Source: Vreelandella titanicae BH1
GTDB taxonomy: Bacteria > Pseudomonadota > Gammaproteobacteria > Pseudomonadales > Halomonadaceae
Reading direction: 5' to 3'
NCBI RefSeq assembly: GCF_000336575.1
Contig: NZ_AOPO01000008.1
Span: 124,001 to 188,000, forward strand
Length of the DNA stretch: 64,000 bases
The notes beneath the pieces are model-generated. The model saw only the letters and a list, made by a program, of their open reading frames with translations, was not told the origin of the DNA and ran no database searches. The translations under genes were made by a program, and so were the position numbers. Position 1 is the first letter of the stretch. Every line of letters begins with the position of its first letter. Positions 1 to 64,000 of this stretch are shown piece after piece.

Positions 1-121
1 CGATTGGGTATCGTTCCGGGGTGGAACCTTGTGAGCTCTGCAAAGCAAAAAGCTGGGGCGATGTGCCAACAGCGGCCAGGGCGGCCGATGCCGAAAGGAA
101 CTGACGGCGTCCAAGTTTCAT
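1..121 (-). CDS. N-terminus of an exported protein with Tat-like signal (partial)
   Basis: Reading leftwards from an ATG at 121, the frame stays open to the window edge and gives about 40 residues. The N-terminus is MKLGRRQFLSASAALAAVG, with twin arginines followed by QFL and an Ala-rich hydrophobic stretch, which fits a Tat signal peptide. The rest of the gene lies outside the window, so the product cannot be named. A periplasmic solute-binding protein or enzyme would fit beside a tartrate dehydrogenase gene, but that is a guess from context. Confidence 0.6.
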   Translation of the reverse strand, partial: MKLGRRQFLSASAALAAVGTSPQLFALQSSQGSTPERYPI

Positions 122-212
122 AGCATTGTCCTGATGGTTGTTTGTTGATGTTGTTATGAGCGAAGTGAAACTGATGTTTCTTCCACCCTCAGGACAAATG
201 TAGAACATAAGC

Positions 213-262
213 GATTAAAAAACATACATTGGCTGCCCGGTTGGATTCAACCAGACAGCCAA
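213..262 (-). terminator. Rho-independent terminator of the dehydrogenase gene
   Basis: Arms 229-243 and 248-262 pair over 15 positions with a 4-base loop (two imperfect pairs). On the minus strand they are followed by TGTATGTTTTTTAA. It sits just past the stop of the leftward dehydrogenase gene, which it would terminate. Confidence 0.75.
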
Positions 263-281
263 TCTTTATGCCATATGTGTG

Positions 282-1355
282 TCAGTGCGAAATAGCGTTG
301 GCAATCGCCTTGCCTAGGCTTGCAGTGGTGCCTTCTCCACCCACATCGCGGGTAAGTACGGTGGCATCCCCTTCGCTCAATACTTCCTCAATGGCCGTGA
401 CTATTGCGTCACCGGCTTCTTTGTAACCGAGGTGCTCCAGCATCATGGCGCCTGACCAAATTTGACCGATAGGGTTGGCAATACCCTTACCGGCGATATC
501 CGGCGCGCTGCCGTGTACTGGCTCGAACAAGCTCGGAAAGTTGCCTTCTGGGTTGATGTTGGCTGAAGGGGCAATGCCTATCGTGCCGGTGCAGGCGGGG
601 CCGAGATCAGAAAGAATATCGCCAAACAGATTGCTGCCCACGACGACATCAAACCAATCCGGGTGGAGAACGAAGTTGGCGGTAAGAATATCGATATGAA
701 ATTTATCCACCGCGATTTCAGGGTAGCCCTTCGCCATTTCGACCACACGTTCATCCCAATACGGCATAGTGATTGAGATGCCGTTGGACTTGGTCGCGGA
801 GGTGAGCTTTTTACGCGGGCGAGTTTGGGCCAGTTCAAAGGCGTATTTCAATACGCGGTCTACGCCGGTGCGGGTCATGACCGTGTCTTGAATGACCACT
901 TCACGGTCGGTGCCTTCAAACATTTTGCCACCAACGCTTGAGTACTCGCCTTCAGTGTTCTCACGCACCACGTAAAAGTCGATATCCCCGGGTTTACGGC
1001 CTGCTAGCGGGCTTTTAATGCCGGGCATGAGCTTGCAGGGGCGCAGGTTGATGTACTGATCAAAGCGGCGCCGGAATTGCAGCAGTGAGCCCCACAGGGA
1101 AATATGGTCGGGGACTTTGTCGGGCCAGCCCACCGCGCCATAAAACAGCGCATCGAAGCCTTTTAACTGCTCAAACCAATCATCCGGCAGCATTTTGCCG
1201 TGTTCCAGGTAGTAGTCGCAGCTGCCAAACTCAAAGGTGGTGAACTCAAGATCAAGATTAAAGCGCTTGGCGGTCGCTTCAAGGGCGCGGATGCCTTCAG
1301 GCATGACTTCGGTGCCGATGCCGTCACCGGCGATAATGGCAATACGGTGGGTCAT
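282..1355 (-). CDS. ttuC: Tartrate / D-malate dehydrogenase (isopropylmalate dehydrogenase family)
   Basis: 357-residue NAD-dependent beta-decarboxylating dehydrogenase; TtuC and DmlA relatives are about 360. Visible family motifs are an N-terminal IAGDGIGTEV, VRENTEGEYS at about 130-139, the metal-site segment NLFGDILSD at 242-250, and EPVHGSAPDIAGKGIANP at 278-295. Members oxidise and decarboxylate tartrate or D-malate in the cytoplasm. The start is supported by TAAGGAA upstream. A LysR gene lies divergently upstream, as in dmlA-dmlR, so induction by the substrate is likely. Tartrate versus D-malate preference cannot be read from sequence, so the symbol is provisional. Confidence 0.85.
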   Translation of the reverse strand: MTHRIAIIAGDGIGTEVMPEGIRALEATAKRFNLDLEFTTFEFGSCDYYLEHGKMLPDDWFEQLKGFDALFYGAVGWPDKVPDHISLWGSLLQFRRRFDQYINLRPCKLMPGIKSPLAGRKPGDIDFYVVRENTEGEYSSVGGKMFEGTDREVVIQDTVMTRTGVDRVLKYAFELAQTRPRKKLTSATKSNGISITMPYWDERVVEMAKGYPEIAVDKFHIDILTANFVLHPDWFDVVVGSNLFGDILSDLGPACTGTIGIAPSANINPEGNFPSLFEPVHGSAPDIAGKGIANPIGQIWSGAMMLEHLGYKEAGDAIVTAIEEVLSEGDATVLTRDVGGEGTTASLGKAIANAISH

Positions 1356-1391
1356 AGTGGTTCCTTACCTTGTTAGTTACTTTTTATGCTT

Positions 1392-1426
1392 GTGAGTCGT
1401 GAGTCGTGAGTCGTGAGTCGTGAGTC
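1392..1426. repeat. Five tandem copies of GTGAGTC between divergent genes
   Basis: Five perfect head-to-tail copies of a 7-base unit lie between the dehydrogenase start (1355) and the LysR start (1526). The run is followed by an imperfect GTGAGTCATGA-like continuation. It is a microsatellite in the shared regulatory region, so copy number could alter promoter spacing. Confidence 0.9.
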
Positions 1427-1525
1427 ATGAATAGTAAATAGAGTGTAGCGGCTATTTTGGTGGAGATAATCAGGCTACCATTCAAGTTATTGTTGCGTGA
1501 AAGTGCAGAATGACTGAGGAGCGAT

Positions 1526-2467
1526 ATGGCGCACCTGGATGATTTGGCGTTTTTTCAGCACTTGGCGCGGGCGGGAAGCCTGACGGGGACTGCTCGCGAG
1601 CTGGGGCTATCGCTCTCGGCGGTAAGCAAGCGGCTAAAACAATTGGAGGCGCGCCTGGGGGTAGAGCTAGCTGCTCGCACTACGCGGCGGTTGACGCTGA
1701 CCGCAGAGGGTGAGCGCTACTTGGCCCGTGGCGCGCTGATTTTAGATGAGTTGGATGAGCTGGAAAATTCACTGGGTGAGGGAGTCGATCAGGCGCTTAG
1801 CGGACGTTTGCGGGTAAATGCCACTTTTGGCTTTGGGCGCCGCCATATTGCGCCGCTGCTGTCACGCTTTTGTGCCGATCACCCCGAGGTAGAAGGGTGG
1901 TTGGAGTTAACCAATTTTCCGCTCAATTTGAGCGATCACGGCTTTGATATTGGTATTCGCGTGGGCGAGCCACCGGAGTCGCGCTTGGTCGCTCGGCGTA
2001 TTCTGGCCAATCGGCGGGTGCTCTGCGCGTCGCCTGCTTACATTGCCCAGGCGCCGTCTTTGCAAGTACCGGCAGATTTACAGCAGCACGCTTGTTTGGT
2101 GATTCGCGAGAACGACAGTGATTTCCCCCTCTGGCGCTTTGAACAAGTCGCTCAGTCTGCCAAAGGACTGCCTGGGCAGACACAGTCGATAAAGGTCAGC
2201 GGTCGATTAGCCAGCAACGATGGAGAGGTCATTACCCGCCTGGCCTTGGACGGCCACGGTGTCATGCTGCGCTCCTGGTGGGACGTTAACGAGCACCTTG
2301 CCAATGGCGCATTGGTAGCGCTGTTGCCAGGCTGGAAGGGGGTGCGGGCAGATTTTTATGCGGTGTTTGAACAACGTCGCCATGTGCCCGCCCGGCTGCG
2401 CGCTTTTATTGACTATGTTCAGCGAGAGATAGCGGGGCGAGTGCCGAGATTGCCGGAAGGGAACTAA
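1526..2467 (+). CDS. LysR-type transcriptional regulator
   Basis: 313 residues. An N-terminal winged helix-turn-helix is seen in GSLTGTARELGLSLSAVSKR and the following LEARLGVELAARTTRRLTLT, then the substrate-binding domain from about residue 90. It is the closest gene to the divergent tartrate/malate dehydrogenase, an arrangement typical of DmlR-like activators. The start is supported by GAGGAG five bases before ATG. The likely role is substrate-responsive control of the divergent gene; this is inference from position. Confidence 0.88.
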   Translation: MAHLDDLAFFQHLARAGSLTGTARELGLSLSAVSKRLKQLEARLGVELAARTTRRLTLTAEGERYLARGALILDELDELENSLGEGVDQALSGRLRVNATFGFGRRHIAPLLSRFCADHPEVEGWLELTNFPLNLSDHGFDIGIRVGEPPESRLVARRILANRRVLCASPAYIAQAPSLQVPADLQQHACLVIRENDSDFPLWRFEQVAQSAKGLPGQTQSIKVSGRLASNDGEVITRLALDGHGVMLRSWWDVNEHLANGALVALLPGWKGVRADFYAVFEQRRHVPARLRAFIDYVQREIAGRVPRLPEGN

Positions 2468-2478
2468 TCAGAAGCTAC

Positions 2479-3015
2479 TTATCGGCTAGGGCAAGCCTCG
2501 CCTTGGATAACATCAATCAGCTCTTCAGTAGGGAACTCCAGCTCGGCTGCTCGCTGACGCAGGCGTCCTTCTGTCGCGCTATCTATTTCCGCTGTACGTG
2601 AAAGTATCCACAGGTAGTCGCGGTTAGGGCCTGCCACCAACGCCCATTGGTACTCCTCATCCAGCTCAAGGACGTTATAGCCGCCGTAAAAGGGGCCAAA
2701 GAAGCTTACCTTTAAGCGCCCAACGCTTTCATCGTCAATAAAGTAGGCGCGGCCTTCAGCCTCATCCCACTCTTGCTCTTCAAGGTTGTAACCACGGTTG
2801 ATTACTCGAACACCGCCATCATCGCGCAGGCTGTAAGTAGCGGTCACGCAATCAAGACCGCGTTCAAAGGAGTGATCCAGGCGGGCAATTTCGAACCACT
2901 GGCCCAGGTAGCGGTCTAGCTCAAAGTCTGTTACTGGCTGCGTGCCATCCGGAATGCCAGTGCAGCCGGTGAGTAGGGTCATACTAACGATGCTGCTTCC
3001 TAGCAGGGTTTTCAT
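2479..3015 (-). CDS. blc: Outer-membrane lipocalin lipoprotein (Blc-like)
   Basis: 178 residues with a lipoprotein signal peptide ending LLTGC (Cys18). The lipocalin GxW signature appears as YLGQWFEIARLDHSFERG, and later FFGPFYGGYNVLEL and YLWILSRT match the Blc family. Such proteins sit in the outer membrane and bind lipids, mainly lysophospholipids or fatty acids. Length is normal for the family. The start is preceded by AAGGAG. It converges on the LysR gene with an 11-base gap and has its own upstream region. Confidence 0.9.
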   Translation of the reverse strand: MKTLLGSSIVSMTLLTGCTGIPDGTQPVTDFELDRYLGQWFEIARLDHSFERGLDCVTATYSLRDDGGVRVINRGYNLEEQEWDEAEGRAYFIDDESVGRLKVSFFGPFYGGYNVLELDEEYQWALVAGPNRDYLWILSRTAEIDSATEGRLRQRAAELEFPTEELIDVIQGEACPSR

Positions 3016-3144
3016 TAACGCGCTCCTTGGCGATGATTCGAGGGTGATCGACTATGGTTAGTGCTATCTGTTGCTATTTTGCCATACAGCAGGAGAAGGC
3101 GGTGATGGAGTGTTTTCGTTTACATAACAAATAAAGGAGTGTGT

Positions 3145-3573
3145 ATGTGGTGCCAACAAGAGATTCATTTGCCCGAAATGGCGCGCGGCTTTCATTTGAT
3201 TACGGATGATGTGGCCCGCGCACTGCCTTGTTTAAGTGACTGCCAGGCTGGCATGCTGCATTTACAGCTGATGCACACTTCTGCCTCGTTAACGCTCAAT
3301 GAGAACACTGATCCGGATGTGCGCCACGATTTAGATGCTTTTCTGCGTCGACTGGTGCCCGAAGATTTACCCTATTTCCACCACACTCTGGAAGGGCCTG
3401 ATGATATGCCCGCCCATGTAGCCGCCAGCCTGCTGGGTACACAGCTAACGCTGGCGGTGCGCGATGGACGCCTGGCCTTAGGTACCTGGCAGGGCATATG
3501 GCTGGGAGAACACCGCAATCAGGCTGGGCCACGTCGATTACTGGCCACCCTAAACGGGTGTGAAGCGCGCTAG
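3145..3573 (+). CDS. YjbQ family protein (UPF0047)
   Basis: About 142 residues. It shows the family signatures HTSASLTLNENTDPDVRHDL, HTLEGPDDMPAHVAASLLG and the C-terminal LGTWQGIWLGEHR with conserved His and Glu. Members are small cytoplasmic proteins; some have low thiamine-phosphate synthase activity, but the physiological role is unsettled. A GTG at 3139 is also in frame, but the AAAGGAG at 3133-3139 overlaps it, so the ATG at 3145 is preferred. It appears to be a single-gene unit. Confidence 0.88.
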   Translation: MWCQQEIHLPEMARGFHLITDDVARALPCLSDCQAGMLHLQLMHTSASLTLNENTDPDVRHDLDAFLRRLVPEDLPYFHHTLEGPDDMPAHVAASLLGTQLTLAVRDGRLALGTWQGIWLGEHRNQAGPRRLLATLNGCEAR

Positions 3574-3650
3574 CTTGGCGCGCCACCTCGACTCAGCGTT
3601 GCTGTATAGTGGTTAATAACCTCATATTATCTTTGAAAAAGCGCTTTTAA

Positions 3651-5897
3651 ATGCCACGACGCTCCTTTCTTCGCCTTTCCCGACAGCGCTGGTTGCGGCT
3701 GTTCTTTTTTCTTAATCTTGCTCTGGTGGCTGGGCTAATTGCTCACCAAATTTGGTTGTATGTAGCAGAACCCAAATTTGAGTCGGTGCATACCCTTGAA
3801 GTGGCGAATATTCGCGAGGTGTTGAAGGAGCGAACCGACTATCGCTTTGCGGTGGTGGGCAATATCAATAACTCGGTGAGCGTGTTTCAAAAGGAGATTG
3901 TGCCGCTCATCAATCAGAGCGGCATCGATTTCCTGATTTCCGCTGGGAATGCCGTCAATAGTGGGCAGCAGGAGAGCTACCAGGCGATTTATCAGAGTCT
4001 GGAGCAGCTCAATGTCCCTTACTTACTCACCTACGGTGAAAATGAAGATAGCGATTTCGGTAGCTATCTGTTTTACGAATATTTTGGGCCGCACTTTTAC
4101 TCGTTTGTAGCGGGCAATAGCCACTTTATCTTTCTTGACGGTACCGGCAAGTCCTCTACCTCCTGGCAGCTTGATTGGTTGGAGCGTGAGCTTACGGCCT
4201 CAGAAACACAGCATCGGTTTCTATTTGTTGGTTTGCCGCTGCACAACGTAGTGAGCGACGCGCCGCTGTTTGAAGCGGACAATTATCTCAATGATTCTCG
4301 CTTAGCCGATGGCATTATGGCGCTGGCAGAGGAGCATGACGTTGACACCGTATTTTCCGCCAACTTAACGCTCTTTTCCCAGCAGACGATTAATGGCGTG
4401 GATTACGTGACCACCGGAGGCGCGGGAGGCATCCTCATCGATGCCGATAGTAGCTTTCACCACTACGTCATCGTCAATGTAGAGGGTGAGAATGTCGCTA
4501 TTGCGCCGGTGCGATTAAATGTGGATAGCCCTGGCTGGTGGCGGATGGTGAGTAGTGTGGCTTCCACGGTGTATGCGTTTTTCTACGTTAGCTATACGCG
4601 GTTTTTGCTGATTGTGGGTATGTTGACGCTGCTCGCACTGCGCTTATATCGGCTAATTTTCGAAGATCGCGACTACTATCCTGATTTTGATATCGACCCA
4701 ACGCCTTTCCTGGGTAAAACTCTGCGCGTAGCGATGATCTCTAATAACTACTTTCCTTTTGTATCGGGGGTATCGGTCTCGGTGGATCGCCTGCGCAATG
4801 GCTTATGTGATCTAGGCCACACCATCCAACTGTTAGTGCCGCGCTACCGAGAAACGTGGCAGGACGACAGCTCAATAAAACGCATCCCCACGCTAATGGC
4901 ATTTGGGCAGAAGGGCGAGTTCCGGTTAACCAATCCGTTCAGTGCGCGTTTTCGTCGTTGCCTGCGTGGGTTTAAGCCGGATGTTATTCATGTTCATCAT
5001 CCCTTTTGGCTCGGTTCCATGGGCCTGTTTATGGGGCGTCGGCTCAAGGTGCCAGTGATCTACACCTATCACACCCGCCTGGAGCACTATGCCCACTTCG
5101 TGCCGTTGCCCGGTGCGCTGTTCCGTAATTTGATTTCCCATACCCTGATCAAGCGCTTCTCTAATCGCTGCCAAGGAGTGATTGTGCCGACTTACTCCGC
5201 CGAGGAGTATCTGCGCATGATTGGAGTGAAGACTCCCTCGCTGGTGCAGCCCACAGGCATAGATGTGGCACGCTTTTCTCACGTTGAGGAGAGTGAGTTG
5301 GAAGCGCTGCGCGAGCAATTAACTATCGACCCTGCAAGTAAAATATTGATCAGCGTCTCGCGGATTAGTAAGGAGAAAAACATTGGCTTTATGCTGGAAG
5401 CCCTCGCCGAGCTTCAGTCACAGGGGCATGATGATCTTCATCTGCTACTGATTGGTGATGGGCCAGACCGGGAGGCGATTCAAAACCAAATCGATACTTT
5501 GAAACTGACCTCGCAGGTCACCCTGGTAGGTGCGGTGCCGCCGGAGCGCATGGCGCTTTATTACCATCTAGGCGATATATTTGTGTTTGCTTCGACCTCA
5601 GAAACCCAGGGTATGGTGATTCTTGAAGCAATGTCGGCGGGGTTGCCCGTCGTGGCGGTGCGCTCCAGCGGTATCGATGATGTGGTGCGGCAAGGGGTCA
5701 ATGGGTTCAAAACACCGCAAAATCGTCAGGCCTGGGGGCAAAGGGTGGTTGAGTTAAAAGATAACGCTGAGCGACGCCGGGAGTTGGGTAAGCAGGCCAG
5801 CCACTTTGCTGAGGAGTTTGATATTGCCAACTTTGCCTCAGCGGTGGCGGGCTTTTACGCCGAAGTGCTGGCCAAATATCACTCGCCTTCGCGGTGA
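3651..5897 (+). CDS. Membrane glycosyltransferase (GT4) fused to a degenerate metallophosphoesterase-like domain
   Basis: 748 residues. Basic N-terminus, TM helix about 16-37, a calcineurin-phosphoesterase-like domain about 65-290, TM helices about 301-332, then a GT-B glycosyltransferase from about 358. The GT part has the family 4 signature TSETQGMVILEAMSAGLPVV at about 646-665. The predicted topology puts the phosphoesterase-like domain in the periplasm and the transferase in the cytoplasm. Several expected metal ligands look replaced: VGNINN for GDxH, SAGNAVNSG for GDxxxxG, YGENED for GNHD and SANLT for GHxH. The substrate is unknown; a glycolipid or mannosyltransferase-like role is possible. 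The ribosome-binding site is weak. Confidence 0.82.
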   Translation: MPRRSFLRLSRQRWLRLFFFLNLALVAGLIAHQIWLYVAEPKFESVHTLEVANIREVLKERTDYRFAVVGNINNSVSVFQKEIVPLINQSGIDFLISAGNAVNSGQQESYQAIYQSLEQLNVPYLLTYGENEDSDFGSYLFYEYFGPHFYSFVAGNSHFIFLDGTGKSSTSWQLDWLERELTASETQHRFLFVGLPLHNVVSDAPLFEADNYLNDSRLADGIMALAEEHDVDTVFSANLTLFSQQTINGVDYVTTGGAGGILIDADSSFHHYVIVNVEGENVAIAPVRLNVDSPGWWRMVSSVASTVYAFFYVSYTRFLLIVGMLTLLALRLYRLIFEDRDYYPDFDIDPTPFLGKTLRVAMISNNYFPFVSGVSVSVDRLRNGLCDLGHTIQLLVPRYRETWQDDSSIKRIPTLMAFGQKGEFRLTNPFSARFRRCLRGFKPDVIHVHHPFWLGSMGLFMGRRLKVPVIYTYHTRLEHYAHFVPLPGALFRNLISHTLIKRFSNRCQGVIVPTYSAEEYLRMIGVKTPSLVQPTGIDVARFSHVEESELEALREQLTIDPASKILISVSRISKEKNIGFMLEALAELQSQGHDDLHLLLIGDGPDREAIQNQIDTLKLTSQVTLVGAVPPERMALYYHLGDIFVFASTSETQGMVILEAMSAGLPVVAVRSSGIDDVVRQGVNGFKTPQNRQAWGQRVVELKDNAERRRELGKQASHFAEEFDIANFASAVAGFYAEVLAKYHSPSR

Positions 5898-6595
5898 GGC
5901 TGTTTTTTTGCCGCTTGGCGGCGGTTAGCATAGCGTTTAAGGCCTATTAACAAGCTAACGCCAGCCGCTAGCCCGACAGCCGCTAAGATGATTTCTTTGG
6001 TCGAGGCAGCGGTGAACAGTGCGCCTAGCTGGCTGCCCAATAAGATCACCGCTGCCAGCCCCGGTACGATGCCCAGGGTGGAGCCGATCATATAGTCGCG
6101 AAACTTAAGGTGAAAAGCGCCCGCCAGCATATTGGTGAGCGTGAACGGGGCGAGTGGCAGCAGGTTAATCACCGTCATGGTGCGAATGCCGCGCTTGGAT
6201 AAGTAACCCGATAGGCCACGCAGATGACGCCCGCCATAACGCATAAGCGCCTCACGGCCTAACCAGTGGCCTACCCAGTAAGACACAATCGAGGAGGTCA
6301 ATGTGCCTAGCGTGGCGTACACCAGCCCCCATATCGGGCCAAACAGTAAGCCAGTCACCACCACCAGTAGGCTAAGTGGAAACATCACCAGCAAGGCACT
6401 GGCATAAGTGGCCATTACCGCAGCAAACATCCAGGGCGCGGTACGCCACTGGCGAATGTAAGCGATAAACTCGCTAAGGCGCGCCTGGGTGAGTAGGTCG
6501 TAGCGCTGCAGTACCTGCCACATGACGCCCAGCAGCACGACGATTACCAGCAGGCCTACGCCCTTACCCAATGTCCGCGACATGCCCACTCCCAT
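5879..6595 (-). CDS. TVP38/TMEM64 (DedA-like) inner-membrane protein
   Basis: 238 residues with several hydrophobic segments and the VTT-domain pattern: GLLFGPIWGLVYATLGTLTSSIVSYWVGHWLGRE, then RTMTVINLLPLAPFTLTNMLAGAFHLKFRDYMIGS. DedA-superfamily proteins act as lipid scramblases or transporters and affect envelope homeostasis. The 3' end overlaps the convergent glycosyltransferase gene by 19 bases. ATG codons at 6595 and 6583 are both possible starts. Function beyond family is not inferable. Confidence 0.85.
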   Translation of the reverse strand: MGVGMSRTLGKGVGLLVIVVLLGVMWQVLQRYDLLTQARLSEFIAYIRQWRTAPWMFAAVMATYASALLVMFPLSLLVVVTGLLFGPIWGLVYATLGTLTSSIVSYWVGHWLGREALMRYGGRHLRGLSGYLSKRGIRTMTVINLLPLAPFTLTNMLAGAFHLKFRDYMIGSTLGIVPGLAAVILLGSQLGALFTAASTKEIILAAVGLAAGVSLLIGLKRYANRRQAAKKQPHREGE

Positions 6596-6680
6596 CGGCT
6601 AAAAAAGCGCTAGCATACGCTAGCCGTCCAATGGGATGAAGGCGCTTTTCCATTAAGTGCAGTTGTTAATCAGCGGTTTA

Positions 6681-7619
6681 TTAGTTGTTGAGCTGGGCTT
6701 CAATGACCGGCCAAGCGGGGTCGCCGTCAGTGGTGGTGACGTCTGCCAACATTGCTTCAATGCGTTCTGGGTGGTCGTTGATCCACTGTTCGGCGACGTC
6801 GGCAAGGTCTTGCTCTTCCTGGCCAAACGCCTGGATCATCCAGCTCTGCTCTTCAGCCGAAAAGGTAAACTGCTCAAAGAACGTCACTACGTTGGGGGTG
6901 GCTTCAGCGTAGTCACTGCGCAGCAGCGTCAACACATCGCTTTCACCGTTGTTCTCACCGAACAGGTCTTCAGGATCTTCCAGGTAGCGCATGGGCAGCT
7001 CAAGGTTCATCCAGTGGGGCGTCCAGCCTACCCAGACAATCGGTTCCTCACGGGAGATGGCGTCACGTGCAGCGGAAAGCATGCCCACTTCACTGGTATC
7101 GACTACCTGCCAGTCACCTAGACCCCAGGTGTCGTTGTCAATGGCGTTGTGAAGAATCTCACTGGCAGCAGAGCCTGCGCCGAAGCCATAGATTTCACCC
7201 TCGAACTGCTCGCGATTTTCGTCTAGATCAGCAAAGCTCTGAATGCCACTCTCATACAGATATTCCGGCACCGCCAGGGTCATTTGCGCACCATCGACGT
7301 TATTCGCCACGTCAATCAGTACACCCGACTCCTTGCGGGGATTGAACATCTCACGCTGGGCGGGCAGCCAAGCCCCTAGAAAGGCGTCGATATCGCCGCT
7401 TTCGATACCCTGGTAAATCACCTGTAGGCCGATTTCCTGGGTGCTGGTTTCGTAGCCGAGTGGGTTTAATAGCTGTTCGGCGATAGCCGTTTTTACTGTA
7501 ATGCCGGGCCAGGCGGGCACACCGAAATCGAGGGTTTGGTCGTCGGCGTGAGCCGCCGAGGCAAATAGCGCGGTAGTGGCGAGGGCAATGCCTGAGGCGA
7601 GAGGCTTGAGGTGTGTCAT
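6681..7619 (-). CDS. Glycine betaine/choline-type ABC transporter substrate-binding protein
   Basis: 312 residues with a Sec signal peptide cleaved after ASAAHA (about 26). The OpuAC/ChoX-like fold is indicated by VPAWPGITVKTAIAEQLL, IESGDIDAFLGAWLPAQ, GFGAGSA and EPIVWVGWTPHWMN; the Trp-rich segments build the quaternary-ammonium cage in this family. It would bind choline, betaine or carnitine-like compounds in the periplasm. No permease or ATPase gene is adjacent, so it must work with components encoded elsewhere. The dioxygenase gene upstream on the same strand ends 64 bases away, suggesting co-transcription. The start has AAGGAG. Confidence 0.85.
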   Translation of the reverse strand: MTHLKPLASGIALATTALFASAAHADDQTLDFGVPAWPGITVKTAIAEQLLNPLGYETSTQEIGLQVIYQGIESGDIDAFLGAWLPAQREMFNPRKESGVLIDVANNVDGAQMTLAVPEYLYESGIQSFADLDENREQFEGEIYGFGAGSAASEILHNAIDNDTWGLGDWQVVDTSEVGMLSAARDAISREEPIVWVGWTPHWMNLELPMRYLEDPEDLFGENNGESDVLTLLRSDYAEATPNVVTFFEQFTFSAEEQSWMIQAFGQEEQDLADVAEQWINDHPERIEAMLADVTTTDGDPAWPVIEAQLNN

Positions 7620-7683
7620 AGGATCTCCTTGCTAGGTTTTTGTCTGATAGGTGTTGTTGTTAAACAGTGATTATTGAATACCG

Positions 7684-8865
7684 CTAAACGTTACGGGCCA
7701 GCACGCGGAGGCGTGAAGCCAGCATGTCGCGGTCTAAATAGGTGCCCTGTAAATGGCGTGCGCCGCTGTTGGGATCGAACTCGCGCCGTCCGTGGAGTAC
7801 GCGACGATTATCAAAAGCGACCATTTGACCAGGGCGAAGGGTGAACTCTAGCTGGTGCGCTTCGCTGTGGAACAGCTTCCACAATAGAGCGTAGGCGCTG
7901 TACCAGGCGTCCATCTGCTCTACTGGTAGGTGAAGGGCATCGCGAATCCAGTTATTCAGGCGCATCTCAACCAGATTGCCTGCGCTATCCAGAGTGATCA
8001 CCGGTGCCCGCATTGAAATATCGTGGGTTTCATCCTGAAAGCGAAAATCAATCGGTGTTTCGCTAAGAATCGTCAGCGCTTCTGGAGACTCCTGGCGCAG
8101 AGCTTCTACGACCCGAGCGCCATCAGCAAATAACGATTCGCCGCCGCTGGCACCGTTTTGCAGGCAGTAGAGCAACTGAATGTCTGGCGGTTGGCGCCAG
8201 TTGGGTAAATCGATATGCAATGGCAACCCTACCGCGGTATAAGCCGCGTTGTTGGGATTGGGTTTGGAGCGCACATCAAAGCGGGCGCCAAAGTTGGTGG
8301 CGCGCAGGGGGCCAATACGTTCAGCTAAGCGGCTTACTTCCTCTTCTACCAATGGGCCGTCGGTAATCAGTGCCAGCCCGTCGCGTAGCATGGCGGTTAG
8401 CCAGGCTTTCTCGCCTAGAGGGGTTAAAAAATCGCTATGGCTGATGTGCTCGGGAGTGAAGTTATCGACCCAAGGCTTAGCGTTGGGTACCGCAGAAGTC
8501 AGCTCGGCTTCCGGGCGGCGCTGGTAAAGCCAGCCGCTATGAAAGGCACTGACATGACCATCTTGCCATTGCAGGTGTAAGTGCCCATCTAGCAGAGCAA
8601 CGCTGGGTGGCTCAGTGATGGGTTCAAGCGGCAGGTAGAGCCTTTCCCGGGTCTGCGGATGCCGGCAGGCCGGGCAGGCGCAGTGGTCGCGCAGCCAGAG
8701 CAGGGGCAGAGTGGTTTTTTGACCATCTAGCCACTCAAGGGCAATGCCATTGTGGGCAAGCGTCGCTTGAGTGAGTACCGGGCCCGCTTGATAAGGACTT
8801 AATTCGCCCATCTCAGGGGTGTTTGCATGGGGGGGCGTTAAGGTGGTCTCTGCTGTGCTGTTCAT
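7684..8865 (-). CDS. Gamma-butyrobetaine hydroxylase-type 2-oxoglutarate/Fe(II) dioxygenase
   Basis: 393 residues from the chosen ATG at 8865, which has GGAG upstream; an upstream in-frame start at 8952 would add 29 unlikely residues. The N-terminal zinc-binding DUF971-type domain shows HCACPACRH at 61-69. The TauD-like catalytic domain has the iron ligands HID (217-219) and a distal His358 in RRVLHGRREF. This two-domain build matches gamma-butyrobetaine and trimethyllysine dioxygenases. It would hydroxylate gamma-butyrobetaine to carnitine or a related betaine, which suits the neighbouring betaine-binding protein. Substrate is inferred from architecture and context. Confidence 0.85.
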   Translation of the reverse strand: MNSTAETTLTPPHANTPEMGELSPYQAGPVLTQATLAHNGIALEWLDGQKTTLPLLWLRDHCACPACRHPQTRERLYLPLEPITEPPSVALLDGHLHLQWQDGHVSAFHSGWLYQRRPEAELTSAVPNAKPWVDNFTPEHISHSDFLTPLGEKAWLTAMLRDGLALITDGPLVEEEVSRLAERIGPLRATNFGARFDVRSKPNPNNAAYTAVGLPLHIDLPNWRQPPDIQLLYCLQNGASGGESLFADGARVVEALRQESPEALTILSETPIDFRFQDETHDISMRAPVITLDSAGNLVEMRLNNWIRDALHLPVEQMDAWYSAYALLWKLFHSEAHQLEFTLRPGQMVAFDNRRVLHGRREFDPNSGARHLQGTYLDRDMLASRLRVLARNV

Positions 8866-9002
8866 TAAAACTCCGATTCGCTCCCTCTGTGGCATTACGT
8901 AGGGGTGTGCGTTTGTGCCAACCAGGATGCGGAGTAGCCGCAGCAGTGACAAACGATTAATCTGACCCCTAAGACATCATTTAATTTATAGGTCTCTTTT
9001 TC

Positions 9003-9866
9003 ATGAGCCAATTACCGCCATTGTTATGGCTACAAGCCTTTGAATCTGCGGCGCGTACCTTAAGCTTTACCGCTGCAGGCAATGAGCTTGGGGTTACCCA
9101 AGCGGCCATCAGCCAGCGCGTCAGGCTGCTGGAAGACCGGGTGGGGCAAAAGCTCTTTGTTCGTCATGCACGCAGCTTAACGCTTACCCCCGCTGGGCAG
9201 GCGTGGCTGCCGAGCATTCACGATGCGTTTGTGCGTATTAGTGAGGGCACCCTGGAGGTCTTTGGCAGCACCTCTGAGCAGCCAGTGACGCTGCGTGCCA
9301 CGCCGGTTATTCAGCAGTCGTGGCTGGCGCCGCGTTTAATTGCCTTCCACCGGGCTCATCCCCAGGTGTCGATTCGTGTAGTAAGTGCTATCTGGCCCGA
9401 TGACTTTGGCCCCGAAGGGGCGGATATCGAGATTCGCTATGGCAAAGGGGAGTGGACGGGCGTTGAAATGCAGCCGCTAGGCGAAGAGCAACTGCTGCCC
9501 GTTTGCTCGCAGGCGTTAGCGAACACGCTTACTGCGCCGAGCGATCTGGCTGGGCATACGCTGCTGCACGCTGTCGGTTTTGGCGTGGGGTGGCCGGGGT
9601 GGCTGCAGGAAGCGGGGGTTGCTCACCTGGAAGCGCAGTGCTGGTCGCTCACTTGCGATAACCAGGTGATGACACTGGCGCTTGCTAGCCAGGGCGGTGG
9701 CGTTGCGTTAACTCACCGACGCTTAATGGAGCAGCGTAGCGATTTGGTGGCGCCTTTTGAGCTCAGTGTGCCCAGCGATGAGCGCTTCTGGTTGGTTCGC
9801 CCTAGCCGGCGCCACGTTAGCGACGAATCCGAGCTGGTATGGCGGGGGCTTTGCGATTCAATGTGA
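9003..9866 (+). CDS. LysR-type regulator (GcvA-like), divergent to the dioxygenase
   Basis: 287 residues. The N-terminus PPLLWLQAFESAARTLSFTAAGNELGVTQAAISQRVRLLE is the GcvA-type HTH, and the C-terminal half is the periplasmic-binding-like effector domain. It starts 137 bases from the divergent dioxygenase gene, so control of the dioxygenase/binding-protein pair is likely but unproven. There is no clear Shine-Dalgarno sequence before the ATG. Confidence 0.87.
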   Translation: MSQLPPLLWLQAFESAARTLSFTAAGNELGVTQAAISQRVRLLEDRVGQKLFVRHARSLTLTPAGQAWLPSIHDAFVRISEGTLEVFGSTSEQPVTLRATPVIQQSWLAPRLIAFHRAHPQVSIRVVSAIWPDDFGPEGADIEIRYGKGEWTGVEMQPLGEEQLLPVCSQALANTLTAPSDLAGHTLLHAVGFGVGWPGWLQEAGVAHLEAQCWSLTCDNQVMTLALASQGGGVALTHRRLMEQRSDLVAPFELSVPSDERFWLVRPSRRHVSDESELVWRGLCDSM

Positions 9867-9970
9867 TAAGTGGTTATTGCTGTTTTAAAGTCTTTTCACC
9901 AATTTCCTTGCCATTTTGGTGCAGCCGTGAAAAATGATGCGCTTTCATTGTTTAAAAAGGCGTGATCTTC

Positions 9971-11419
9971 ATGGACTTTACTCTCCCTCCGTTGCTGACA
10001 TCGCTGGTGGATCGCGGCAACGGCTTGCTCTGGGGCAGCGTGCTGATTTATCTGCTGATTGGCGCGGGTCTCTATTTTACTGTGATGACACGCGGTATTC
10101 AGCTGCGCTATTTCGGCCATATGTTTAAGCTGCTGGGCAGCTCCCGACAATCAAACGGCGGTATCTCTTCGTTTCAAGCGCTCTCAACCAGTCTGGCGGC
10201 CCGAGTCGGTACCGGTAACCTGGCGGGTGTCGCGGTGGCTATTTATTTTGGTGGCCCTGGGGCCATTTTCTGGATGTGGATGACCGCAATGGTTGGGATG
10301 GCGACCAGTTTTGTGGAGTCCACCCTGGCTCAGGCGTACAAAACAGACCACGGCGACAACACCTTCCGCGGCGGCCCTGCGCGTTATATTGAGCGTGGTT
10401 TGGGCTTGCGCTGGCTGGCTGTGCTGTTCTCTATCTGTTTGATCATTGCCTTTGGGTTAGCGTTCAACAGCGTTCAGGCCAACTCTATCGCCCAGGCCAT
10501 GGAACAGGCGTTCGCCATTCCCACCTGGGCCATGGGGTTAGTTTTGATGGCTGTTGTGGCGCCGATCATCTTCGGCGGTTTGAAGTCGATTGCCAAGGTG
10601 GCTGAACTGGTGGTTCCGCTCATGGCGCTGCTCTACTTAATTCTGGCGCTGGTGGTAGTCGGGTTGAATATCAGTGACTTGCCCGCAGCGATCATGACCA
10701 TTGTGCGCAGTGCATTTGGCTTTGAGCAGGCGGCCGGTGGGGCAGTAGGCTACGCGGTATCCCAGGCGATTATGAACGGCATTCAGCGCGGGCTGTTTTC
10801 CAATGAAGCGGGGATGGGCTCAGCGCCCAATGCCGCGGCCACGGCCTCTACGCGGCCAGATCATCCTGCTGCCCAGGGCTTTATTCAGATGCTCGGGGTG
10901 TTTCTGGATACCCTAGTGATCTGTACGGCCACGGCGGCCATCATCATTATGGCGGGGCCGGAGCTGATGGCGGGCGATGAGAACAACGGCATTCAGTTGA
11001 CCCAAATGGCGCTTTCCAGCCATGTGGGCGATTGGGGCGGTATGTTTATCGCGGTGGCGATTCTGCTGTTTGCGTTTACCTCGGTGATTGCCAACTACTC
11101 CTACGGCGAGTCCAACATTGAGTATCTGGCCGGGCGCCGCGCCCCGGTTGCCGTGTTTATTTACCGCTTAGCGGTGCTGGCGATGATTATGATTGGCTCG
11201 GTGGCAAGCCTGGGGGCGATTTGGAACTTCGCCGACCTCTCTATGGGTATGATGGCTATTATTAACCTGGTCGCTATTCTGCTTCTCTCGCCAGTAGCTT
11301 TCGCACTCTTCCGCGACTACGAAGCGCAGTTGAAAGCGGGCAAAGAGCCTGTGTTTGATCCCAGCCTTTTTCCCAAGCTGGTTAATAAAGTCGATCCCAA
11401 GGCCTGGCCCAAGAAGTAA
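9971..11419 (+). CDS. Sodium:alanine symporter (AGCS family)
   Basis: 482 residues from ATG 9971; a GTG at 9962 is in frame but lies too near the AAAGG. Family motifs include FQALSTSLAARVGTGNLAGVA, GGPGAIFWMWMTAMVGMATSF and GIQRGLFSNEAGMGSAPNAAA. About 10-11 TM helices are visible. AGCS carriers import alanine or glycine with Na+ (or H+), which suits a salt-adapted cell. It is monocistronic with a strong terminator after it. Confidence 0.9.
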   Translation: MDFTLPPLLTSLVDRGNGLLWGSVLIYLLIGAGLYFTVMTRGIQLRYFGHMFKLLGSSRQSNGGISSFQALSTSLAARVGTGNLAGVAVAIYFGGPGAIFWMWMTAMVGMATSFVESTLAQAYKTDHGDNTFRGGPARYIERGLGLRWLAVLFSICLIIAFGLAFNSVQANSIAQAMEQAFAIPTWAMGLVLMAVVAPIIFGGLKSIAKVAELVVPLMALLYLILALVVVGLNISDLPAAIMTIVRSAFGFEQAAGGAVGYAVSQAIMNGIQRGLFSNEAGMGSAPNAAATASTRPDHPAAQGFIQMLGVFLDTLVICTATAAIIIMAGPELMAGDENNGIQLTQMALSSHVGDWGGMFIAVAILLFAFTSVIANYSYGESNIEYLAGRRAPVAVFIYRLAVLAMIMIGSVASLGAIWNFADLSMGMMAIINLVAILLLSPVAFALFRDYEAQLKAGKEPVFDPSLFPKLVNKVDPKAWPKK

Positions 11420-11464
11420 TCAAGCTTAAGTAAACGAGCTATAGCCATTTAAACCACTAGCTGC

Positions 11465-11498
11465 GCCCCGCCTCGCATTTTGCGTCGCGGGGCTTTTT
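11465..11498 (+). terminator. Rho-independent terminator after the AGCS symporter
   Basis: GCCCCGC (11465-11471) pairs perfectly with GCGGGGC (11487-11493) and is followed by TTTTT. It lies 46 bases past the symporter stop. Confidence 0.85.
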
Positions 11499-11616
11499 AT
11501 TGGCCGTCACATGATTCGATTTAATCGAATACAAGTCGTAAAACGTTGCGCTTTTGCTTCTTGGAAAGCGCCGTAGAATAGCTTCCAATCCTTCCCTGTA
11601 CATTTTGGAGCTTTCA

Positions 11617-12225
11617 ATGACGACTCGTGCCCTGGTAATTACCTCTTCGATTCTGGCTGAAAACGGCCAATCCATTGCGTTGGCTAATCGCTTTATTGAG
11701 CAGGCGAGCACCCGCAACGATGTAAACGTTACTCAGCGTGACGTGGTGAAAACCTCGCTCCCTCACCTGGATATTAGCGAACTGGGGGCTTGGCAGGTGG
11801 CGGCCGCAGAGCGTACCGCTGAGCAGCAGGCGTTAGCCGCGCGCTCGGACGAACTGCTGGCTGAGCTACGCGCCAATGATGTGCTGGTCATTGCGGTACC
11901 GATGTATAACCTGGGTATTCCTTCACAGCTGAAGGCGTGGTTTGACCGTGTTCTGCGTGCCGGTGAAACGTTCCGCTATACCGAAAACGGCCCGCAAGGG
12001 TTGGTAGAAGGCAAGCGAGCGATTATTCTGGCCGCGCGGGGTGGTCAGTACGCGGGTACGGAATTTGACAGCCAAACACCACACCTGAAAGCCATGCTGG
12101 GGCTGATGGGAATTAAAGAGGTTGACGTGGTCTATGCTGAAGGGCTGAATTTGGGTGAGCAGCAGCGCGAAGCTGCAATAAAAGAAGCTTTCCAAGCGAT
12201 CGATCAACTGGTTGAGGGGCTTTAA
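11617..12225 (+). CDS. azoR: FMN-dependent NADH:azoreductase
   Basis: 202 residues with a flavodoxin-like fold. Visible features are ITSSILAENGQSIALA (FMN phosphate loop), the family segment VPMYNLGIPSQLKAWFDRVLRAGETFRY, and ARGGQY. AzoR enzymes reduce quinones and azo compounds with NADH. The ATG at 11617 is chosen because GGAG lies 6 bases before it and the N-terminus then matches the family; an upstream start would add 21 atypical residues. The length equals E. coli AzoR. Confidence 0.92.
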   Translation: MTTRALVITSSILAENGQSIALANRFIEQASTRNDVNVTQRDVVKTSLPHLDISELGAWQVAAAERTAEQQALAARSDELLAELRANDVLVIAVPMYNLGIPSQLKAWFDRVLRAGETFRYTENGPQGLVEGKRAIILAARGGQYAGTEFDSQTPHLKAMLGLMGIKEVDVVYAEGLNLGEQQREAAIKEAFQAIDQLVEGL

Positions 12226-12266
12226 GCACATTCAGAAGCGCCCTCAAGAAATAAAAGGATAGTCAC

Positions 12267-12566
12267 ATGGCTCGGCCGGAATTACTCGAACAGATTTACA
12301 CTATTGTCGATCAAATTCCGCCGGGCCGGGTGACGACCTATGGCCGCATTGCCGCCATGACCGAAGGTGCTACCCCACGCATGGTAGGTTCGGCAATGCG
12401 CCACCTGCCGGATGGCCACCAGTTGCCTTGGCATCGCGTGATCGCATCGTCTTTGAAGCTTGCCGATCACGGCGGCGCCGAACGCCAGCACCGCAAATTA
12501 CGCGATGAGGGGGTGTTGTTCGATGCCAAAGGACGAGTGCCCGCGCACCTTGTTTGGCCTGATTAA
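12267..12566 (+). CDS. Alkyltransferase-like protein (ATL, YbaZ type)
   Basis: 99 residues of the MGMT/Ogt DNA-binding domain: IPPGRVTTYGRIAAMT and MRHLP. The active-site PCHRV of true alkyltransferases reads PWHRV (Trp55), the defining substitution of ATL proteins. ATLs bind O6-alkylguanine without repairing it and hand it to nucleotide excision repair. AAAAGGA precedes the start. It follows azoR by 41 bases and may be co-transcribed. A hairpin terminator follows. Confidence 0.9.
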   Translation: MARPELLEQIYTIVDQIPPGRVTTYGRIAAMTEGATPRMVGSAMRHLPDGHQLPWHRVIASSLKLADHGGAERQHRKLRDEGVLFDAKGRVPAHLVWPD

Positions 12567-12587
12567 CCGTTTAAGGCACTTTTAGAA

Positions 12588-12626
12588 ACGATAATGTCGC
12601 CCAACTTGGGCGGCATTATCGTATTT
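12588..12626 (+). terminator. Hairpin terminator after the ATL gene
   Basis: ACGATAATG (from 12588) pairs with CATTATCGT (ending 12622), with an inner GCCCA/TGGGC extension. Only a short T-rich tail (ATTT) follows. Confidence 0.6.
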
Positions 12627-12691
12627 ACGAATGCTTTTGATGAATGCGTATCTGTGACGGGCGTTGGTGATGCGCTTTACACCTCACTCCT

Positions 12692-12731
12692 CACATTTAA
12701 CGCCTCACTTTTCCCCACATTTAACCCCTCA
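12692..12731. repeat. Short direct repeat overlapping a stop codon
   Basis: CACATTTAACGCCTCA (12692-12707) and CACATTTAACCCCTCA (12716-12731) are 16-base direct repeats 24 bases apart with one mismatch. The second contains the stop codon of the leftward GNAT-nitrilase gene. Confidence 0.85.
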
Positions 12732-14297
12732 ATCCTCCAGATTGGCACCTGATTTCCACGACCAGTCGCGCCAGCGTAGGTCAAACAGATCCTTGCGGCG
12801 GTCTTTAAGGTTGGTCACCGAACCTTCGGCACGTACTACCGTTAGGCGAGTGAGGTCCAAGTCCGAGAAGAAGATCATCTCGGTATTGGGAGTAGTTTCC
12901 GCCAGTACCGCATCGTGGGGGAACGCGAAGTCAGACGGCGAGAACACCGCTGATTGGGCGTACTGGATATCCAAGTTTTCAATCGAAGGCAGGTTGCCGA
13001 CGCTGCCGCAGAGCACCACGTAGCACTCATTTTCGATCGCCCGCGCTTGACTGCAATGGCGCACGCGCAGGTAACCGTTTTTGGTGTCGGTCCAGAAGGG
13101 CACAAACAGAATGTCCATATCCTGGTCGGCCAGCAGTCGGCCCAGTTCCGGAAACTCCACGTCGTAGCAGATCAGTATGCCCACGCGGCCAGCGTCGGTA
13201 TCGAACACCTGTAGCTCATCGCCGCCCTCGATCACCCAGTCGCGACGCTCTTGAGGTGTAATATGCAGCTTGGCCTGGCGCTCAACGGTGCCGTCACGGT
13301 GGAAGAGGTAGGCGATATTGTAGAGTCGGTCATCGTCACCTACTTCAATCATCGAGCCGCCGACAATATTGATATTGTAGGAGACCGCCATACGTGACAG
13401 TTCAGACTTAAAACGCTCGGTGAAGCCGGCCAAAAAGCGAATCGCGCCCATTTGATCCTGCTGGGCGGCGCGGTCTTGGAGGCCCATCAACGGCGCGTTG
13501 AACAACTCTGGGAAAACGGCAAAGTCACTTTGATAGTCGGAGAGCGCGTCTACGAAGTACTCGATCTGCTGAAGCGCGGCTTCCACCGATGAAAACTCAC
13601 GCATCTGCCACTGCACCGCACCCACCCGTACTTGGGTCGGTTTGTTGTCGAGCACACTGGCAGCGGGCTCAAACAAAATGTTGTTCCACTCCAATAGGGT
13701 GGCGTAACCGCGCGACTGCTCATCTTCAGGCAGGTATTTGCGCAGTAGGCGCTTTACCTGAAAATCGTTGGCCTGCTGGAAAGACAGAATCGGGTCGTAG
13801 ATCTCTTTGCGCGAGACTTTATCAATGTATTGGGCAGGCGTGAGTTCATCGGCGTGCTGGTGATACTCAGGAATACGCCCACCGGCTAAAATCGCCCGTA
13901 GGTTCATTGAGCGACATAGCTCTTTACGCGCTTCATAAAGGCGGCGGCCCAGGCGATAACCGCGGTAATCTGGGTGAATCAGCACATCCAGCCCGTACAT
14001 GGCGTCGCCATTCTCGTCATTGAGGATGATCTCGCGATGGCCAATCAGGTCATCGTACTTATGCGGGTTGGAAAATTCGTCGTAATCCACCTGAACGGTG
14101 AGTGCTACGCCCACCAGAAGGCCATCGTCTTCAATCGCGATTTGGCCGTCGGGGAATTCCTGAATTAATTTGTCAATGGTGCGCTTTGGCCATGCTCCGC
14201 CGATATCGTGATAGACGGCGTCCATCAATGCCTTGAGCTGATCGTAGTCATCGCTCATTAGGTTGCGCAGATTAAGATGCAGTTCTTCCAGGGACAT
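12729..14297 (-). CDS. Bifunctional GNAT acetyltransferase / carbon-nitrogen hydrolase
   Basis: 522 residues. The N-terminal GNAT domain (about 10-190) includes LDVLIHPDYRGYRLGRRLYEARKEL, the acetyl-CoA loop. The C-terminal nitrilase-superfamily domain (about 222-510) carries the Glu-Lys-Cys triad: Glu264 in FPELFNAP, Lys343 in AKLHITPQER and Cys377 in ILICYDVEFPE. This fusion is recurrent in bacteria, but its substrate is not established; an amide made or broken around an acylated amine is plausible. The start has GGAAG upstream. The gene appears monocistronic and runs towards the ATL gene. Confidence 0.88.
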   Translation of the reverse strand: MSLEELHLNLRNLMSDDYDQLKALMDAVYHDIGGAWPKRTIDKLIQEFPDGQIAIEDDGLLVGVALTVQVDYDEFSNPHKYDDLIGHREIILNDENGDAMYGLDVLIHPDYRGYRLGRRLYEARKELCRSMNLRAILAGGRIPEYHQHADELTPAQYIDKVSRKEIYDPILSFQQANDFQVKRLLRKYLPEDEQSRGYATLLEWNNILFEPAASVLDNKPTQVRVGAVQWQMREFSSVEAALQQIEYFVDALSDYQSDFAVFPELFNAPLMGLQDRAAQQDQMGAIRFLAGFTERFKSELSRMAVSYNINIVGGSMIEVGDDDRLYNIAYLFHRDGTVERQAKLHITPQERRDWVIEGGDELQVFDTDAGRVGILICYDVEFPELGRLLADQDMDILFVPFWTDTKNGYLRVRHCSQARAIENECYVVLCGSVGNLPSIENLDIQYAQSAVFSPSDFAFPHDAVLAETTPNTEMIFFSDLDLTRLTVVRAEGSVTNLKDRRKDLFDLRWRDWSWKSGANLED

Positions 14298-14339
14298 ATC
14301 AGGGCTTCCCAGCGTTAGAAATCGACGGCCATTCTAGCA

Positions 14340-15254
14340 TTATCGGGCGCTGCTCGGCTTATCCGAGGTTAAACCACGTGCTAACGGGCGTGTCAGCGTT
14401 TGCGCCATAATGACACCCGCCAGTATCAGCAGCCCACCGGTAAAGTGGAACCCTGCCACTTGTTCACCCAAGAAGGCCATCGCAATCAGTGCGCTAAACA
14501 GTGGCATTAGGTTGATGAAAATACTCGATTGATTGGCACCGATCTGGCGAACCGCGCGCATCCACAAAAAGGTGGTGATGATCGAGGCAGGAATGCCCGC
14601 GTAGACAATCAGGCCGATATTCTGACTATCAATAGGTGTCATTGGCCCCATCAAATAAGGCGGTAACAAGAACAGCACCGCAAAACAGACCTGGGCGTAA
14701 AGCATGACCCAGGGCGGTAAATTCATCGACCAGCGTTTGAGCATCACCCCATATAGCGCGTAGCAAGTGGCTGCTACCACCATCAGCGCATCACCAAGGG
14801 CAACCTCTAGCTGTAGCAGCGAGAGCGGATTACCACGCCCTAGCAGAACGGTAACCCCCACGAAGGCCAGCACGCCGCCCACAATGCCGCCCAGGGTCGG
14901 CGGCTCGCGAAGAATCAGCGCGCTCAGCAGTACCGTTAACAACGGCACCATGGCGGCGAGAATCCCCATGTTGGTAGCGGTCGTCGTTTCTGCCGCCACA
15001 TAGGCCAGCCCTTGCCATAGGCCCATGCCGAGTAGTCCAAGCAGCGCTAGCTTAGGCCACTGGCGGCGAATTTCGTCGCGGTGGCGTAACGCTGCAGGGA
15101 GTACAAACGGGGTCATCACCGCAAGGGCAAGCAGCCAGCGTAAAAAAGCGATACTGCTTGGCGCGATGGCGCCTACGCTAAGCTGATTAATGGTCATATT
15201 GCCCGACCAGATAAGCACGGTGGCGAGTGGCGGCAAAAAATACATCAAGGGCAT
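14340..15254 (-). CDS. EamA/DMT-family permease
   Basis: 304 residues with ten hydrophobic segments in two EamA repeats. Typical features are PPLATVLIWSGNMTINQL at the start of repeat one and the second repeat ending in a small basic tail. DMT exporters of this type release amino acids or metabolites; the substrate cannot be read. AAGGAA precedes the ATG. It sits upstream of the GNAT-nitrilase gene on the same strand with a 42-base gap. Confidence 0.87.
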   Translation of the reverse strand: MPLMYFLPPLATVLIWSGNMTINQLSVGAIAPSSIAFLRWLLALAVMTPFVLPAALRHRDEIRRQWPKLALLGLLGMGLWQGLAYVAAETTTATNMGILAAMVPLLTVLLSALILREPPTLGGIVGGVLAFVGVTVLLGRGNPLSLLQLEVALGDALMVVAATCYALYGVMLKRWSMNLPPWVMLYAQVCFAVLFLLPPYLMGPMTPIDSQNIGLIVYAGIPASIITTFLWMRAVRQIGANQSSIFINLMPLFSALIAMAFLGEQVAGFHFTGGLLILAGVIMAQTLTRPLARGLTSDKPSSAR

Positions 15255-15434
15255 AGCAACGGTTCCTTATCGTTAGCCGGGTAATGTGACGCGAATTTGC
15301 ACACTGGGCAAGGGGGAGAACGGCAAACCTGGCAATATTCAGATAGGTAAAGGTCTGTACGTTGCGGCGAGTATGTCATACGCTTGTTTGAATGCGTTTT
15401 AACACTGTTACTAATAATACCAAGGAGTACCGTG

Positions 15435-17456
15435 ATGACCCGTGCGCCCGCCTATCCGCACCTTTTCCGCCCGCTGACCATTGGCCATTTGACGCTGCCC
15501 AACCGCGTTTTGATGGGCTCTATGCATACCAATTTGGAAGAGGCGCCCAATGGCTTTGAACGCTTAGCGGCATTTTATGCCGAGCGTGCGCGGGAGGGGG
15601 TTAGCCTGATCGTCACCGGCGGTATTGCCCCTAATGCGGAAGGCGCCGTATTCCAGGGCGCCCACGCGCTCGTTGATGAGGCGCAGTTGCCAGAACACCG
15701 CCAGGTGGCAGACGCGGTGCATGCTGAGGGCGGTCATCTGTGCATGCAGATTCTTCATGCCGGGCGCTACGCCTACTCGCCGGATTTGGTAGCACCTTCG
15801 GCTATCCAGGCGCCGATCAATCCCTTTATGCCTAGAGCACTTTCTAGCGATGAGGTTGAGCAACAAATTGCTGACTACGTTCGCTGCGCAAGCTTAGCCA
15901 AACAGGCGGGCTACGATGGCGTTGAGATCATGGGGTCAGAAGGTTATCTGATCAATCAGTTTATCTGTCAGCGTACCAACCAGCGTGACGATGAGTGGGG
16001 CGGGGCGTTTGAAAACCGGATGCATTTTGCCGTTGAGATCGTGCGCCGTGTTCGCGAAGCGGTGGGTGAACGATTTGTGATTATCTTCCGCCTCTCGATG
16101 ATTGATTTGGTCGAAGAGGGCAGCACCTGGGAAGAGGTCGTCACGCTGGGCCAGGCGATCGAAGCCGCCGGGGCGAACGTGATCAACACCGGTATCGGTT
16201 GGCACGAAGCGCGGGTGCCCACCATTGTGACCAGCGTGCCCCGCGCTGCCTTTACCGAGGTGACCCGGCGGATCAAATCAGCACTATCGATTCCGTTGAT
16301 TACCACCAACCGTATCAATATGCCTGAGGTAGCCGAGCGCGTACTGGCGGCGGGCCACGCGGATATGGTCTCCATGGCGCGGCCTTTCCTGGCAGATCCC
16401 GCCTGGATACGCAAAGCCGAAGAGGGCTTGGCTGAAGAGATCAATACCTGTATCGCCTGTAACCAGGCCTGCCTGGATCACACCTTTGCCGGAAAGCTGA
16501 CCTCCTGTTTGGTCAACCCCCGTGCCTGTCATGAAACCGAACTGGTGATAGAGCCCGCGCAAACCCCTAAACGCGTCGCCGTGGTGGGCGGTGGGCCCGC
16601 GGGTCTGGCAACGGCCGTGACAGCCGCTAGCCGCGGACACAGCGTGGTGCTGTTCGAACAGCGCAGTGAGCTAGGCGGGCAGTTTAACTACGCGCGTAAG
16701 ATCCCCGGCAAAGAGGAGTTTAATGAAACCCTGCGCTACTACCGGGTGATGCTGGAGAAATATGCGGTAGAAGTACGTCTAAACACTACGGCAAGCGCAG
16801 AAACCCTCGCCGCTTTCGATGAGGTGGTCATGGCCACCGGCGTTAAGCCCCGGGAACTCAATCTTCCAGGTCACGACCACGGCAAGGTGTTGAGCTACGC
16901 CGAAGCGATTGAATCTCCCGAGCGTGTTGGGCGTAAAGTAGCGGTGATTGGCGCGGGAGGTATTGGTTTTGATGTGTCCGAACTGCTGGCCCACCAAGGC
17001 CACCCAGCCTTGGACATTGCCGACTGGTGCGACGAGTGGGGCGTTGATTTGGCAGTCGGCGAGCGGGGCGGTTTAAAAGCGCCGACGGCTCCAGTGGTTC
17101 CCCGCGAAATTGTCATGCTCCAGCGTAAAACTTCCAAGCCTGGCAAGTATCTGGGGAAAACCACCGGTTGGGTTCACCGCGCATCGCTTAAGCAGCGGGG
17201 AGTGAAAACTCTCACCGGCTGCGAATACCTCAAAATCGACGACGAGGGGCTGCATATTCGCCGCGATGGCGTTGACCAAGTACTTGCCGTGGATAGCATT
17301 GTGGTGTGCGCCGGGCAGGAGTCAGTGCGCGATCTACTGGCGCCGTTGGAACGCGCACGGGCGGTGGTACATATAATCGGCGGCGCGGATGAAGCTAGCG
17401 AACTGGATGCCAAGCGGGCAATTGAGCAGGGCACTCGATTGGCCGCTAGCCTATAG
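15435..17456 (+). CDS. fadH: NADPH-dependent 2,4-dienoyl-CoA reductase
   Basis: 673 residues, as in E. coli FadH (672). An N-terminal old-yellow-enzyme TIM barrel (about 10-330) binds FMN. A 4Fe-4S cluster motif follows at CIACNQACLDHTFAGKLTSC. The C-terminal part has two dinucleotide folds, VGGGPAGLATA and IGAGGIGFDVSE. It removes conjugated double bases in beta-oxidation of unsaturated fatty acids. The ATG at 15435 follows AAGGAG; the upstream in-frame start would add 17 residues lacking family resemblance. Confidence 0.93.
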   Translation: MTRAPAYPHLFRPLTIGHLTLPNRVLMGSMHTNLEEAPNGFERLAAFYAERAREGVSLIVTGGIAPNAEGAVFQGAHALVDEAQLPEHRQVADAVHAEGGHLCMQILHAGRYAYSPDLVAPSAIQAPINPFMPRALSSDEVEQQIADYVRCASLAKQAGYDGVEIMGSEGYLINQFICQRTNQRDDEWGGAFENRMHFAVEIVRRVREAVGERFVIIFRLSMIDLVEEGSTWEEVVTLGQAIEAAGANVINTGIGWHEARVPTIVTSVPRAAFTEVTRRIKSALSIPLITTNRINMPEVAERVLAAGHADMVSMARPFLADPAWIRKAEEGLAEEINTCIACNQACLDHTFAGKLTSCLVNPRACHETELVIEPAQTPKRVAVVGGGPAGLATAVTAASRGHSVVLFEQRSELGGQFNYARKIPGKEEFNETLRYYRVMLEKYAVEVRLNTTASAETLAAFDEVVMATGVKPRELNLPGHDHGKVLSYAEAIESPERVGRKVAVIGAGGIGFDVSELLAHQGHPALDIADWCDEWGVDLAVGERGGLKAPTAPVVPREIVMLQRKTSKPGKYLGKTTGWVHRASLKQRGVKTLTGCEYLKIDDEGLHIRRDGVDQVLAVDSIVVCAGQESVRDLLAPLERARAVVHIIGGADEASELDAKRAIEQGTRLAASL

Positions 17457-17497
17457 GCTGGATAGAGTAAATTTCATAAATCCCCATTCACCATGTT

Positions 17498-17642
17498 CGA
17501 GGGTAGGTTGAAGCGAGGGTCTTTCGCCATGGCCGGAATAATGTTCCCGACAATGCCGGCATTTCCGCCATCCATGGCGGTCAGATGGCGAAAGTAGCGT
17601 CCATGGACGGATTCACAGCGCCCTCGCGGAAACCTGCCCTCG
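17498..17642. repeat. Nested palindromic repeat element
   Basis: A roughly 145-bp inverted-repeat element fills most of the 358-base gap between fadH and the aldolase gene. Outer arms CGAGGGTAGGTT (17498-17509) and AACCTGCCCTCG (17631-17642) match at 11 of 12 positions. Inner arms are GCGAGGG/CCCTCGC and TTTCGCCAT/ATGGCGAAA. Two small palindromes lie inside: CCGCCATCCATGGCGG (17565-17580) and CGTCCATGGACG (17598-17609). There is no ORF. It resembles repeat elements I associate with Halomonas genomes, which is recollection rather than a search. Confidence 0.75.
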
Positions 17643-17814
17643 GCCACCGACGTGTCCCGAGATAGTTCTGTGTAGGTGAGTTGAGCGGGTGACGTTAGCC
17701 CATAAATGGCGATAGACTAAATGACTAATCTAGTTATTAAGAATAGCTAGATATTAAAGGCGCGAGTGGCACCCAGCTCGCGCCGTTCGATCGCCAGATA
17801 AAAGGACTGTCGTC

Positions 17815-18861
17815 ATGACCTCGGAGTGTAGCCCGCGTTTTTTAGCCAGTGATAACACCTCCGGTATCTGCCCGGAGGCGATGGAATATCTACTAGAAGC
17901 CAATCGTTGCGATGACTTGGCCTACGGTAACGATCTCTGGACAGCCCGTGCCGCGGATCGCTTTCGCGAGATGTTTGACTACGACTGCGATGTCTTCTTC
18001 GTTTTCAACGGCACCGCCGCTAACTCCCTGGCACTCTCTGCAATGGGACGCAGCTACCACAGCGTTATTTGCCACGAGCTGGCGCATATCGAAACCGACG
18101 AGTGCGGCGGTCCAGAGTTCTTCTCTAACGGAGCGAAGCTGCTGACCTCTCCGGGTGCCAATGGCAAGCTAACGCCGGAAGGCATTGAGGCGCTGGTCAC
18201 CAAGCGCAGCGATATTCACTACCCAAAACCTAAAGTGGTATCGCTCACGCAAGCCACCGAAGTGGGCACGCTCTACTCCCGGGAAGAGCTCATGGCGATT
18301 CGTGCCATTGCCGATAAACATGACTTGCGCTTGCACATGGACGGCGCCCGCTTTGCCAACGCTTGCGCCAGTCTAAATGCCACTCCCGCAGAAATTACCT
18401 GGCAGGTGGGAGTGGATGCGCTGTGTTTTTCGGGTACCAAAAACGGCTTAGCGTTTGGCGAAGCGATTCTGTTCTTTAACCGTGAATTAGCCGAAGATTT
18501 TTCCTACCGCTGCAAGCAGGCAGGGCAGTTGGCTTCCAAGATGCGCTTTGTCTCAGCGCCGTGGTTAGGGCTACTAGAAAGTGGTGCCTGGTTAACCAAC
18601 GCACAGCACGCCAACGAGATGGCGCGCTACCTATCGGAAGGGCTGCAAGCGCTACCCGGCGTATCGCTCATGTTCCCTACCCAAGCCAATAGCGTGTTCG
18701 TTGAATTGCCGCCCCACGCTATTGAAGCGTTGAAAGCTAAAGGCTGGACCTTCTATACCTTTATTGGCGCAGGTGGCGCGCGTTTTGTATGTGCGTGGAA
18801 CACCACCGTTGAATTGCTGGATGGTCTATTGGCCGATATTCGCGCGGTACTTGAGCGTTAA
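17815..18861 (+). CDS. ltaE: Low-specificity L-threonine aldolase
   Basis: 348 residues of the PLP-dependent aspartate aminotransferase fold. Visible are NGTAANSLAL (cofactor phosphate region), HMDGARFANA with the Asp contacting PLP, and the Schiff-base lysine in CFSGTKNGLAFGE. It cleaves L-threonine or allo-threonine to glycine and acetaldehyde, feeding glycine and possibly betaine metabolism. AAAGGA precedes the ATG. It is monocistronic, followed by a strong hairpin. Confidence 0.9.
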   Translation: MTSECSPRFLASDNTSGICPEAMEYLLEANRCDDLAYGNDLWTARAADRFREMFDYDCDVFFVFNGTAANSLALSAMGRSYHSVICHELAHIETDECGGPEFFSNGAKLLTSPGANGKLTPEGIEALVTKRSDIHYPKPKVVSLTQATEVGTLYSREELMAIRAIADKHDLRLHMDGARFANACASLNATPAEITWQVGVDALCFSGTKNGLAFGEAILFFNRELAEDFSYRCKQAGQLASKMRFVSAPWLGLLESGAWLTNAQHANEMARYLSEGLQALPGVSLMFPTQANSVFVELPPHAIEALKAKGWTFYTFIGAGGARFVCAWNTTVELLDGLLADIRAVLER

Positions 18862-18908
18862 AGCCGTCAGTTACTCTCTTTTTTGCCGCTGTTGGGCGCT
18901 TTTGACCT

Positions 18909-18941
18909 AGTGATGTCGCTGCCTAAAGCAGCGACATCACT
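18909..18941 (+). terminator. Perfect 14-bp hairpin after ltaE
   Basis: AGTGATGTCGCTGC (18909-18922) and GCAGCGACATCACT (18928-18941) pair perfectly around the loop CTAAA. There is no long T-run after it, so termination is likely but not certain. Confidence 0.6.
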
Positions 18942-19154
18942 GCTTTAGCGCTTTGCGTTTATTTGAGATGCTTGGACTAACGCAACTATTCGTCTGAATA
19001 ATTCTCTTATCTATATCGCTGCTGCGTTGAAGGTTTTAGTCATCACTTTTTGCTAATGCTGACTACGCTAAAAAAGCGACACCTCGTTTGGCACGCCGTT
19101 GCGAAACATTTGGCTTGACGGTGACTGCCTGGGGATGGGCCACAGGAGAGTTTC

Positions 19155-21077
19155 ATGAGCATCTTTGATCACGTTCAAGACCGTTTTTCCCGCGTTCAGC
19201 AAGAGGACATGAGCCTGGAGGAGTATCTGGCGCTTTGTCGCCGTGATCCGAAGGTTTATGCCAGCGCCGCCGAGCGCATGCTGGAAGCCGTAGGCGAGCC
19301 TGAAGTGATCGACACGGCGAAAGACCCGCGTCTATCACGTATTTTTTCCAATAAAGTGATTCGTCGCTATCCAGCCTTTGCCGAGTTTCACGGTATGGAG
19401 GAGGCCATTGAGCAAATCGTCTCCTACTTCCGCCATGCGGCTCAAGGGCTTGAAGAGCGCAAACAGATTCTCTATCTGCTTGGCCCTGTGGGCGGCGGTA
19501 AGTCGTCGCTGGCAGAGCGTCTTAAGCTGCTGATGGAGCGGATTCCGTTCTATGCCATTAAAGGCTCGCCGGTCTACGAGTCGCCGCTTGGCTTGTTCTC
19601 ACCCGAAGAGGACGGAGAACTGCTCGAGAAAGAGTACGGTATCCCACAGCGCTATTTGCGCAGCGTAATGTCGCCCTGGGCGGCAAAACGGCTAAATGAG
19701 TACGGCGGCGATATCTCCCAGTTCCGGGTAGTGCGTTTGTACCCATCACGGCTTAACCAGATCGCTATTTCCAAAACCGAGCCGGGGGATGAGAACAACC
19801 AGGATATCTCGTCGCTGGTGGGTAAAGTCGATATTCGCCAATTGGAGCTTTACTCCCAGGATGATCCGGATGCCTACAGCTTCTCTGGCGGTTTATGCCG
19901 TGCTAACCAGGGGCTGATGGAGTTTGTGGAGATGTTCAAAGCGCCGATCAAGGTGCTGCATCCACTGCTTACCGCGACGCAAGAGGGTAACTACAACCCC
20001 ACCGAAGGCATGGGGGCGATACCTTTTGATGGTGTAATTCTGGCCCACTCCAACGAGTCGGAGTGGCAGGCGTTTCGCAATAATCGCAATAACGAAGCGT
20101 TCCTTGATCGGGTTTATATCGTCAAGGTGCCTTATTGTTTGCGGGTTACCGAAGAGATCAAGATCTATCAAAAACTACTCGAAGACTCTTCGCTTAACGC
20201 CGCGCCCTGCGCACCGGACACGCTGCGCATGTTGGCCCAGTTCTCGGTACTGTCACGGCTAAAAGCGCCGGAAAACTCCAATATTTACTCGAAAATGCGC
20301 GTTTACGACGGTGAAAATCTGAAAGACACCGACCCTCGCGCCAAGTCGATTCAGGAGTACCGCGACGCCGCAGGCGTTGACGAGGGTATGCAGGGTCTCT
20401 CCACTCGCTTTGCGTTCAAGATTCTCTCTAAGGTATTTAACTTCGACAGCACCGAGGTGGCTGCTAACCCAGTCCATTTACTTTATGTGCTTGAGCAGGC
20501 GTTGGAGCGCGAGCAACTGCCATCGGAAGTGTTTGAGCGCTACTTGGGCTTTATCAAAGAGTATATGGCGCCTCGTTACGTGGACTTTATTGGTAAGGAG
20601 ATCCAGACCGCTTACCTCGAATCCTACAGCGAGTATGGCCAGAATATCTTTGACCGCTATGTGACCTACGCAGATTTCTGGATTCAGGATCAGGAATACC
20701 GCGACCACGAAACCGGCGAGTTACTAGACCGCCAGGCGCTCAACGAAGAGCTGGAGAAAATCGAAAAACCCGCGGGTATCTCGAATCCTAAAGACTTCCG
20801 CCACGAGGTGGTCAATTTTGTGCTGCGGGCGCGGGCGCAAAACAACGGTATGAACCCGAGCTGGCAGTCCTATGAAAAGCTCAAGGGCGTTATCGAGCAC
20901 AAAATGTTCGCCAATACCGAAGAGCTGTTGCCGGTGATTTCGTTCAATGCCAAGGCTTCTCGCTCGGATCAGAAAAAGCACGAAGACTTTGTGGCGCGGA
21001 TGGTCGATCGCGGCTACACCGAAAAACAGGTGCGGTTGCTATCCGAGTGGTATCTGCGCGTGCGCAAGTCCCAGTAA
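19155..21077 (+). CDS. prkA: PrkA serine protein kinase / AAA+ protein (YeaG)
   Basis: 640 residues, matching E. coli YeaG (644). An AAA+ domain has the Walker A GPVGGGKSSL at 110-119, followed by the C-terminal PrkA kinase-like region. YeaG-type proteins act in stationary-phase, nutrient-stress and nitrogen-starvation responses. Strong Shine-Dalgarno ACAGGAG. It is the first gene of a three-gene unit with yeaH-like and spoVR-like genes. In enterobacteria yeaGH is under sigma S; a comparable promoter probably lies in the 290-base gap upstream, but I cannot assign one. Confidence 0.93.
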   Translation: MSIFDHVQDRFSRVQQEDMSLEEYLALCRRDPKVYASAAERMLEAVGEPEVIDTAKDPRLSRIFSNKVIRRYPAFAEFHGMEEAIEQIVSYFRHAAQGLEERKQILYLLGPVGGGKSSLAERLKLLMERIPFYAIKGSPVYESPLGLFSPEEDGELLEKEYGIPQRYLRSVMSPWAAKRLNEYGGDISQFRVVRLYPSRLNQIAISKTEPGDENNQDISSLVGKVDIRQLELYSQDDPDAYSFSGGLCRANQGLMEFVEMFKAPIKVLHPLLTATQEGNYNPTEGMGAIPFDGVILAHSNESEWQAFRNNRNNEAFLDRVYIVKVPYCLRVTEEIKIYQKLLEDSSLNAAPCAPDTLRMLAQFSVLSRLKAPENSNIYSKMRVYDGENLKDTDPRAKSIQEYRDAAGVDEGMQGLSTRFAFKILSKVFNFDSTEVAANPVHLLYVLEQALEREQLPSEVFERYLGFIKEYMAPRYVDFIGKEIQTAYLESYSEYGQNIFDRYVTYADFWIQDQEYRDHETGELLDRQALNEELEKIEKPAGISNPKDFRHEVVNFVLRARAQNNGMNPSWQSYEKLKGVIEHKMFANTEELLPVISFNAKASRSDQKKHEDFVARMVDRGYTEKQVRLLSEWYLRVRKSQ

Positions 21078-21115
21078 TGGATGGTGTGCTTAAGATGAGC
21101 GTTTAAGGAGGTCGT

Positions 21116-22402
21116 ATGACCTACTTTATTGATCGAAGGCCGAACGCGAAACATAAAAGCGCGGTGAACCGGCAGCGCTTTTTGGAGCGCTACCGTAAGC
21201 ATATCAAGCGCTCGGTTGAAGAGGCCGTTAACCGCCGCTCGATTACGGATATGGAGCGTGGTGAGAACGTTTCGATACCGGCAAAGGATATCTCCGAGCC
21301 GGTCTTCCAGCATGGTCCGGGTGGGGCGCGTAATATCGTTTCACCCGGTAATAAAGAGTTTGTCGCCGGTGATAAAATCCGCCGCCCCAGTGGGCAGGGG
21401 GGCGGTGGTGGCGCAGGCGAGGGCGGCCCCTCTAATCAGGGTGAAGGCGTCGATGAGTTCGCTTTTACGCTGAGCCGCGAAGAGTTTTTGGAGTTTGTTT
21501 TTGACGGTTTAGAGCTGCCCCATTTGCAGCGCAAACCGTTGAAATCGCTTGAAGAGGTCAAAATGGTGCGGGCGGGGCTCTCCCGGGACGGTGTGCCGTC
21601 GCGGATTAGCATTACCCGCTCTATGCGCGAAGCCTATGCTCGGCGCATTGCTATGCGCGCGCCGATTAAACGGGCGTTAAGAGAGGCGATTGATGCCCTG
21701 GAGGCCGAAGAACGCAAGGACACGGTGCTGCGTAATCCCACCCGCATTGCCGAGCTGAAAGCCGAAATTGAGCGCCTGGAGAAGCGCATCGCGGGCGTAC
21801 CGTTTATTGACACCTACGACCTGCGCTACCACCAACTAAGCGCACAGCCTCAGCCTTCCAATCAAGCGGTGATGTTTTGCGTTATGGATGTCTCCGGCTC
21901 GATGACCCAAAACCACAAAGACATCGCCAAGCGGTTTTTCCTGCTGCTCTATCTGTTCTTGGAGAAGCACTACGAGAAGGTCGAGTTGGTTTTTGTGCGC
22001 CACCATACGGCTGCTCGGGAAGTCAGTGAAGAGGAGTTTTTCTACTCGCGGGAAACCGGCGGTACGATTGTTTCCAGTGCGCTGAACCTGGTGAATAAAA
22101 TCATCGAAAAGCGCTATCCCGTTGGCCAATGGAATCTGTATGTGGCCCAGGCGTCCGATGGTGATAACTGGGATGATGACTCGAATATTTGCCGCGACTT
22201 ACTGGTCAAACAGTTGATGCCGCAGCTGCAATACTACGCCTACGTTGAGATCACGCCCCATGACCATCAGTCACTGTGGCATGAGTACGAAAGTGTGGTG
22301 AAAGAGTTCCCCGAGCGCTTTGCCATGCGCCAAATTGTGGAGGCGGGCGATATTTATCCGGTCTTTCGTGAACTGTTTAAGCGCCGCTTAAGCCAGTCCT
22401 AG
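21116..22402 (+). CDS. yeaH: YeaH/YhbH family protein (DUF444)
   Basis: 428 residues. The N-terminal part ([26 protein letters not shown]) and a Gly-rich linker around 95-110 ([12 protein letters not shown]) are typical. The C-terminal von Willebrand A-like domain has the MIDAS-type [11 protein letters not shown]. It is the obligate genomic partner of PrkA, with 38 bases between genes and TAAGGAGG before the ATG. Its molecular function is not established. Confidence 0.92.
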
Positions 22403-22446
22403 TGACCTTGTATACAGGTTAGTGACCGCGTGTAGAGGAGGGGGCT

Positions 22447-24015
22447 ATGAGTGCGACCCGCAAGCGTAAGCCGATTGCCACCGGCTCCGATTGGAACTTC
22501 AGTGTACTGGAGCGTTTTGATGCGGAGCTGGCCAGGCTCGCTGATGAGTATCGGCTAGATACCTATCCTAATCAGATAGAAGTCATCACTACCGAGCAGA
22601 TGATGGATGCCTATGCGAGTGTAGGCATGCCGGTGGGCTATCACCACTGGTCGTTCGGCAAGCAGTTTCTAGCCGTCGAGCAGGCGTACAAGCGTGGCCA
22701 GATGGGCTTAGCCTATGAACTGGTGATCAATTCCGACCCCTGCATCGCTTATTTAATGGAGGAGAATACGCTGATGATGCAGGTGTTGGTGATGGCTCAC
22801 GCCTGCTACGGCCACAACTCCTTTTTTAAGGGGAACTACCTGTTTCGCACCTGGACCGATGCCTCTTCAATTGTTGATTACCTGGTGTTTGCGCGTAAAT
22901 ATATCGCCAAGTGTGAAGAACGCCACGGCGTGCAGGCCGTTGAGCAGTTACTGGATGCTTGCCATGCGCTACAAAACTATGGGGTCGACCGTTACAAGCG
23001 GCCCTCGCCGATCTCTGCCGAGGAAGAAGCGAAGCGCCAGGAGGAGCGTGAAAGCTACCTGCAAACCCAGGTGAATATGCTCTGGCGTACCATTCCTGAG
23101 GCACCTATCAGCGATTCACCGCTGTCAACGGGGGGCCTGCATGCTGACGATGACCCATTGGGCTTGCACAGCGGCGGCCACTATCCTCCGGAACCTCAAG
23201 AGAACCTGCTCTACTTTATTGAAAAAAATGCGCCGCTGCTGGCGCCCTGGCAGCGTGAAATCGTGCGGATTGTGCGCAAGTTGGCGCAGTATTTTTATCC
23301 TCAGCGGCAGACCCAGGTAATGAATGAGGGCTGGGCGTGCTTTTGGCACTACACGCTGATGAACCGGCTCTACGACGATGGCAATGTCGATGAGGGATTA
23401 ATGCTGGAGTTTCTGCAGTCTCACGCGGCGGTCATTAACCAGCCAGCGTTTGATAATCCTCACTTCAGTGGGATTAACCCCTATGCTCTTGGCTTCGCAA
23501 TCTTTATGGATATTAAGCGGATCTGCGACGCACCCACCGATGAGGATCGCGAGTGGTTCCCTGATATTGCAGGCACTCCGTGGCGGGAAACGCTGGAGTT
23601 TGCGATGCGCAACTTCAAGGATGAGTCGTTTATTCAGCAGTTTTTATCACCGAAGGTGATGCGTGACCATAAACTGTTTTTGGTGGTGGATGACGATCAG
23701 GTGGAGACCCTTGAAGTCGCAGCGATTCATAACGAACAGGGCTACCGCCAGGTTCGGGAAGCGCTTGCCACTCAGTACGCGCTCTCTGTCCGCGAACCCA
23801 ATATTCAAGTGGTTGAAGCGGCTATTCGTGGGGATCGCTCGCTAACACTCCATCACGTGCAGGATAGTCGCCGCCCATTAGGCCGCAGTGTTTATCCGGT
23901 GATTCGCCATCTACAGCAGCTATGGGGCTTCCCTGTTCATCTTGTCTCTTTGGAAGAGGGACGGGTAACGCGGCGTTTTCATTGGCCGGTAGAGGATGAA
24001 AGCCCGGCTTCTTAG
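22447..24015 (+). CDS. SpoVR family protein (YcgB)
   Basis: 522 residues, close to E. coli YcgB (510). Typical segments are GMPVGYHHWSFGKQF, NSDPCIAYLMEENTLMMQVLVMAHACYGHNSFF and NEGWACFWHYTLMNRLY. The role is uncharacterised; in Bacillus SpoVR affects spore cortex, while in gram-negatives it accompanies PrkA/YeaH in stress responses. GAGGAGG precedes the ATG. The stop codon TAG (24013-24015) is formed by the TA target of a downstream MITE-like insertion plus the element's first base. Confidence 0.92.
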   Translation: MSATRKRKPIATGSDWNFSVLERFDAELARLADEYRLDTYPNQIEVITTEQMMDAYASVGMPVGYHHWSFGKQFLAVEQAYKRGQMGLAYELVINSDPCIAYLMEENTLMMQVLVMAHACYGHNSFFKGNYLFRTWTDASSIVDYLVFARKYIAKCEERHGVQAVEQLLDACHALQNYGVDRYKRPSPISAEEEAKRQEERESYLQTQVNMLWRTIPEAPISDSPLSTGGLHADDDPLGLHSGGHYPPEPQENLLYFIEKNAPLLAPWQREIVRIVRKLAQYFYPQRQTQVMNEGWACFWHYTLMNRLYDDGNVDEGLMLEFLQSHAAVINQPAFDNPHFSGINPYALGFAIFMDIKRICDAPTDEDREWFPDIAGTPWRETLEFAMRNFKDESFIQQFLSPKVMRDHKLFLVVDDDQVETLEVAAIHNEQGYRQVREALATQYALSVREPNIQVVEAAIRGDRSLTLHHVQDSRRPLGRSVYPVIRHLQQLWGFPVHLVSLEEGRVTRRFHWPVEDESPAS

Positions 24016-24155
24016 GGTTTGTACGAAAAGTCGGCGAGCGAAGACTAGACAAGGCAAAAATCAACGAGAAAGCAGAGTTTACGGGGTGTAAATGAGCATT
24101 TCGAGGCGATTTTTAACGCAGTATTGTTGAGCGCAGGCAGTTTTCGTACAAAGCC
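24015..24155. mobile_element. MITE-like element with TA duplication
   Basis: A 141-bp non-coding element bounded by 15-base inverted repeats: GGGTTTGTACGAAAA (24015-24029) and TTTTCGTACAAAGCC (24141-24155), one mismatch. TA dinucleotides flank both ends (24013-24014 and 24156-24157), as expected for IS630/Tc1-mariner-type transposition. Subterminal CAAAAATC and GATTTTTAA also pair. It carries no transposase, so it would need an element elsewhere. Confidence 0.8.
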
Positions 24156-24170
24156 TAGCTGCTAGTGTGT

Positions 24171-24206
24171 CTTAAACAAAACTACCCCGCTCAAATGGCG
24201 GGGTAG
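24171..24206 (-). terminator. Terminator of the HiPIP gene
   Basis: CTACCCCGC (24182-24190) pairs with GCGGGGTAG (24198-24206). Read on the minus strand it is followed by TTTTGTTT, so it serves the leftward HiPIP gene; the stem could also stop rightward transcripts from the spoVR operon. Confidence 0.8.
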
Positions 24207-24238
24207 AGGTGCTTATACGGCTATCAATTTTTAAACGC

Positions 24239-24553
24239 TTAAGCTTGGGCAGTCCAGGATTGGCACCAGCCAGCGGGTGCTACGCTATTCTCCGGAAATA
24301 GCTGGCAACCCTCAGTGTCTGCATTAAAGAACATGCAGTTATCGCAGCGTTCGCCCTCTTCATAAGCGGGATGATCGCTGGCTTCACTGGCGTCTTCTAC
24401 ATAGTTAAGCGCTTGGGCGTTGCTTGCGGAAGGATCAAGGCGCGGCAGCTCTTGGGCGAAAGCAGTTTTAGAAAGAATGCCAGCTCCCAGTGGAAGGGCT
24501 GCAAGACCCAACATGCTGTTGCGCATAAAGTCACGACGGCTCTTATTAGCCAT
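24239..24553 (-). CDS. High-potential iron-sulfur protein (HiPIP)
   Basis: 104 residues. A Tat signal peptide shows SRRDFMRN and a hydrophobic stretch ending SKTAFA (about 33). The mature part carries the four cluster cysteines in CDNCMFF, EGCQLF and GWCQSW. HiPIPs are periplasmic one-electron carriers with a 4Fe-4S cluster, donating electrons to oxidases or other acceptors; folded export by Tat fits. AAGGAG precedes the ATG. Confidence 0.93.
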   Translation of the reverse strand: MANKSRRDFMRNSMLGLAALPLGAGILSKTAFAQELPRLDPSASNAQALNYVEDASEASDHPAYEEGERCDNCMFFNADTEGCQLFPENSVAPAGWCQSWTAQA

Positions 24554-24901
24554 GATTTCTCCTTATCGTCACGGTCTGACGTTTGGTCACGTTGTTGGGT
24601 GGTTATCCACCTCTTTGTGCTCCGCGTAGTCTTATAAGCCGGAGCTCTCTGCTACATCTTTCAATCAGTTGTATTTTCGACCTACTATTTTTTTCAACCT
24701 ACTACAATTTAGGCCAGCCGTTTTCAACCCTATTCTTAAACTACATGCTAGCGGATGTATAAGGGTTGTGCGAATAGTGCTGCTGGAATAGCGACAATTG
24801 GTCACGCTGTCGCCGGGTGCTGCGCTCGCTTCCTCGTCGCTGCTATACTCTGCCCAGCTTTGACACTACTTTTATGACCATTTTCTCTTAAGGGGCGCGC
24901 C
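24554..24901. other. Divergent promoter region without a gene
   Basis: 348 bases between the HiPIP start and the Lrp-like gene. I see no ORF with a ribosome-binding site. The right part contains TATACT at 24844-24849, a candidate -10 box for the Lrp-like gene. No repeat or strong hairpin is evident. Confidence 0.5.
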
Positions 24902-25177
24902 ATGCAAAACGCAGTCATTTTAATCAATACCGATAAAGGCCAGGTCAAGGCCGTGGCCGAGCGCTTGGCCGATGTAGAGGGCATTAGCGAGGTGTACTCC
25001 ACCTGCGGCCGCTACGACTTAGTGGCCATTGCTCGCACCCGTGATTTTGAAAGCTTGGCTGAATTGGTGACTGAGCGCCTGAACGCCGTAGAAGGTATCA
25101 GCGATACAGAAACCCTGAATGCCATGCAGGTTCACTCCCGCCACGATCTTGAAACCATGTTCTCTTTGGGTTGGTAG
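24902..25177 (+). CDS. Stand-alone Lrp/AsnC ligand-binding (RAM) domain protein
   Basis: 91 residues that comprise only the effector/oligomerisation domain of Lrp family regulators: VEGISEVYSTCGRYDLVAIARTRDFESLAELV and the repeat VEGISDTETL. No helix-turn-helix is present, and there is room for none. Such proteins form ferredoxin-fold oligomers and may bind amino acids or modulate full-length Lrp proteins. AAGGGG lies before the ATG. Confidence 0.85.
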   Translation: MQNAVILINTDKGQVKAVAERLADVEGISEVYSTCGRYDLVAIARTRDFESLAELVTERLNAVEGISDTETLNAMQVHSRHDLETMFSLGW

Positions 25178-25267
25178 CCCTTTATTATTTGGTTACACGC
25201 AAAGCGTTCACGAACGCAGTGAAAATGAAAAATCGCTAATGTAAGCATTTAACAAGGGGAAAGTCTG

Positions 25268-26128
25268 TTGGGAACATCGCTTTTGAGCTGGCGTCGACAG
25301 GGGCGACGCCTGGGCATTGCTGTGCTTTTTGTGGTAGTTGGCACAGGGCTGTGGGAGTTTCAGGAGCGCCAGCATAAAGATGCTTACACCTGGATGGGGG
25401 TGCCAACGTGGGAGGAGTTTCGCCCCACTACGATGCACCGAGTGCTGCGCAATGATGGCTACTTGGTAGGCTGGTCCGATGTGCGGGTCAATCCGCTATG
25501 GGTAAGTTATCAGGTTGAAGCAGTAGACGACTCGAGCATCGGCCCAAGGCCAAATTTTCAAGCCGATTGGCGCACGCTATGGCCGATAGGCACCGACAGC
25601 TACGCCGGTAGCGGTTACGACCGAGGCCATTTAGCACCAAACTACGCCATTGCAGCGGTGCATGGGCGCAGCGCTCAGGTCGATACCTTCCTAATGAGCA
25701 ATATGTCTCCGCAACGGCCCAATCTGAACCGACAGCTCTGGCAGCGGTTAGAAGAAACGGTGATGGATCACTTTGCGCCACGCTTTGAAAGGTTGCAGGT
25801 GATTACCGGCCCCATTTACCCAGAACACTTTATGGATAACGTGTTCAACCGGGTGGGGCTGGTCGAAGTGCCTTCGGCTTTTTACAAGATCATAGTGGCG
25901 CCCCACAGCGAGGCACCATTGGCGTTGGCGTTCATCATGCCACAAGACGTTCGGGGCAATGAGCCGCTAGATGACTATTTGGTGACCATCGATGAGATTG
26001 AGGCACGCACAGGGCTTAACTTCTTCCCCGACCTGACACCACAGCTTGAGGCTGTACTGGAAGGTGAGCTGCGTATACAAGGGTGGGCGCTGGAAGATGT
26101 AGCAAAGCGGCCGGGGCGGTATCAATAG
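25268..26128 (+). CDS. Exported DNA/RNA non-specific endonuclease (NUC1 family)
   Basis: 286 residues from a TTG start with AAGGGGA seven bases upstream. An N-terminal hydrophobic helix (about 15-30) anchors or exports it. The catalytic motif is YDRGHLAPN, with the DRGH His as general base, followed by SNMSPQRPNLNRQLWQRLE with the metal-binding Asn. These beta-beta-alpha metal nucleases degrade nucleic acids outside the cytoplasm, for nutrient recovery or antagonism. No immunity gene is adjacent, consistent with an exported nuclease. Confidence 0.88.
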   Translation: MGTSLLSWRRQGRRLGIAVLFVVVGTGLWEFQERQHKDAYTWMGVPTWEEFRPTTMHRVLRNDGYLVGWSDVRVNPLWVSYQVEAVDDSSIGPRPNFQADWRTLWPIGTDSYAGSGYDRGHLAPNYAIAAVHGRSAQVDTFLMSNMSPQRPNLNRQLWQRLEETVMDHFAPRFERLQVITGPIYPEHFMDNVFNRVGLVEVPSAFYKIIVAPHSEAPLALAFIMPQDVRGNEPLDDYLVTIDEIEARTGLNFFPDLTPQLEAVLEGELRIQGWALEDVAKRPGRYQ

Positions 26129-26244
26129 TTGTCGAATGCCTTTTGTATCCAAGCCATATTGTTCCGCTTTTCTATTTCTCACCCTAAATTAATGACATCT
26201 AATTTAGACTTAATTAAAATTAATTTTTATTGAATTTTGCTTTA

Positions 26245-26258
26245 ATTATCATGATAAT
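26245..26258. promoter_or_regulatory. Candidate Fur-type operator
   Basis: ATTATCATGATAAT is a perfect 14-base palindrome resembling half of the Fur consensus (GATAATGATAATCATTATC). It lies 80-95 bases upstream of the XRE/TonB-receptor pair in a very AT-rich stretch. Iron control of a siderophore receptor is expected, but the match is partial. Confidence 0.5.
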
Positions 26259-26339
26259 GGCTTAAAGGATGATTTCAAAAAAACCTCTTGGGTGTGCGAT
26301 CAGGAAGGTCAAGCACATCTAATTGTAAGGCTATCCTTT

Positions 26340-26954
26340 ATGAGTGGGAGACGGTTTTCAACATCGTTAAATGAACTAATTGAACAGTCTAATCTCACCA
26401 AAACCCAGTTGGCCGAGCGGGCAGGTATTTCTCGTGCAAGCCTGTATAACTTGCTCAGTGGGGACGTGGCAGAGAGCAAGCTTTCAACGTTAATTCGTCT
26501 CTCTTCGGCACTCGGTGTTCACCCGCTCGACATTATTCATCCCTACTTTCATAAAAGCATGCGCGGTAGGCTGGCGACTACTCACCAAGCGGGCACCGCC
26601 TTTATCGAGGATGTTACTTACCCGGATTACTCGTCTGTGATGCCGCATCAAACCTTTGTAAAAACATGGGCGGTCATGAATACAGGCAAAGTCCCTTGGG
26701 AAAACTTATTTTTAGTTTGTCAGGATGCACCTGTCGAAGTAGGTGGCATGGCCATGGGGCTCCAACCTGATCAACCCCGGATAGCCATTCCTAAAACGGT
26801 ACCAGGCGAGAAAATTTTGCTGTCCGTTACATTAACCGCACCTGGGTTGCCTTGTACTGTTAAATCGGAATGGAAAGCCACTGATGCCAACGGCAAGCTA
26901 TGTTTTCCAGGCAAACTGCCGCTCTATTGCATTGTTAAGGTGTGCTCATTGTGA
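26340..26954 (+). CDS. XRE-type regulator with C-terminal NBR1 Ig-like domain
   Basis: About 204 residues from ATG 26340; an in-frame GTG at 26292 would add 16. The N-terminal helix-turn-helix is TKTQLAERAGISRASLYNLLSG. The C-terminal half reads FVKTWAVMNTGKVPWENLFLV, then AIPKTVPGEKILLSVTLTAPG and a final LYCIVKV, the pattern of NBR1-type Ig-like domains. The stop codon overlaps a GTG of the TonB receptor gene, so the two are probably translationally coupled. The likely role is control of the receptor operon; the sensing function of the Ig-like domain is unknown. Confidence 0.75.
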   Translation: MSGRRFSTSLNELIEQSNLTKTQLAERAGISRASLYNLLSGDVAESKLSTLIRLSSALGVHPLDIIHPYFHKSMRGRLATTHQAGTAFIEDVTYPDYSSVMPHQTFVKTWAVMNTGKVPWENLFLVCQDAPVEVGGMAMGLQPDQPRIAIPKTVPGEKILLSVTLTAPGLPCTVKSEWKATDANGKLCFPGKLPLYCIVKVCSL

Positions 26955-29002
26955 CATTAAATAAACCCACCATGGTCAAGCCTAGGCAAGCGCTATTAAC
27001 CATTGGAAATACTCTCGTTGTATTCGCCGTGTCCGCAAATGACAACCAGCAGCCCGTCGAGCTAGCGACCCAAATTGTTTATGCCCCAGTGTTAGTGAAT
27101 CAAGAGGTTGGTTTCACTACAGCTCAAACTCCATTCCATCAAACGCAAAATACCCTAAGCATTGATTTTTTAGACCGTTTCAATGCAAATTCTGTGGCAA
27201 GCTTGAGCGACTACGTGCCAGGCGTTCAAGCCAGCCGCAATGGTGCAGGGATGGGGGAAGACTACTCGATACGGGGGTTCCCGCTAGGTGGACGTTTGTT
27301 ATTGGATGGAGTACTGGATAACCAGAGCTATTATGTTCGCGATCCGGCCACCTACGAGCAGGTAGACTTTATCAAGGGCCATAACAGCGCCTGGTATGGC
27401 GCTGGTGTGCCAGGGGGCTCGATCAACTTTATTGCCAAAAGACCCCAATATCAGCCAAGCACCAGCGTTTCTGCTGGTCTGGGTAGCGACGATTATCAGG
27501 CGCTGGTGGTGGATTCCACCGGCCCGTTGGCACCACACAGTGCTTGGGCCTACCGCACGGTGCTGGCGGCTCGTCATCTTAATAGCGATAAGCAAAACGT
27601 AGACTCAAGCCCGGTAACGTTGCTCAATAGCGTAGCGTGGCAGGGAGAGAGCACCGAGCTTACTGGTAGCTGGGAATATAGTCGCCAGAACTATCCCTAC
27701 GATTTTGACAATGTCTATGCTCAGGGCTCGCCGGTTTATGATGTCTCCTATGTGCATCCCGCCTCATTCGCGAAAAGTGAATACCACCGCTTTGAGCTGC
27801 AAAGTGACACTCAACTTGCATCTAACCTTCGTTTAGAAGGTATTTACCGGCGCATTACCGGTCAACGTGAAGAGAAGCGGATTGGCTTTTGGTTTATGGC
27901 CGATGAAGACAGTCCCTTGCCAGGCTACTACCGGGAAGTGGATGAAAACTTTACCCAAAACACCGGTCAGCTTAGCTTGCATTACGACTACGCACTGGGC
28001 GGGCTGCGCCATGAAACCGCCGTGGGGCTGGCATACCATGAAACTCAGTCGACTTATGATGACGCCGTTTCATCATACGATTTTAGCCTGAATATTTATC
28101 AGCCGGATTTTGACGTCTCACTACCCAGCCAAGACCAACTAACCCCATTGAGTGGCGATATCGACTGGCAGGAATCTGCGCTATTAATGAGCCAGAAAAG
28201 CCAACTAACCGATACGCTTGACCTCTCTTTAGGCGCACGTTACACGGATTATCGTTTAACCAATGTGAGCGGAAACTCCAGCACAAGCGAAGCGGATAAC
28301 CGCGCGTTGAGTTATTCCGCTGGCTTGGCCTGGGCGCTTGATGACCAGCTAACTTTACGCGCCAGCTATAGTCAGTCGTGGCTGGCTAATCAAGGTCAGG
28401 ATAAAAACGCTAATTACTTTGACCCCAGCCGTGGTGTTCAGCACGAGCTGGGGCTTAACTGGCAGCCGACTCCCTCCGCCACGCTGGATATGGCGCTGTT
28501 TAACATTCGCCAGAACAACCTGCTGGTACGCGACCTGGAAATAGCTGAACGCTATGTGCTGGCGGGCGAGAAAACGGTGAAAGGCGCTGAAGCCAATCTA
28601 AGCATTGAATTGAATGATCAATGGCAAGCCACTGCCGCCACGACGTATATGGAAGCTAGGCTGGAGAAAACCAATGATGCCAATGAAGGCAACCGCTTTC
28701 CCAGCGTTCCCACCCACCAGCACTCCTTGCTGCTGCATTACCAGCCGATCAGTCAGCTAACCCTCACACCGGGTGTGGTTTACCAAGGCAGCCGCCCCGG
28801 CGACCGGGCTAATAGCTTTTATGTAGATAGCTACACCCGCTACGACCTAAGCGCCCACTGGCAGGCGATGCCCGACCTCTCAATACAAGCCAGCATTCAA
28901 AACCTCACCGATATTGACTACGTCACCAGCAGCGCTGCCGACGATTTCTTGCGCTTTGGTGATCCTCGCACGCTGCGCATTAGTGCCACCAAGCAGTTTT
29001 AG
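26951..29002 (+). CDS. TonB-dependent siderophore receptor
   Basis: About 683 residues. The plug domain includes LSDYVPGVQASRNGAGMGEDYSIRGFPLGGRLLLDG, and the 22-strand barrel ends in a C-terminal Phe (ATKQF). Family features place it with FhuA/FoxA-like ferric-siderophore receptors. The start is uncertain: GTG 26951 overlaps the regulator stop (GTGA) with TAAGG about 10 bases upstream, while ATG 26972 is also in frame. The N-terminal region contains a short hydrophobic segment as signal peptide. Iron repression via the upstream palindrome is plausible. A relic of a related gene lies at about 30157-30398. Confidence 0.88.
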   Translation: MTLNKPTMVKPRQALLTIGNTLVVFAVSANDNQQPVELATQIVYAPVLVNQEVGFTTAQTPFHQTQNTLSIDFLDRFNANSVASLSDYVPGVQASRNGAGMGEDYSIRGFPLGGRLLLDGVLDNQSYYVRDPATYEQVDFIKGHNSAWYGAGVPGGSINFIAKRPQYQPSTSVSAGLGSDDYQALVVDSTGPLAPHSAWAYRTVLAARHLNSDKQNVDSSPVTLLNSVAWQGESTELTGSWEYSRQNYPYDFDNVYAQGSPVYDVSYVHPASFAKSEYHRFELQSDTQLASNLRLEGIYRRITGQREEKRIGFWFMADEDSPLPGYYREVDENFTQNTGQLSLHYDYALGGLRHETAVGLAYHETQSTYDDAVSSYDFSLNIYQPDFDVSLPSQDQLTPLSGDIDWQESALLMSQKSQLTDTLDLSLGARYTDYRLTNVSGNSSTSEADNRALSYSAGLAWALDDQLTLRASYSQSWLANQGQDKNANYFDPSRGVQHELGLNWQPTPSATLDMALFNIRQNNLLVRDLEIAERYVLAGEKTVKGAEANLSIELNDQWQATAATTYMEARLEKTNDANEGNRFPSVPTHQHSLLLHYQPISQLTLTPGVVYQGSRPGDRANSFYVDSYTRYDLSAHWQAMPDLSIQASIQNLTDIDYVTSSAADDFLRFGDPRTLRISATKQF

Positions 29003-29007
29003 GCCTG

Positions 29008-29041
29008 CACTGCCGCTTGTTTTAACTTTTTAGCGGCAGTG
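29008..29041. other. Hairpin after the TonB receptor gene
   Basis: CACTGCCGC (29008-29016) pairs with GCGGCAGTG (29033-29041) around a T-rich loop. The right arm overlaps the first copy of the 20-bp near-palindrome. It could act as a weak terminator, but the T-rich sequence lies in the loop. Confidence 0.5.
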
Positions 29042-29058
29042 TCCAACTGGTTAGACAC
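29039..29058 (+). promoter_or_regulatory. Palindromic upstream module, copy 1
   Basis: GTGTCCAACTGGTTAGACAC, 20 bases, nearly self-complementary. It is followed by TTGGTAGTTTTTCTTAACCG and a CAAC...GGTGTGAAGGCA stretch alignable with copies 2 and 4. It lies about 190 bases upstream of the frameshifted outer-membrane protein gene and immediately after the TonB receptor gene. It may be a regulator-binding site or part of a dispersed repeat. Confidence 0.7.
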
Positions 29059-29251
29059 TCTTCTTGGTAGTTTTTCTTAACCGTCAACGAATTCACGTAG
29101 CTGGTGTGAAGGCACAGGCTATACCAGGCGATAGAAAAGTGGCGAAGGTGCTTTGGGCAGTGGCGTTATGCCGCTCAACATACTGACAAACCTTTCGTCA
29201 CATCCAACAAGCCTGCCATTTAGCAGGCGATGATCAAATAGCAAGGGACAC

Positions 29252-29925
29252 ATGATGATGAAAAGAACTGCAAGCGTTATTGCAACCGTAGCGCTGGTCG
29301 CTACGACTCATGCTCACGCCTTTGAGCCTCGGGTATCTGTGGGGGCTGTGGCGGGTATGACTGGCTTGGGGCCGATGTTTCCTGGCGCTTTAATGAAAAT
29401 CTCGCGGTGACCGGGCGTTATACCGATGGCCTAAGCTATGACACCGATTTTAATCAGGATGGCGTCAATTACGATACCGACTTTGACCTAAAAGCCTCTA
29501 GCGTTAAATTGGATTACTTTCCCTTCGCTGGCAGGTTCTTTCTCTCAGCAGGTATTATGATGCCGGATATTGAAGCCAGCGTAACAGGTAACCCGCAAGA
29601 TGGCTCGGTGTATGAACTTAACAACCGAAGCTACAACGCTAGCGAGATTGGCTCGGTGATTGGTAATGCTACCCTTACTGACGGTGTTCAACCGTATGTG
29701 GGCGTTGGCTGGCGTAGCTCCCATAAAGTGGGTCTGGCGCTGTTTTCTGAGCTTGGGCTAGTGGCTACCGATACGGATGTATCGCTAAGGACGAGCAGTA
29801 ATCAGGAGTCCGTAGACCCTGTTCTTCAGCAAGATATCCGCGCAGAAGAACAAAAACTCAAAGACGACATTGAGAAGTTGCCTGTGTTCCCAGTGGCTGT
29901 GCTTGGCATTACTTATACGTTTTAA
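29252..29925 (+). pseudogene. Frameshifted outer-membrane beta-barrel protein
   Basis: The first frame starts at ATG 29252 and encodes a signal peptide (MMMKRTASVIATVALVATTH) plus FEPRVSVGAVAGMTGLG. It runs into a stop at 29408-29410. The other frame continues the same protein, ADVSWRFNENLAVTGRYTDG, down to a C-terminal GITYTF with terminal Phe, typical of beta-barrels. The break lies in the GGGG run of GGCTTGGGGCCGAT (about 29360); adding one G restores one frame of about 224 residues. It resembles small gammaproteobacterial porin-like barrels. A sequencing error or phase variation cannot be excluded. Confidence 0.8.
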
Positions 29926-30156
29926 CTGCAAGAGTAAGTCCTAAGGTGAAGGGGGGGATGTCACCCCCTTTCGTGGTCAATGGGGTCAGAGTCATTGAAC
30001 CTTATCCGATCCAGGCTCATCTCTGCTTCAAGCCGCCGCAGATGATGCCTGTTCCAGCATATCATAACGTTATCGATGGCATAGGGCAGCAACGCGTGGC
30101 AAATGAGGCTATTTGATTACCCCCTGCGCAGGCCCCATCAAAGACGATGAAGCTGT
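29926..30156. other. Non-coding, decayed stretch
   Basis: No supported gene. A weak hairpin (AAGGGGG/CCCCCTT, about 29949-29971) follows the barrel gene. GGGGTCAGAGTCATTGAA at 29981 resembles the end of REP/RAYT-type repeats. The remainder looks like decayed coding sequence leading into the TonB-receptor relic. Confidence 0.5.
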
Positions 30157-30398
30157 TCAGGTGTGGTCGACCTGGGCAAACTCCCCGGCGATAGAGCCAG
30201 CTGTATTAATGTAGATAAAGGCGCTGCACTTACTGCACAGGCGCCCATTGGCAAACCATATACAACCCGTCTATCCATATCCAGGTAAGCATTCAACGCC
30301 TCACCGGTCTCGCCTACGTTGCCAGCAGCACCGCCAATGATTTCCTACGCTTTGGCGATCCCAGTACGCTGTGCATTAGTGCCACCAAGCAGTGCTAA
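30157..30398 (+). pseudogene. 3' relic of a second TonB-dependent receptor
   Basis: The last 40 or so codons read IHIQVSIQRLTGL then AYVASSTANDFLRFGDPS and end ISATKQC-stop, against SIQASIQNLTDI, DYVTSSAADDFLRFGDPR and ISATKQF in the intact receptor at 26951-29002. DNA similarity extends upstream to about 30157 with gaps. There is no start and the frame is broken upstream, so this is a truncated duplicate. It ends 31 bases before copy 2 of the palindromic module, mirroring the intact receptor and copy 1. Confidence 0.85.
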
Positions 30399-30428
30399 CG
30401 CTAGTGCATTTTTTTATTTTTTGCGGCA

Positions 30429-30448
30429 GTGTCCAGCCGGTTAGACAA
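30429..30448 (+). promoter_or_regulatory. Palindromic upstream module, copy 2
   Basis: GTGTCCAGCCGGTTAGACAA, preceded by TTTTTTGCGGCA and followed by TTGGTAAGTTTGTCTTAACC and CCAACTG. Homology with copy 4 continues through about 150 bases to the GAGGAGAA Shine-Dalgarno of the downstream secreted-protein gene. Confidence 0.75.
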
Positions 30449-30572
30449 TCTAGTTGGTAAGTTTGTCTTAACCGCCAACTGATTACTTCTCTTGGTGGGA
30501 AAGCAAGTGAATACTGAATGTTTTGCGCCATATTTAGCACTGGTTATTATTCTCGGGTGAGGAGAAATCGAT

Positions 30573-30821
30573 ATGAAGAAAGTATTTGCTTTAGCTCTGG
30601 CTGTAGGTTTTGTGTCGACTTCTGCATTTGCTGGGGTGTCTAGCATCAGCAGTAATGGCAATGTCAGCGGAGTCCAATCTTGGAGAGTTGCATGCTCCTC
30701 AGGTAGTAGCTATATCATCTACAAGAAAAATGGCACTTGGTATCGGGGGGACATTGGCCACATGGGCAATCGCTATGATTCTTGGTCGCGTGATGATATT
30801 GCATCATTTGTATGTGGTTAA
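30573..30821 (+). CDS. Small secreted protein, paralogue A (unknown family)
   Basis: 82 residues with a clear Sec signal peptide (MKKVFALALAVGFVSTSAFA) and a 62-residue mature part with two Cys, which could form one disulfide, and several Trp/Tyr. The core reads GVQSWRVACSSGSSYIIYKK, then GTWYRGDIGH and a terminal ASFVCG. It is identical to paralogue B (36146) at 72 of 82 positions, and a deleted third copy lies at 36405-36492. GAGGAG lies 10 bases before the ATG. I do not recognise the family. Conservation of the mature part and the intact reading frame suggest it is functional. Confidence 0.88.
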   Translation: MKKVFALALAVGFVSTSAFAGVSSISSNGNVSGVQSWRVACSSGSSYIIYKKNGTWYRGDIGHMGNRYDSWSRDDIASFVCG

Positions 30822-30937
30822 CGAAAATGAGAGATGGTCGGTTATGCATATTGAATAGGAAAATTAATTGAATGTTTATTTTGTGAGACTCCTTGCCTTT
30901 CAAATTGTGTGAGTGGGGACTTTATGGAGTGAAATGT

Positions 30938-31309
30938 ATGCTTTTTTTTAAAAATAATTTGGTGATGTTTTTGATTCTTTATCCAGCCGTTTTGTATGCC
31001 GCTGAGATAGATATTGAAGGTGTCGATATAGAAAAAGAAAGGCAGGTGCTAAGAGGTATGGATGTGCCCAAAAGTGGTCTCGACCAGATGATTGAAAGAG
31101 CGGCATCAAGTTTTTCAGAGAGTATTTCAGGAACAACGGATGAACAGCTGCAGTGCATGATGCGATGCGACTCACAATATCAAAATAATATTTCTACATG
31201 TAGCAGCCTAAGTCGCGATGGGTTCCCAGGGTATCTGGGGTCACCCCATGATAAGTGCACGTCTGAAGCTTACAATGTTAATAGTTCCTGTCAAACAAGA
31301 TGTCCATAA
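30938..31309 (+). CDS. Cys-rich secreted protein, unknown
   Basis: 123 residues from ATG 30938, which has GGAG at 30926-30929; an upstream in-frame start would add 15 residues without signal character. A hydrophobic signal peptide (LVMFLILYPAVLYAAE) is followed by an acidic segment and a C-terminal half with six cysteines, CMMRC, STC, DKC, SSC and RCP. Pairwise disulfides are likely in the periplasm or outside. The DNA is visibly AT-rich against the core genes, which suggests acquisition. I do not recognise the family. Confidence 0.75.
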   Translation: MLFFKNNLVMFLILYPAVLYAAEIDIEGVDIEKERQVLRGMDVPKSGLDQMIERAASSFSESISGTTDEQLQCMMRCDSQYQNNISTCSSLSRDGFPGYLGSPHDKCTSEAYNVNSSCQTRCP

Positions 31310-31397
31310 GAAAGATTTGTGACAGTTCGTATAAAGCGGGCAACGTTAATTATATACTAGCATTGGCTAAATATCATAATTGTATGAAGGGGGTAAG

Positions 31398-32633
31398 ATG
31401 AATAAGTTATATAAAATGCTGCCTGTTAGCTTGTTAAGTACTGTTATTCTATGTGGGTGTGTAAGCGGCTACTCTAATAATGAGTATCAAGGTAGTACTG
31501 CTCCACATGTATTTGATATGTTTGGTAAAGGAAAGAGAATAATTTTTTCCTGGGATGGTAATGATGTGCAAGCTATTAGGGCTGTTGATACCCTTGATAT
31601 TTCACAGGCAGCATCTCTTAAGAGGTCAAGTTCGGATAGTATGAGCTATGCCTGTCTTCATGTTACAAGGGGGCGAGCAGGTTTATGCGATGGCGTTAGC
31701 TTTGATCTCTTTGAGGAAAGACAATTTAGTGGCGTGGCAGACTCTATTGTTGGGACTGCGCTACTGCCTTTGACTCTTTCTTTGGATATTCTTGAGCCGC
31801 ACAAAAAAGGGGGTAATACCGCAAATAGTTTTACTAATGTAGGTGTTAGTCGAGAAGCAATTAGTTATTTCTCTAGGCTGTTGAATGAAGCTGTTTATAA
31901 GGATTATGTTTCGGCAAAGTCTCAGCAGTCAATTGAACAGTTTGAGAGCTTTATGGAGAAGTATAATGTTGAGTATGATGATGAGAAGTTTTCTTCTGTT
32001 TTAGATGAAATTAAGAGGGGTAGTATTGTTAGGTATCGTAATATGGGCACTGTAGATGGGTATTTGTCAGCTTTTGGGCTTTCCTTAAGTTCTTATGATT
32101 CAGATAATGCTAAAAATCTAGCAGTGACTCAAGGAGAAAAGGAAAAAGTAGCTGAATATTTGCGTGACGTAGAAGAGGGAGAAATTATTCGCCTGGGAGA
32201 GGAGGTGCTAACTTATGAGGTGGAGAGCAACCATTCAGAAGGTATTGGTCAAAGCTCGGCTGGTCTTGTTTCACGCACTCAGGCAACAGCAAGGGATGTG
32301 AATACTAGGGTAAGGGTGACAATGAATGTTAGGCCGTTAAACAATGATTATACAGTTCGTTTGAGAATTATTCAGCATGCTGAGCATCAATGCATTTCAT
32401 CGATGGAAAAAACATCTTATCCAATCCAAGAATGCGATATTTTAAATGACGATAGAGATATTGGAGAAGTTGAACTAACTCTTTCTAAAAGTAATAACTG
32501 GACTGGTGTGCAAGAGATTAATAGCAAAGTGGCGTATTTTACTGTCATTGAAAGCCCAGTGGCTAAGCATGAGGCTGTACTCTCAAAGCTCGCTGTGGAA
32601 CCTGAATTAGTTAGTATTGAGGCTGTTCGGTAG
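31398..32633 (+). CDS. Putative lipoprotein, unknown
   Basis: 411 residues from ATG 31398 with AAGGGGG upstream. The N-terminus MNKLYKMLPVSLLSTVILCGC is a signal peptide with a plausible lipobox (LCGC, Cys21). The rest is soluble, with a charged helical middle (about 150-260) and a C-terminal beta-rich part. Codon use is strongly AT-biased, unlike the core genes. The function is not recognisable. It follows the Cys-rich gene by 88 bases on the same strand and could belong to the same transcript. Confidence 0.72.
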   Translation: MNKLYKMLPVSLLSTVILCGCVSGYSNNEYQGSTAPHVFDMFGKGKRIIFSWDGNDVQAIRAVDTLDISQAASLKRSSSDSMSYACLHVTRGRAGLCDGVSFDLFEERQFSGVADSIVGTALLPLTLSLDILEPHKKGGNTANSFTNVGVSREAISYFSRLLNEAVYKDYVSAKSQQSIEQFESFMEKYNVEYDDEKFSSVLDEIKRGSIVRYRNMGTVDGYLSAFGLSLSSYDSDNAKNLAVTQGEKEKVAEYLRDVEEGEIIRLGEEVLTYEVESNHSEGIGQSSAGLVSRTQATARDVNTRVRVTMNVRPLNNDYTVRLRIIQHAEHQCISSMEKTSYPIQECDILNDDRDIGEVELTLSKSNNWTGVQEINSKVAYFTVIESPVAKHEAVLSKLAVEPELVSIEAVR

Positions 32634-32804
32634 TTGATGTTGGGGAGTTATAAAGAGCCCTTTTAGATATGAAGCGATATTTTTCTGAAGGCTCTATTCA
32701 AGGTTTTCTTGGGGATGTATTGCTTCCAAAGGTTTGCAAATTTATGTCATTGGAGCTTAACAACTTTCTCCAGCGCGCCACTTTTTCTCGGTTTTTTTGC
32801 AGCA

Positions 32805-32824
32805 GTGTCCAACCGGTTAGACAC
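32805..32824 (+). promoter_or_regulatory. Palindromic upstream module, copy 3
   Basis: GTGTCCAACCGGTTAGACAC, the most symmetric copy (one asymmetric pair), preceded by GTTTTTTTGCAGCA. Downstream it keeps TTGTTAAGTTAAC and then diverges; the distance to the gene is only about 75 bases, so part of the module seems deleted. Confidence 0.75.
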
Positions 32825-32898
32825 ATCGATTGTTAAGTTAACAAATAAATCTGCTTGGGTAGCAGCCCCCCGCGATGGCATGGCTTGAGGAAATGGAT

Positions 32899-35874
32899 AT
32901 GACGGCACCTGACACAAATTTGCGTAATTGGTTCGATGACGGCACAGACCCGGATGGCAATCCCATTCTTGATATAACCGGCTGGGATACAGGCAGTGTC
33001 ACTGATATGGGGCTTATGTTCGCCAGAGCAGAAGCATTTAATCAGGATATTGGTGGCTGGGATACCGCCAACGTTACCTATATGGATGGCATGTTCCAAG
33101 GTGATGACTATGACACCACCTCGTTCAATCAGGATATAGGTGGTTGGAGCACCTCTAGTGTCACTGATATGAGCAGCATGTTCGCATGGAACAGGGCTTT
33201 CAATCAGGATATCGGCGATTGGGATACCGCCAGCGTTACCGATATGAATAGGATGTTTTACGAGGCTAGAGTCTTTAATCAGGATATCAGCGGCTGGGAT
33301 ACCGCCAGTGTAACGGATATGGCGCGGATGTTCGCCTGGACCAACGTGTTTAATCAGGATATCGGTGACTGGGACACCTCAAGCGTTACTGATATGAGTG
33401 GCATGTTCGAAGTTGCTAGAGAGTTTAATCAGGATATCGGTGGCTGGAACACCGCCAGTGTTACCGATATGAGTGAAATGCTCTCGGATGCTTATGAATT
33501 TGATCAAGATATTGGCGGCTGGGACACTTCCAGCGTTACCAATATGAGTGAAATGTTCTTTAATGCAGTGGAGTTTGACCAGAATATTAGTGACTGGGAT
33601 ACCTCCAGTGTTACTGATATGAGTTACATGTTCGCATGGGCTAGAGTGTTCGATCAGGATATTGGCGGTTGGGACACCTCCAGCGTTACCAATATGAGTG
33701 GCATGTTCCTCAATGCTATAAACTATCCTAATTATTCATTTAATCAGGATGTTGGTGGCTGGGATACCTCCAGTGTTACTGATATGAGTGATATGTTTAA
33801 TGGTGCTGATGTGTTCAACCAGTATATCGGTGGCTGGGATACCTCCAGCGTTACCGATATGAGTGGCATGTTTAATGATACTGATGCGTTCGATCAGGAT
33901 ATAGGCGGCTGGGATACCTCCAGCGTTACTAATATGGATTTAATGTTCGGAAATGCTGATGCGTTCAACCAGGATATCGGCGGCTGGGATACCTCGAGTG
34001 TCACCACTATGCATGGCATGTTCAGTGAGGCCGATGCGTTCGATCAAGATATCGGCGGCTGGGATACCTCCAGCGTCACTAAAATGAGGGGGATGTTTTC
34101 TTACACCGATGTATTTAATCAAGACATTGGCGGCTGGGATACCTCGAGTGTCACCACTATGTATGGCATGTTCAGTGAGGCCGATGCGTTTGATCAAGAT
34201 ATCGGCGGCTGGGATACCTCGAGTGTCACCTATATGCATGAAATGTTCGTAGATGCCGATGCATTCGATCAGGATATCGGCGACTGGAATACCTCGAGTG
34301 TCACCTATATGCATGAAATGTTCGTAGATGCCGATACGTTCGATCAGGATATCGGCAGCTGGGATACCTCGAGTGTCACCACTATGTATGGCATGTTCGA
34401 AAATGCCGATGCGTTCAATCAAGATCTGTCGGGGCTTGAGATTCAGAATGTGACCAATATGGAGGGAATGCTAAACGACTCCGGTCTTTCCGTTAGCAAC
34501 TACGACGCTACGCTGAATGGTTGGTATCTGCAGGCTCAGGCAAGCAGTGCGCTAAGGGCTACCTCAAGTGATATCACCCAGGGCGAAAAGGGGCTGAGTT
34601 ATTCAAGCCAGCAGCAAGCTCTGATAAGCGGTGTGCAACGTGATGTAACCCTGGGGGCGGAAGGGTTGCTTTATTCAAGCGATGCCCAGGAAGCCCGCGA
34701 TGCGCTGATTAACGACTTTGGTTGGGATATTCAGGGCGATGCGCTCTGGACGCCAGGCACCAACCGTAATCCCAATGCGATTATCGATTTTGTGGAAATA
34801 GCGGGCACGGCAAGCGCAGTGACTTTTGACCCATTGGCCAATGATCGAGATGAAGATGGGGATGAACTGAGCATTGACTCCTGGAGTGGCCCGGCTAATG
34901 GCACCGTGACTGATAATGATGATGGTACCCTGACCTACACGCCTACCGATGATTTCAGCGGCAAGGATGGCTTCACTTACACCATCGCCGATGGTAATGG
35001 CGGGACAGATACCGCTACTGTGAATATTGGTTTGGCGTCTAATCCAGAGCCACAGCCTGAACCCGAACCACAGCCTGAACCAGAGCCAGAACCAGAACCA
35101 CAGCCTGAACCGGAACCACAGCCCGCACCGCAGCCAGAGCCTGTTCCTGATATAGAGCAAAACACGGCACCTGTGGCGAACAACGACGACCTGGTAGGGC
35201 GGTTCGGTTGGTTGGTGAGCGGTAACCTGTTTGCGGATAACGGTAACGGTGCTGATCAGGATGCTGATGGTGACGAGATTGTCATTACCGCCATTGATGG
35301 GCTAGACGTGGTTTTTGACACTGCCATTGAGCTGGAGTCTGGCGCAACAGTCATCGTGCAGGAAAACGGTGATTTCGTTTACGACCAGGGTTCTGCGTTT
35401 GAAGCCTCGGACGGTGAGGCTGCTGTGGATACCTTCGAGTATGCCATTGAAGATAGCGAGGGCGCTGAATCAGCAGCAGTGGTATCTGTCGAGTTAGGTG
35501 AAGTGACGGATAGCGTTGAGGTGTCGGTGATTGAGGCGCTTTACCAAGTAGCATTTGACCGCGAGGCGGATACTGGCGGGCTGGATTACTGGGCCAGTAT
35601 TCGTGAAGGGGGCAGTAGCGTGTTGGATATTGCTGATTTCTTCTTCGCGTCTGACGAATTTGTCAGCGAGCACGATGATAGCTTGGGCGATGATGACTTC
35701 TTGACCTTGTTATATCAAAACGCCTTTGATCGTACACCCGATGCTGAAGGCCTGGAGTACTGGTCTGAAGCGCTGGAAGCTGAACAAGTGGATCAGGGTG
35801 ATGTAATGGCCTACATTGCTTCGTCCGATGAAATGCAGACTAAATATCTGGCGGAAGGTTTTATTTTCGCCTGA
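32899..35874 (+). CDS. BspA-like/DUF285 repeat surface protein with cadherin-like and DUF4214 domains
   Basis: About 991 residues from ATG 32899, chosen because GAGGA and GATATGA match the leaders of the small secreted paralogues; an ATG at 32875 is also in frame. About 20 repeats of a 25-residue unit ([20 protein letters not shown] and variants) fill residues 20-530. Then come a cadherin/VCBS-like Ig domain (NPNAIIDF... to TATVNIG), a PEPQPEPEP-rich linker, a second Ig-like domain, and a C-terminal DUF4214 domain ([19 protein letters not shown], twice). There is no N-terminal signal peptide, so type I secretion is possible. The likely role is adhesion or a surface structure. Confidence 0.85.
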
Positions 35875-36004
35875 TAGCACAGCTCTGACAGTGACATAAG
35901 CGGCTACTCTTTCTCGGATTTTATCTTGAGAAGGGTAGCTGCTTTTTTGTGAGAAAAATACCAGCTCTATTTCATAGAGGCGTCTTTTGCGGTTTTTTTG
36001 CGCT

Positions 36005-36024
36005 GTGTCCAGCCGGTTAGACAA
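36005..36024 (+). promoter_or_regulatory. Palindromic upstream module, copy 4
   Basis: GTGTCCAGCCGGTTAGACAA, identical to copy 2 in the palindrome. It is followed by TTGCTAACTTTGACTTAATC, CCAACTG and GGTGAGATTTCAAGTTAA. It aligns with copy 2 down to the start of paralogue B. Confidence 0.75.
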
Positions 36025-36145
36025 TGTTCTTGCTAACTTTGACTTAATCACCAACTGAAAAGCTCATTTGGTGAGATTTCAAGTTAAGGCCGGATGCTTT
36101 GCATCACATTAGCGTTAGTTATTTTTCGTATGAGGAGAAGCTGAT

Positions 36146-36394
36146 ATGAAGAAAGTGTTTGCTTTAGTGCTGGTTGCAGGTTTTGTGTCAACCACTGCAT
36201 TTGCTGGGGTCTCTAACATTAGTAATAATGGCAATGTCAGCGGAGTCCAATCTTGGAGAGTAGAATGCTCCTCTGGGAGCAGCTACATCATTTACAAGAA
36301 AAGTGGCACTTGGTATCGGGGTGATATCGGTCATCTGGGCAATCGCTATGATTCCTGGTCGCGTGATGATGTTGCATCATTTGTATGTGGTTAA
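36146..36394 (+). CDS. Small secreted protein, paralogue B (unknown family)
   Basis: 82 residues, 72 identical to paralogue A at 30573. The signal peptide (MKKVFALVLVAGFVSTTAFA) and the mature core with two Cys are kept; changes are mainly conservative and lie in the signal peptide and the N-terminal mature region. GAGGAG precedes the ATG. It has its own copy of the upstream module, so the pair probably arose by duplication of a promoter-plus-gene unit. Confidence 0.88.
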   Translation: MKKVFALVLVAGFVSTTAFAGVSNISNNGNVSGVQSWRVECSSGSSYIIYKKSGTWYRGDIGHLGNRYDSWSRDDVASFVCG

Positions 36395-36404
36395 GTAAAT
36401 AACG

Positions 36405-36492
36405 GGTTGGGTGAGATTTCCTCGCCCGGCCTTTCAATGAGGAGCTACCATATTGATCGAAGGATGATATTGCATCTTTCATCTATGGTTAA
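36405..36492 (+). pseudogene. Internally deleted third copy of the small secreted protein unit
   Basis: TTGGGTGAGATTTC at about 36407 matches the module upstream of paralogue B (TTTGGTGAGATTTC), and GAGGAG follows. It then jumps to the gene's last codons at 36457-36492, SKDDIASFIYG-stop, against SRDDIASFVCG-stop. The preceding Trp codon is TGA. The body of the gene is missing. The segment also contains a hairpin (GGGTGAG/CTCGCCC, 36409-36427) that may terminate paralogue B. Confidence 0.75.
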
Positions 36493-36574
36493 CCCTTCAT
36501 AATTCGTCTAATGTCCGACGCAAATACGCTCGGCGTATGAATTCAGGAAAGAAGCAGAGGGTAGAGAAGGTCAA

Positions 36575-37120
36575 ATGAAAAAAATATCATTAATTGCGGT
36601 AAGTGTTTTTTTGGCATGCAATTTAGCCTATTCTGATATGCCGAACTCTATTGCTGGTATAGAAGTGGGTGATACTGTTTCTAAAGCAAGGGATCAGTTA
36701 AGGCATTTGGAAGGTTATACTCTTAAACCATTTGGATATGGCCATTTAGATTGTGGAGTGGAAATTGAAGCAAAGTATAATGATGGGGAGATTGAGCTGT
36801 ATGCTTTTGATGATAAAGTATCCTATATTAATTTTACCAGTGAGATCCCTGGTACTCAGCAGGAAATATCACGAGCTATACAGAATAAATATGGTAGAGC
36901 AAATGATGTAATAAATCATGGAGATAGGATAGAGCTTTATTACTCTAGTGGTAGCTTATACAAGCGTGTACATATTCAGATCTTCAAGCTACCTGATATA
37001 AATGGTATTTATATGACTCTGTCTCACGAAAATTTACAAAGAATAATGAGAGAAAACCAACAGTGCAACGAGAATTTGAAAATTGAAGGTGCAGACTCTA
37101 GTGTAATACCAAATGTTTAA
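36575..37120 (+). CDS. Exported protein, unknown
   Basis: 181 residues with a signal peptide MKKISLIAVSVFLACNLAYS, then a soluble alpha/beta-looking part with two Cys (one in GHLDCGVEIEA, one in NQQCNEN). The opening NSIAGIEVGDTVSKARDQL resembles the GxxxGxs start of small periplasmic domains but no family is assignable. GAGAAGG lies before the ATG. The base composition is AT-rich like the other island genes. It is the last intact gene of the island. Confidence 0.75.
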   Translation: MKKISLIAVSVFLACNLAYSDMPNSIAGIEVGDTVSKARDQLRHLEGYTLKPFGYGHLDCGVEIEAKYNDGEIELYAFDDKVSYINFTSEIPGTQQEISRAIQNKYGRANDVINHGDRIELYYSSGSLYKRVHIQIFKLPDINGIYMTLSHENLQRIMRENQQCNENLKIEGADSSVIPNV

Positions 37121-37527
37121 AGCTTTCATAAGGCGTCCTGTCATTCACTGATTTTATACGATGTGTGAAAGTTTTTTTCACGAGTTAACGCTTCTCGACT
37201 TCACTATACCAATTGACTGTTAAGCCATCACCTGGGTCGACATCGCGCTCTTTTTGATACATCCGCTCAAGGTGCTTTCGTGCGCTGACATTCCCCCACA
37301 GTCAAGCTAGTTGGAGTATCAGCAGCTGTTAAACTCTGAACCATGTGGAACGTGACGAGGTTGCGATGAAGTGCTCCAAGCTATCCTTAAAAAGCTGCTC
37401 CCACTGCACAATCGCACGGCGCCGTGAAGTCGACACTTTCCCTATAGCTGCCTGCGAGCAATTTTTGATCACACGCGCTTCTGAAGTGTTTGAATAGATG
37501 TGACCACCCAAATTAAGGAAGACAGAG
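37121..37527. other. Decayed stretch before the transposase relic
   Basis: About 400 bases with short broken ORFs and no supported gene. Base composition returns towards that of the core genome. It is probably the decayed left part of an IS element or neighbouring genes. Confidence 0.5.
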
Positions 37528-38143
37528 ATCGTGCTGGACTTTGATGGCGCTGAGATTCACGTGTACGGAGAACAATCCGGCAAGTTCTTTAACCGCTATT
37601 ACGATCACTACTACTTCCCGCTGTATGTCTTCTGTGGGCGTCATAGCTATCTGCGAACCACTGACCGCAGCGACAGCTGTCATAGCTGAGCCATTCTATC
37701 ATTATTAGTGTGGTTTATCTGCCAGTGCTGGCCCGTCTAGAAAAAATCGGACTGGGCTCTAACCCCCAGTTTATCATTAGTCCCGTTACAACGACGGCTT
37801 CAAGCTTTACCACGAGCATTACTGCGTGCGGGGCAATATGGAGAACCGGATTAAGGATCAAAAACTGAGCCTGTTTGCTGATCGCATCTCCAACATGCAC
37901 TGGTGGGCCAATCAGTGGCGGCTGATCTTGGAGGGCTTTGCCTATACGCTGTTCGAGCGATTACGCACTTACCTGAAGAAGACCCCTTTTGAGCGTATGA
38001 GACCAAGCAATATGAGTCTCAGGCTCATCAAAATGGGTGTGGTCATCATCCGCAATACGCGCCGAATCCGATCGCTGATGAGTAACAACTACCCATATAA
38101 AACAGAGCTATCCGGTCTCGTCAGACGATTGGTGCCGAGCTGA
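37528..38143 (+). pseudogene. IS1380-type transposase relic
   Basis: The segment IVLDFDGAEIHVYGEQSGKF and YYFPLYVFCGRH (37528-37640) matches the catalytic-core region of IS1380 transposases. After a broken middle, MENRIKDQKLSLFADRISNM and WWANQWRLILEGFAYTLFERLR (37838-37985) match the C-terminal part. Frames are interrupted and the element is not intact; no ends could be defined. Confidence 0.8.
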
Positions 38144-38490
38144 ATGCTCGGGAGCTCCCTGTCCGGCACAATGGAGAAGGATAAAATGTCTGAATGACGT
38201 GAAGTTGTTAAAAAATAGTCCATTTAAGCTGCGCCAATAGGTGTTTAGAGGTATTACAGCCTGCGTGCGGTATTGGCTGAGGTACTAGGAGAATGAGAAA
38301 TCCAGGCCACTGGTCATAACGAATGGCAGAGTGTTGTGAACATGATTAACAAATGCAGCTTACAGGAAAGAGCTGGCCCCTTCAGGAGAGTGGCAGTGTG
38401 TGCGAATACACTACTTACCGAATGTTAATTAGTATCAGGGGGTGAAAAGGGGCAAGTTAAACAACGATGCGGACTGGCCCATGTAAGTCA
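38144..38490. other. Non-coding remnant next to the tRNA genes
   Basis: About 350 bases between the transposase relic and the tRNA-Leu genes. There is no supported gene or terminator, and I see no integrase or copy of the tRNA 3' end. Confidence 0.5.
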
Positions 38491-38577
38491 TGGTGCCCAG
38501 GAGAGGACTTGAACCTCCACGTCCATACGGACACTAGCACCTGAAGCTAGCGCGTCTACCAATTCCGCCACCTGGGC
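38491..38577 (-). tRNA. tRNA-Leu(CAG), copy 1
   Basis: 87 nt on the minus strand, from GCCCAGGTGG to CTCCTGGGCACCA with CCA encoded. The anticodon loop TTCAGGT between CTAGC and GCTAG gives anticodon CAG. A long type II variable arm (GTCCGTATGGAC) is present, as in tRNA-Leu. Confidence 0.97.
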
Positions 38578-38622
38578 GCATCATCTAACGCTTGGATTAA
38601 CTACTTACTGTTTGTGTTCGTA

Positions 38623-38709
38623 TGGTGCCCAGGAGAGGACTTGAACCTCCACGTCCATACAGACACTAGCACCTGAAGCTAGCGCGTCTACCAATTCCGC
38701 CACCTGGGC
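38623..38709 (-). tRNA. tRNA-Leu(CAG), copy 2
   Basis: 87 nt, identical to copy 1 except for one base in the variable arm (GTCTGTATGGAC), which turns a C-G pair into a U-G wobble. Same CAG anticodon, CCA encoded. Confidence 0.97.
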
Positions 38710-38773
38710 GAACACAAACCTTGCCTTGCTTAACACCGTACTGCTCATACCAATAGATAGCATAAAAGCAGTT

Positions 38774-38860
38774 TGGTGCCCAGAAGAGGACTTGAACCTC
38801 CACGTCCATACGGACACTAGCACCTGAAGCTAGCGCGTCTACCAATTCCGCCATCTGGGC
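38774..38860 (-). tRNA. tRNA-Leu(CAG), copy 3
   Basis: 87 nt. The acceptor stem is GCCCAGA/TCTGGGC instead of GCCCAGG/CCTGGGC, a compensatory double change at the last pair. It is the upstream-most gene of the leftward cluster, so the promoter lies to its right, in 38861-39000. Confidence 0.97.
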
Positions 38861-39109
38861 AAGTGGCGCGTATAATACCGGGGTGATGGTTAAATGCAAG
38901 ACCCCTAACGTGCTTTTTATAACGCAAATTGTATAAACAACGTCTAAGACGGTTGGGTGATTGAACGTGCAGCGCTATACTGCGCCTATGACTAAACAAA
39001 ACCCTATTCATTTCAGCCTATCAAGCGTTGAAATATCCAGCCCGCAACGCAACGCGTTTGCGCCTTTTTTATGCCTCTCGCAAATGACGCCATCAAGGAT
39101 GTTGATCGC

Positions 39110-41527
39110 ATGAAGTATTGGACGTTAAGTGATGATCCGCACGCCGAGCGCGAGGCGCATAAATATGGCAACCCAGCGCCAAGCCGGGAGTATTTGCTTG
39201 CAGCCTTAGAAAGCTATGGCAAGCCGATCACTCACGAAAATATGAGCCGCATGCTGGGGCTGGAAGACGAAGAACTTATAGAAGCCGTCAGGCGCCGCTT
39301 GGCGGCGATGGAGCGCGACGGTCAGGTGCTGCGTGACCGTCGTGGCGCCTATGCGCTGATCGACAAGCTCGATCTAGTCAAAGGTAAAGTCCTTGGTCAT
39401 CGAGACGGATTTGGCTTTTTACTTCGCGATGATGGCAAAAAGCCAGACCTGGTATTGCCCCCGCGCCAAATGCGCCGTGTTTTTCACGGTGACCACGTGC
39501 TGGCGCGCATTAGCGGCCGCGATCGCCGTGGTCGTGATGAGGCGACCATTGCCGATGTGATTGCACGCAACACGCAAACTATCGTCGGCGTTTACCGTAG
39601 TAATACGCCTGAGTTTGGCATTCTAATACCGGAAAATCCGCGTATCACTCAGGAAGTGATTATTCCTCATAGCGCCTGCGGTGGCGCGAAAGATGGCCAG
39701 GTGATCTCGGCCAAAATCGTTCAGCAGCCGGCCACCCGTGTTCAGCCGGTAGGTGAGGTAATCGAAGTGCTGGGTGAGCGTATGGATCCCGGTATGGAAA
39801 TTGATATTGCGATTCGCAGTTACGATATTCCTGCAGAATTCCCGCCTGAAGTGCTCGACCAGATCGCCGGCATTTCAGCTGAAGTGTTGGAAGAGGATAA
39901 GCAGCACCGAGTTGACCTGCGTGACGTGCCGCTGGTTACCATTGACGATGAGTCTGCCAAAGACTTCGATGATGCTGTGTGTGCTTGGAAAACCAAATCC
40001 GGTAGTTGGAAACTGCTCGTCGCCATCGCGGACGTTTCCCACTATGTACGCCCAGGCACGCCGTTGGACGACGAAGGCCGCACACGGGGCAACTCGGTCT
40101 ACTTCCCTGGTCAAGTGGTTCCCATGCTACCGGAACTGCTGTCCAACGGACTCTGTTCGCTGAACCCACACGTGGATCGGCTGGTGCTGGTGTGCGAGAT
40201 GAATATTTCGCAAACCGGTGCGATTAGCCGCTACCGCTTCTACGAAGCCGTCATGAACTCCCACGCTCGCCTGACCTATAACAAGGTGGCCGCGATTCTC
40301 GACGATAAGAGCGAAGACGGTGAGGCGCTAAGGGCAGAGCACAGCGAGCTAGTTAAGCCGCTGAAAAATCTGGAAGAGCTTTACTACTTGTTGCGCGAAG
40401 CGCGTGCCGAGCGTGGTGCGATCGATTTTGACACCACTGAAACAGCAATCATCTTTAACGATGAGCGCAAAATCGAAAAAATCGTTCCACGTAGCCGTAA
40501 CAATGCTCACAAGTTAATTGAAGAGTGCATGCTGGCGGCCAACGTGGCGACTGCGCGCTTCCTGGATAAGCATGATTTGCCAGCGCTTTACCGTATCCAT
40601 GAGCGCCCGACGCCGGAGCGGCTTGATAAGCTGCGTCTGTTCTTGAATGAGTTAGGTCTTGCTGTCGGCGGCGGTGATATGCCCACTCCGCAGGACTACC
40701 AGGCACTACGTGAAACGATTGCCGACCGCCCTGACTTCGATATCATTCAGACGGTCATGCTGCGCTCAATGAATCAGGCGGTCTACTCACCGCAAAACGA
40801 AGGCCACTTTGGCTTGGCCTACCAAGCCTACGCCCACTTTACCTCGCCGATTCGCCGCTATCCCGACCTGCTGGTACACCGCGCTATTCGTTCGGTGATC
40901 CGCGGTCCGCGCCAGACCAACACGGTGCTGCGCGTAGAAGGTGCGCCGGTTGAGCCGCCCAGCAAGTGGTGTCCGTATACCTTCGAGCAGATGCTTGAAC
41001 TGGGTGAACACTGCTCAATGACTGAGCGCCGTGCCGACGAGGCCACTCGTGATGTAGAGAGCTGGCTGAAGTGCGAGTTTATGTCCGACAAGCTCGGCGA
41101 GATGTTCGAAGGTACCATCGCCTCCGTCACTCAGTTCGGTCTGTTTGTGCGTCTGGATGAGTTCTACGTGGAAGGCTTGGTTCACGTGACGTCGCTGCCT
41201 TCGGATTATTACCACTACGAAGCTGAGAAGCACCGTCTTAAAGGTGAGCGCACCGGCACGACCTACCGTTTGGGTGATGGTCTTACCGTCCAAGTGGCGC
41301 GTGTCGATATGGACGATCGTAAGATTGACTTTGGGCTGGGTGATGAAAAGCCGCGCCCACGCCGCCAGCCGCGTAAGAGCCGCGGTGGGGAAGGGGGCGC
41401 TGGTGCTAAAGGTGGTGGTGCTAAGGCATCTGGTAACAAACCATCCAATAGCGAGAAGCCTGCTACGCGTCGCGGCCCACGCCGTACGCGAAATGGCCCA
41501 CGCAAACCATCACCGAATAAGGGCTGA
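39110..41527 (+). CDS. rnr: Ribonuclease R
   Basis: About 805 residues from ATG 39110 (AAGGA upstream); an in-frame start at 39071 would add 13. The N-terminal ...EREAHKYGNPAPSREY matches the E. coli RNase R start. Cold-shock domains, the RNB catalytic domain with DDESAKDFDDAV, an S1 domain (GTIASVTQFGLFVRL) and a basic Gly/Lys/Arg-rich tail follow. It is a processive 3'-5' exonuclease for structured RNA, active in mRNA, rRNA and tmRNA turnover. It is followed by rlmB with a 2-base gap, as in enterobacteria. Confidence 0.95.
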   Translation: MKYWTLSDDPHAEREAHKYGNPAPSREYLLAALESYGKPITHENMSRMLGLEDEELIEAVRRRLAAMERDGQVLRDRRGAYALIDKLDLVKGKVLGHRDGFGFLLRDDGKKPDLVLPPRQMRRVFHGDHVLARISGRDRRGRDEATIADVIARNTQTIVGVYRSNTPEFGILIPENPRITQEVIIPHSACGGAKDGQVISAKIVQQPATRVQPVGEVIEVLGERMDPGMEIDIAIRSYDIPAEFPPEVLDQIAGISAEVLEEDKQHRVDLRDVPLVTIDDESAKDFDDAVCAWKTKSGSWKLLVAIADVSHYVRPGTPLDDEGRTRGNSVYFPGQVVPMLPELLSNGLCSLNPHVDRLVLVCEMNISQTGAISRYRFYEAVMNSHARLTYNKVAAILDDKSEDGEALRAEHSELVKPLKNLEELYYLLREARAERGAIDFDTTETAIIFNDERKIEKIVPRSRNNAHKLIEECMLAANVATARFLDKHDLPALYRIHERPTPERLDKLRLFLNELGLAVGGGDMPTPQDYQALRETIADRPDFDIIQTVMLRSMNQAVYSPQNEGHFGLAYQAYAHFTSPIRRYPDLLVHRAIRSVIRGPRQTNTVLRVEGAPVEPPSKWCPYTFEQMLELGEHCSMTERRADEATRDVESWLKCEFMSDKLGEMFEGTIASVTQFGLFVRLDEFYVEGLVHVTSLPSDYYHYEAEKHRLKGERTGTTYRLGDGLTVQVARVDMDDRKIDFGLGDEKPRPRRQPRKSRGGEGGAGAKGGGAKASGNKPSNSEKPATRRGPRRTRNGPRKPSPNKG

Positions 41528-41529
41528 GT

Positions 41530-42315
41530 ATGAAGTCGGCGTCTTCACGGCGGGGCCCCAAGACCCCTGATGGTTTGGATCAGGTATATGGCGTTCATGC
41601 ATTGCAAAGCCTGTTAGACAGAGGCGAAGCGCCCCGAGAGCTTTGGGTGCAGCAGGGGGCAGGGAGCCGCTTAAAAGAGCTGATTACCCAGGCCCAGGCG
41701 CATGGTGCTCGAGTAAAAGAGCAGCCCCGGGATTTGCTTGATCAGCTAACCCAGGGGGCGGCTCATCAGGGAGTGGTGGCGTTTTGTCCGCCGTTAACTC
41801 CTGAAGGTGAAGAGTCGCTCTGGCTTAAGCTACGCGCCTGGCCCTCGAATACACCACCGCTGTTGCTGATTTTGGATGGCGTGACGGATGTGCATAACTT
41901 TGGTGCCTGCCTGCGTAGCGCGGATGCCGCCGGTGCCCACGGCGTGATTGTGGCGAAAGATAAAGCCGCACCGCTCAATGCAACGGTGCGTAAAGTCGCT
42001 TGTGGCGCCGCCGAAGTGGTGCCGGTTTATCAAGTGACTAACTTGGCTCGCACCCTGGCCAAGCTAAAAGATGCCGGTGTCTGGATAACCGGTACGGCTG
42101 GTGAAGCTGAGGCCAGCGTTTTTGACATTGATATGACCGGCCCCACCGCGCTGGTGATGGGGGCGGAAGGCAAGGGCATGCGGCGCTTGACTCGCGAAGC
42201 CTGCGATAATCTTGCCAAGCTTCCCATGGCGGGGGAGGTCTCTAGCCTTAATGTCTCGGTGGCTACTGGTATTTGCCTGTTCGAGGCTGTCCGTCAGCGC
42301 CAGCTTGCAAGTTAA
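41530..42315 (+). CDS. rlmB: 23S rRNA (guanosine2251-2'-O)-methyltransferase
   Basis: 261 residues of the SpoU/TrmH family. An N-terminal L30-like substrate-binding domain (VYGVHALQSLLDRGEAP) is followed by the trefoil-knot domain with LILDGVTDVHNFGACLRSADAAGAHGV, VMGAEGKGMRRLTREACD and PMAGEVSSLNVSVATGI. It methylates G2251 in the peptidyl-transferase loop. The start lies two bases after the rnr stop, so translation is probably coupled. Confidence 0.95.
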   Translation: MKSASSRRGPKTPDGLDQVYGVHALQSLLDRGEAPRELWVQQGAGSRLKELITQAQAHGARVKEQPRDLLDQLTQGAAHQGVVAFCPPLTPEGEESLWLKLRAWPSNTPPLLLILDGVTDVHNFGACLRSADAAGAHGVIVAKDKAAPLNATVRKVACGAAEVVPVYQVTNLARTLAKLKDAGVWITGTAGEAEASVFDIDMTGPTALVMGAEGKGMRRLTREACDNLAKLPMAGEVSSLNVSVATGICLFEAVRQRQLAS

Positions 42316-42420
42316 CCGCCGTGCTACTAAGATACACGCGCCCGTTTGTCTGCAAGCGGGTGTTAGCTGTCGTTGAAGTATTAGCTTTTGCTGAAATGAA
42401 AAGTTCTGTTTGATGCCCCT

Positions 42421-42534
42421 GTGGCCGCCTAGCGCGGTGGCGGAGCACTTCAGTTAACTCCTTGCTTCCCTGTCGTCGTTTATTGCGTTAAGCAATGGCA
42501 CACAAAGGAAGCTGTCAAACCGCAAGGAGATCCC
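42421..42534 (+). promoter_or_regulatory. Candidate structured leader of the rpsF operon
   Basis: A GC-rich hairpin (GTGGCCGCC, 42421-42429, with GGCGG-AG-CAC ending 42448) and a CCG trinucleotide just before the Shine-Dalgarno (AAACCGCAAGGAG) precede rpsF. Many bacteria have an S6:S18-binding leader with a conserved CCG here. I cannot confirm the fold by eye. Confidence 0.3.
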
Positions 42535-42912
42535 ATGCGTCATTACGAAATCGTGTTTATGGTCCACCCGGATCAAAGCGAGCAGGTGCCGGCAATGGTC
42601 GAGCGCTACACCAGCATCGTTACCGAAAACAGCGGCACTGTGCATCGTCTAGAAGATTGGGGCCGTCGTCACTTGGCTTACCCGATCAACAAGATCCACA
42701 AAGCCCACTACGTGCTGATGAACGTTGAATGTAGCGGCGAGACTCTCGACGAGATCGAGAACATCTTCCGTTACAACGACGCCATTATCCGCAGCCTGGT
42801 TGTTCGCTGCAAAGAAGCTGTTACTGAAGCTTCCCCGATGATGAAACCGGCAGAAGAAAAACGTCCGCGTCGCGAAGAAAAACCGCGCGCTGAAGAAGAA
42901 GAAACTGCCTGA
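42535..42912 (+). CDS. rpsF: 30S ribosomal protein S6
   Basis: 125 residues starting [25 protein letters not shown], with [24 protein letters not shown], and ending in a long acidic/basic C-terminal tail ([17 protein letters not shown]), a variable feature of gammaproteobacterial S6. It forms a complex with S18 in the platform of the 30S subunit. AAGGAG precedes the ATG. First gene of rpsF-rpsR-DUF2232-rplI. Confidence 0.98.
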
Positions 42913-42945
42913 TTTTATTCACTGCACGTTTTAAGGAGCTAGTCC

Positions 42946-43173
42946 ATGGCACGTTTTTTCCGTCGCCGTAAGTTTTGCCGCTTCACCGCTGAAGGCATCA
43001 AGCAGATCGATTACAAAGATCTGGACACGCTGAAGGCTTACATCACCGAAACCGGCAAGATCGTTCCAAGCCGTATTACCGGCACCAAAGCACGCTATCA
43101 GCGTCAGTTGGCGACCGCTATCAAGCGTTCGCGTTATCTGGCACTGCTGCCCTACTCCGATAGCCACCAGTAA
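42946..43173 (+). CDS. rpsR: 30S ribosomal protein S18
   Basis: 75 residues: [40 protein letters not shown] and [10 protein letters not shown] are the standard S18 signatures. It binds S6 and 16S rRNA. TAAGGAG precedes the ATG, 33 bases after rpsF. Confidence 0.98.
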
Positions 43174-43185
43174 GCGTTTAACGTG

Positions 43186-44037
43186 ATGCTGGCACTAGCC
43201 CGATGGCTAATGCGGGGCACGCCTTACGCTGCAGGCGGGGCGGCCTTGGCAACGCTAGTGCCTTGGCTGTTCTGGTTAGGAGCAGCCATCGCTGCGTTGA
43301 TGACGCTGCGCAGAGGTTTTGCCCCTGCGCTACCGGTCATCATCGCCGCAGCACTACCAGCCGGTTGGTGGTGGGCTCAGGGTGATGTGATTCCGCTTGC
43401 TAGCATACTGCTGGTTACGCTGATGGCCGTTATCCTGCGCGAGAGGATGCGTTGGGGAGAAACCTTGATTGTGGGGACGTTGGTCGCCTCTGTCATGGTT
43501 CAACTCGGCATCTTCAGTCCGCCAGGTGGCACTGAGCTAATGCTTGAGCAGTTGCGAGAAGGTTCAGAAGAAGTGGATCGCATGCTCACGGAATTTGCCA
43601 ATCAAGGCTACGATACTCAAACCATTGCCGCACTGGTGGTGGGTGGAGTAACCGGGCTTGTGGTGCTGTTGGCAGCCATAGTGTGCTTGGCACTTGCGCG
43701 GAGTTGGCAAGCTGGGTTGTACAACCCAGGTGGCTTTCGCGAAGAGTTTCACGCACTGCGCTTGACCCCTAAAGAACTGGCCGTGCTGGTCGTCATTGGG
43801 GTGATAGGTATGCTGCTAGGCGCTCATGCGCTGGCGATGCTTGGTTGGATTCCGCTGTTGGTAGCTGGCGTTGCGTTAGTGCACGGGTTTATTGGAATAA
43901 AGGGGATGAACGGGCTGTGGCTGGTAGCATTTTATGTGCTACTGATCACGACCTGGCCCACGATTCTCATTGTGCTGCTGTTGGGGCTGATTGATACATT
44001 CGCGAACGTTCGCGCACGCCTTGCCCGCAGCAACTGA
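43186..44037 (+). CDS. DUF2232 inner-membrane protein
   Basis: About 283 residues with roughly eight TM helices, from ATG 43186 (a GTG at 43183 is also in frame). Uncharacterised membrane proteins of this type sit between rpsR and rplI in several gammaproteobacteria such as Pseudomonas. The family name is recalled from that position. Function is unknown; the start lies 12 bases after rpsR and rplI follows after 15, so it is part of the ribosomal operon. Confidence 0.78.
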   Translation: MLALARWLMRGTPYAAGGAALATLVPWLFWLGAAIAALMTLRRGFAPALPVIIAAALPAGWWWAQGDVIPLASILLVTLMAVILRERMRWGETLIVGTLVASVMVQLGIFSPPGGTELMLEQLREGSEEVDRMLTEFANQGYDTQTIAALVVGGVTGLVVLLAAIVCLALARSWQAGLYNPGGFREEFHALRLTPKELAVLVVIGVIGMLLGAHALAMLGWIPLLVAGVALVHGFIGIKGMNGLWLVAFYVLLITTWPTILIVLLLGLIDTFANVRARLARSN

Positions 44038-44052
44038 CAAGAGGTTTACGAG

Positions 44053-44499
44053 ATGGAAGTCATTCTGCTCGACAACATTGGTAAGCTGGGCGGCCTGGGT
44101 GACAAGGTCACCGTGAAGCCTGGTTATGGTCGTAACTACTTGGTGCCTTACGGCTTAGCCGTACCGGCCACCAAAGACAACATCGAAGCGTTTGAAGCAC
44201 AGCGTGCTGAGCTCGAAGCGCAAGCCGCTGAGCGTAAGGCAGAAGCCGAAGCGCGCGCTGAGCAGCTAAACGACATCGAACTGTCTTTGGTTTCCAAAGC
44301 AGGCGATGAAGGCAAGCTGTTTGGTTCTATTGGTCCGCGTGACCTGGCCGACGCGATTTCCTCTGCTGGCATCGATATTGCCAAAAGCGAAGTCCGCATG
44401 CCAAATGGCCCAATTCGTCAAACTGGCGAATACGACATCACTCTTCACTTGCACGCTGAAGTGGATGCCGTTGTACGCGTAGTGGTAGTTGCAGAGTAA
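44053..44499 (+). CDS. rplI: 50S ribosomal protein L9
   Basis: 148 residues: [37 protein letters not shown] is the rRNA-binding N-terminal domain, followed by the long connecting helix ([25 protein letters not shown]) and the C-terminal domain. AGAGG precedes the ATG. Last gene of the operon, followed by two hairpins. Confidence 0.98.
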
Positions 44500-44515
44500 T
44501 TGAGCGAGTAGTTAA

Positions 44516-44602
44516 GTTAGTAACGACGTAAAGTCGTTACTAACGGCAGCTAATACAGCTGCCTCAAAAGGCGCGGGGTTTCTCCCGCGCCTTTTGTTTT
44601 TC
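44516..44602 (+). terminator. Two hairpins after rplI, second a strong terminator
   Basis: GTTAGTAACGAC (44516-44527) and GTCGTTACTAAC (44533-44544) form a perfect 12-bp hairpin. AAAAGGCGCGGG (44566-44577) pairs with CCCGCGCCTTTT (44584-44595), followed by GTTTTT, a classical Rho-independent terminator. Confidence 0.88.
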
Positions 44603-44775
44603 CGGGTATCCGCTAGTTCTGGATATTCGCTATTTTTTGGGCGTTGCCAAAACTATCCAGCCCATCCCCCGCTGGGTATTTTAAGACAACGCCTTGATCA
44701 TGTTGGTAGTCGCACCGCATGCGGCTAAGATAAGCATCTTCACCGGCTACGCAGTAGTGTTTAAAGGAGCTCGCT

Positions 44776-46164
44776 ATGCAGGACCAGCCTTCTGCTGATA
44801 CAGAAACGGCAGCGCTAAAACTGCCGCCGCATTCATTAGAGGCGGAGCAGTCGGTACTAGGCGGGCTCATGCTAGACAACCAGGCCTGGGATAACGTTTC
44901 AGAGCGGTTGGTCGCTGATGACTTCTACCGCTATGAGCACCGTTTGGTGTTCAACGTGATGATTCATCTGGCTGAAGCCGGTCAGCCGCTGGATGTGGTG
45001 ACGCTTTCTGAAGCGCTGGAAGCGCGTGATCACTTGGATACCGTAGGCGGCCTGGCGTTTTTGGCAGAGCTTGCTCGTAACACGCCCTCTGCCAGTAATA
45101 TTCGCGCCTATGCTGATATCGTGCGTGAGCGGGCAACGCTGCGCAAGCTGATCCGTGCGGCTAATCAAATTGCCGATAGTGCCTTTACTCCCCAGGGGCG
45201 CCCGGCTGATGAATTGCTTAACGAAGCCGAGCGGTTAGTGTTCCAGATTGCCGAGGAGCGCCCCAAAACGGGCGGCCCCATTGGCATGAGCGATCTATTG
45301 ACCAAGGCGGTGGATCGTATTGATGAGCTGTTTAATCTGAAAGGTGAAATGACCGGGCTTTCCACTGGTTTTCGTGATCTGGATGAAATGACCACCGGGT
45401 TGCAGCCATCCGATATGGTGGTCATCGCCGGTCGACCCTCGATGGGTAAAACGACCTTCGCTATGAACCTGGTTGAACATGCGGTGATTTCCAGCGACAA
45501 GCCAGTCATGGTGTTCTCCATGGAGATGCCCGCAGAGTCGCTCATGCTGAGGATGCTGTCTTCCCTGGGCCGAATCGATCAAACCCGTGTGCGTACCGGG
45601 CAACTGGAGGACGAGGATTGGCCGCGTTTAACCTCAGCGGTTAATCTGCTCAAAGACAAACAGCTGTTTATCGACGACACCGCGGCCTTGTCGCCTAACG
45701 AAATGCGCTCAAGGTTGCGCCGTGTGGTGCGTGAACATGGCAATATCGCACTGGTCATGATCGATTATCTTCAGTTGATGCAGATCCCTGGCTTTAGCGA
45801 AAACCGCACCGGTGAGATTTCCGAGATTTCGCGCTCCTTGAAGGGGTTGGCGAAAGAGTTTAACTGCCCTGTGGTGGCTCTTTCTCAGTTGAACCGCTCC
45901 TTGGAGCAGCGCCCCAACAAACGCCCGGTTATGTCGGATCTGAGGGAATCTGGTGCGATCGAGCAGGATGCCGACGTCATTGCCTTCGTTTATCGCGATG
46001 AGGTCTATAATCCAGATAATCCCGACAATCAGGGGATTGCTGAGTTAATTATCGGTAAGCAGCGTAATGGTCCTATCGGCACGGTGCATATGGCCTTTAT
46101 CGGCAAATATACCCGCTTTGAGGATTTGGCCCCGGATAGTTACGGCCAAGCGTTCGGCGACTAA
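44776..46164 (+). CDS. dnaB: Replicative DNA helicase
   Basis: 462 residues. The N-terminal domain (PPHSLEAEQSVLGGLMLD) is followed by the RecA-like ATPase domain with Walker A GRPSMGKTTFAMN, the DLRESGAIEQDADVI segment and the DnaB signature motifs. It unwinds DNA at the replication fork as a hexamer. AAAGGAG precedes the ATG. There is no sign of an intein. It follows the ribosomal operon but has its own 170-base upstream region. Confidence 0.97.
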   Translation: MQDQPSADTETAALKLPPHSLEAEQSVLGGLMLDNQAWDNVSERLVADDFYRYEHRLVFNVMIHLAEAGQPLDVVTLSEALEARDHLDTVGGLAFLAELARNTPSASNIRAYADIVRERATLRKLIRAANQIADSAFTPQGRPADELLNEAERLVFQIAEERPKTGGPIGMSDLLTKAVDRIDELFNLKGEMTGLSTGFRDLDEMTTGLQPSDMVVIAGRPSMGKTTFAMNLVEHAVISSDKPVMVFSMEMPAESLMLRMLSSLGRIDQTRVRTGQLEDEDWPRLTSAVNLLKDKQLFIDDTAALSPNEMRSRLRRVVREHGNIALVMIDYLQLMQIPGFSENRTGEISEISRSLKGLAKEFNCPVVALSQLNRSLEQRPNKRPVMSDLRESGAIEQDADVIAFVYRDEVYNPDNPDNQGIAELIIGKQRNGPIGTVHMAFIGKYTRFEDLAPDSYGQAFGD

Positions 46165-46271
46165 GTTAATGATGACTGGTTTGTGATGACAGGCTAGTGA
46201 TAAGTAGCTTGAGGATGGGGGGCGAGTTCGTATAATGCCTCACCCACGATATGTAAAAACGGGAGCAGCAA

Positions 46272-46565
46272 ATGGCAGGTGGATTTCGGCGCGGTAACCG
46301 GCAGCGTCTTCCTAAGTTAGAAGGTCGCGGTGAGCTAGAGGCGATAGAGCGCGAAGGCCCTTTTAAAGAGTGGCTAGGTATGCCGGATCTTTATCGCTAC
46401 CATTTAGTGGTCGCAGGCGAGAAGTATAGTTACCAGACTGAAGATGGTGAGCTGCCTGTGACGGTGGGAGATAAGGTCGTGTTCCGCTACAAAGAGACTA
46501 AAGGCGGCAACTGGATTGACCGCAATTCGCTTGGCAAAGCGATCGACCCCTCTGAATATCAATAA
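46272..46565 (+). CDS. Small basic protein, unknown
   Basis: 97 residues. A basic N-terminus (MAGGFRRGNRQRLPK) precedes a compact beta-rich part (DLYRYHLVVAGEKYSYQT, VTVGDKVVFRYKE). The layout suggests a nucleic-acid-binding, OB-like fold, but I cannot assign a family. It follows dnaB by 107 bases; GGGAGCAGC precedes the ATG. The absence of a signal peptide suggests a cytoplasmic protein. Confidence 0.7.
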   Translation: MAGGFRRGNRQRLPKLEGRGELEAIEREGPFKEWLGMPDLYRYHLVVAGEKYSYQTEDGELPVTVGDKVVFRYKETKGGNWIDRNSLGKAIDPSEYQ

Positions 46566-46762
46566 TCAATTGATATCTTGACCTTCCGGTCAGGAACTCT
46601 CTTGCACTATTGACCTCCTAGCTATTAATGTCTAGTTATTGCTTGTTGTCATTACATTGCAATGACGGGGCAACAGAAGTGTCATGGGGTACAGTCATGC
46701 TGTGCCCTGATGACATGCCGTCTGACATAACGTATGAAATAGCCAAATAATAGGAGGGAACC

Positions 46763-47065
46763 ATGGAACTTAAGGATCTTAAGCAGTTTGTCGCCAATCA
46801 CGACAATTTTGAAATTCGCGTGATTACCCATTCGGGCAGCCTTTTTTATCAGGTTGAGCTGGAAGACGTTGAAGGCGAGCGTCATATGCTGACGCAGCGT
46901 ACCAAGCCAATGCTGTTTCGCTCGCTAGATGATGCCTATATGGATCTCAAGCGCGCCGGGATTCATCGCGCTTACCTAGTACAGCATGTGCCCCACGATG
47001 AAGTGATAGGCCGCGACGCGCACTATAGTGAGCCGCTCACATCGCGTATGCCGCTTGTTTTTTAA
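46763..47065 (+). CDS. DUF6482-like small protein
   Basis: 100 residues: MELKDLKQFVANHDNFEIRV, HSGSLFYQVELEDVEGERHML, RSLDDAYMDLKRAGIHRAYLVQ and SRMPLVF. This matches my memory of a small protein family common in Halomonas and Pseudomonas. Function is unknown. AGGAGGG lies five bases before the ATG. Monocistronic. Confidence 0.75.
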   Translation: MELKDLKQFVANHDNFEIRVITHSGSLFYQVELEDVEGERHMLTQRTKPMLFRSLDDAYMDLKRAGIHRAYLVQHVPHDEVIGRDAHYSEPLTSRMPLVF

Positions 47066-47080
47066 CGCTGCTCTCACCCA

Positions 47081-47479
47081 TCAACGTTTAGTCTGACGCT
47101 TTTCCCACCACTGCCCAAGCCGAATTCGGCGACGGGCAAAAAATCGGTAACCGGCATTCATTATGCCGTGTACTCCCGGTAAGCACGAAAACCTCACCAG
47201 CCGCCGATAGCCCAACACTGCATAGAGGGCACGGCTGGCATCCATGCCGATGTACCATCTCCCTTGACTATCACGCAGGTGCAACTGGCCCATCATGGCG
47301 TTAAATTCTTGCCCATACGCCTGAGCGTTAAAATCACGGGCCTGAATATCTATCAGCGCGATGTGTTCCCGATGGCGATGCTTTTCCAGCCACGCGACTT
47401 CCTGTTGGCAAAAGGGGCAGTGACCATCGTGAAATAGCGTAACTGGCGGTGCAGCATGTAGTGGCGTGTAGCGGCTCAT
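47081..47479 (-). CDS. DCC-family thiol-disulfide oxidoreductase-like protein (DUF393)
   Basis: 132 residues. The signature FHDGHCPFCQQEVAWLEKH is the DCC motif (Asp then CxxC) of DUF393, thioredoxin-fold proteins of undefined substrate. A C-terminal hydrophobic/basic end follows. Its ATG overlaps the stop of the upstream photolyase gene (ATGA), with AGGAG in the end of that gene, so the two are cotranslated. Such a partner suggests a redox or cofactor link to the photolyase, which is inference. Confidence 0.85.
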   Translation of the reverse strand: MSRYTPLHAAPPVTLFHDGHCPFCQQEVAWLEKHRHREHIALIDIQARDFNAQAYGQEFNAMMGQLHLRDSQGRWYIGMDASRALYAVLGYRRLVRFSCLPGVHGIMNAGYRFFARRRIRLGQWWEKRQTKR

Positions 47480-49065
47480 GGTGACTCCTGGTTGGTATTG
47501 GCCGAATAACCTGCTGTGTGGCAGGGCTGCCCGTAGCCAGGCGATGTTTCCAATTGATCCAAAAAGTGCTCAGCCTGTTGGCGGATAGCCTCGCGCTTCT
47601 CGTCGGCCATGCGGTTGAGGGAGCCGTAAATCAGCTTCATGCGAGGGGTCTTACTCAGGCGCTCAGCGTTGGTTTCGAGAAAGTGCCAGTAAAGGCTGTT
47701 GAAAGGGCAGGCTTTTGGCCCCGTGACCTGCTTGGGTGAGTAACGGCAGTGCTGACAATGGTCGGACATTTTGTCGATATACTTGCCCGACGCACAGTAG
47801 GGCTTTGAGCCCATTAAGCCGCCGTCGGCATGGAGCACCATCCCTAGGGTGTTAGGCAGCTCTACCCACTCACTGGCATCTGCATAAACCGCTAAGTACC
47901 AGTCGCATAGCGCCTCAGGTTTAACTCCGCATAGTAAGGCGAAATTGCCTGTCACCATCAGTCGTTGAATATGGTGGGCGTAGCTATTGTCGATGGTCAT
48001 CTGAATAGCGCGCTGCAAGCAGCGCATATCGGTATCCGCGTCCCAGTAAAACGCTGGCAGGTCGCGCTCAAAACCTAGCTGATTAGACCCTTTGTAGCTG
48101 GGCATCTGCGTCCAGTAGAGCCCTCGCACATACTCACGCCAGCCAAGAATTTGGCGGATAAACCCTTCCACGGCGTTGATCGACACGTCACCGCCATAGT
48201 AACGCTGCTCGGCGGCTTCGCAGACTTCATGGGGCGACAGCAGGCCGATGTTCATCGCAGCTGAGAGGCGCGAGTGATACAAATAAGGTGCAGAGTCACT
48301 GATTGCGTCTTGATAGCGGCCAAAATCAGCCAATCCATGGTCTATAAAATGGTGTAAATCCACCAGCGCTTGTCGACGAGTGACAGGCAGGTTGAAATTA
48401 TCCAGAGACCCCATATGGTCGCCAAAATGGCGCTTGGCATCGTTTAGCGCTTCTTGGGTGATCGCATCCTGACGATGTTGAGGTAGCTCAGGGAAATCCA
48501 GTTTGGCTTTGATAGGCTGGCGATTGTCGTGGTCAAAATTCCATTTGCCGCCAACGGGCTCGTCGCCCTCCATCAAGTACCCGGTACGTTTGCGCTGTTC
48601 TCGGTAAAAGTACTCAAGGCGCAGCTGTTTGCGTCCGCTTGCCCATTGGCTAAAGTCATCGGGTGTGGTGAAAAAGCGCTCATCCTCAAGTAGTCGCCAC
48701 GGAATCGTTGCGTTTTCGCGCTGCTGCATCGTCTCCCATAGCCGCCATTCGCCAGGTCGGGCAACGCGTATCTCATTGCAGCCGTACTGTTGCGCGATGC
48801 GTTCGGCTTCCTCAATAAGGGAGTGGCAATTATCTGCATCATCCAGCGCGCTGTAGTGCACTTGAAAGCCTTTTTCGCGCAGTGCCTGGGCAAAGTGACG
48901 CATGGCAGCCAAAAAGAGGCCAATTTTATGGATATGATGGGGAACATAGCGCGCTTCCTCGCCAACTTCGCACAGGGCAACCACGGCATTGGCGGGCGCG
49001 TCTTGCAGCGTTGTGAGTGAAAACGAGAGCTGGTCGCCGAGCACCAAAAGCAAAGGCTTGGACAT
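47476..49065 (-). CDS. CryB/FeS-type bacterial photolyase-related protein
   Basis: 529 residues. The N-terminal Rossmann part (LLLVLGDQLSFSLTTLQ) and FAD-binding part resemble the FeS-BCP group of cryptochromes/photolyases. Cys residues near the C-terminus (LLCGVKPEAL, DHCQHC, KACPFNS) fit the four [4Fe-4S] ligands. Such enzymes repair (6-4) photoproducts with FAD and often a lumazine chromophore. The gene is divergent from hemH and has a light-regulated-type inverted repeat 16-39 bases upstream. Confidence 0.88.
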   Translation of the reverse strand: MSKPLLLVLGDQLSFSLTTLQDAPANAVVALCEVGEEARYVPHHIHKIGLFLAAMRHFAQALREKGFQVHYSALDDADNCHSLIEEAERIAQQYGCNEIRVARPGEWRLWETMQQRENATIPWRLLEDERFFTTPDDFSQWASGRKQLRLEYFYREQRKRTGYLMEGDEPVGGKWNFDHDNRQPIKAKLDFPELPQHRQDAITQEALNDAKRHFGDHMGSLDNFNLPVTRRQALVDLHHFIDHGLADFGRYQDAISDSAPYLYHSRLSAAMNIGLLSPHEVCEAAEQRYYGGDVSINAVEGFIRQILGWREYVRGLYWTQMPSYKGSNQLGFERDLPAFYWDADTDMRCLQRAIQMTIDNSYAHHIQRLMVTGNFALLCGVKPEALCDWYLAVYADASEWVELPNTLGMVLHADGGLMGSKPYCASGKYIDKMSDHCQHCRYSPKQVTGPKACPFNSLYWHFLETNAERLSKTPRMKLIYGSLNRMADEKREAIRQQAEHFLDQLETSPGYGQPCHTAGYSANTNQESP

Positions 49066-49080
49066 GAGTTAGCCTGTAAT

Positions 49081-49104
49081 TATACAAATGATGCCGATAG
49101 TATA
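49081..49104. promoter_or_regulatory. Candidate LitR-type operator
   Basis: TATACA, 12 bases, AGTATA between the divergent photolyase and hemH genes. It matches T(G/A)TACA-N12-TGTA(C/T)A, the box I recall for LitR/PplR light-responsive MerR regulators, with one mismatch; TATAC...GTATA is perfectly inverted. Inference from family consensus. Confidence 0.45.
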
Positions 49105-49195
49105 ACTTTATACCGCCACTTTGCCGAAAAGTGATAGGATTTAATCAATTGATAGAGGTACTGAGCACCATCGTTATTTTTCAGGAGCATGAGTA

Positions 49196-50287
49196 ATGAC
49201 CGAGAATGTCGTCAAGGATCAGCCGGGCGAGGGCCGCTTGGCCCATGCACCCAGCGATCATCCACCAGTAGCGCGCGCCAAGGTGGGTGTTGTGCTGGCA
49301 AACCTGGGAACCCCGGATGCCACCGACTACTGGTCAATGCGTCGTTACCTTAATGAGTTTCTTTCTGATAAGCGTGTGGTCGACTATGCCGGTTGGAAAT
49401 GGCAGCCGTTGCTACAGCTGATTATTTTGACCAAGCGTCCGTTCTCATCGGGCAAGGCCTACCGGGGAATCTGGAATAACGAGAAAAACGAAAGCCCGCT
49501 GCTAACAACGACGCGTGCCCAGACCGAGAAGATGACCGCACGGTTAAAGGCGCTTTATGGTGATGATGTCGAGGTCGATTTCTGCATGCGCTACGGTAAC
49601 CCCTCGACGGAAAGCGTGCTAACGCGATTAAAAGAGAAGGGTTGCGAGCGAATCGTGTTTTTTCCGCTCTATCCTCAATACGGTTCGCCCACCACGGCGA
49701 CGGCGAATGATCAGGCGTTTCGCACCCTGATGAAGATGAAGTGGCAGCCTTATATACGTACGGTGCCCGCTTATTTTGAACATCCTGCCTACCTTCAGGC
49801 GTTGGCCAACTCAGTGCAAGAAGCCTACGACGGTTTCTCGACCCGGCCGACCAAGCTGGTTGCCAGCTACCATGGCGTTCCCGAACGCTACCTGATGGAG
49901 GGTGATCCTTACCACTGTCAGTGCCAGAAAACGACGCGCCTGCTTCGCGAGAAACTTGGTTTTAGCAAAGAGGAAGTGGATACCGCTTTCCAGTCGCAGT
50001 TTGGCCCCGAGAAATGGGTCGGCCCGCAAACCGTTAAGCATGTGGCCAAACTCGCCGAGCAGGGACATAAACACATTGCGATTATGTCGCCTGCCTTCTC
50101 TTCCGACTGTGTTGAAACCTTGGAAGAGATCGAAGAGGAGATCCGCGATAGCTTTATGGAAGCGGGTGGCGAAACGTTCAGCTATATACCTTGCCTGAAT
50201 GATCGCGATGACCACATTGAGGCACTGTTAGCAGTCATCAACAATGAATTAGCAGGATGGCTATCGGCCCCAAACCCTAGTGTTTAG
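49196..50287 (+). CDS. hemH: Ferrochelatase
   Basis: 363 residues. Typical motifs are VVLANLGTPD, FPLYPQYGSPTTAT and ASYHGVPERYLMEGDPYHCQCQ with the conserved His, and FSSDCVETLEEIEEE. It inserts Fe2+ into protoporphyrin IX, the last step of haem synthesis, at the inner membrane. AGGAG lies before the ATG. It is divergent from the photolyase gene, so the LitR-like site could affect both; porphyrins are light-sensitive, making a shared control plausible. Confidence 0.95.
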   Translation: MTENVVKDQPGEGRLAHAPSDHPPVARAKVGVVLANLGTPDATDYWSMRRYLNEFLSDKRVVDYAGWKWQPLLQLIILTKRPFSSGKAYRGIWNNEKNESPLLTTTRAQTEKMTARLKALYGDDVEVDFCMRYGNPSTESVLTRLKEKGCERIVFFPLYPQYGSPTTATANDQAFRTLMKMKWQPYIRTVPAYFEHPAYLQALANSVQEAYDGFSTRPTKLVASYHGVPERYLMEGDPYHCQCQKTTRLLREKLGFSKEEVDTAFQSQFGPEKWVGPQTVKHVAKLAEQGHKHIAIMSPAFSSDCVETLEEIEEEIRDSFMEAGGETFSYIPCLNDRDDHIEALLAVINNELAGWLSAPNPSV

Positions 50288-50318
50288 CTAGCTACTCGTC
50301 ATAACTGAAAGCTAATAG

Positions 50319-50360
50319 CAGCCGCCCTGCGAAATTAATCGCTGAGCGGCTGTTTGCGTT
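50319..50360 (+). terminator. Terminator after hemH
   Basis: CAGCCGC (50319-50325) and GCGGCTG (50346-50352) pair around a 20-base loop, followed by TTTGCGTTT. Confidence 0.6.
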
Positions 50361-50366
50361 TAAGCG

Positions 50367-50384
50367 TTTGACTGGTCAGTCAAA
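50367..50384 (+). promoter_or_regulatory. TetR-like palindrome in the mrp promoter region
   Basis: TTTGACTGGTCAGTCAAA is an 18-base palindrome broken only at its centre. It overlaps a TTGACT that could be a -35 box, with TTATAT at 50393-50398 as a possible -10. Repressor binding here would block the mrp operon promoter. Confidence 0.5.
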
Positions 50385-50514
50385 ACTGCCTGTTATATGG
50401 TGTACAACTTTAGAATCACTATTATTCAACGCTGGCATATCATTGGCAAAGCAAGGTGTCTAACCGCTAGCGGCTGTCTTGGTGGTGAGCCTTTCGTTTT
50501 TCAGGAGGTTTCGC

Positions 50515-52857
50515 TTGATACAATTTGCCGTGTTAATGGGTTTCGTACTGGCGGCGCTCTCGCCAATGTTAAACCACTGGTTCGGCCAGCGTGCCAGCCT
50601 GGTTCTGGCTCTATTTCCTGCCGGATTGGCGGCGTGGTTGGCACTTCAAGCCCCTGAGGTCATTGAGAACGGTAGCCTACTTTTAGAGTGGCAGTGGGTG
50701 CCTTCTCTGGGAATCAGTCTTACCTTCCTGTTGGACAGTCTATCGTTGCTCTTTGGGCTATTGATTACCGTTATGGGGGCCTGCGTGCTGGTATATGCCG
50801 GCGGCTACCTTAAAGATCATCCTGATCTTGCCCGGTTTCACATCGCCTTGCTCGCCTTCATGGTGTCGATGCTGGGGCTGGTACTAGCTGACGGCCTATT
50901 AACGCTATTCGTTTTTTGGGAATTGACCAGCATTACCTCCTATTTGCTGATTGGTTTTAACCACGCTGATATCAATGCACGTAAATCAGCGCGGCAGGGC
51001 TTATTCGTTACCGTGGCGGGTGGGTTAGCATTAATGGCTGGGCTGGTGCTGCTAGGGATTGCCAGCGGTAGCTGGTCGCTGGCGGAGATTCTCGATCAGG
51101 AGGCTGACCTGCGTGAACATGCACTCTACACGCCGATGCTGATCTGTTTACTACTGGGTGCTTTCACCAAATCGGCTCAGTTTCCGTTTCACTTTTGGTT
51201 ACCCAACGCCATGGCCGCGCCGACTCCGGTTTCGGCTTACCTGCACTCGGCCACCATGGTGAAAGCGGGTATTTATCTGCTGGCGCGCTTACACCCGGAG
51301 CTGGGTGGCACTGCGATGTGGGTTGGCGTTCTTTCCGTGGTCGGCGCAACCACTATGCTGGTGGGTGCGTTTTTAGCGATTCATCACACCAATATCAAAA
51401 AGCTGCTCGCTTACTCGACCATTATGGCGCTGGGCACGCTGACGATGCTATTGGGCATCGGCACCGAGTACGCGATGACCGCGTTTGTTACCTTCCTGCT
51501 CGCGCACTCGCTGTATAAAGGGGCGCTGTTTATGGTCGCCGGTATTCTCGATCATGAGACCGGCACGAAAGATGTCACCCAGATGGGCGGGTTACGCTCA
51601 GTGATGCCGCTGACTGCCACCATTGCGTTGGTGGCTGCGCTTTCGCTTGCCGGTGTGCCGCCGCTACTCGGTTTTATCGGTAAAGAACTGATGCTTGAAT
51701 CAGTTCTCGGTGCCGATAGCTTCCGAACACTACTGGTGCTGTTCGCCTTTCTGGCATCTATTTTAACTATCGCCGTTGCTTTCATTGTGGCGCTACGTCC
51801 TTTTTACGGTAAGCGTCACCAAACCCCGCTTGAACCACATGAAGCTCCGCCTGGTATGCTGCTTGGGCCCGCGTTGCTCGCACTAGGGTCGCTCCTGTTA
51901 GGCTTGATGCCCGCTGTGCTGGGTGCTGATGCGTTGTTAACGGCAACCGCCACTGCTATATCCGGGCAAACAGTAGAAGTGGCGCTGTCGCTTTGGTATG
52001 GCATTAACGTCGCGTTGATAATGTCGATCGTTAGCCTTGGTTTAGGCTTTTTGCTGTTTAGGCGTTGGGACAGCGTGCGTGGCAAGCTCTCTGTATTGGC
52101 ACCGGTGATGCGCCATGGCCCCGAGGCTGGGTATGAAAGCATGATGAATGGCATTGTGCACTTCTCAGAGTGGCAAACTCGGCTGCTCCAAAACGGCTAT
52201 ATGCGTAACTACATTTTAGTGATGTTAGCGACGCTTATTGCACTGATCGGTAATTCAATTCTATTACGCCATTCGCCTGTGTTTGCCGTTGACCTGGATG
52301 TGCGTTTTCACGAGGTAGTCGTGGCTGGCACTATGGTGATGGGGGCACTGTTTGCGACCATTTCTCGATCGCGGCTGGGGGCAGTGGTTTCCGTGGGCAT
52401 CATGGGTTTTTCCATTGCATTGATTTTTGTTCTGTTCAGTGCGCCAGATTTAGCGATTACCCAACTGCTGGTAGAGACCTTAACGGTTATTTTGCTGGTA
52501 CTGGTGCTGTTTCGCCTGCCACGCTTCTCGAATCTTTCCACCAGCTTGGAGCGCATACGCGACGGCGTGGTGGCCGCTATGGTGGGTATCTTGATCTGCC
52601 TACTGATTATGACCTCCTGGAGCATTCAACAGTTTGAGCCCATTTCGACCTACATGATTGAGAACAGCGCGCCTTTGGCGTATGGCCGCAACATCGTTAA
52701 CGTCATTTTGGTCGACTACCGTGCCCTGGATACCTTAGGTGAGATGTTCGTGTTAGCGCTTGCCGCCATCGGCGTGATCGCCATGTTAAAGCTACGCAAT
52801 AACACCAAAACCACCGACAGCAGTAAAGTAGCTGCCAAGGAGCCTTACGATGGTTAA
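50515..52857 (+). CDS. mrpA: Mrp Na+/H+ antiporter subunit A
   Basis: 780 residues from TTG 50515, which has AGGAGG six bases upstream. About 20 TM helices; the NuoL/MrpA-type core has [21 protein letters not shown] and the C-terminal extension belongs to MrpA. With MrpD it provides the proton-pumping module of the Mrp complex, which exchanges Na+ for H+. The first of seven overlapping or closely spaced genes; important for salt and alkaline tolerance. Confidence 0.93.
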
Positions 52858-53281
52858 GTCAGGCACGATTATTCTTAATACCGCCGCACGGTTTTTAATG
52901 CCGCTGCAACTGATGTTTTCTATTTTCCTATTGCTGCGAGGGCATGACGAGCCGGGCGGAGGATTTATTGCCGGCTTGGTAGCGGCAGGGGCGTTTACGC
53001 TGTATCTGTTTGCCTTTGGTGTAAGTGCCACCAAAGAAGTGCTGCGCATGGTCGACCCCCGAGACCTGATTGGGGTTGGGCTATTGCTGGGAATGATCTC
53101 GGTAGTGCCTGCCTGGTTTATGGGGCAGCCATTTCTGACAGCCCAGTGGTGGACTATCCCGGTTATCGACTTTAAAGCTTCCACGCCGCTGATTTTCGAT
53201 GTAGGCGTCTATTTTGCTGTGCTGGGTTCGGTCACCGGCATGGTGATGACGCTTATGGAGGTCGACAAGGATGAACCTTGA
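52850..53281 (+). CDS. mrpB: Mrp antiporter subunit B
   Basis: 143 residues with four TM helices. Contains [24 protein letters not shown], the MnhB motif. The start overlaps the end of mrpA by 8 bases. It is an integral part of the Mrp complex. Confidence 0.93.
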
Positions 53282-53299
53282 GTTAACAGGAGGCACAGC

Positions 53300-53647
53300 A
53301 TGGAACCATTAATGGCAGTGGCGATTGGCCTGCTGTATGCGACGGCTATTTTTATGATGTTGCGTCGTTCTATCGTCAAACTGGTGATTGGTCTGATGCT
53401 GCTCTCTAATGCCGCCAATTTACTGATTTTTACCACGGCGGGCATGACCCGTGGAGCACCTCCGCTTATCCCTGAGGGGATGATGCTGCCGCCCAGCGGG
53501 GTAGCCGACCCCTTACCCCAAGCGGTTGTGCTGACGGCCATTGTGATTGCCTTTGGGGTGCTTGCCTTTGCCGTGGTATTGATTCGACGCGCCTACGAAG
53601 TCGTTAAGGCTGATGATCTCGATAAGATGAAGGATACTGATACGTGA
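53300..53647 (+). CDS. mrpC: Mrp antiporter subunit C
   Basis: 115 residues, NuoK-like, three TM helices. Features [26 protein letters not shown] and [24 protein letters not shown] precedes the ATG. It matches the NuoK role in the membrane arm. Confidence 0.94.
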
Positions 53648-55248
53648 GGCCTGAAGTTGCTCTTCCCGTCCTCTTGCCCCTGCTAACCGGGGCAGTCTCC
53701 TTGTTGTTTTGGCGCGCGCGCCCCATGCAGCGCTTTTTGGCGGTGGCAGGTAATGTTGCGCTACTCATGGTTAGCCTGTGGCTGTTTGTATCTACGTTGT
53801 CAGATGGCTATGTCACCATGCAAATGGGTAGCTGGCCAGCTCCCTTCGGGATTACCTTAATAGCCGATCTGTTAAGTGCGGTGATGGTGTTAATGACGGC
53901 TATTATCGGTTTGGCAATGGGTGTTTACTCGCTGGCCACCACTGGCCGCGGCCACGAAAAATTTGGCTACTATCCGTTAATGCACCTGCTGCTCGCCGGG
54001 GTGATGGGGGCCTTCTTAACCGGCGATATCTTTAACCTCTATGTATGGTTTGAGGTAATGCTGGTGGCCTCTTTTGCGCTGCTGATTCTGGGGGGAGAAC
54101 GCGCGCAGATGGAAGGGGCGATTAAGTACGTCACCTTGAACCTGTTGGCATCGGTCATCTTCCTGACCGCGGTGGGGCTACTCTATGGCATGGTGGGTAC
54201 ACTCAACATGGCCGACATTGCGTTGCGCATGGATGAGGCAGAGCACACCGGTATGGTGGAAGTGCTGGCGGTCATGTTTATGGTGGCCTTCGGCATCAAA
54301 GCCGCCGCCTTTCCGCTATTTTTCTGGCTGCCAGCCTCGTATCACACCCCACCGGTCGCTGTTTCGGCGCTGTTTGCCGGGTTGCTCACCAAGGTGGGGG
54401 TGTATGCGATGTTCCGTGTCTTTACCCTGATGTTCGATCAAACCATGGGCTATCTCCAGGAGATTATGCTCTGGGGTGCTGCCTTCACTATGGTAACAGG
54501 CGTGCTCGGTGCCGCCGCCCAGCATGAGTTTAGGCGAATCTTGTCGTTTCATATCGTCAGCCAGATTGGCTATATGATCTTAGGCTTAGCTCTTTACACA
54601 CCTTTGGCGATCGCCGGTGGCGTGTTTGCCATCGTGCATAACATGGTGGTGAAGACCAATCTCTTCTTGATCAGTGGTATCACCCACCGTTTGCAGGGAA
54701 CCTACCAGCTTAAAAAAATGGGCGGGCTGTACCGAGATCGCCCTTGGCTTGCCGTGGCGTTCTTTCTTTCTGCATTCTCGCTGGCGGGGGTGCCGCCGCT
54801 GTCAGGCTTTTTTGCCAAATTCGTGATTGTGCGTGCAGGCCTGGAAGTTGAAGCCTATGTGGTGACCGGCATTGCACTGGCGGTGGGATTGATGACGCTT
54901 TATTCCATGGTGAAAATTTGGAATGAAGTGTTTTGGAAGTCGTTACCCGAAGATAACGACGTGCCTGCGACTGCCACGCCAACTGGTGACGACGGTCGTC
55001 TGTTAAAGCCTAGCCTGTGGATGATGTATTCGCCCGTTATGGTGTTGGCGTTATTTTCTCTGCTCATTGGTGTGCTTGCAGAACCTATTATGTGGGTGAT
55101 GATGGGTATTGGTGATCAACTGTTTGAACCTTCGGGGTACATCGAAGCCGTATTGGGTGCTTCAGCCAGTGCAGACGATGTTCTGCTGCAGCCAACGGGG
55201 GCGGCAGAAGATCAACCTGAGGCGGACGCCGGGGAGACAGCGCGATGA
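53644..55248 (+). CDS. mrpD: Mrp antiporter subunit D
   Basis: 534 residues from a GTG that overlaps the mrpC stop (GTGA). NuoN/NuoM-like proton-translocating subunit with about 14 TM helices; [18 protein letters not shown] and [24 protein letters not shown] are family segments. The C-terminal tail is acidic. Confidence 0.94.
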
Positions 55249-55718
55249 CCGGAGCCATTTGGAACCTACTGCTAGGCCTTGCTTGGGTACTGTTAAGCGG
55301 TGATTTTAGCGGCTTAAACCTCCTTGTCGGGCTAATATTTGGCTACATTACGCTGATACTCATCGAACCTCAGCTTGATTCCCTAAAAGGCTATCCTGCG
55401 CGAGTACCGCGTTTTATCGGCTTTATTGGTTTTTTTCTAAAAGAACTTGTTCAAGCCAACTTGCGTGTCGCTTTTGATATTGTCACCCCCCCTTGGCATA
55501 TGAAGCCTGGGGTCATTGCGATGCCGCTTTCCGCGCGTACCGAAATGGAAATTACTCTGGTAGCCAATCTGATTTCATTGACACCAGGAACGTTGAGCCT
55601 GGATGTATCAGATGACCGTAAAGTCTTGTATATCCACGCGATGTTTTTAGACAATGAAGAGGAGCTACGGCGCAACTTAAAAGAGATGGAGCACCGGGCT
55701 TTGGAGCTATTTCGCTAA
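55245..55718 (+). CDS. mrpE: Mrp antiporter subunit E
   Basis: 157 residues; two N-terminal TM helices and a cytoplasmic part with ANLISLTPGTLSLDVSDDRK, the MnhE signature. Overlaps mrpD by 4 bases (ATGA). Confidence 0.93.
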   Translation: MTGAIWNLLLGLAWVLLSGDFSGLNLLVGLIFGYITLILIEPQLDSLKGYPARVPRFIGFIGFFLKELVQANLRVAFDIVTPPWHMKPGVIAMPLSARTEMEITLVANLISLTPGTLSLDVSDDRKVLYIHAMFLDNEEELRRNLKEMEHRALELFR

Positions 55719-55987
55719 TGGATACCGTCATTTTAATAAGCCAAGTCATCATGAGCCTGGCGCTTATCTTTACTTTTGTGCGTGTAGTGCGCGGGCCGAG
55801 TTTGCCTGATCGGGTGGTGGCGTTAGAGCTTTTTTCTACCACCGTGGTGGGATTGGTCGGGGTTTATGCCATCAAGTCTGACGTGGCTAGCTTTCTGGAT
55901 GCCGCCATTGTGATCGCATTAATGGGGTTCTTAGCGGCAATTGCGTTTGCGCGCTTTTTGGAAAGGGGAGGCCCAAGGGATGATTGA
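55718..55987 (+). CDS. mrpF: Mrp antiporter subunit F
   Basis: 89 residues, three TM helices, with VRVVRGPSLPDRVVALELFS, the MnhF motif. The ATG shares a base with the mrpE stop. Confidence 0.93.
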   Translation: MDTVILISQVIMSLALIFTFVRVVRGPSLPDRVVALELFSTTVVGLVGVYAIKSDVASFLDAAIVIALMGFLAAIAFARFLERGGPRDD

Positions 55988-56384
55988 TTTCATAAAGGGC
56001 GCGTTAATCATTGGTGGTGCACTATTTATACTGCTTGCCTCAGTCGGATTGCTGCGGTTGCCCGATTTGTTAACCCGCATGCATGCCACTACCAAGGCCG
56101 CGGCGTTAGGCGTTATCTTAATTATGTTGGCAGCGGCCATGCACTTTGCTGAAGTGGGGATCGTGGCCCGCTCATTTGCCATCATCGTGTTTATCCTGAT
56201 GACCGCCCCCGTGGCGGCCCACGTGATTGGCCGTGCCGGGTACTTTGTTGGCTCGAAGCTGTGGAGCGGTACCGTAAAGGATGAGTTGCGCCCGAACTAT
56301 GATCCCTTAACCCATGAGCTTAAAAGCGGCCTGGAAACCCAGGAAAACGCCAAGCGCCAACCCCGCGAGACTGACCCTGACTAG
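55980..56384 (+). CDS. mrpG: Mrp antiporter subunit G
   Basis: 134 residues from ATG 55980 with AAGGGA upstream, overlapping mrpF by 8 bases; a farther in-frame ATG at 55941 would add 13. Three TM helices with GLLRLPDLLTRMHATTKAAALGV, the MnhG motif. Last gene of the operon, followed by a terminator. Confidence 0.93.
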   Translation: MIDFIKGALIIGGALFILLASVGLLRLPDLLTRMHATTKAAALGVILIMLAAAMHFAEVGIVARSFAIIVFILMTAPVAAHVIGRAGYFVGSKLWSGTVKDELRPNYDPLTHELKSGLETQENAKRQPRETDPD

Positions 56385-56433
56385 GCTTGACTAGAGCAAA
56401 CCACAGCGTAGTAGCCATTGAATAACCGCTGCT

Positions 56434-56457
56434 AAGCCACCTTCGGGTGGTTTTTTT
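56434..56457 (+). terminator. Terminator of the mrp operon
   Basis: GCCACC-TTCG-GGTGG followed by TTTTTTT (56450-56457). A UUCG tetraloop makes a stable small stem. Confidence 0.85.
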
Positions 56458-56514
56458 GCGTCTGGAGATGGGGTGTATTAAGACACTAGTAATTAGTTCG
56501 CCCTTAACAAATAA

Positions 56515-56553
56515 TGTACAATAAAAAATCATGTACAATAATTGTACTGTATA
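56515..56553 (+). promoter_or_regulatory. Candidate operator upstream of the DUF2256/cryptochrome genes
   Basis: TGTACA at 56515 and again at 56532, and the perfect palindrome GTACAATAATTGTAC (56533-56547). The half sites resemble those of LitR-type regulators, but the spacing (11) differs from N12. TATAAGATAAT just downstream may be the -10 region. Confidence 0.45.
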
Positions 56554-56609
56554 AGATAATGCGTTCATGTTTCACCCCATGCCCCGCAGAAATGTGATTA
56601 AACGTGACC

Positions 56610-56744
56610 ATGCGACGCAAACAACACCTGCCACAGAAAGACTGTGCTCAATGCCAGCGACCGTTTCTCTGGCGGAAAAAATGGGCGCGCTGCTGGGACG
56701 AGGTGCGCTACTGCAGTGAGCGGTGCCGTCGTAGTGCCAAGTAG
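56610..56744 (+). CDS. DUF2256 zinc-ribbon-like small protein
   Basis: 44 residues: [40 protein letters not shown]. The CxxC and CxxxC pairs, RPFxWRKKW and WDEVxYCSxRCR are the DUF2256 pattern. These proteins are often encoded beside photolyase/cryptochrome genes. A GTG six bases upstream is in frame; no good Shine-Dalgarno is visible. Start of a probable unit with the next gene (63-base gap). Confidence 0.8.
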
Positions 56745-56807
56745 CCAAGCAAGCCACGGTGATAGCACCAAGTTCTGGGCAGGAATGTACCCCTAGGAGG
56801 CACAAGC

Positions 56808-58253
56808 ATGTACAGCACGATTGATATTGTCTGGCTGCAAGACGACCTGCGTATTGCTGATAATCCTCTTTTACACTTTGCCTCTCCTCCTAGTTATCTG
56901 ATGTGTATCTACGTGTTAGATGAGCGATGGTTCTTGCCATTATTTGACGGCGAATCAACGCCGCGTATTGGGCCTGCGCGGTTGCGCTTTTTATGGCAAA
57001 GCTTAATGGAGTTGCGTGGTGAGCTCCTAAAGCGTGGCAGCGATCTGCTGGTGCGCATTGGCAAGCCTAGTGATGTGGTGATTGAGTTGGCGTCAAAGCT
57101 AAACGCACGAGAGGTGCGTGTTGCTGACCATGCAGGGGTTGAGGAATTCGCGCATATTCAGGCGGTTGAGCAAGGCCTGCCTAGTCAAACGGCCCTCAAT
57201 TGCATAGAGAGTGGGCGACTCATTGATCTAAAGGCGCTGCCTTTTGAGCGGGAAGCGCTGCCTGGGAGTTTTTCTGCCTTTAGGCGCAGTGTGGAGAGCG
57301 AATGTGCTGTGCCTGCCAGCCGCTGCGCTCCAATAACGTTGCCCCCTTGGCCCGAGGCGGCAAGGGGATTTCCGCCGCTAAAAGCCGTCTGTGAGCAGAG
57401 CGCTACCTGGCAGCCCGATCCTCGCCAAGGTTACGCTTATAGGGGAGGAGAGTCAGCGGCTCATGGGCGTCTGAAGGATTACTTGTGGCGTCAACAGGGC
57501 GGTGAAACCTACAAGAAAACCCGCAACGGGCTATTGGGGGCTAATTTTTCAACCCGCGTTTCACCCTGGCTGGCGCGAGGTTGCCTGTCAGCTCGTCAAG
57601 TCGATGAGGCTGTGAAAGCATGGGAAGCGGAAAACGGCAGTAATGAGTCAAGCTACTGGATTAGCTTCGAACTGCTCTGGCGGGAGTATTTTATCCGTGC
57701 CGCTCAGTTGGAAGGGGCGAAAATGTTTGGCTCACGCCAGACTGACCAGCCGTGTGCCGCTTTCGATGCCTGGCGTAACGGCACCACGGGGTTGCCGTTT
57801 GTGGATGCCGCTATGCTGGAGCTTCGCCACACTGGCTGGCTATCCAATCGTGCCCGGCAAAACGTGGCCAGCTTTTTAGTTAAAGACTTAAAGGTAGATT
57901 GGCGTTTGGGGGCGTTATGGTTCGAGCACTGCCTGATTGATTATGACGTGGCCAGCAACTGGGGCAATTGGCGCTATATTGCTGGTGTTGGGCGCGATCC
58001 TCGCCAAGATCGTTACTTTAATGTGCTCAAACAGGCGGGCCATTACGATCCCCAGGGGCTCTATGTTGCTCACTGGCTGGAGCAGCTCGAAACACTGCCC
58101 AATGGCCTTGAGCGCCATCAGCCGTGGCGTGCAGACCCCTTGAGGTTTGATGCTCCCTGCGTTGTGCCCGAGCAGTGGGAGCGATGGCTAATTCCTCGCT
58201 GTGAAGTAGGCACTTTAGCTGAGTCGTCCGCCGTGGAGAGCGTTATAAAGTAA
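56808..58253 (+). CDS. DASH-type cryptochrome / photolyase
   Basis: 481 residues. An N-terminal photolyase alpha/beta domain (VWLQDDLRIADNPLLHFA) and FAD-binding domain with GGESAAHGRLKDYLW, TYKKTRNGLLGANFSTRVSPWLARGCLSAR and the C-terminal ARQNVASFLVKDLKVDWRLGALWFEHCLIDYDVASNWGNWRYIAG, the Cry-DASH pattern. Cry-DASH repairs cyclobutane dimers in single-stranded DNA or acts in signalling. AGGAGG precedes the ATG. It is the second photolyase-family gene in the window. Confidence 0.9.
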   Translation: MYSTIDIVWLQDDLRIADNPLLHFASPPSYLMCIYVLDERWFLPLFDGESTPRIGPARLRFLWQSLMELRGELLKRGSDLLVRIGKPSDVVIELASKLNAREVRVADHAGVEEFAHIQAVEQGLPSQTALNCIESGRLIDLKALPFEREALPGSFSAFRRSVESECAVPASRCAPITLPPWPEAARGFPPLKAVCEQSATWQPDPRQGYAYRGGESAAHGRLKDYLWRQQGGETYKKTRNGLLGANFSTRVSPWLARGCLSARQVDEAVKAWEAENGSNESSYWISFELLWREYFIRAAQLEGAKMFGSRQTDQPCAAFDAWRNGTTGLPFVDAAMLELRHTGWLSNRARQNVASFLVKDLKVDWRLGALWFEHCLIDYDVASNWGNWRYIAGVGRDPRQDRYFNVLKQAGHYDPQGLYVAHWLEQLETLPNGLERHQPWRADPLRFDAPCVVPEQWERWLIPRCEVGTLAESSAVESVIK

Positions 58254-58339
58254 TTATCACCTTCGGCCAGACCCTAGTATCTACCTCTTTTCTAGGCCAT
58301 CATTCCAGATATGCCAAGGACTGCCTAAGGATCGATATA

Positions 58340-59608
58340 ATGTCTGGTAATTTCTCTATTGGGCGGCGCTGCAGCCCTCTTTTGTGTGTTTCCATAGTCG
58401 CAGCGCTAAGCGCTCCTTTCGCGTCAAGCGTAGCGGTCGCTAACCCTCAGCTAATGTCAGAAGTCGATACCCAGGCTGCTTCTGAGGTTAGCTATGCTAA
58501 TTTTCAGCAGTGGCTTCGAGATTTTCGCCAGTACGCTGCAGGCCAAGGGGTCAGCGAAGCCACATTAAGCAACGCCCTGGATGGCGTTCGTTATCGTGAG
58601 CGTGTGATTGAACTCGACGGCTACCAGCCCGAATTTGTTCGCCCTATTTGGGAGTATCTGGATACCGCGGTTTCATCCACGCGTATTACTAACGGTCAAG
58701 AAAAGCTGGCTGATCACCGTGACACTGCTCAGCAAATGGAGCAGCGCTATGGGGTGCCAGCAGAAATAATCGTCGCCATTTGGGGCATCGAAAGTAACTA
58801 TGGCAGTAATTTTGGCGATTTTTCGACGTTGGAGTCCCTGGCCACGCTGGCTTACGATGGTCGACGCCGTGACTTTGCTCGAGGTGAGCTGCTCGCGGCG
58901 TTACGGATTATTGATCAAGGTGATATCGCTGCTGAAGACATGAAGGGCTCCTGGGCTGGGGCGATGGGACATACTCAGTTTATTCCCAGTAGCTTCGAAG
59001 CCTATGCCGTCGATGGCGACGGTGACGGTCGGCGCGATATTTGGGACAGCATCCCCGATGTCATGGCATCAACGGCCAACTATCTTGACCGAGCCGGATG
59101 GCAAACCGGTCAACCCTGGGGTATTGAGGTACGCCTGCCCGAAGGGTTTGATTACGCCCAGACCGAACGCCGCAGCAGTGCTGAGTGGCGCAACCAAGGC
59201 GTACAGGCGCAGCAGGGCGAATTGCCGAACTTCGATAGCGCCGCTATCGTGGTACCCGCTGGCGCTAATGGCCCTGCATTTTTGGTAGGTGCTAATTTCC
59301 GTGCGATTTTACGCTATAACAATGCCACCAGTTATGCACTGGCCGTTGCGACTTTAGGCGATGCGATCGCTGGACGCGAGGGCATTCAGCACAGCTGGCC
59401 CCGGGATCAAGCGCCACTTACCCGTGACAATGTTCAAGAACTTCAGCGCGCATTGAACCGGGTAGGATACTCTGTAGGCGGCGCGGACGGCATTATGGGG
59501 CCCAACACTCGGCAAGGTTTGCGGAACTTTCAGCGTGATCAAGGGTTAATACCGGATGGGTTTGCGACCCAGGAGCTACTTGAACAGCTACGCCAGCGTT
59601 CGCAGTAA
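58340..59608 (+). CDS. Lytic murein transglycosylase (MltB-like) with peptidoglycan-binding domain
   Basis: 422 residues. A Sec signal peptide (about 1-35) is followed by an SLT-2/MltB domain with the catalytic Glu in IWGIESNYGSNFG, FIPSSFEAYAVDGDGDGRRDIW, and a C-terminal PG-binding-1 domain (LQRALNRVGYSVGGADGIMGPNTRQGLRNFQRDQGL). It cleaves the MurNAc-GlcNAc bond with 1,6-anhydro products. No lipobox is seen, so it is probably periplasmic and soluble. AAGGAT precedes the ATG. Confidence 0.9.
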   Translation: MSGNFSIGRRCSPLLCVSIVAALSAPFASSVAVANPQLMSEVDTQAASEVSYANFQQWLRDFRQYAAGQGVSEATLSNALDGVRYRERVIELDGYQPEFVRPIWEYLDTAVSSTRITNGQEKLADHRDTAQQMEQRYGVPAEIIVAIWGIESNYGSNFGDFSTLESLATLAYDGRRRDFARGELLAALRIIDQGDIAAEDMKGSWAGAMGHTQFIPSSFEAYAVDGDGDGRRDIWDSIPDVMASTANYLDRAGWQTGQPWGIEVRLPEGFDYAQTERRSSAEWRNQGVQAQQGELPNFDSAAIVVPAGANGPAFLVGANFRAILRYNNATSYALAVATLGDAIAGREGIQHSWPRDQAPLTRDNVQELQRALNRVGYSVGGADGIMGPNTRQGLRNFQRDQGLIPDGFATQELLEQLRQRSQ

Positions 59609-59649
59609 GCAGTGTTAAAAGGGTGCTTCTAATTTCCAAGGATGATGTT

Positions 59650-60219
59650 ATGCAGTTGATAGGTAAGATGTTTTTTAACAGAGTGATGTTAGGTGCCGTG
59701 TTGTTAGGTTCTGGTCTGTCTGCTTCCATGGCGATGGCAGATGATGACCAGGTATTCGGCTGGGTTGAAAAAGCCACCCTGCAACCCTGGGATATCGAGG
59801 TAAAAGCCAAGCTCGATAGCGGAGCATTAACCTCTTCATTAGACGCTCGCGATATAGAGATGTTCGAGCAGGATGACGAGGAGTGGGTGCGCTTTCGTTT
59901 GAAGCTTGAAGATCAAGGAAGCGGAGACGTATTCAGCGACCAAATTGAGCGGCCGCTTTATCGAGAATTGGCTGTTCGCGGAGCAGGCGGCCGCGACGAG
60001 CGTCCCGTGGTGTTGTTGGAAGTATGTATGGGCGACACCATTTACGAAGAGCAGTTTAGTCTACGTGACCGTGAAGAAATGAACTATCCGCTGCTGCTCG
60101 GTCGTCGTACCATTAGCCACCTTGGCTTGCTGGATGTGCGTGAAACCTTCTTGCAGGAGCCCGAGTGTGGGGAAAACGCCACCGTTGTGCCCCACGACCC
60201 AGAAGATGAACAGTCCTAA
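59650..60219 (+). CDS. Exported retropepsin-like protein (RimK-linked protease family)
   Basis: 189 residues from ATG 59650 with AAGGATG; a GTG at 59623 would add nine. The signal peptide ends SMAMA and the mature domain begins with WVEKATLQPWDIEVKAKLDS, GALTSSLDA (a D-S-G-A type aspartyl site) and YPLLLGRRTISHLGLLDV. The family was once named ATP-dependent zinc protease but resembles retropepsins. The Asp is present. It runs convergent with rsmE. Confidence 0.85.
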   Translation: MQLIGKMFFNRVMLGAVLLGSGLSASMAMADDDQVFGWVEKATLQPWDIEVKAKLDSGALTSSLDARDIEMFEQDDEEWVRFRLKLEDQGSGDVFSDQIERPLYRELAVRGAGGRDERPVVLLEVCMGDTIYEEQFSLRDREEMNYPLLLGRRTISHLGLLDVRETFLQEPECGENATVVPHDPEDEQS

Positions 60220-60238
60220 CTTACCTATCGATAAATGC

Positions 60239-60952
60239 TTAAAACAGCCGTGATAGAAGCGCGGTCACGGCTGTTTCAACGCGTAAAATGCGCGGGCCTA
60301 GATGCATACCCTCGCAACCTGCTAGCATTAGTTGCTCTACCTCCCAAGCAATAAAACCGCCCTCAGGGCCTACCAATAGCAGGGTAGGTTCACTTATGCC
60401 TCTTGGGCAGGCGTTGGGCATGCCAGGATGGGCTACGAGTCCGCGGCGTTCGCTGAGTAAGCCAGGCAGTTGCTGCTCCAAAAAAGGACGAAAGCCTTTG
60501 CTCAGGGTGACCGATGGTAGCTGGGTGTCGCGGGCTTGCTCTAAGCCGAGTAGCAAGTGCTGGTGGATTTTCTCCGGGCGTAACTCAGGGGATTGCCAGT
60601 AGCTCTTCTCAACCCGTTTAGTATGTAGCAGGGTGATCTCTTTGACGCCTAGTGCCGTCACATGCTCTAACGTACGCGCCAACATACGGGGACGGGGCAG
60701 AGCCAATGCCAAATGTACGGGTAACGGTGGCGGCGGTGGCTCATCAAGGTTTTCTAATTGGAAATACGCGCGCTCAGCGTTGAGCTCTTTTAGCATCGCT
60801 TTGCCCATGGCGCCGCCTTGCACACCCACGGTGAGCCGGTCGCCAGGTGCCGATCGATGGACATCACGAAGGTGTTTTAGTCGGCGTGGATCGGTGATGC
60901 AGACGTGGCCGTCATTGGTGAGATCGTTGGGATTGAGCAGAATCAAATTCAT
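60239..60952 (-). CDS. rsmE: 16S rRNA (uracil1498-N3)-methyltransferase
   Basis: 237 residues. The SPOUT-fold signatures are VTALGVKEITLLHTKRVEKSYW and LLVGPEGGFIAWEVEQLMLAGCEGMHLGPRILRVETAVTALLSRL. It methylates U1498 in the 30S decoding centre. The stop lies 20 bases from the convergent rloA-like gene, and the last codons form one arm of a perfect hairpin. Confidence 0.94.
   Translation of the reverse strand: MNLILLNPNDLTNDGHVCITDPRRLKHLRDVHRSAPGDRLTVGVQGGAMGKAMLKELNAERAYFQLENLDEPPPPPLPVHLALALPRPRMLARTLEHVTALGVKEITLLHTKRVEKSYWQSPELRPEKIHQHLLLGLEQARDTQLPSVTLSKGFRPFLEQQLPGLLSERRGLVAHPGMPNACPRGISEPTLLLVGPEGGFIAWEVEQLMLAGCEGMHLGPRILRVETAVTALLSRLF
60241..60276. terminator. Bidirectional hairpin inside the 3' end of rsmE
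   Basis: AAACAGCCGTGA (60242-60253) and TCACGGCTGTTT (60265-60276) pair perfectly over 12 bases. On the minus strand the stem precedes TTTTAAGCATT and lies in the last codons of rsmE; on the plus strand it follows the rloA-like stop. It probably ends both transcripts. Confidence 0.75.
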
Positions 60953-61101
60953 AATGATGGTCTATTGGTCACAAAGCAGGCACGGTACGCCTTGCTAAAC
61001 TATTAAGGTGGCTTGCATAGGCGCGTGGTGCAGGCACAATATCAGCAACGGAACCAGTAACGGGAATAAAAAAGTCCCTATCGCGTTTAAGGAGATGCGC
61101 C

Positions 61102-61608
61102 GTGCGCGTAATTCGCAAATATGCAAACCGCAGGTTGTACGATACTCAGCAGAGTCGTTATGTGACGCTGGAAGACCTGCGTCGTTTAATCATCGAAGAA
61201 GAGCCGTTCAGGGTGGAAGATGCCAAAAGCGGAGAAGACCTGACGCGGACTATTCTGCTCTCTATCATTATTGAGCAGGAGCAAGCGGATAGCGAAGCGG
61301 AAGTGTTTTCAAACGATCTTCTAGCGCAGCTTATCCGGGTTTACGATATGACCTCACCGTTGCCGCTGTCGCGTTACCTCGAACAGGGTACGCAACTGAT
61401 GTTGGAGCAGCAGAAACGTTTGCAGAGCCAGTGGAAACAGGCAATGCGCAACACGCCGTTAGAATTTATGCGTGAGCTTGCCGAAGAGAACATGCGCTTT
61501 TGGCAAAATACCTTGAATCAGCCGGGTCAAGCCGATGAGTCGAGTGATGCTGAGCAGCCTGAGAGCGATAGCAACGATACCAGCAAAGATAACAAACCCT
61601 CCTCCTGA
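61102..61608 (+). CDS. phaR: PHA accumulation regulator (PhaR-like)
   Basis: 168 residues from a GTG with AAGGAG upstream. The N-terminus VRVIRKYANRRLYDTQQSRYVTLEDLRRLI is the PHB/PHA accumulation-regulator DNA-binding domain; LSIIIEQEQADSEAEVFSNDLLAQLIRVY follows. The C-terminal third is acidic and Ser/Asp-rich. PhaR binds PHB granules and represses phasin genes. No pha genes lie nearby. Halomonas species typically make PHB, so this fits. Confidence 0.88.
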   Translation: MRVIRKYANRRLYDTQQSRYVTLEDLRRLIIEEEPFRVEDAKSGEDLTRTILLSIIIEQEQADSEAEVFSNDLLAQLIRVYDMTSPLPLSRYLEQGTQLMLEQQKRLQSQWKQAMRNTPLEFMRELAEENMRFWQNTLNQPGQADESSDAEQPESDSNDTSKDNKPSS

Positions 61609-61675
61609 CCCCACTTGGTGCTGCGCTGTGGCATAATGCCGCCGATATACGCTCTCCCGTTTGAGAAGGATGCAC

Positions 61676-62962
61676 ATGAAGGTTTTGATGATAGGCGGCG
61701 GTGGTCGCGAGCACGCCCTGGCTTGGAAATTGGCGCAATCTACCCAGGTTGAGCAGGTCTTTGTCGCCCCCGGCAATGCCGGCACCGCGGCGGAAGCGAA
61801 GCTGACCAACGTAGCGATTGCCGCAACGGATCTCGACAGCCTGGTCGCTTTTGCCCGTGATGAGCAGATTGGCTTGACCGTGGTGGGGCCGGAGGCTCCC
61901 TTGGTTGAAGGTGTTGTTGACCGGTTCCAAGCGGCCGGTCTGACTATCTTTGGCCCTACTCAGGCGGCTGCTCAGTTGGAAGGCTCAAAATCATTTACCA
62001 AGGACTTCCTGGCCCGTCATGATATTCCTTCGGCTGACTACCAAACGTTTACTGACGTAGACTCTGCGCTTGCCTATTTAAGCAAAATGGGCGCACCCAT
62101 TGTGATTAAGGCGGATGGCCTAGCAGCGGGCAAAGGCGTCATCGTGGCGCTGAGTGAAGCCGAAGCTGAGGCTGCTATTCGCGATATGCTGGAGGCCAAT
62201 GCCTTCGGCGGTGCAGGCGCTCGCGTGGTTATCGAAGAGTTTCTGGAGGGCGAAGAGGCGAGCTTTATCGTCATGGTGGACGGCGAGCATGTGGTACCCA
62301 TGGCCACCAGCCAAGACCACAAACGCGCTTATGATGGTGATACCGGCCCTAATACCGGCGGTATGGGCGCCTATTCACCAGCGCCTGTGGTCACGCCCGA
62401 GGTTGATGCACGTATCATGGAGCAGGTCATTCTGCCCACCGTGAGGGGCATGGCTGCAGAAGGCAATGCTTATACAGGGTTCTTATATGCAGGCCTGATG
62501 ATCGACGCGGCGGGTAACCCCAAGGTTATTGAGTACAACTGCCGCTTTGGTGATCCTGAAACTCAGCCAATCATGCTGCGCTTAACCTCTGACTTCGCTG
62601 AGCTTTGCTTAGCGGGTGCCCAGGGCAAGCTGGATGGGCAACGCTGCGAATGGGATTCCCGTGCAGCGGTGGGCGTGGTGCTGGCGGCCGGAGGCTACCC
62701 TGGCAGCTACCGCAAGGGTGACGTGATTCACGGTTTAGCTGCGGCTGAAGAAACGGGCTGCAAAGTGTTCCACGCCGGTACCGCGCAGGATTCCCAGGGC
62801 GAGATTATTACGGCAGGTGGCCGTGTGCTGTGTGTAACGGCATTGGGCAATAGCGTCTCAGCGGCGCAGCAGCAAGCGTACCAAGGCGTTAATGCTATTC
62901 ACTGGGACGGCGTCGAGTGTCGCCGTGATATCGCCTTCAGGGCGATTGCCCGAGAGGAGTAA
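61676..62962 (+). CDS. purD: Phosphoribosylamine-glycine ligase
   Basis: 428 residues from ATG 61676 (GAGAAGGA upstream). Motifs: LMIGGGGREHALAWKL, FGPTQAAAQLEGSKSFTKDF, GLAAGKGVIVAL and ATP-grasp segment VEYNCRFGDPETQ-like (VIEYNCRFGDPETQPIM). It performs the second step of purine synthesis. It follows phaR by 67 bases. Confidence 0.96.
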   Translation: MKVLMIGGGGREHALAWKLAQSTQVEQVFVAPGNAGTAAEAKLTNVAIAATDLDSLVAFARDEQIGLTVVGPEAPLVEGVVDRFQAAGLTIFGPTQAAAQLEGSKSFTKDFLARHDIPSADYQTFTDVDSALAYLSKMGAPIVIKADGLAAGKGVIVALSEAEAEAAIRDMLEANAFGGAGARVVIEEFLEGEEASFIVMVDGEHVVPMATSQDHKRAYDGDTGPNTGGMGAYSPAPVVTPEVDARIMEQVILPTVRGMAAEGNAYTGFLYAGLMIDAAGNPKVIEYNCRFGDPETQPIMLRLTSDFAELCLAGAQGKLDGQRCEWDSRAAVGVVLAAGGYPGSYRKGDVIHGLAAAEETGCKVFHAGTAQDSQGEIITAGGRVLCVTALGNSVSAAQQQAYQGVNAIHWDGVECRRDIAFRAIAREE

Positions 62963-63003
62963 GCACGCCTTACGCTAAGCTAATACTGACGAGGAAACAG
63001 GGC

Positions 63004-63444
63004 ATGGAGCGTGTCAAGCTGGACTTTCCCGCTGAGGCGGTCATACATCGTCACCCCTTGGCCGTGAGGGTAACCGATATGAACTACGGCCGTCACTTAG
63101 GGCATGATGCGCTGGTATCACTGCTCCACGAGGCGCGCATTCAAGCCTTTGCTGCACTGGATCTGCCTGAGTGGGATATGCAGGGATACCCTTCGGTGGT
63201 CGCTGATCTCGCCGTTCAGTATCAAAGTGAAGCGCGCTGGCCCGATGGCCTAACGATTGCCACCGCTGTACCCGAGCCCCAAGGCAAAGCGTTGACGATC
63301 TATCAGCGCATCTACCAGGCAGATTCTCAGCAGGTAGTCGCTACCGCACGGATCAATCAGCTACTGATTGATCGTGCTACTGGGCGTCCTGTCGAAGTAC
63401 CCGAGCAGGTTAAACAAGCGCTTTCCCACGCGAGGTATGGCTGA
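63004..63444 (+). CDS. Hotdog-fold acyl-CoA thioesterase
   Basis: 146 residues. The fold is indicated by VRVTDMNYGRHLGHDALVSLLHEARIQAF, the 4HBT-family active-site region with Tyr-Gly-x-His type residues. The substrate is unknown. GAGGAAACAG precedes the ATG. It overlaps the next start by one base, so the two are co-translated. Confidence 0.85.
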   Translation: MERVKLDFPAEAVIHRHPLAVRVTDMNYGRHLGHDALVSLLHEARIQAFAALDLPEWDMQGYPSVVADLAVQYQSEARWPDGLTIATAVPEPQGKALTIYQRIYQADSQQVVATARINQLLIDRATGRPVEVPEQVKQALSHARYG

Positions 63445-64000
63445 TGTCTCGGGAGTATCCGATTATCGCGGTAACCGGTTCCTCAGGGGCGGGTACCACC
63501 ACCGTGAAGCGCAGCTTTGAGCGCATGTTTCTGCGCGAAGATGTGCATGCAGCAATGGTCGATGGCGATGCCTTTCACCGCTATACCCGTGATGACCTGC
63601 ACCGCATCTTCCGAGAAGAGCCAGAACGCAAAGACGAACTTTCGCATTTTGCCGTAGAGGCGAATTTGCTGGATCGTCTGGAAGGGTTGTTTAGTGAGTA
63701 TGGCGAACACGGTTCGGGGACTTTTCGGCACTATATCCATGCTGAGGATAAGCAGAAAATTGAAGCAGGCTGCCGGGTAGGTACTTTCACCGAGTGGCAG
63801 TCGCTTCCCTGTGGTACCGACCTGCTGTTTTATGAAGGTTTACATGGTGGGCTGGTCACTGAGGAGTATGACATTGCCCGCCATGTGGATCTGTTGGTTG
63901 GTGTGGCGCCAACCATGAATCTTGAATGGATTCAAAAGATCGACCGTGACACTAAGCTGCGGGGCTACTCACAAGAAGCGGTCATTGACACTATCCTGGG
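63444..64000 (+). CDS. prkB: Phosphoribulokinase-like protein (partial, 3' end outside)
   Basis: The frame from ATG 63444 is open to the window edge (185 residues). The P-loop reads AVTGSSGAGTTTVKRSFERMF, and VDGDAFHRYTRDDLHR, YEGLHGGLV and KIDRDTKLRGYS match the phosphoribulokinase family. In heterotrophic gammaproteobacteria PrkB occurs without RuBisCO, so its role is not CO2 fixation and is unclear. It is co-translated with the thioesterase. Confidence 0.85.
   Translation, partial: MSREYPIIAVTGSSGAGTTTVKRSFERMFLREDVHAAMVDGDAFHRYTRDDLHRIFREEPERKDELSHFAVEANLLDRLEGLFSEYGEHGSGTFRHYIHAEDKQKIEAGCRVGTFTEWQSLPCGTDLLFYEGLHGGLVTEEYDIARHVDLLVGVAPTMNLEWIQKIDRDTKLRGYSQEAVIDTIL

Follow-up and report, generated by a model that had tools for sequence, protein, structure and literature searches.

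A glycosyltransferase fused to a predicted periplasmic pseudo-phosphoesterase domain lies beside scramblase-type genes of two exchangeable families

Why should a membrane glycosyltransferase carry a phosphoesterase-like domain that appears to have lost its metal ligands? The question is raised by a gene of Vreelandella titanicae BH1 at positions 3651–5897 (+ strand) of the window, the 64,000-nucleotide stretch of genomic DNA that was analysed. The open reading frame has exactly these limits and encodes 748 amino acids, laid out as an N-terminal membrane helix, a pseudo-phosphoesterase domain, a second membrane helix and a GT4 glycosyltransferase (GT) domain; all of these features are on the + strand. 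The original prediction had placed the N-terminal domain (N-domain) between two membrane segments, and in a hydropathy scan such segments, at residues 18–36 (3702–3758; helix 3–38 in the structural model) and 319–337 (4605–4661; model helix 315–337), do flank the domain, which spans about residues 60–292 (3828–4526) as judged from profile, model and fold matches. A further helix at residues 295–313 (4533–4589), taken from the secondary structure of the model, runs towards the membrane and is possibly interfacial; model confidence is low at residues 305–314. The scan also made a weak third call at residues 652–670, inside the GT4 core. An Arg-rich N-terminus precedes the first segment and predicts an N-in orientation. 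The proposed periplasmic location of the N-domain and cytoplasmic location of the GT4 domain (residues 358–748; 4722–5894) agree with hydropathy and the positive-inside rule, and both locations remain predictions.

The N-domain is predicted from its modelled structure to have the calcineurin-type phosphoesterase fold that had been proposed for it. Because the best 50 PDB matches listed for the full-length model were all glycosyltransferases, the N-domain was modelled alone, from family members only. This model matched calcineurin-type phosphoesterases with VIA Z scores of 20–21 over 206–226 residues, including GpdQ (2zo9; Z = 20.9, 221 residues, 4.3 Å), human purple acid phosphatase (2bq8; Z = 20.9, 219 residues, 3.0 Å) and Rv0805 (2hy1; Z = 20.3, 206 residues, 2.9 Å), and Foldseek returned GpdQ with an E-value of 4e-11. 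GAP50 was matched at Z = 19.8, and VPS29 was among the Foldseek rows. Loops 103–105, 131–140 and 203–206 of the model have confidence values below 50. With sequence alone, the family profile retrieved purple acid phosphatases (E = 3.8e-6) and GpdQ (E = 0.001) from the PDB. The Pfam Metallophos profile PF00149 scored 19.3–19.4 bits (E about 0.0015), just below its cut-off of 21.5, so annotation based on that cut-off misses the N-domain.

Purple acid phosphatase, GpdQ and Rv0805 are di-metal enzymes, and although the N-domain shares their fold, six of the eight positions of the metal site have lost the canonical residue. The four motifs with replaced ligands that had been reported, VGNINN (residues 69–74), SAGNAVNSG (97–105), YGENED (128–133) and SANLTLF (236–242), are all found in the translation. 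In alignments to active enzymes, N100 corresponds to the bridging Asp of motif 2 (SAGN for GD; 3948–3950), E130 and N131 to the Asn-His of GNHD in motif 3 (E130-N131-E132 replacing N-H-D; 4038–4046), G194 to the metal His of motif 4 (4230–4232), and N238 and T240 to the two His of GHxH in motif 5 (N238-L-T240 replacing H-x-H; 4362–4370). The motif filter for canonical references passed only one of 20 phosphoesterase loci (L074). Since profile alignment against this single reference misaligns motif 1, the assignment there (N71-I-N73 replacing D-x-H; 3861–3869) is indirect and uses the ranges of the structural alignments, in which model residue 64 is aligned to GpdQ residue 1 and residue 60 to Rv0805 residue 10. 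If there is no gap, N71 and N73 would fall on D8/H10 of GpdQ and D21/H23 of Rv0805, which we take to be ligand positions.

The substitutions are conserved across the GT4 fusions. At six of the eight positions for ligands or catalysis, the canonical residue is absent from all 36 non-redundant rows, which comprise the window protein and 35 sequences kept at <96% identity from 61 loci examined, leaving out three incomplete loci (L024, L046, L047) and two with broken frames (L061, L062). His is kept at position 131 in 12 of the 36 rows and at position 240 in three. Two alphaproteobacterial plasmid relatives also lack the ligands, and in these two rows position 71 is Glu. The claim that the domain is catalytically dead is thus well supported by sequence, and with its metal-binding residues lost, the domain probably acts by sensing or holding a molecule rather than by cleaving one.

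The N-domain is under strong purifying selection. Median dN/dS among 15 close sequences was 0.049 in the N-domain (from 102 of 105 pairs) and 0.064 in the GT domain (from 104 of 105). Residues N71, N74, S75, N100, E132 and H271 are invariant in the 36 rows. Within residues 60–291, invariant residues make up 21 of the 56 positions in the loops of the former active site vs 19 of the 176 elsewhere, a descriptive count in that the loop limits were set by hand after the alignment had been viewed. This clustering leans us towards the view that something is still bound there, and we infer a ligand-sensing or scaffolding role for the N-domain.

The fusion occurs in Gamma- and Alphaproteobacteria and is constant in the intact copies found. 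No fusion that keeps the ligands appeared among 58 relatives, 369 class genomes and 398 phylum genomes (overlapping sets) in searches that all used the dead domain as query, the class and phylum searches scoring at most five candidates per genome and the phylum search covering E ≤ 1e-15. Nineteen of the 369 class genomes had a match, 12 of them weaker ones (≤51 bits; loci L071–L084). These are separate proteins, most of which align as phosphoesterases (L084 through its membrane region only), and none of the 14 loci (2.6–3.6 kb each) contains a GT by tblastn with the GT as query. A phage search for the fusion protein gave no match. Three annotated plasmid records name the fusion protein only 'glycosyltransferase', so that the extra domain goes unnoticed, and among the open-access papers listed, judged by title and abstract opening, none dealt with the fusion of a glycosyltransferase to an inactive metallophosphoesterase. 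To our knowledge, few bacterial pseudo-phosphoesterases have been described. Phosphate-regulation boxes were considered and set aside: the window has 17 matches vs 13.6 expected by chance, and the sole match below position 20,000 is at 268–284.

The GT4 domain is predicted to be active. PF00534 (128.2 bits, cut-off 26.4), PF13439 (99.2 bits, cut-off 28.5), PF13692 and PF13579 all score above their Pfam cut-offs, Foldseek matches the domain to MshA, BshA and PimA (GT-B fold), and both Glu residues of E651-x7-E659 (5601–5627, +), presumably the motif of retaining GT4 enzymes, are invariant in an 18-row alignment. Its top NCBIfam family, matched over nearly full length, is alpha-monoglucosyldiacylglycerol synthase (NF049988), at 205.7 bits for the whole protein and 208.4 for the GT domain vs an equivalog cut-off of 400; the next is GlcN-PG synthase (NF053787), at 142.2 and 144.8 bits vs 480, and the GT stays far below all the curated equivalog cut-offs seen. 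The same top family (148–159 bits) was obtained for three related GTs that lack the dead domain, so resemblance to glycolipid synthases is no peculiarity of the fusion. Known alpha-monoglucosyldiacylglycerol synthases, unlike the fusion, are single-domain peripheral membrane proteins. For glucosylphosphatidylglycerol in Halomonas, nothing useful was among the open-access literature matches listed.

The best clue to the pathway is the adjacent scramblase-type genes. In the window, a VTT-domain (DedA/TVP38-type) membrane protein and putative lipid scramblase is encoded at 5879–6595 (− strand; PF09335, 86.8 bits, cut-off 33.9), convergent with the GT gene and overlapping it by 19 bp at the 3' ends; in the clade of the window the VTT gene is convergent with the GT gene, and the two do not form an operon. 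A putative scramblase gene adjoins the fusion gene in 35–36 of 39 loci. Some of these loci come from close relatives and one genome is counted twice (L056 and L058), so they do not represent 39 independent events; L089 and L090 (repeats of L032 and L056/L058) and L127–L130 (no fusion) were left out. Because the genome of BH1 holds only five VTT genes and two PF03706 genes in all, chance adjacency is unlikely.

The partner is a VTT protein in 28 of the 39 loci by profile and in 29 by tblastn (L034 has only a trace of VTT, missed by the profile search), and an LPG_synthase_TM protein (PF03706, MprF-flippase-type) in seven. The two types occur together in none, and three loci (L048, L055 and L060) have no partner gene nearby. 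PF03706 scored 98.6 and 129.8 bits (cut-off 33.4) on the partners of L053 and L091, the two of the seven that were scanned. The MprF-type gene is upstream on the same strand in all seven loci and overlaps the fusion gene by 4 bp in the four that were read directly (L085, L088, L131 and L132); the arrangement recurs in all three Roseobacteraceae plasmid loci, whose neighbours PLSDB annotates as being of this type. Starred branches of the GT tree (27 rows, with several forks open and a long-branch warning for sequences including L051, L052, L086 and L087) force at least two changes of partner type. The tree labels score the GTs of L128 and L129 as without fusion although VTT genes are near. At L128, a shorter GT without the dead domain directly adjoins a VTT gene at the equivalent syntenic position in one relative, and at L129 such a GT is one gene from a VTT gene, an arrangement which indicates that the partner gene follows the GT rather than the dead domain specifically.

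This neighbouring scramblase-type gene, swapped between the VTT/DedA-type and the MprF-flippase-type, is new here, and the swap suggests that proteins of the two families do the same job for one enzyme. PMC11980842 describes the MprF membrane domain as a promiscuous lipid scramblase that is reported fused to glycosyltransferases, and calls it and DedA domains somewhat interchangeable. By analogy, the VTT/DedA-type partner may also scramble lipids.

The reading we favour, with a probability of about one half, is that of a glycolipid synthase and a scramblase, with the pseudo-phosphoesterase reading or docking on the periplasmic side. The fusion protein would be an inner-membrane glycolipid synthase, its GT4 domain moving a sugar from a nucleotide-sugar donor to an inner-leaflet lipid, of which diacylglycerol or phosphatidylglycerol would be the likeliest, and the neighbouring scramblase (VTT/DedA-type here, MprF-flippase-type in other lineages) would bring what is made to the outer leaflet. 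As to the periplasmic calcineurin-fold domain, its di-metal site would have been lost before the known family members radiated, and the domain would have been retained without catalysis. Its former active-site pocket may still bind a lipid head group, the product itself or the scramblase, and such binding on the periplasmic side could couple or regulate synthesis. Weighing against this reading are the low equivalog scores of the GT, the convergent placement of the VTT gene in the clade of the window, the three loci with no partner gene nearby and the VTT neighbours of GTs that lack the dead domain.

Could the N-domain be a structural or docking platform only, which holds the scramblase or another periplasmic protein by the GT without sensing a small ligand? 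VPS29 is a scaffold of calcineurin-type fold, GAP50 of Plasmodium shares this fold, and a membrane partner gene is adjacent in nearly all of the 39 loci, although both proteins differ from the fusion in being eukaryotic and in having no glycosyltransferase fused to them. PMC8949495 describes GAP50 as the membrane anchor of a motor complex, and phosphatase activity is also reported for it. The descriptive enrichment of invariant residues in the former active-site loops speaks against a mere platform, as does the change of partner family while the domain stays, since any specific interface would need to suit both families; we consider such a platform possible, if on balance unlikely. Alternatively, the N-domain may have stayed catalytic, with an atypical or metal-free site, perhaps as a hydrolase that relies on the invariant Asn, Glu and His. 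The six invariant residues, as expected of a catalytic site, and the rows that keep His 131 would agree with this. However, the canonical residues at both Asp positions and at those of the metal His are missing throughout the rows, bar His 240 in its three rows, the Glu at position 71 in the two alphaproteobacterial rows is hard to fit, and the phosphoesterases of this fold known to us work with metals, which makes residual catalysis quite improbable. Loss of the catalytic positions would also be expected of a decaying remnant of a former fusion without a present role, but the N-domain dN/dS is not above that of the GT, the pocket residues are invariant and the fusion is retained in both proteobacterial classes, and we disfavour decay as highly improbable.

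A different pathway would result if the GT started a lipid-linked glycan on a polyprenyl-phosphate acceptor and the VTT protein recycled polyprenyl phosphate in the manner of the UptA-type proteins, which are DedA-type. Many GT4 enzymes act on lipid-linked glycans, and three other GT-like genes lie near L087. PMC11474028 describes UptA-type proteins as moving undecaprenyl phosphate through the membrane. No glycan-assembly cluster was noticed in the other neighbourhoods, however, where most genes are without profile annotation, and the affinity of the GT to glycerolipid synthases and the membership of the alternative partner in the MprF flippase family point away from such a glycan, which we judge unlikely.

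The preferred combination of glycolipid synthase and scramblase has parallels in known systems. PMC12713373 describes the gpgSDF operon of Pseudomonas aeruginosa for glucosaminyl-phosphatidylglycerol, with a GT4 and a predicted YbhN-type flippase, and calls hexSDF of Clostridioides difficile analogous to it. Like GpgS-GpgD-GpgF, with its GT4 and YbhN/MprF-type predicted flippase gene, the fusion has a flippase-type neighbour, here in 7 of 39 loci; GlcN_PG_synth matches the GT at 142–145 bits (far under its cut-off of 480) and GlcN_PG_flip matches the L091 partner at 43.5 bits (far under its cut-off of 320). No deacetylase gene came to notice next to the fusion gene. Unlike the fusion, GpgS is described as cytoplasmic and without membrane helices, and a phosphoesterase domain is not mentioned in the sections consulted (PMC12713373). 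MprF, an aminoacyl-phosphatidylglycerol synthase and flippase, likewise joins a lipid-modifying enzyme to a scramblase, and its membrane-domain type is the separate PF03706 neighbour of some fusion lineages; it differs in that here a sugar would take the place of the amino acid, the polypeptides are separate and a dead, predicted periplasmic domain is added.

What sets the locus apart is that a putative glycolipid synthase has a conserved, apparently inactive phosphoesterase pocket, predicted to face the periplasm, and lies beside a swappable scramblase-type gene. The link between glycosylation and flipping of lipids can therefore be tested in a non-pathogenic halophile. How lipid synthesis on one leaflet is matched to the composition of the other is an open question. 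It is conceivable, though we hold the idea only tentatively and think it rather doubtful, that the periplasmic pocket binds the head group of an outer-leaflet phospho- or glycolipid after scrambling and signals through the two helices to the GT. If so, synthesis would be matched to outer-leaflet composition, and in this family a pseudo-enzyme would have become a sensor of the lipid leaflet that travels with interchangeable scramblases.

The fused gene (3651-5897, + strand) encodes 748 residues, and its nearest named homolog, from Vreelandella sedimenti, is 98% identical across the whole protein. The GT4 glycosyltransferase is matched by the Pfam families PF13439 (residues 371-541) and PF00534 (552-717), both far over their cut-offs, and PF13692 and PF13579 also pass theirs; Metallophos (PF00149) on residues 83-236 scores 19.3 bits, slightly below its cut-off of 21.5. 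Hydropathy places membrane segments at residues 18-36, preceded by an arginine-rich stretch, and 319-337, with a weak third peak (652-670) within the glycosyltransferase core. The positive-inside rule predicts that the stretch between these segments is periplasmic and the glycosyltransferase cytoplasmic. A UPF0047 gene (3139-3573, + strand) lies 77 bp upstream of the fused gene; this neighbor recurs within the window's clade (4 of 17 clustered neighborhoods), and none of the other 13 showed it.

We modeled residues 1-350 with only 36 family sequences as input (mean pLDDT 73.9, pTM 0.69). The top Foldseek rows among solved structures, at E 3e-11 to 5e-11, were the purple acid phosphatase of red kidney bean and GpdQ, a glycerophosphodiesterase. 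A second structural aligner matched the model to Lmo2642 (Z 21.1), human purple acid phosphatase (Z 20.9, 219 residues, 3.0 Å), GpdQ (Z 20.9, 221 residues, 4.3 Å), Rv0805 (Z 20.3, 206 residues, 2.9 Å) and GAP50 (Z 19.8, 219 residues, 2.9 Å). The family profile, which uses sequence only, agrees with the structural comparison in matching purple acid phosphatases (E 3.8e-6). As far as the model can tell, the N-terminal domain thus has the phosphoesterase fold of the original prediction.

That prediction also held that the domain lacks its metal ligands, and we find them replaced in homologs too. Ligand positions were mapped by alignment to GpdQ, purple acid phosphatase and the phosphoesterase locus L074, and motif 1 by structurally aligned ranges, with ligand numbers that we take to be those of the template enzymes. 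The canonical D, H, D, N, H, H, H and H correspond to N71, N73, N100, E130, N131, G194, N238 and T240 in the fused protein. Counted in that order over 36 non-redundant rows, the canonical residue occurs in 0, 0, 0, 0, 12, 0, 0 and 3 of them, so that six of the eight positions are never canonical; Asn is invariant at positions 71 and 100. In two relatives on Roseobacteraceae plasmids, with 37-40% identity in the N-terminal domain, the positions read E71, N73, N100, E130, N131, G194, G238 and A or T240, so that these proteins have lost the metal ligands as well. Taken together, the 36 rows and these relatives indicate that ligand loss is old and common to the family rather than an accident of one strain.

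Simple Nei-Gojobori counts among 15 close sequences, using pairs with dS of 0.1-1.5, gave a median dN/dS of 0.049 for the N-terminal domain (102 of 105 pairs) and 0.064 for the glycosyltransferase (104 of 105). Residues 60-291 include 40 invariant positions, 21 of them among the 56 positions of the former active-site loops and 19 among the other 176 (odds ratio 5.0, descriptive only because the loops were hand-drawn after the alignment had been seen). This pattern suggests that the most constrained part is the pocket, though it lacks metal ligands.

The N-terminal domain is present in 22 of 58 genomes (own genome counted). Among genomes of the class, 7 of 369 have full-strength matches, and across the phylum 7 of 398 match at E ≤ 1e-15; these three sets overlap. 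Complete matches in them occupy open frames of 744-880 aa, enough for a glycosyltransferase; one match in the 58-genome set (L024) is at a contig end. The next-best glycosyltransferases in relatives are 29-32% identical, in frames of 401-526 aa with no room for the domain. A named genome collection yielded 32 loci with a match, and a plasmid collection 30 Pseudosulfitobacter records and one each from Sulfitobacter, Alloyangia and Halomonas (the last at 99.7%). Most of the named hosts are halophilic or marine. At four loci of the named collection (L046, L047, L061, L062) the fused gene is split into two or more frames, by sequencing error or as a pseudogene.

The next gene in the window encodes a VTT-domain protein (5879-6595, − strand, Pfam match), a putative lipid scramblase. 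By profile, a VTT gene adjoins the fused gene in 28 of 39 flanked loci, or 29 if a trace in L034 is counted (opposite strand: 22 downstream, 6 upstream; same strand: 1 downstream). Seven of the 39 carry, upstream and in the same orientation, a PF03706 (MprF flippase/YbhN-type) gene (assignment checked by Pfam in two), which overlaps the fused gene by 4 bases in L085, L088, L131 and L132, where gene ends were read directly. Neither partner type was found at L048, L055 and L060, and both together at none of the 39 loci; close relatives are among these loci, and one genome appears in them twice. The close relatives L034 and L048 keep the fused gene without an adjoining intact VTT gene, with a trace in L034 and none in L048. 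The own genome holds five VTT and two PF03706 genes. On the glycosyltransferase-domain tree, with partner labels of short loci checked, the starred branches require both the VTT label and the PF03706 label to have changed at least twice. The Halomonas sp. A40-4 chromosome (L090; L056, L058) carries VTT and fused gene twice, in like arrangement, 8,851 bases apart.

The PF03706-glycosyltransferase pair with a 4-base overlap recurs in all three Roseobacteraceae plasmid loci sampled (L133, L134, L135) of 32 such records. There the pair is possibly a mobile cassette of two genes; in the Pseudosulfitobacter record it is flanked by transposase genes of IS3 and IS110. Calcium/sodium antiporter-type genes recur near the fused gene at L051:4923-5942 (Wenzhouxiangella) and L090:4161-5135 and 15362-16336, called by eye from sequence, and at L133:3839-4804 (Sulfitobacter) and L135:3554-4519 (Alloyangia).

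Of the related glycosyltransferases without the dead domain, one (L128, in one relative) occupies the corresponding syntenic slot and directly adjoins a VTT gene, and another (L129) lies one gene away from one, which argues that the putative scramblase goes with the glycosyltransferase rather than with the dead domain. The former (L128:6704-8173), a GT4 with 31% identity, is shorter and has a hydrophobic stretch at its N-terminus. The latter, in a more distant genome, stands in a row (L129:4479-11150) of VTT gene, 782-aa frame without Pfam match, GT4 and 843-aa frame matching type I phosphodiesterase and endonuclease/exonuclease/phosphatase.

The glycosyltransferase domain scores best against alpha-monoglucosyldiacylglycerol synthase (208 bits, cut-off 400), followed by GlcN-phosphatidylglycerol synthase (145 bits, cut-off 480), and is therefore a member of neither family by the curated standard; three related glycosyltransferases without the dead domain have identical best families at lower scores. 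According to PMC12713373, P. aeruginosa produces GlcN-PG through the gpgSDF operon, which encodes a GT4, a deacetylase and a predicted YbhN-type flippase. PMC11980842 describes the MprF membrane domain as scrambling many lipids, as fused to glycosyltransferases elsewhere and as somewhat interchangeable with DedA domains; the partner swapping seen here is what such interchangeability predicts. Together, these similarities, precedents and partner swaps lend moderate support to the fused protein being a glycolipid synthase of the inner leaflet that a scramblase serves. The predicted periplasmic pseudo-phosphoesterase domain, we infer, would sense or dock.

VPS29, a scaffold, is among the Foldseek rows for the domain. 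PMC8949495 offers in GAP50 a precedent for this fold used as an anchor. No GT4 fusion with a conserved, emptied phosphoesterase active site was found in the literature, among the matches listed. We rate as the new element the pseudo-enzyme domain added to a glycolipid synthase-scramblase module, such a module being already known in kind.
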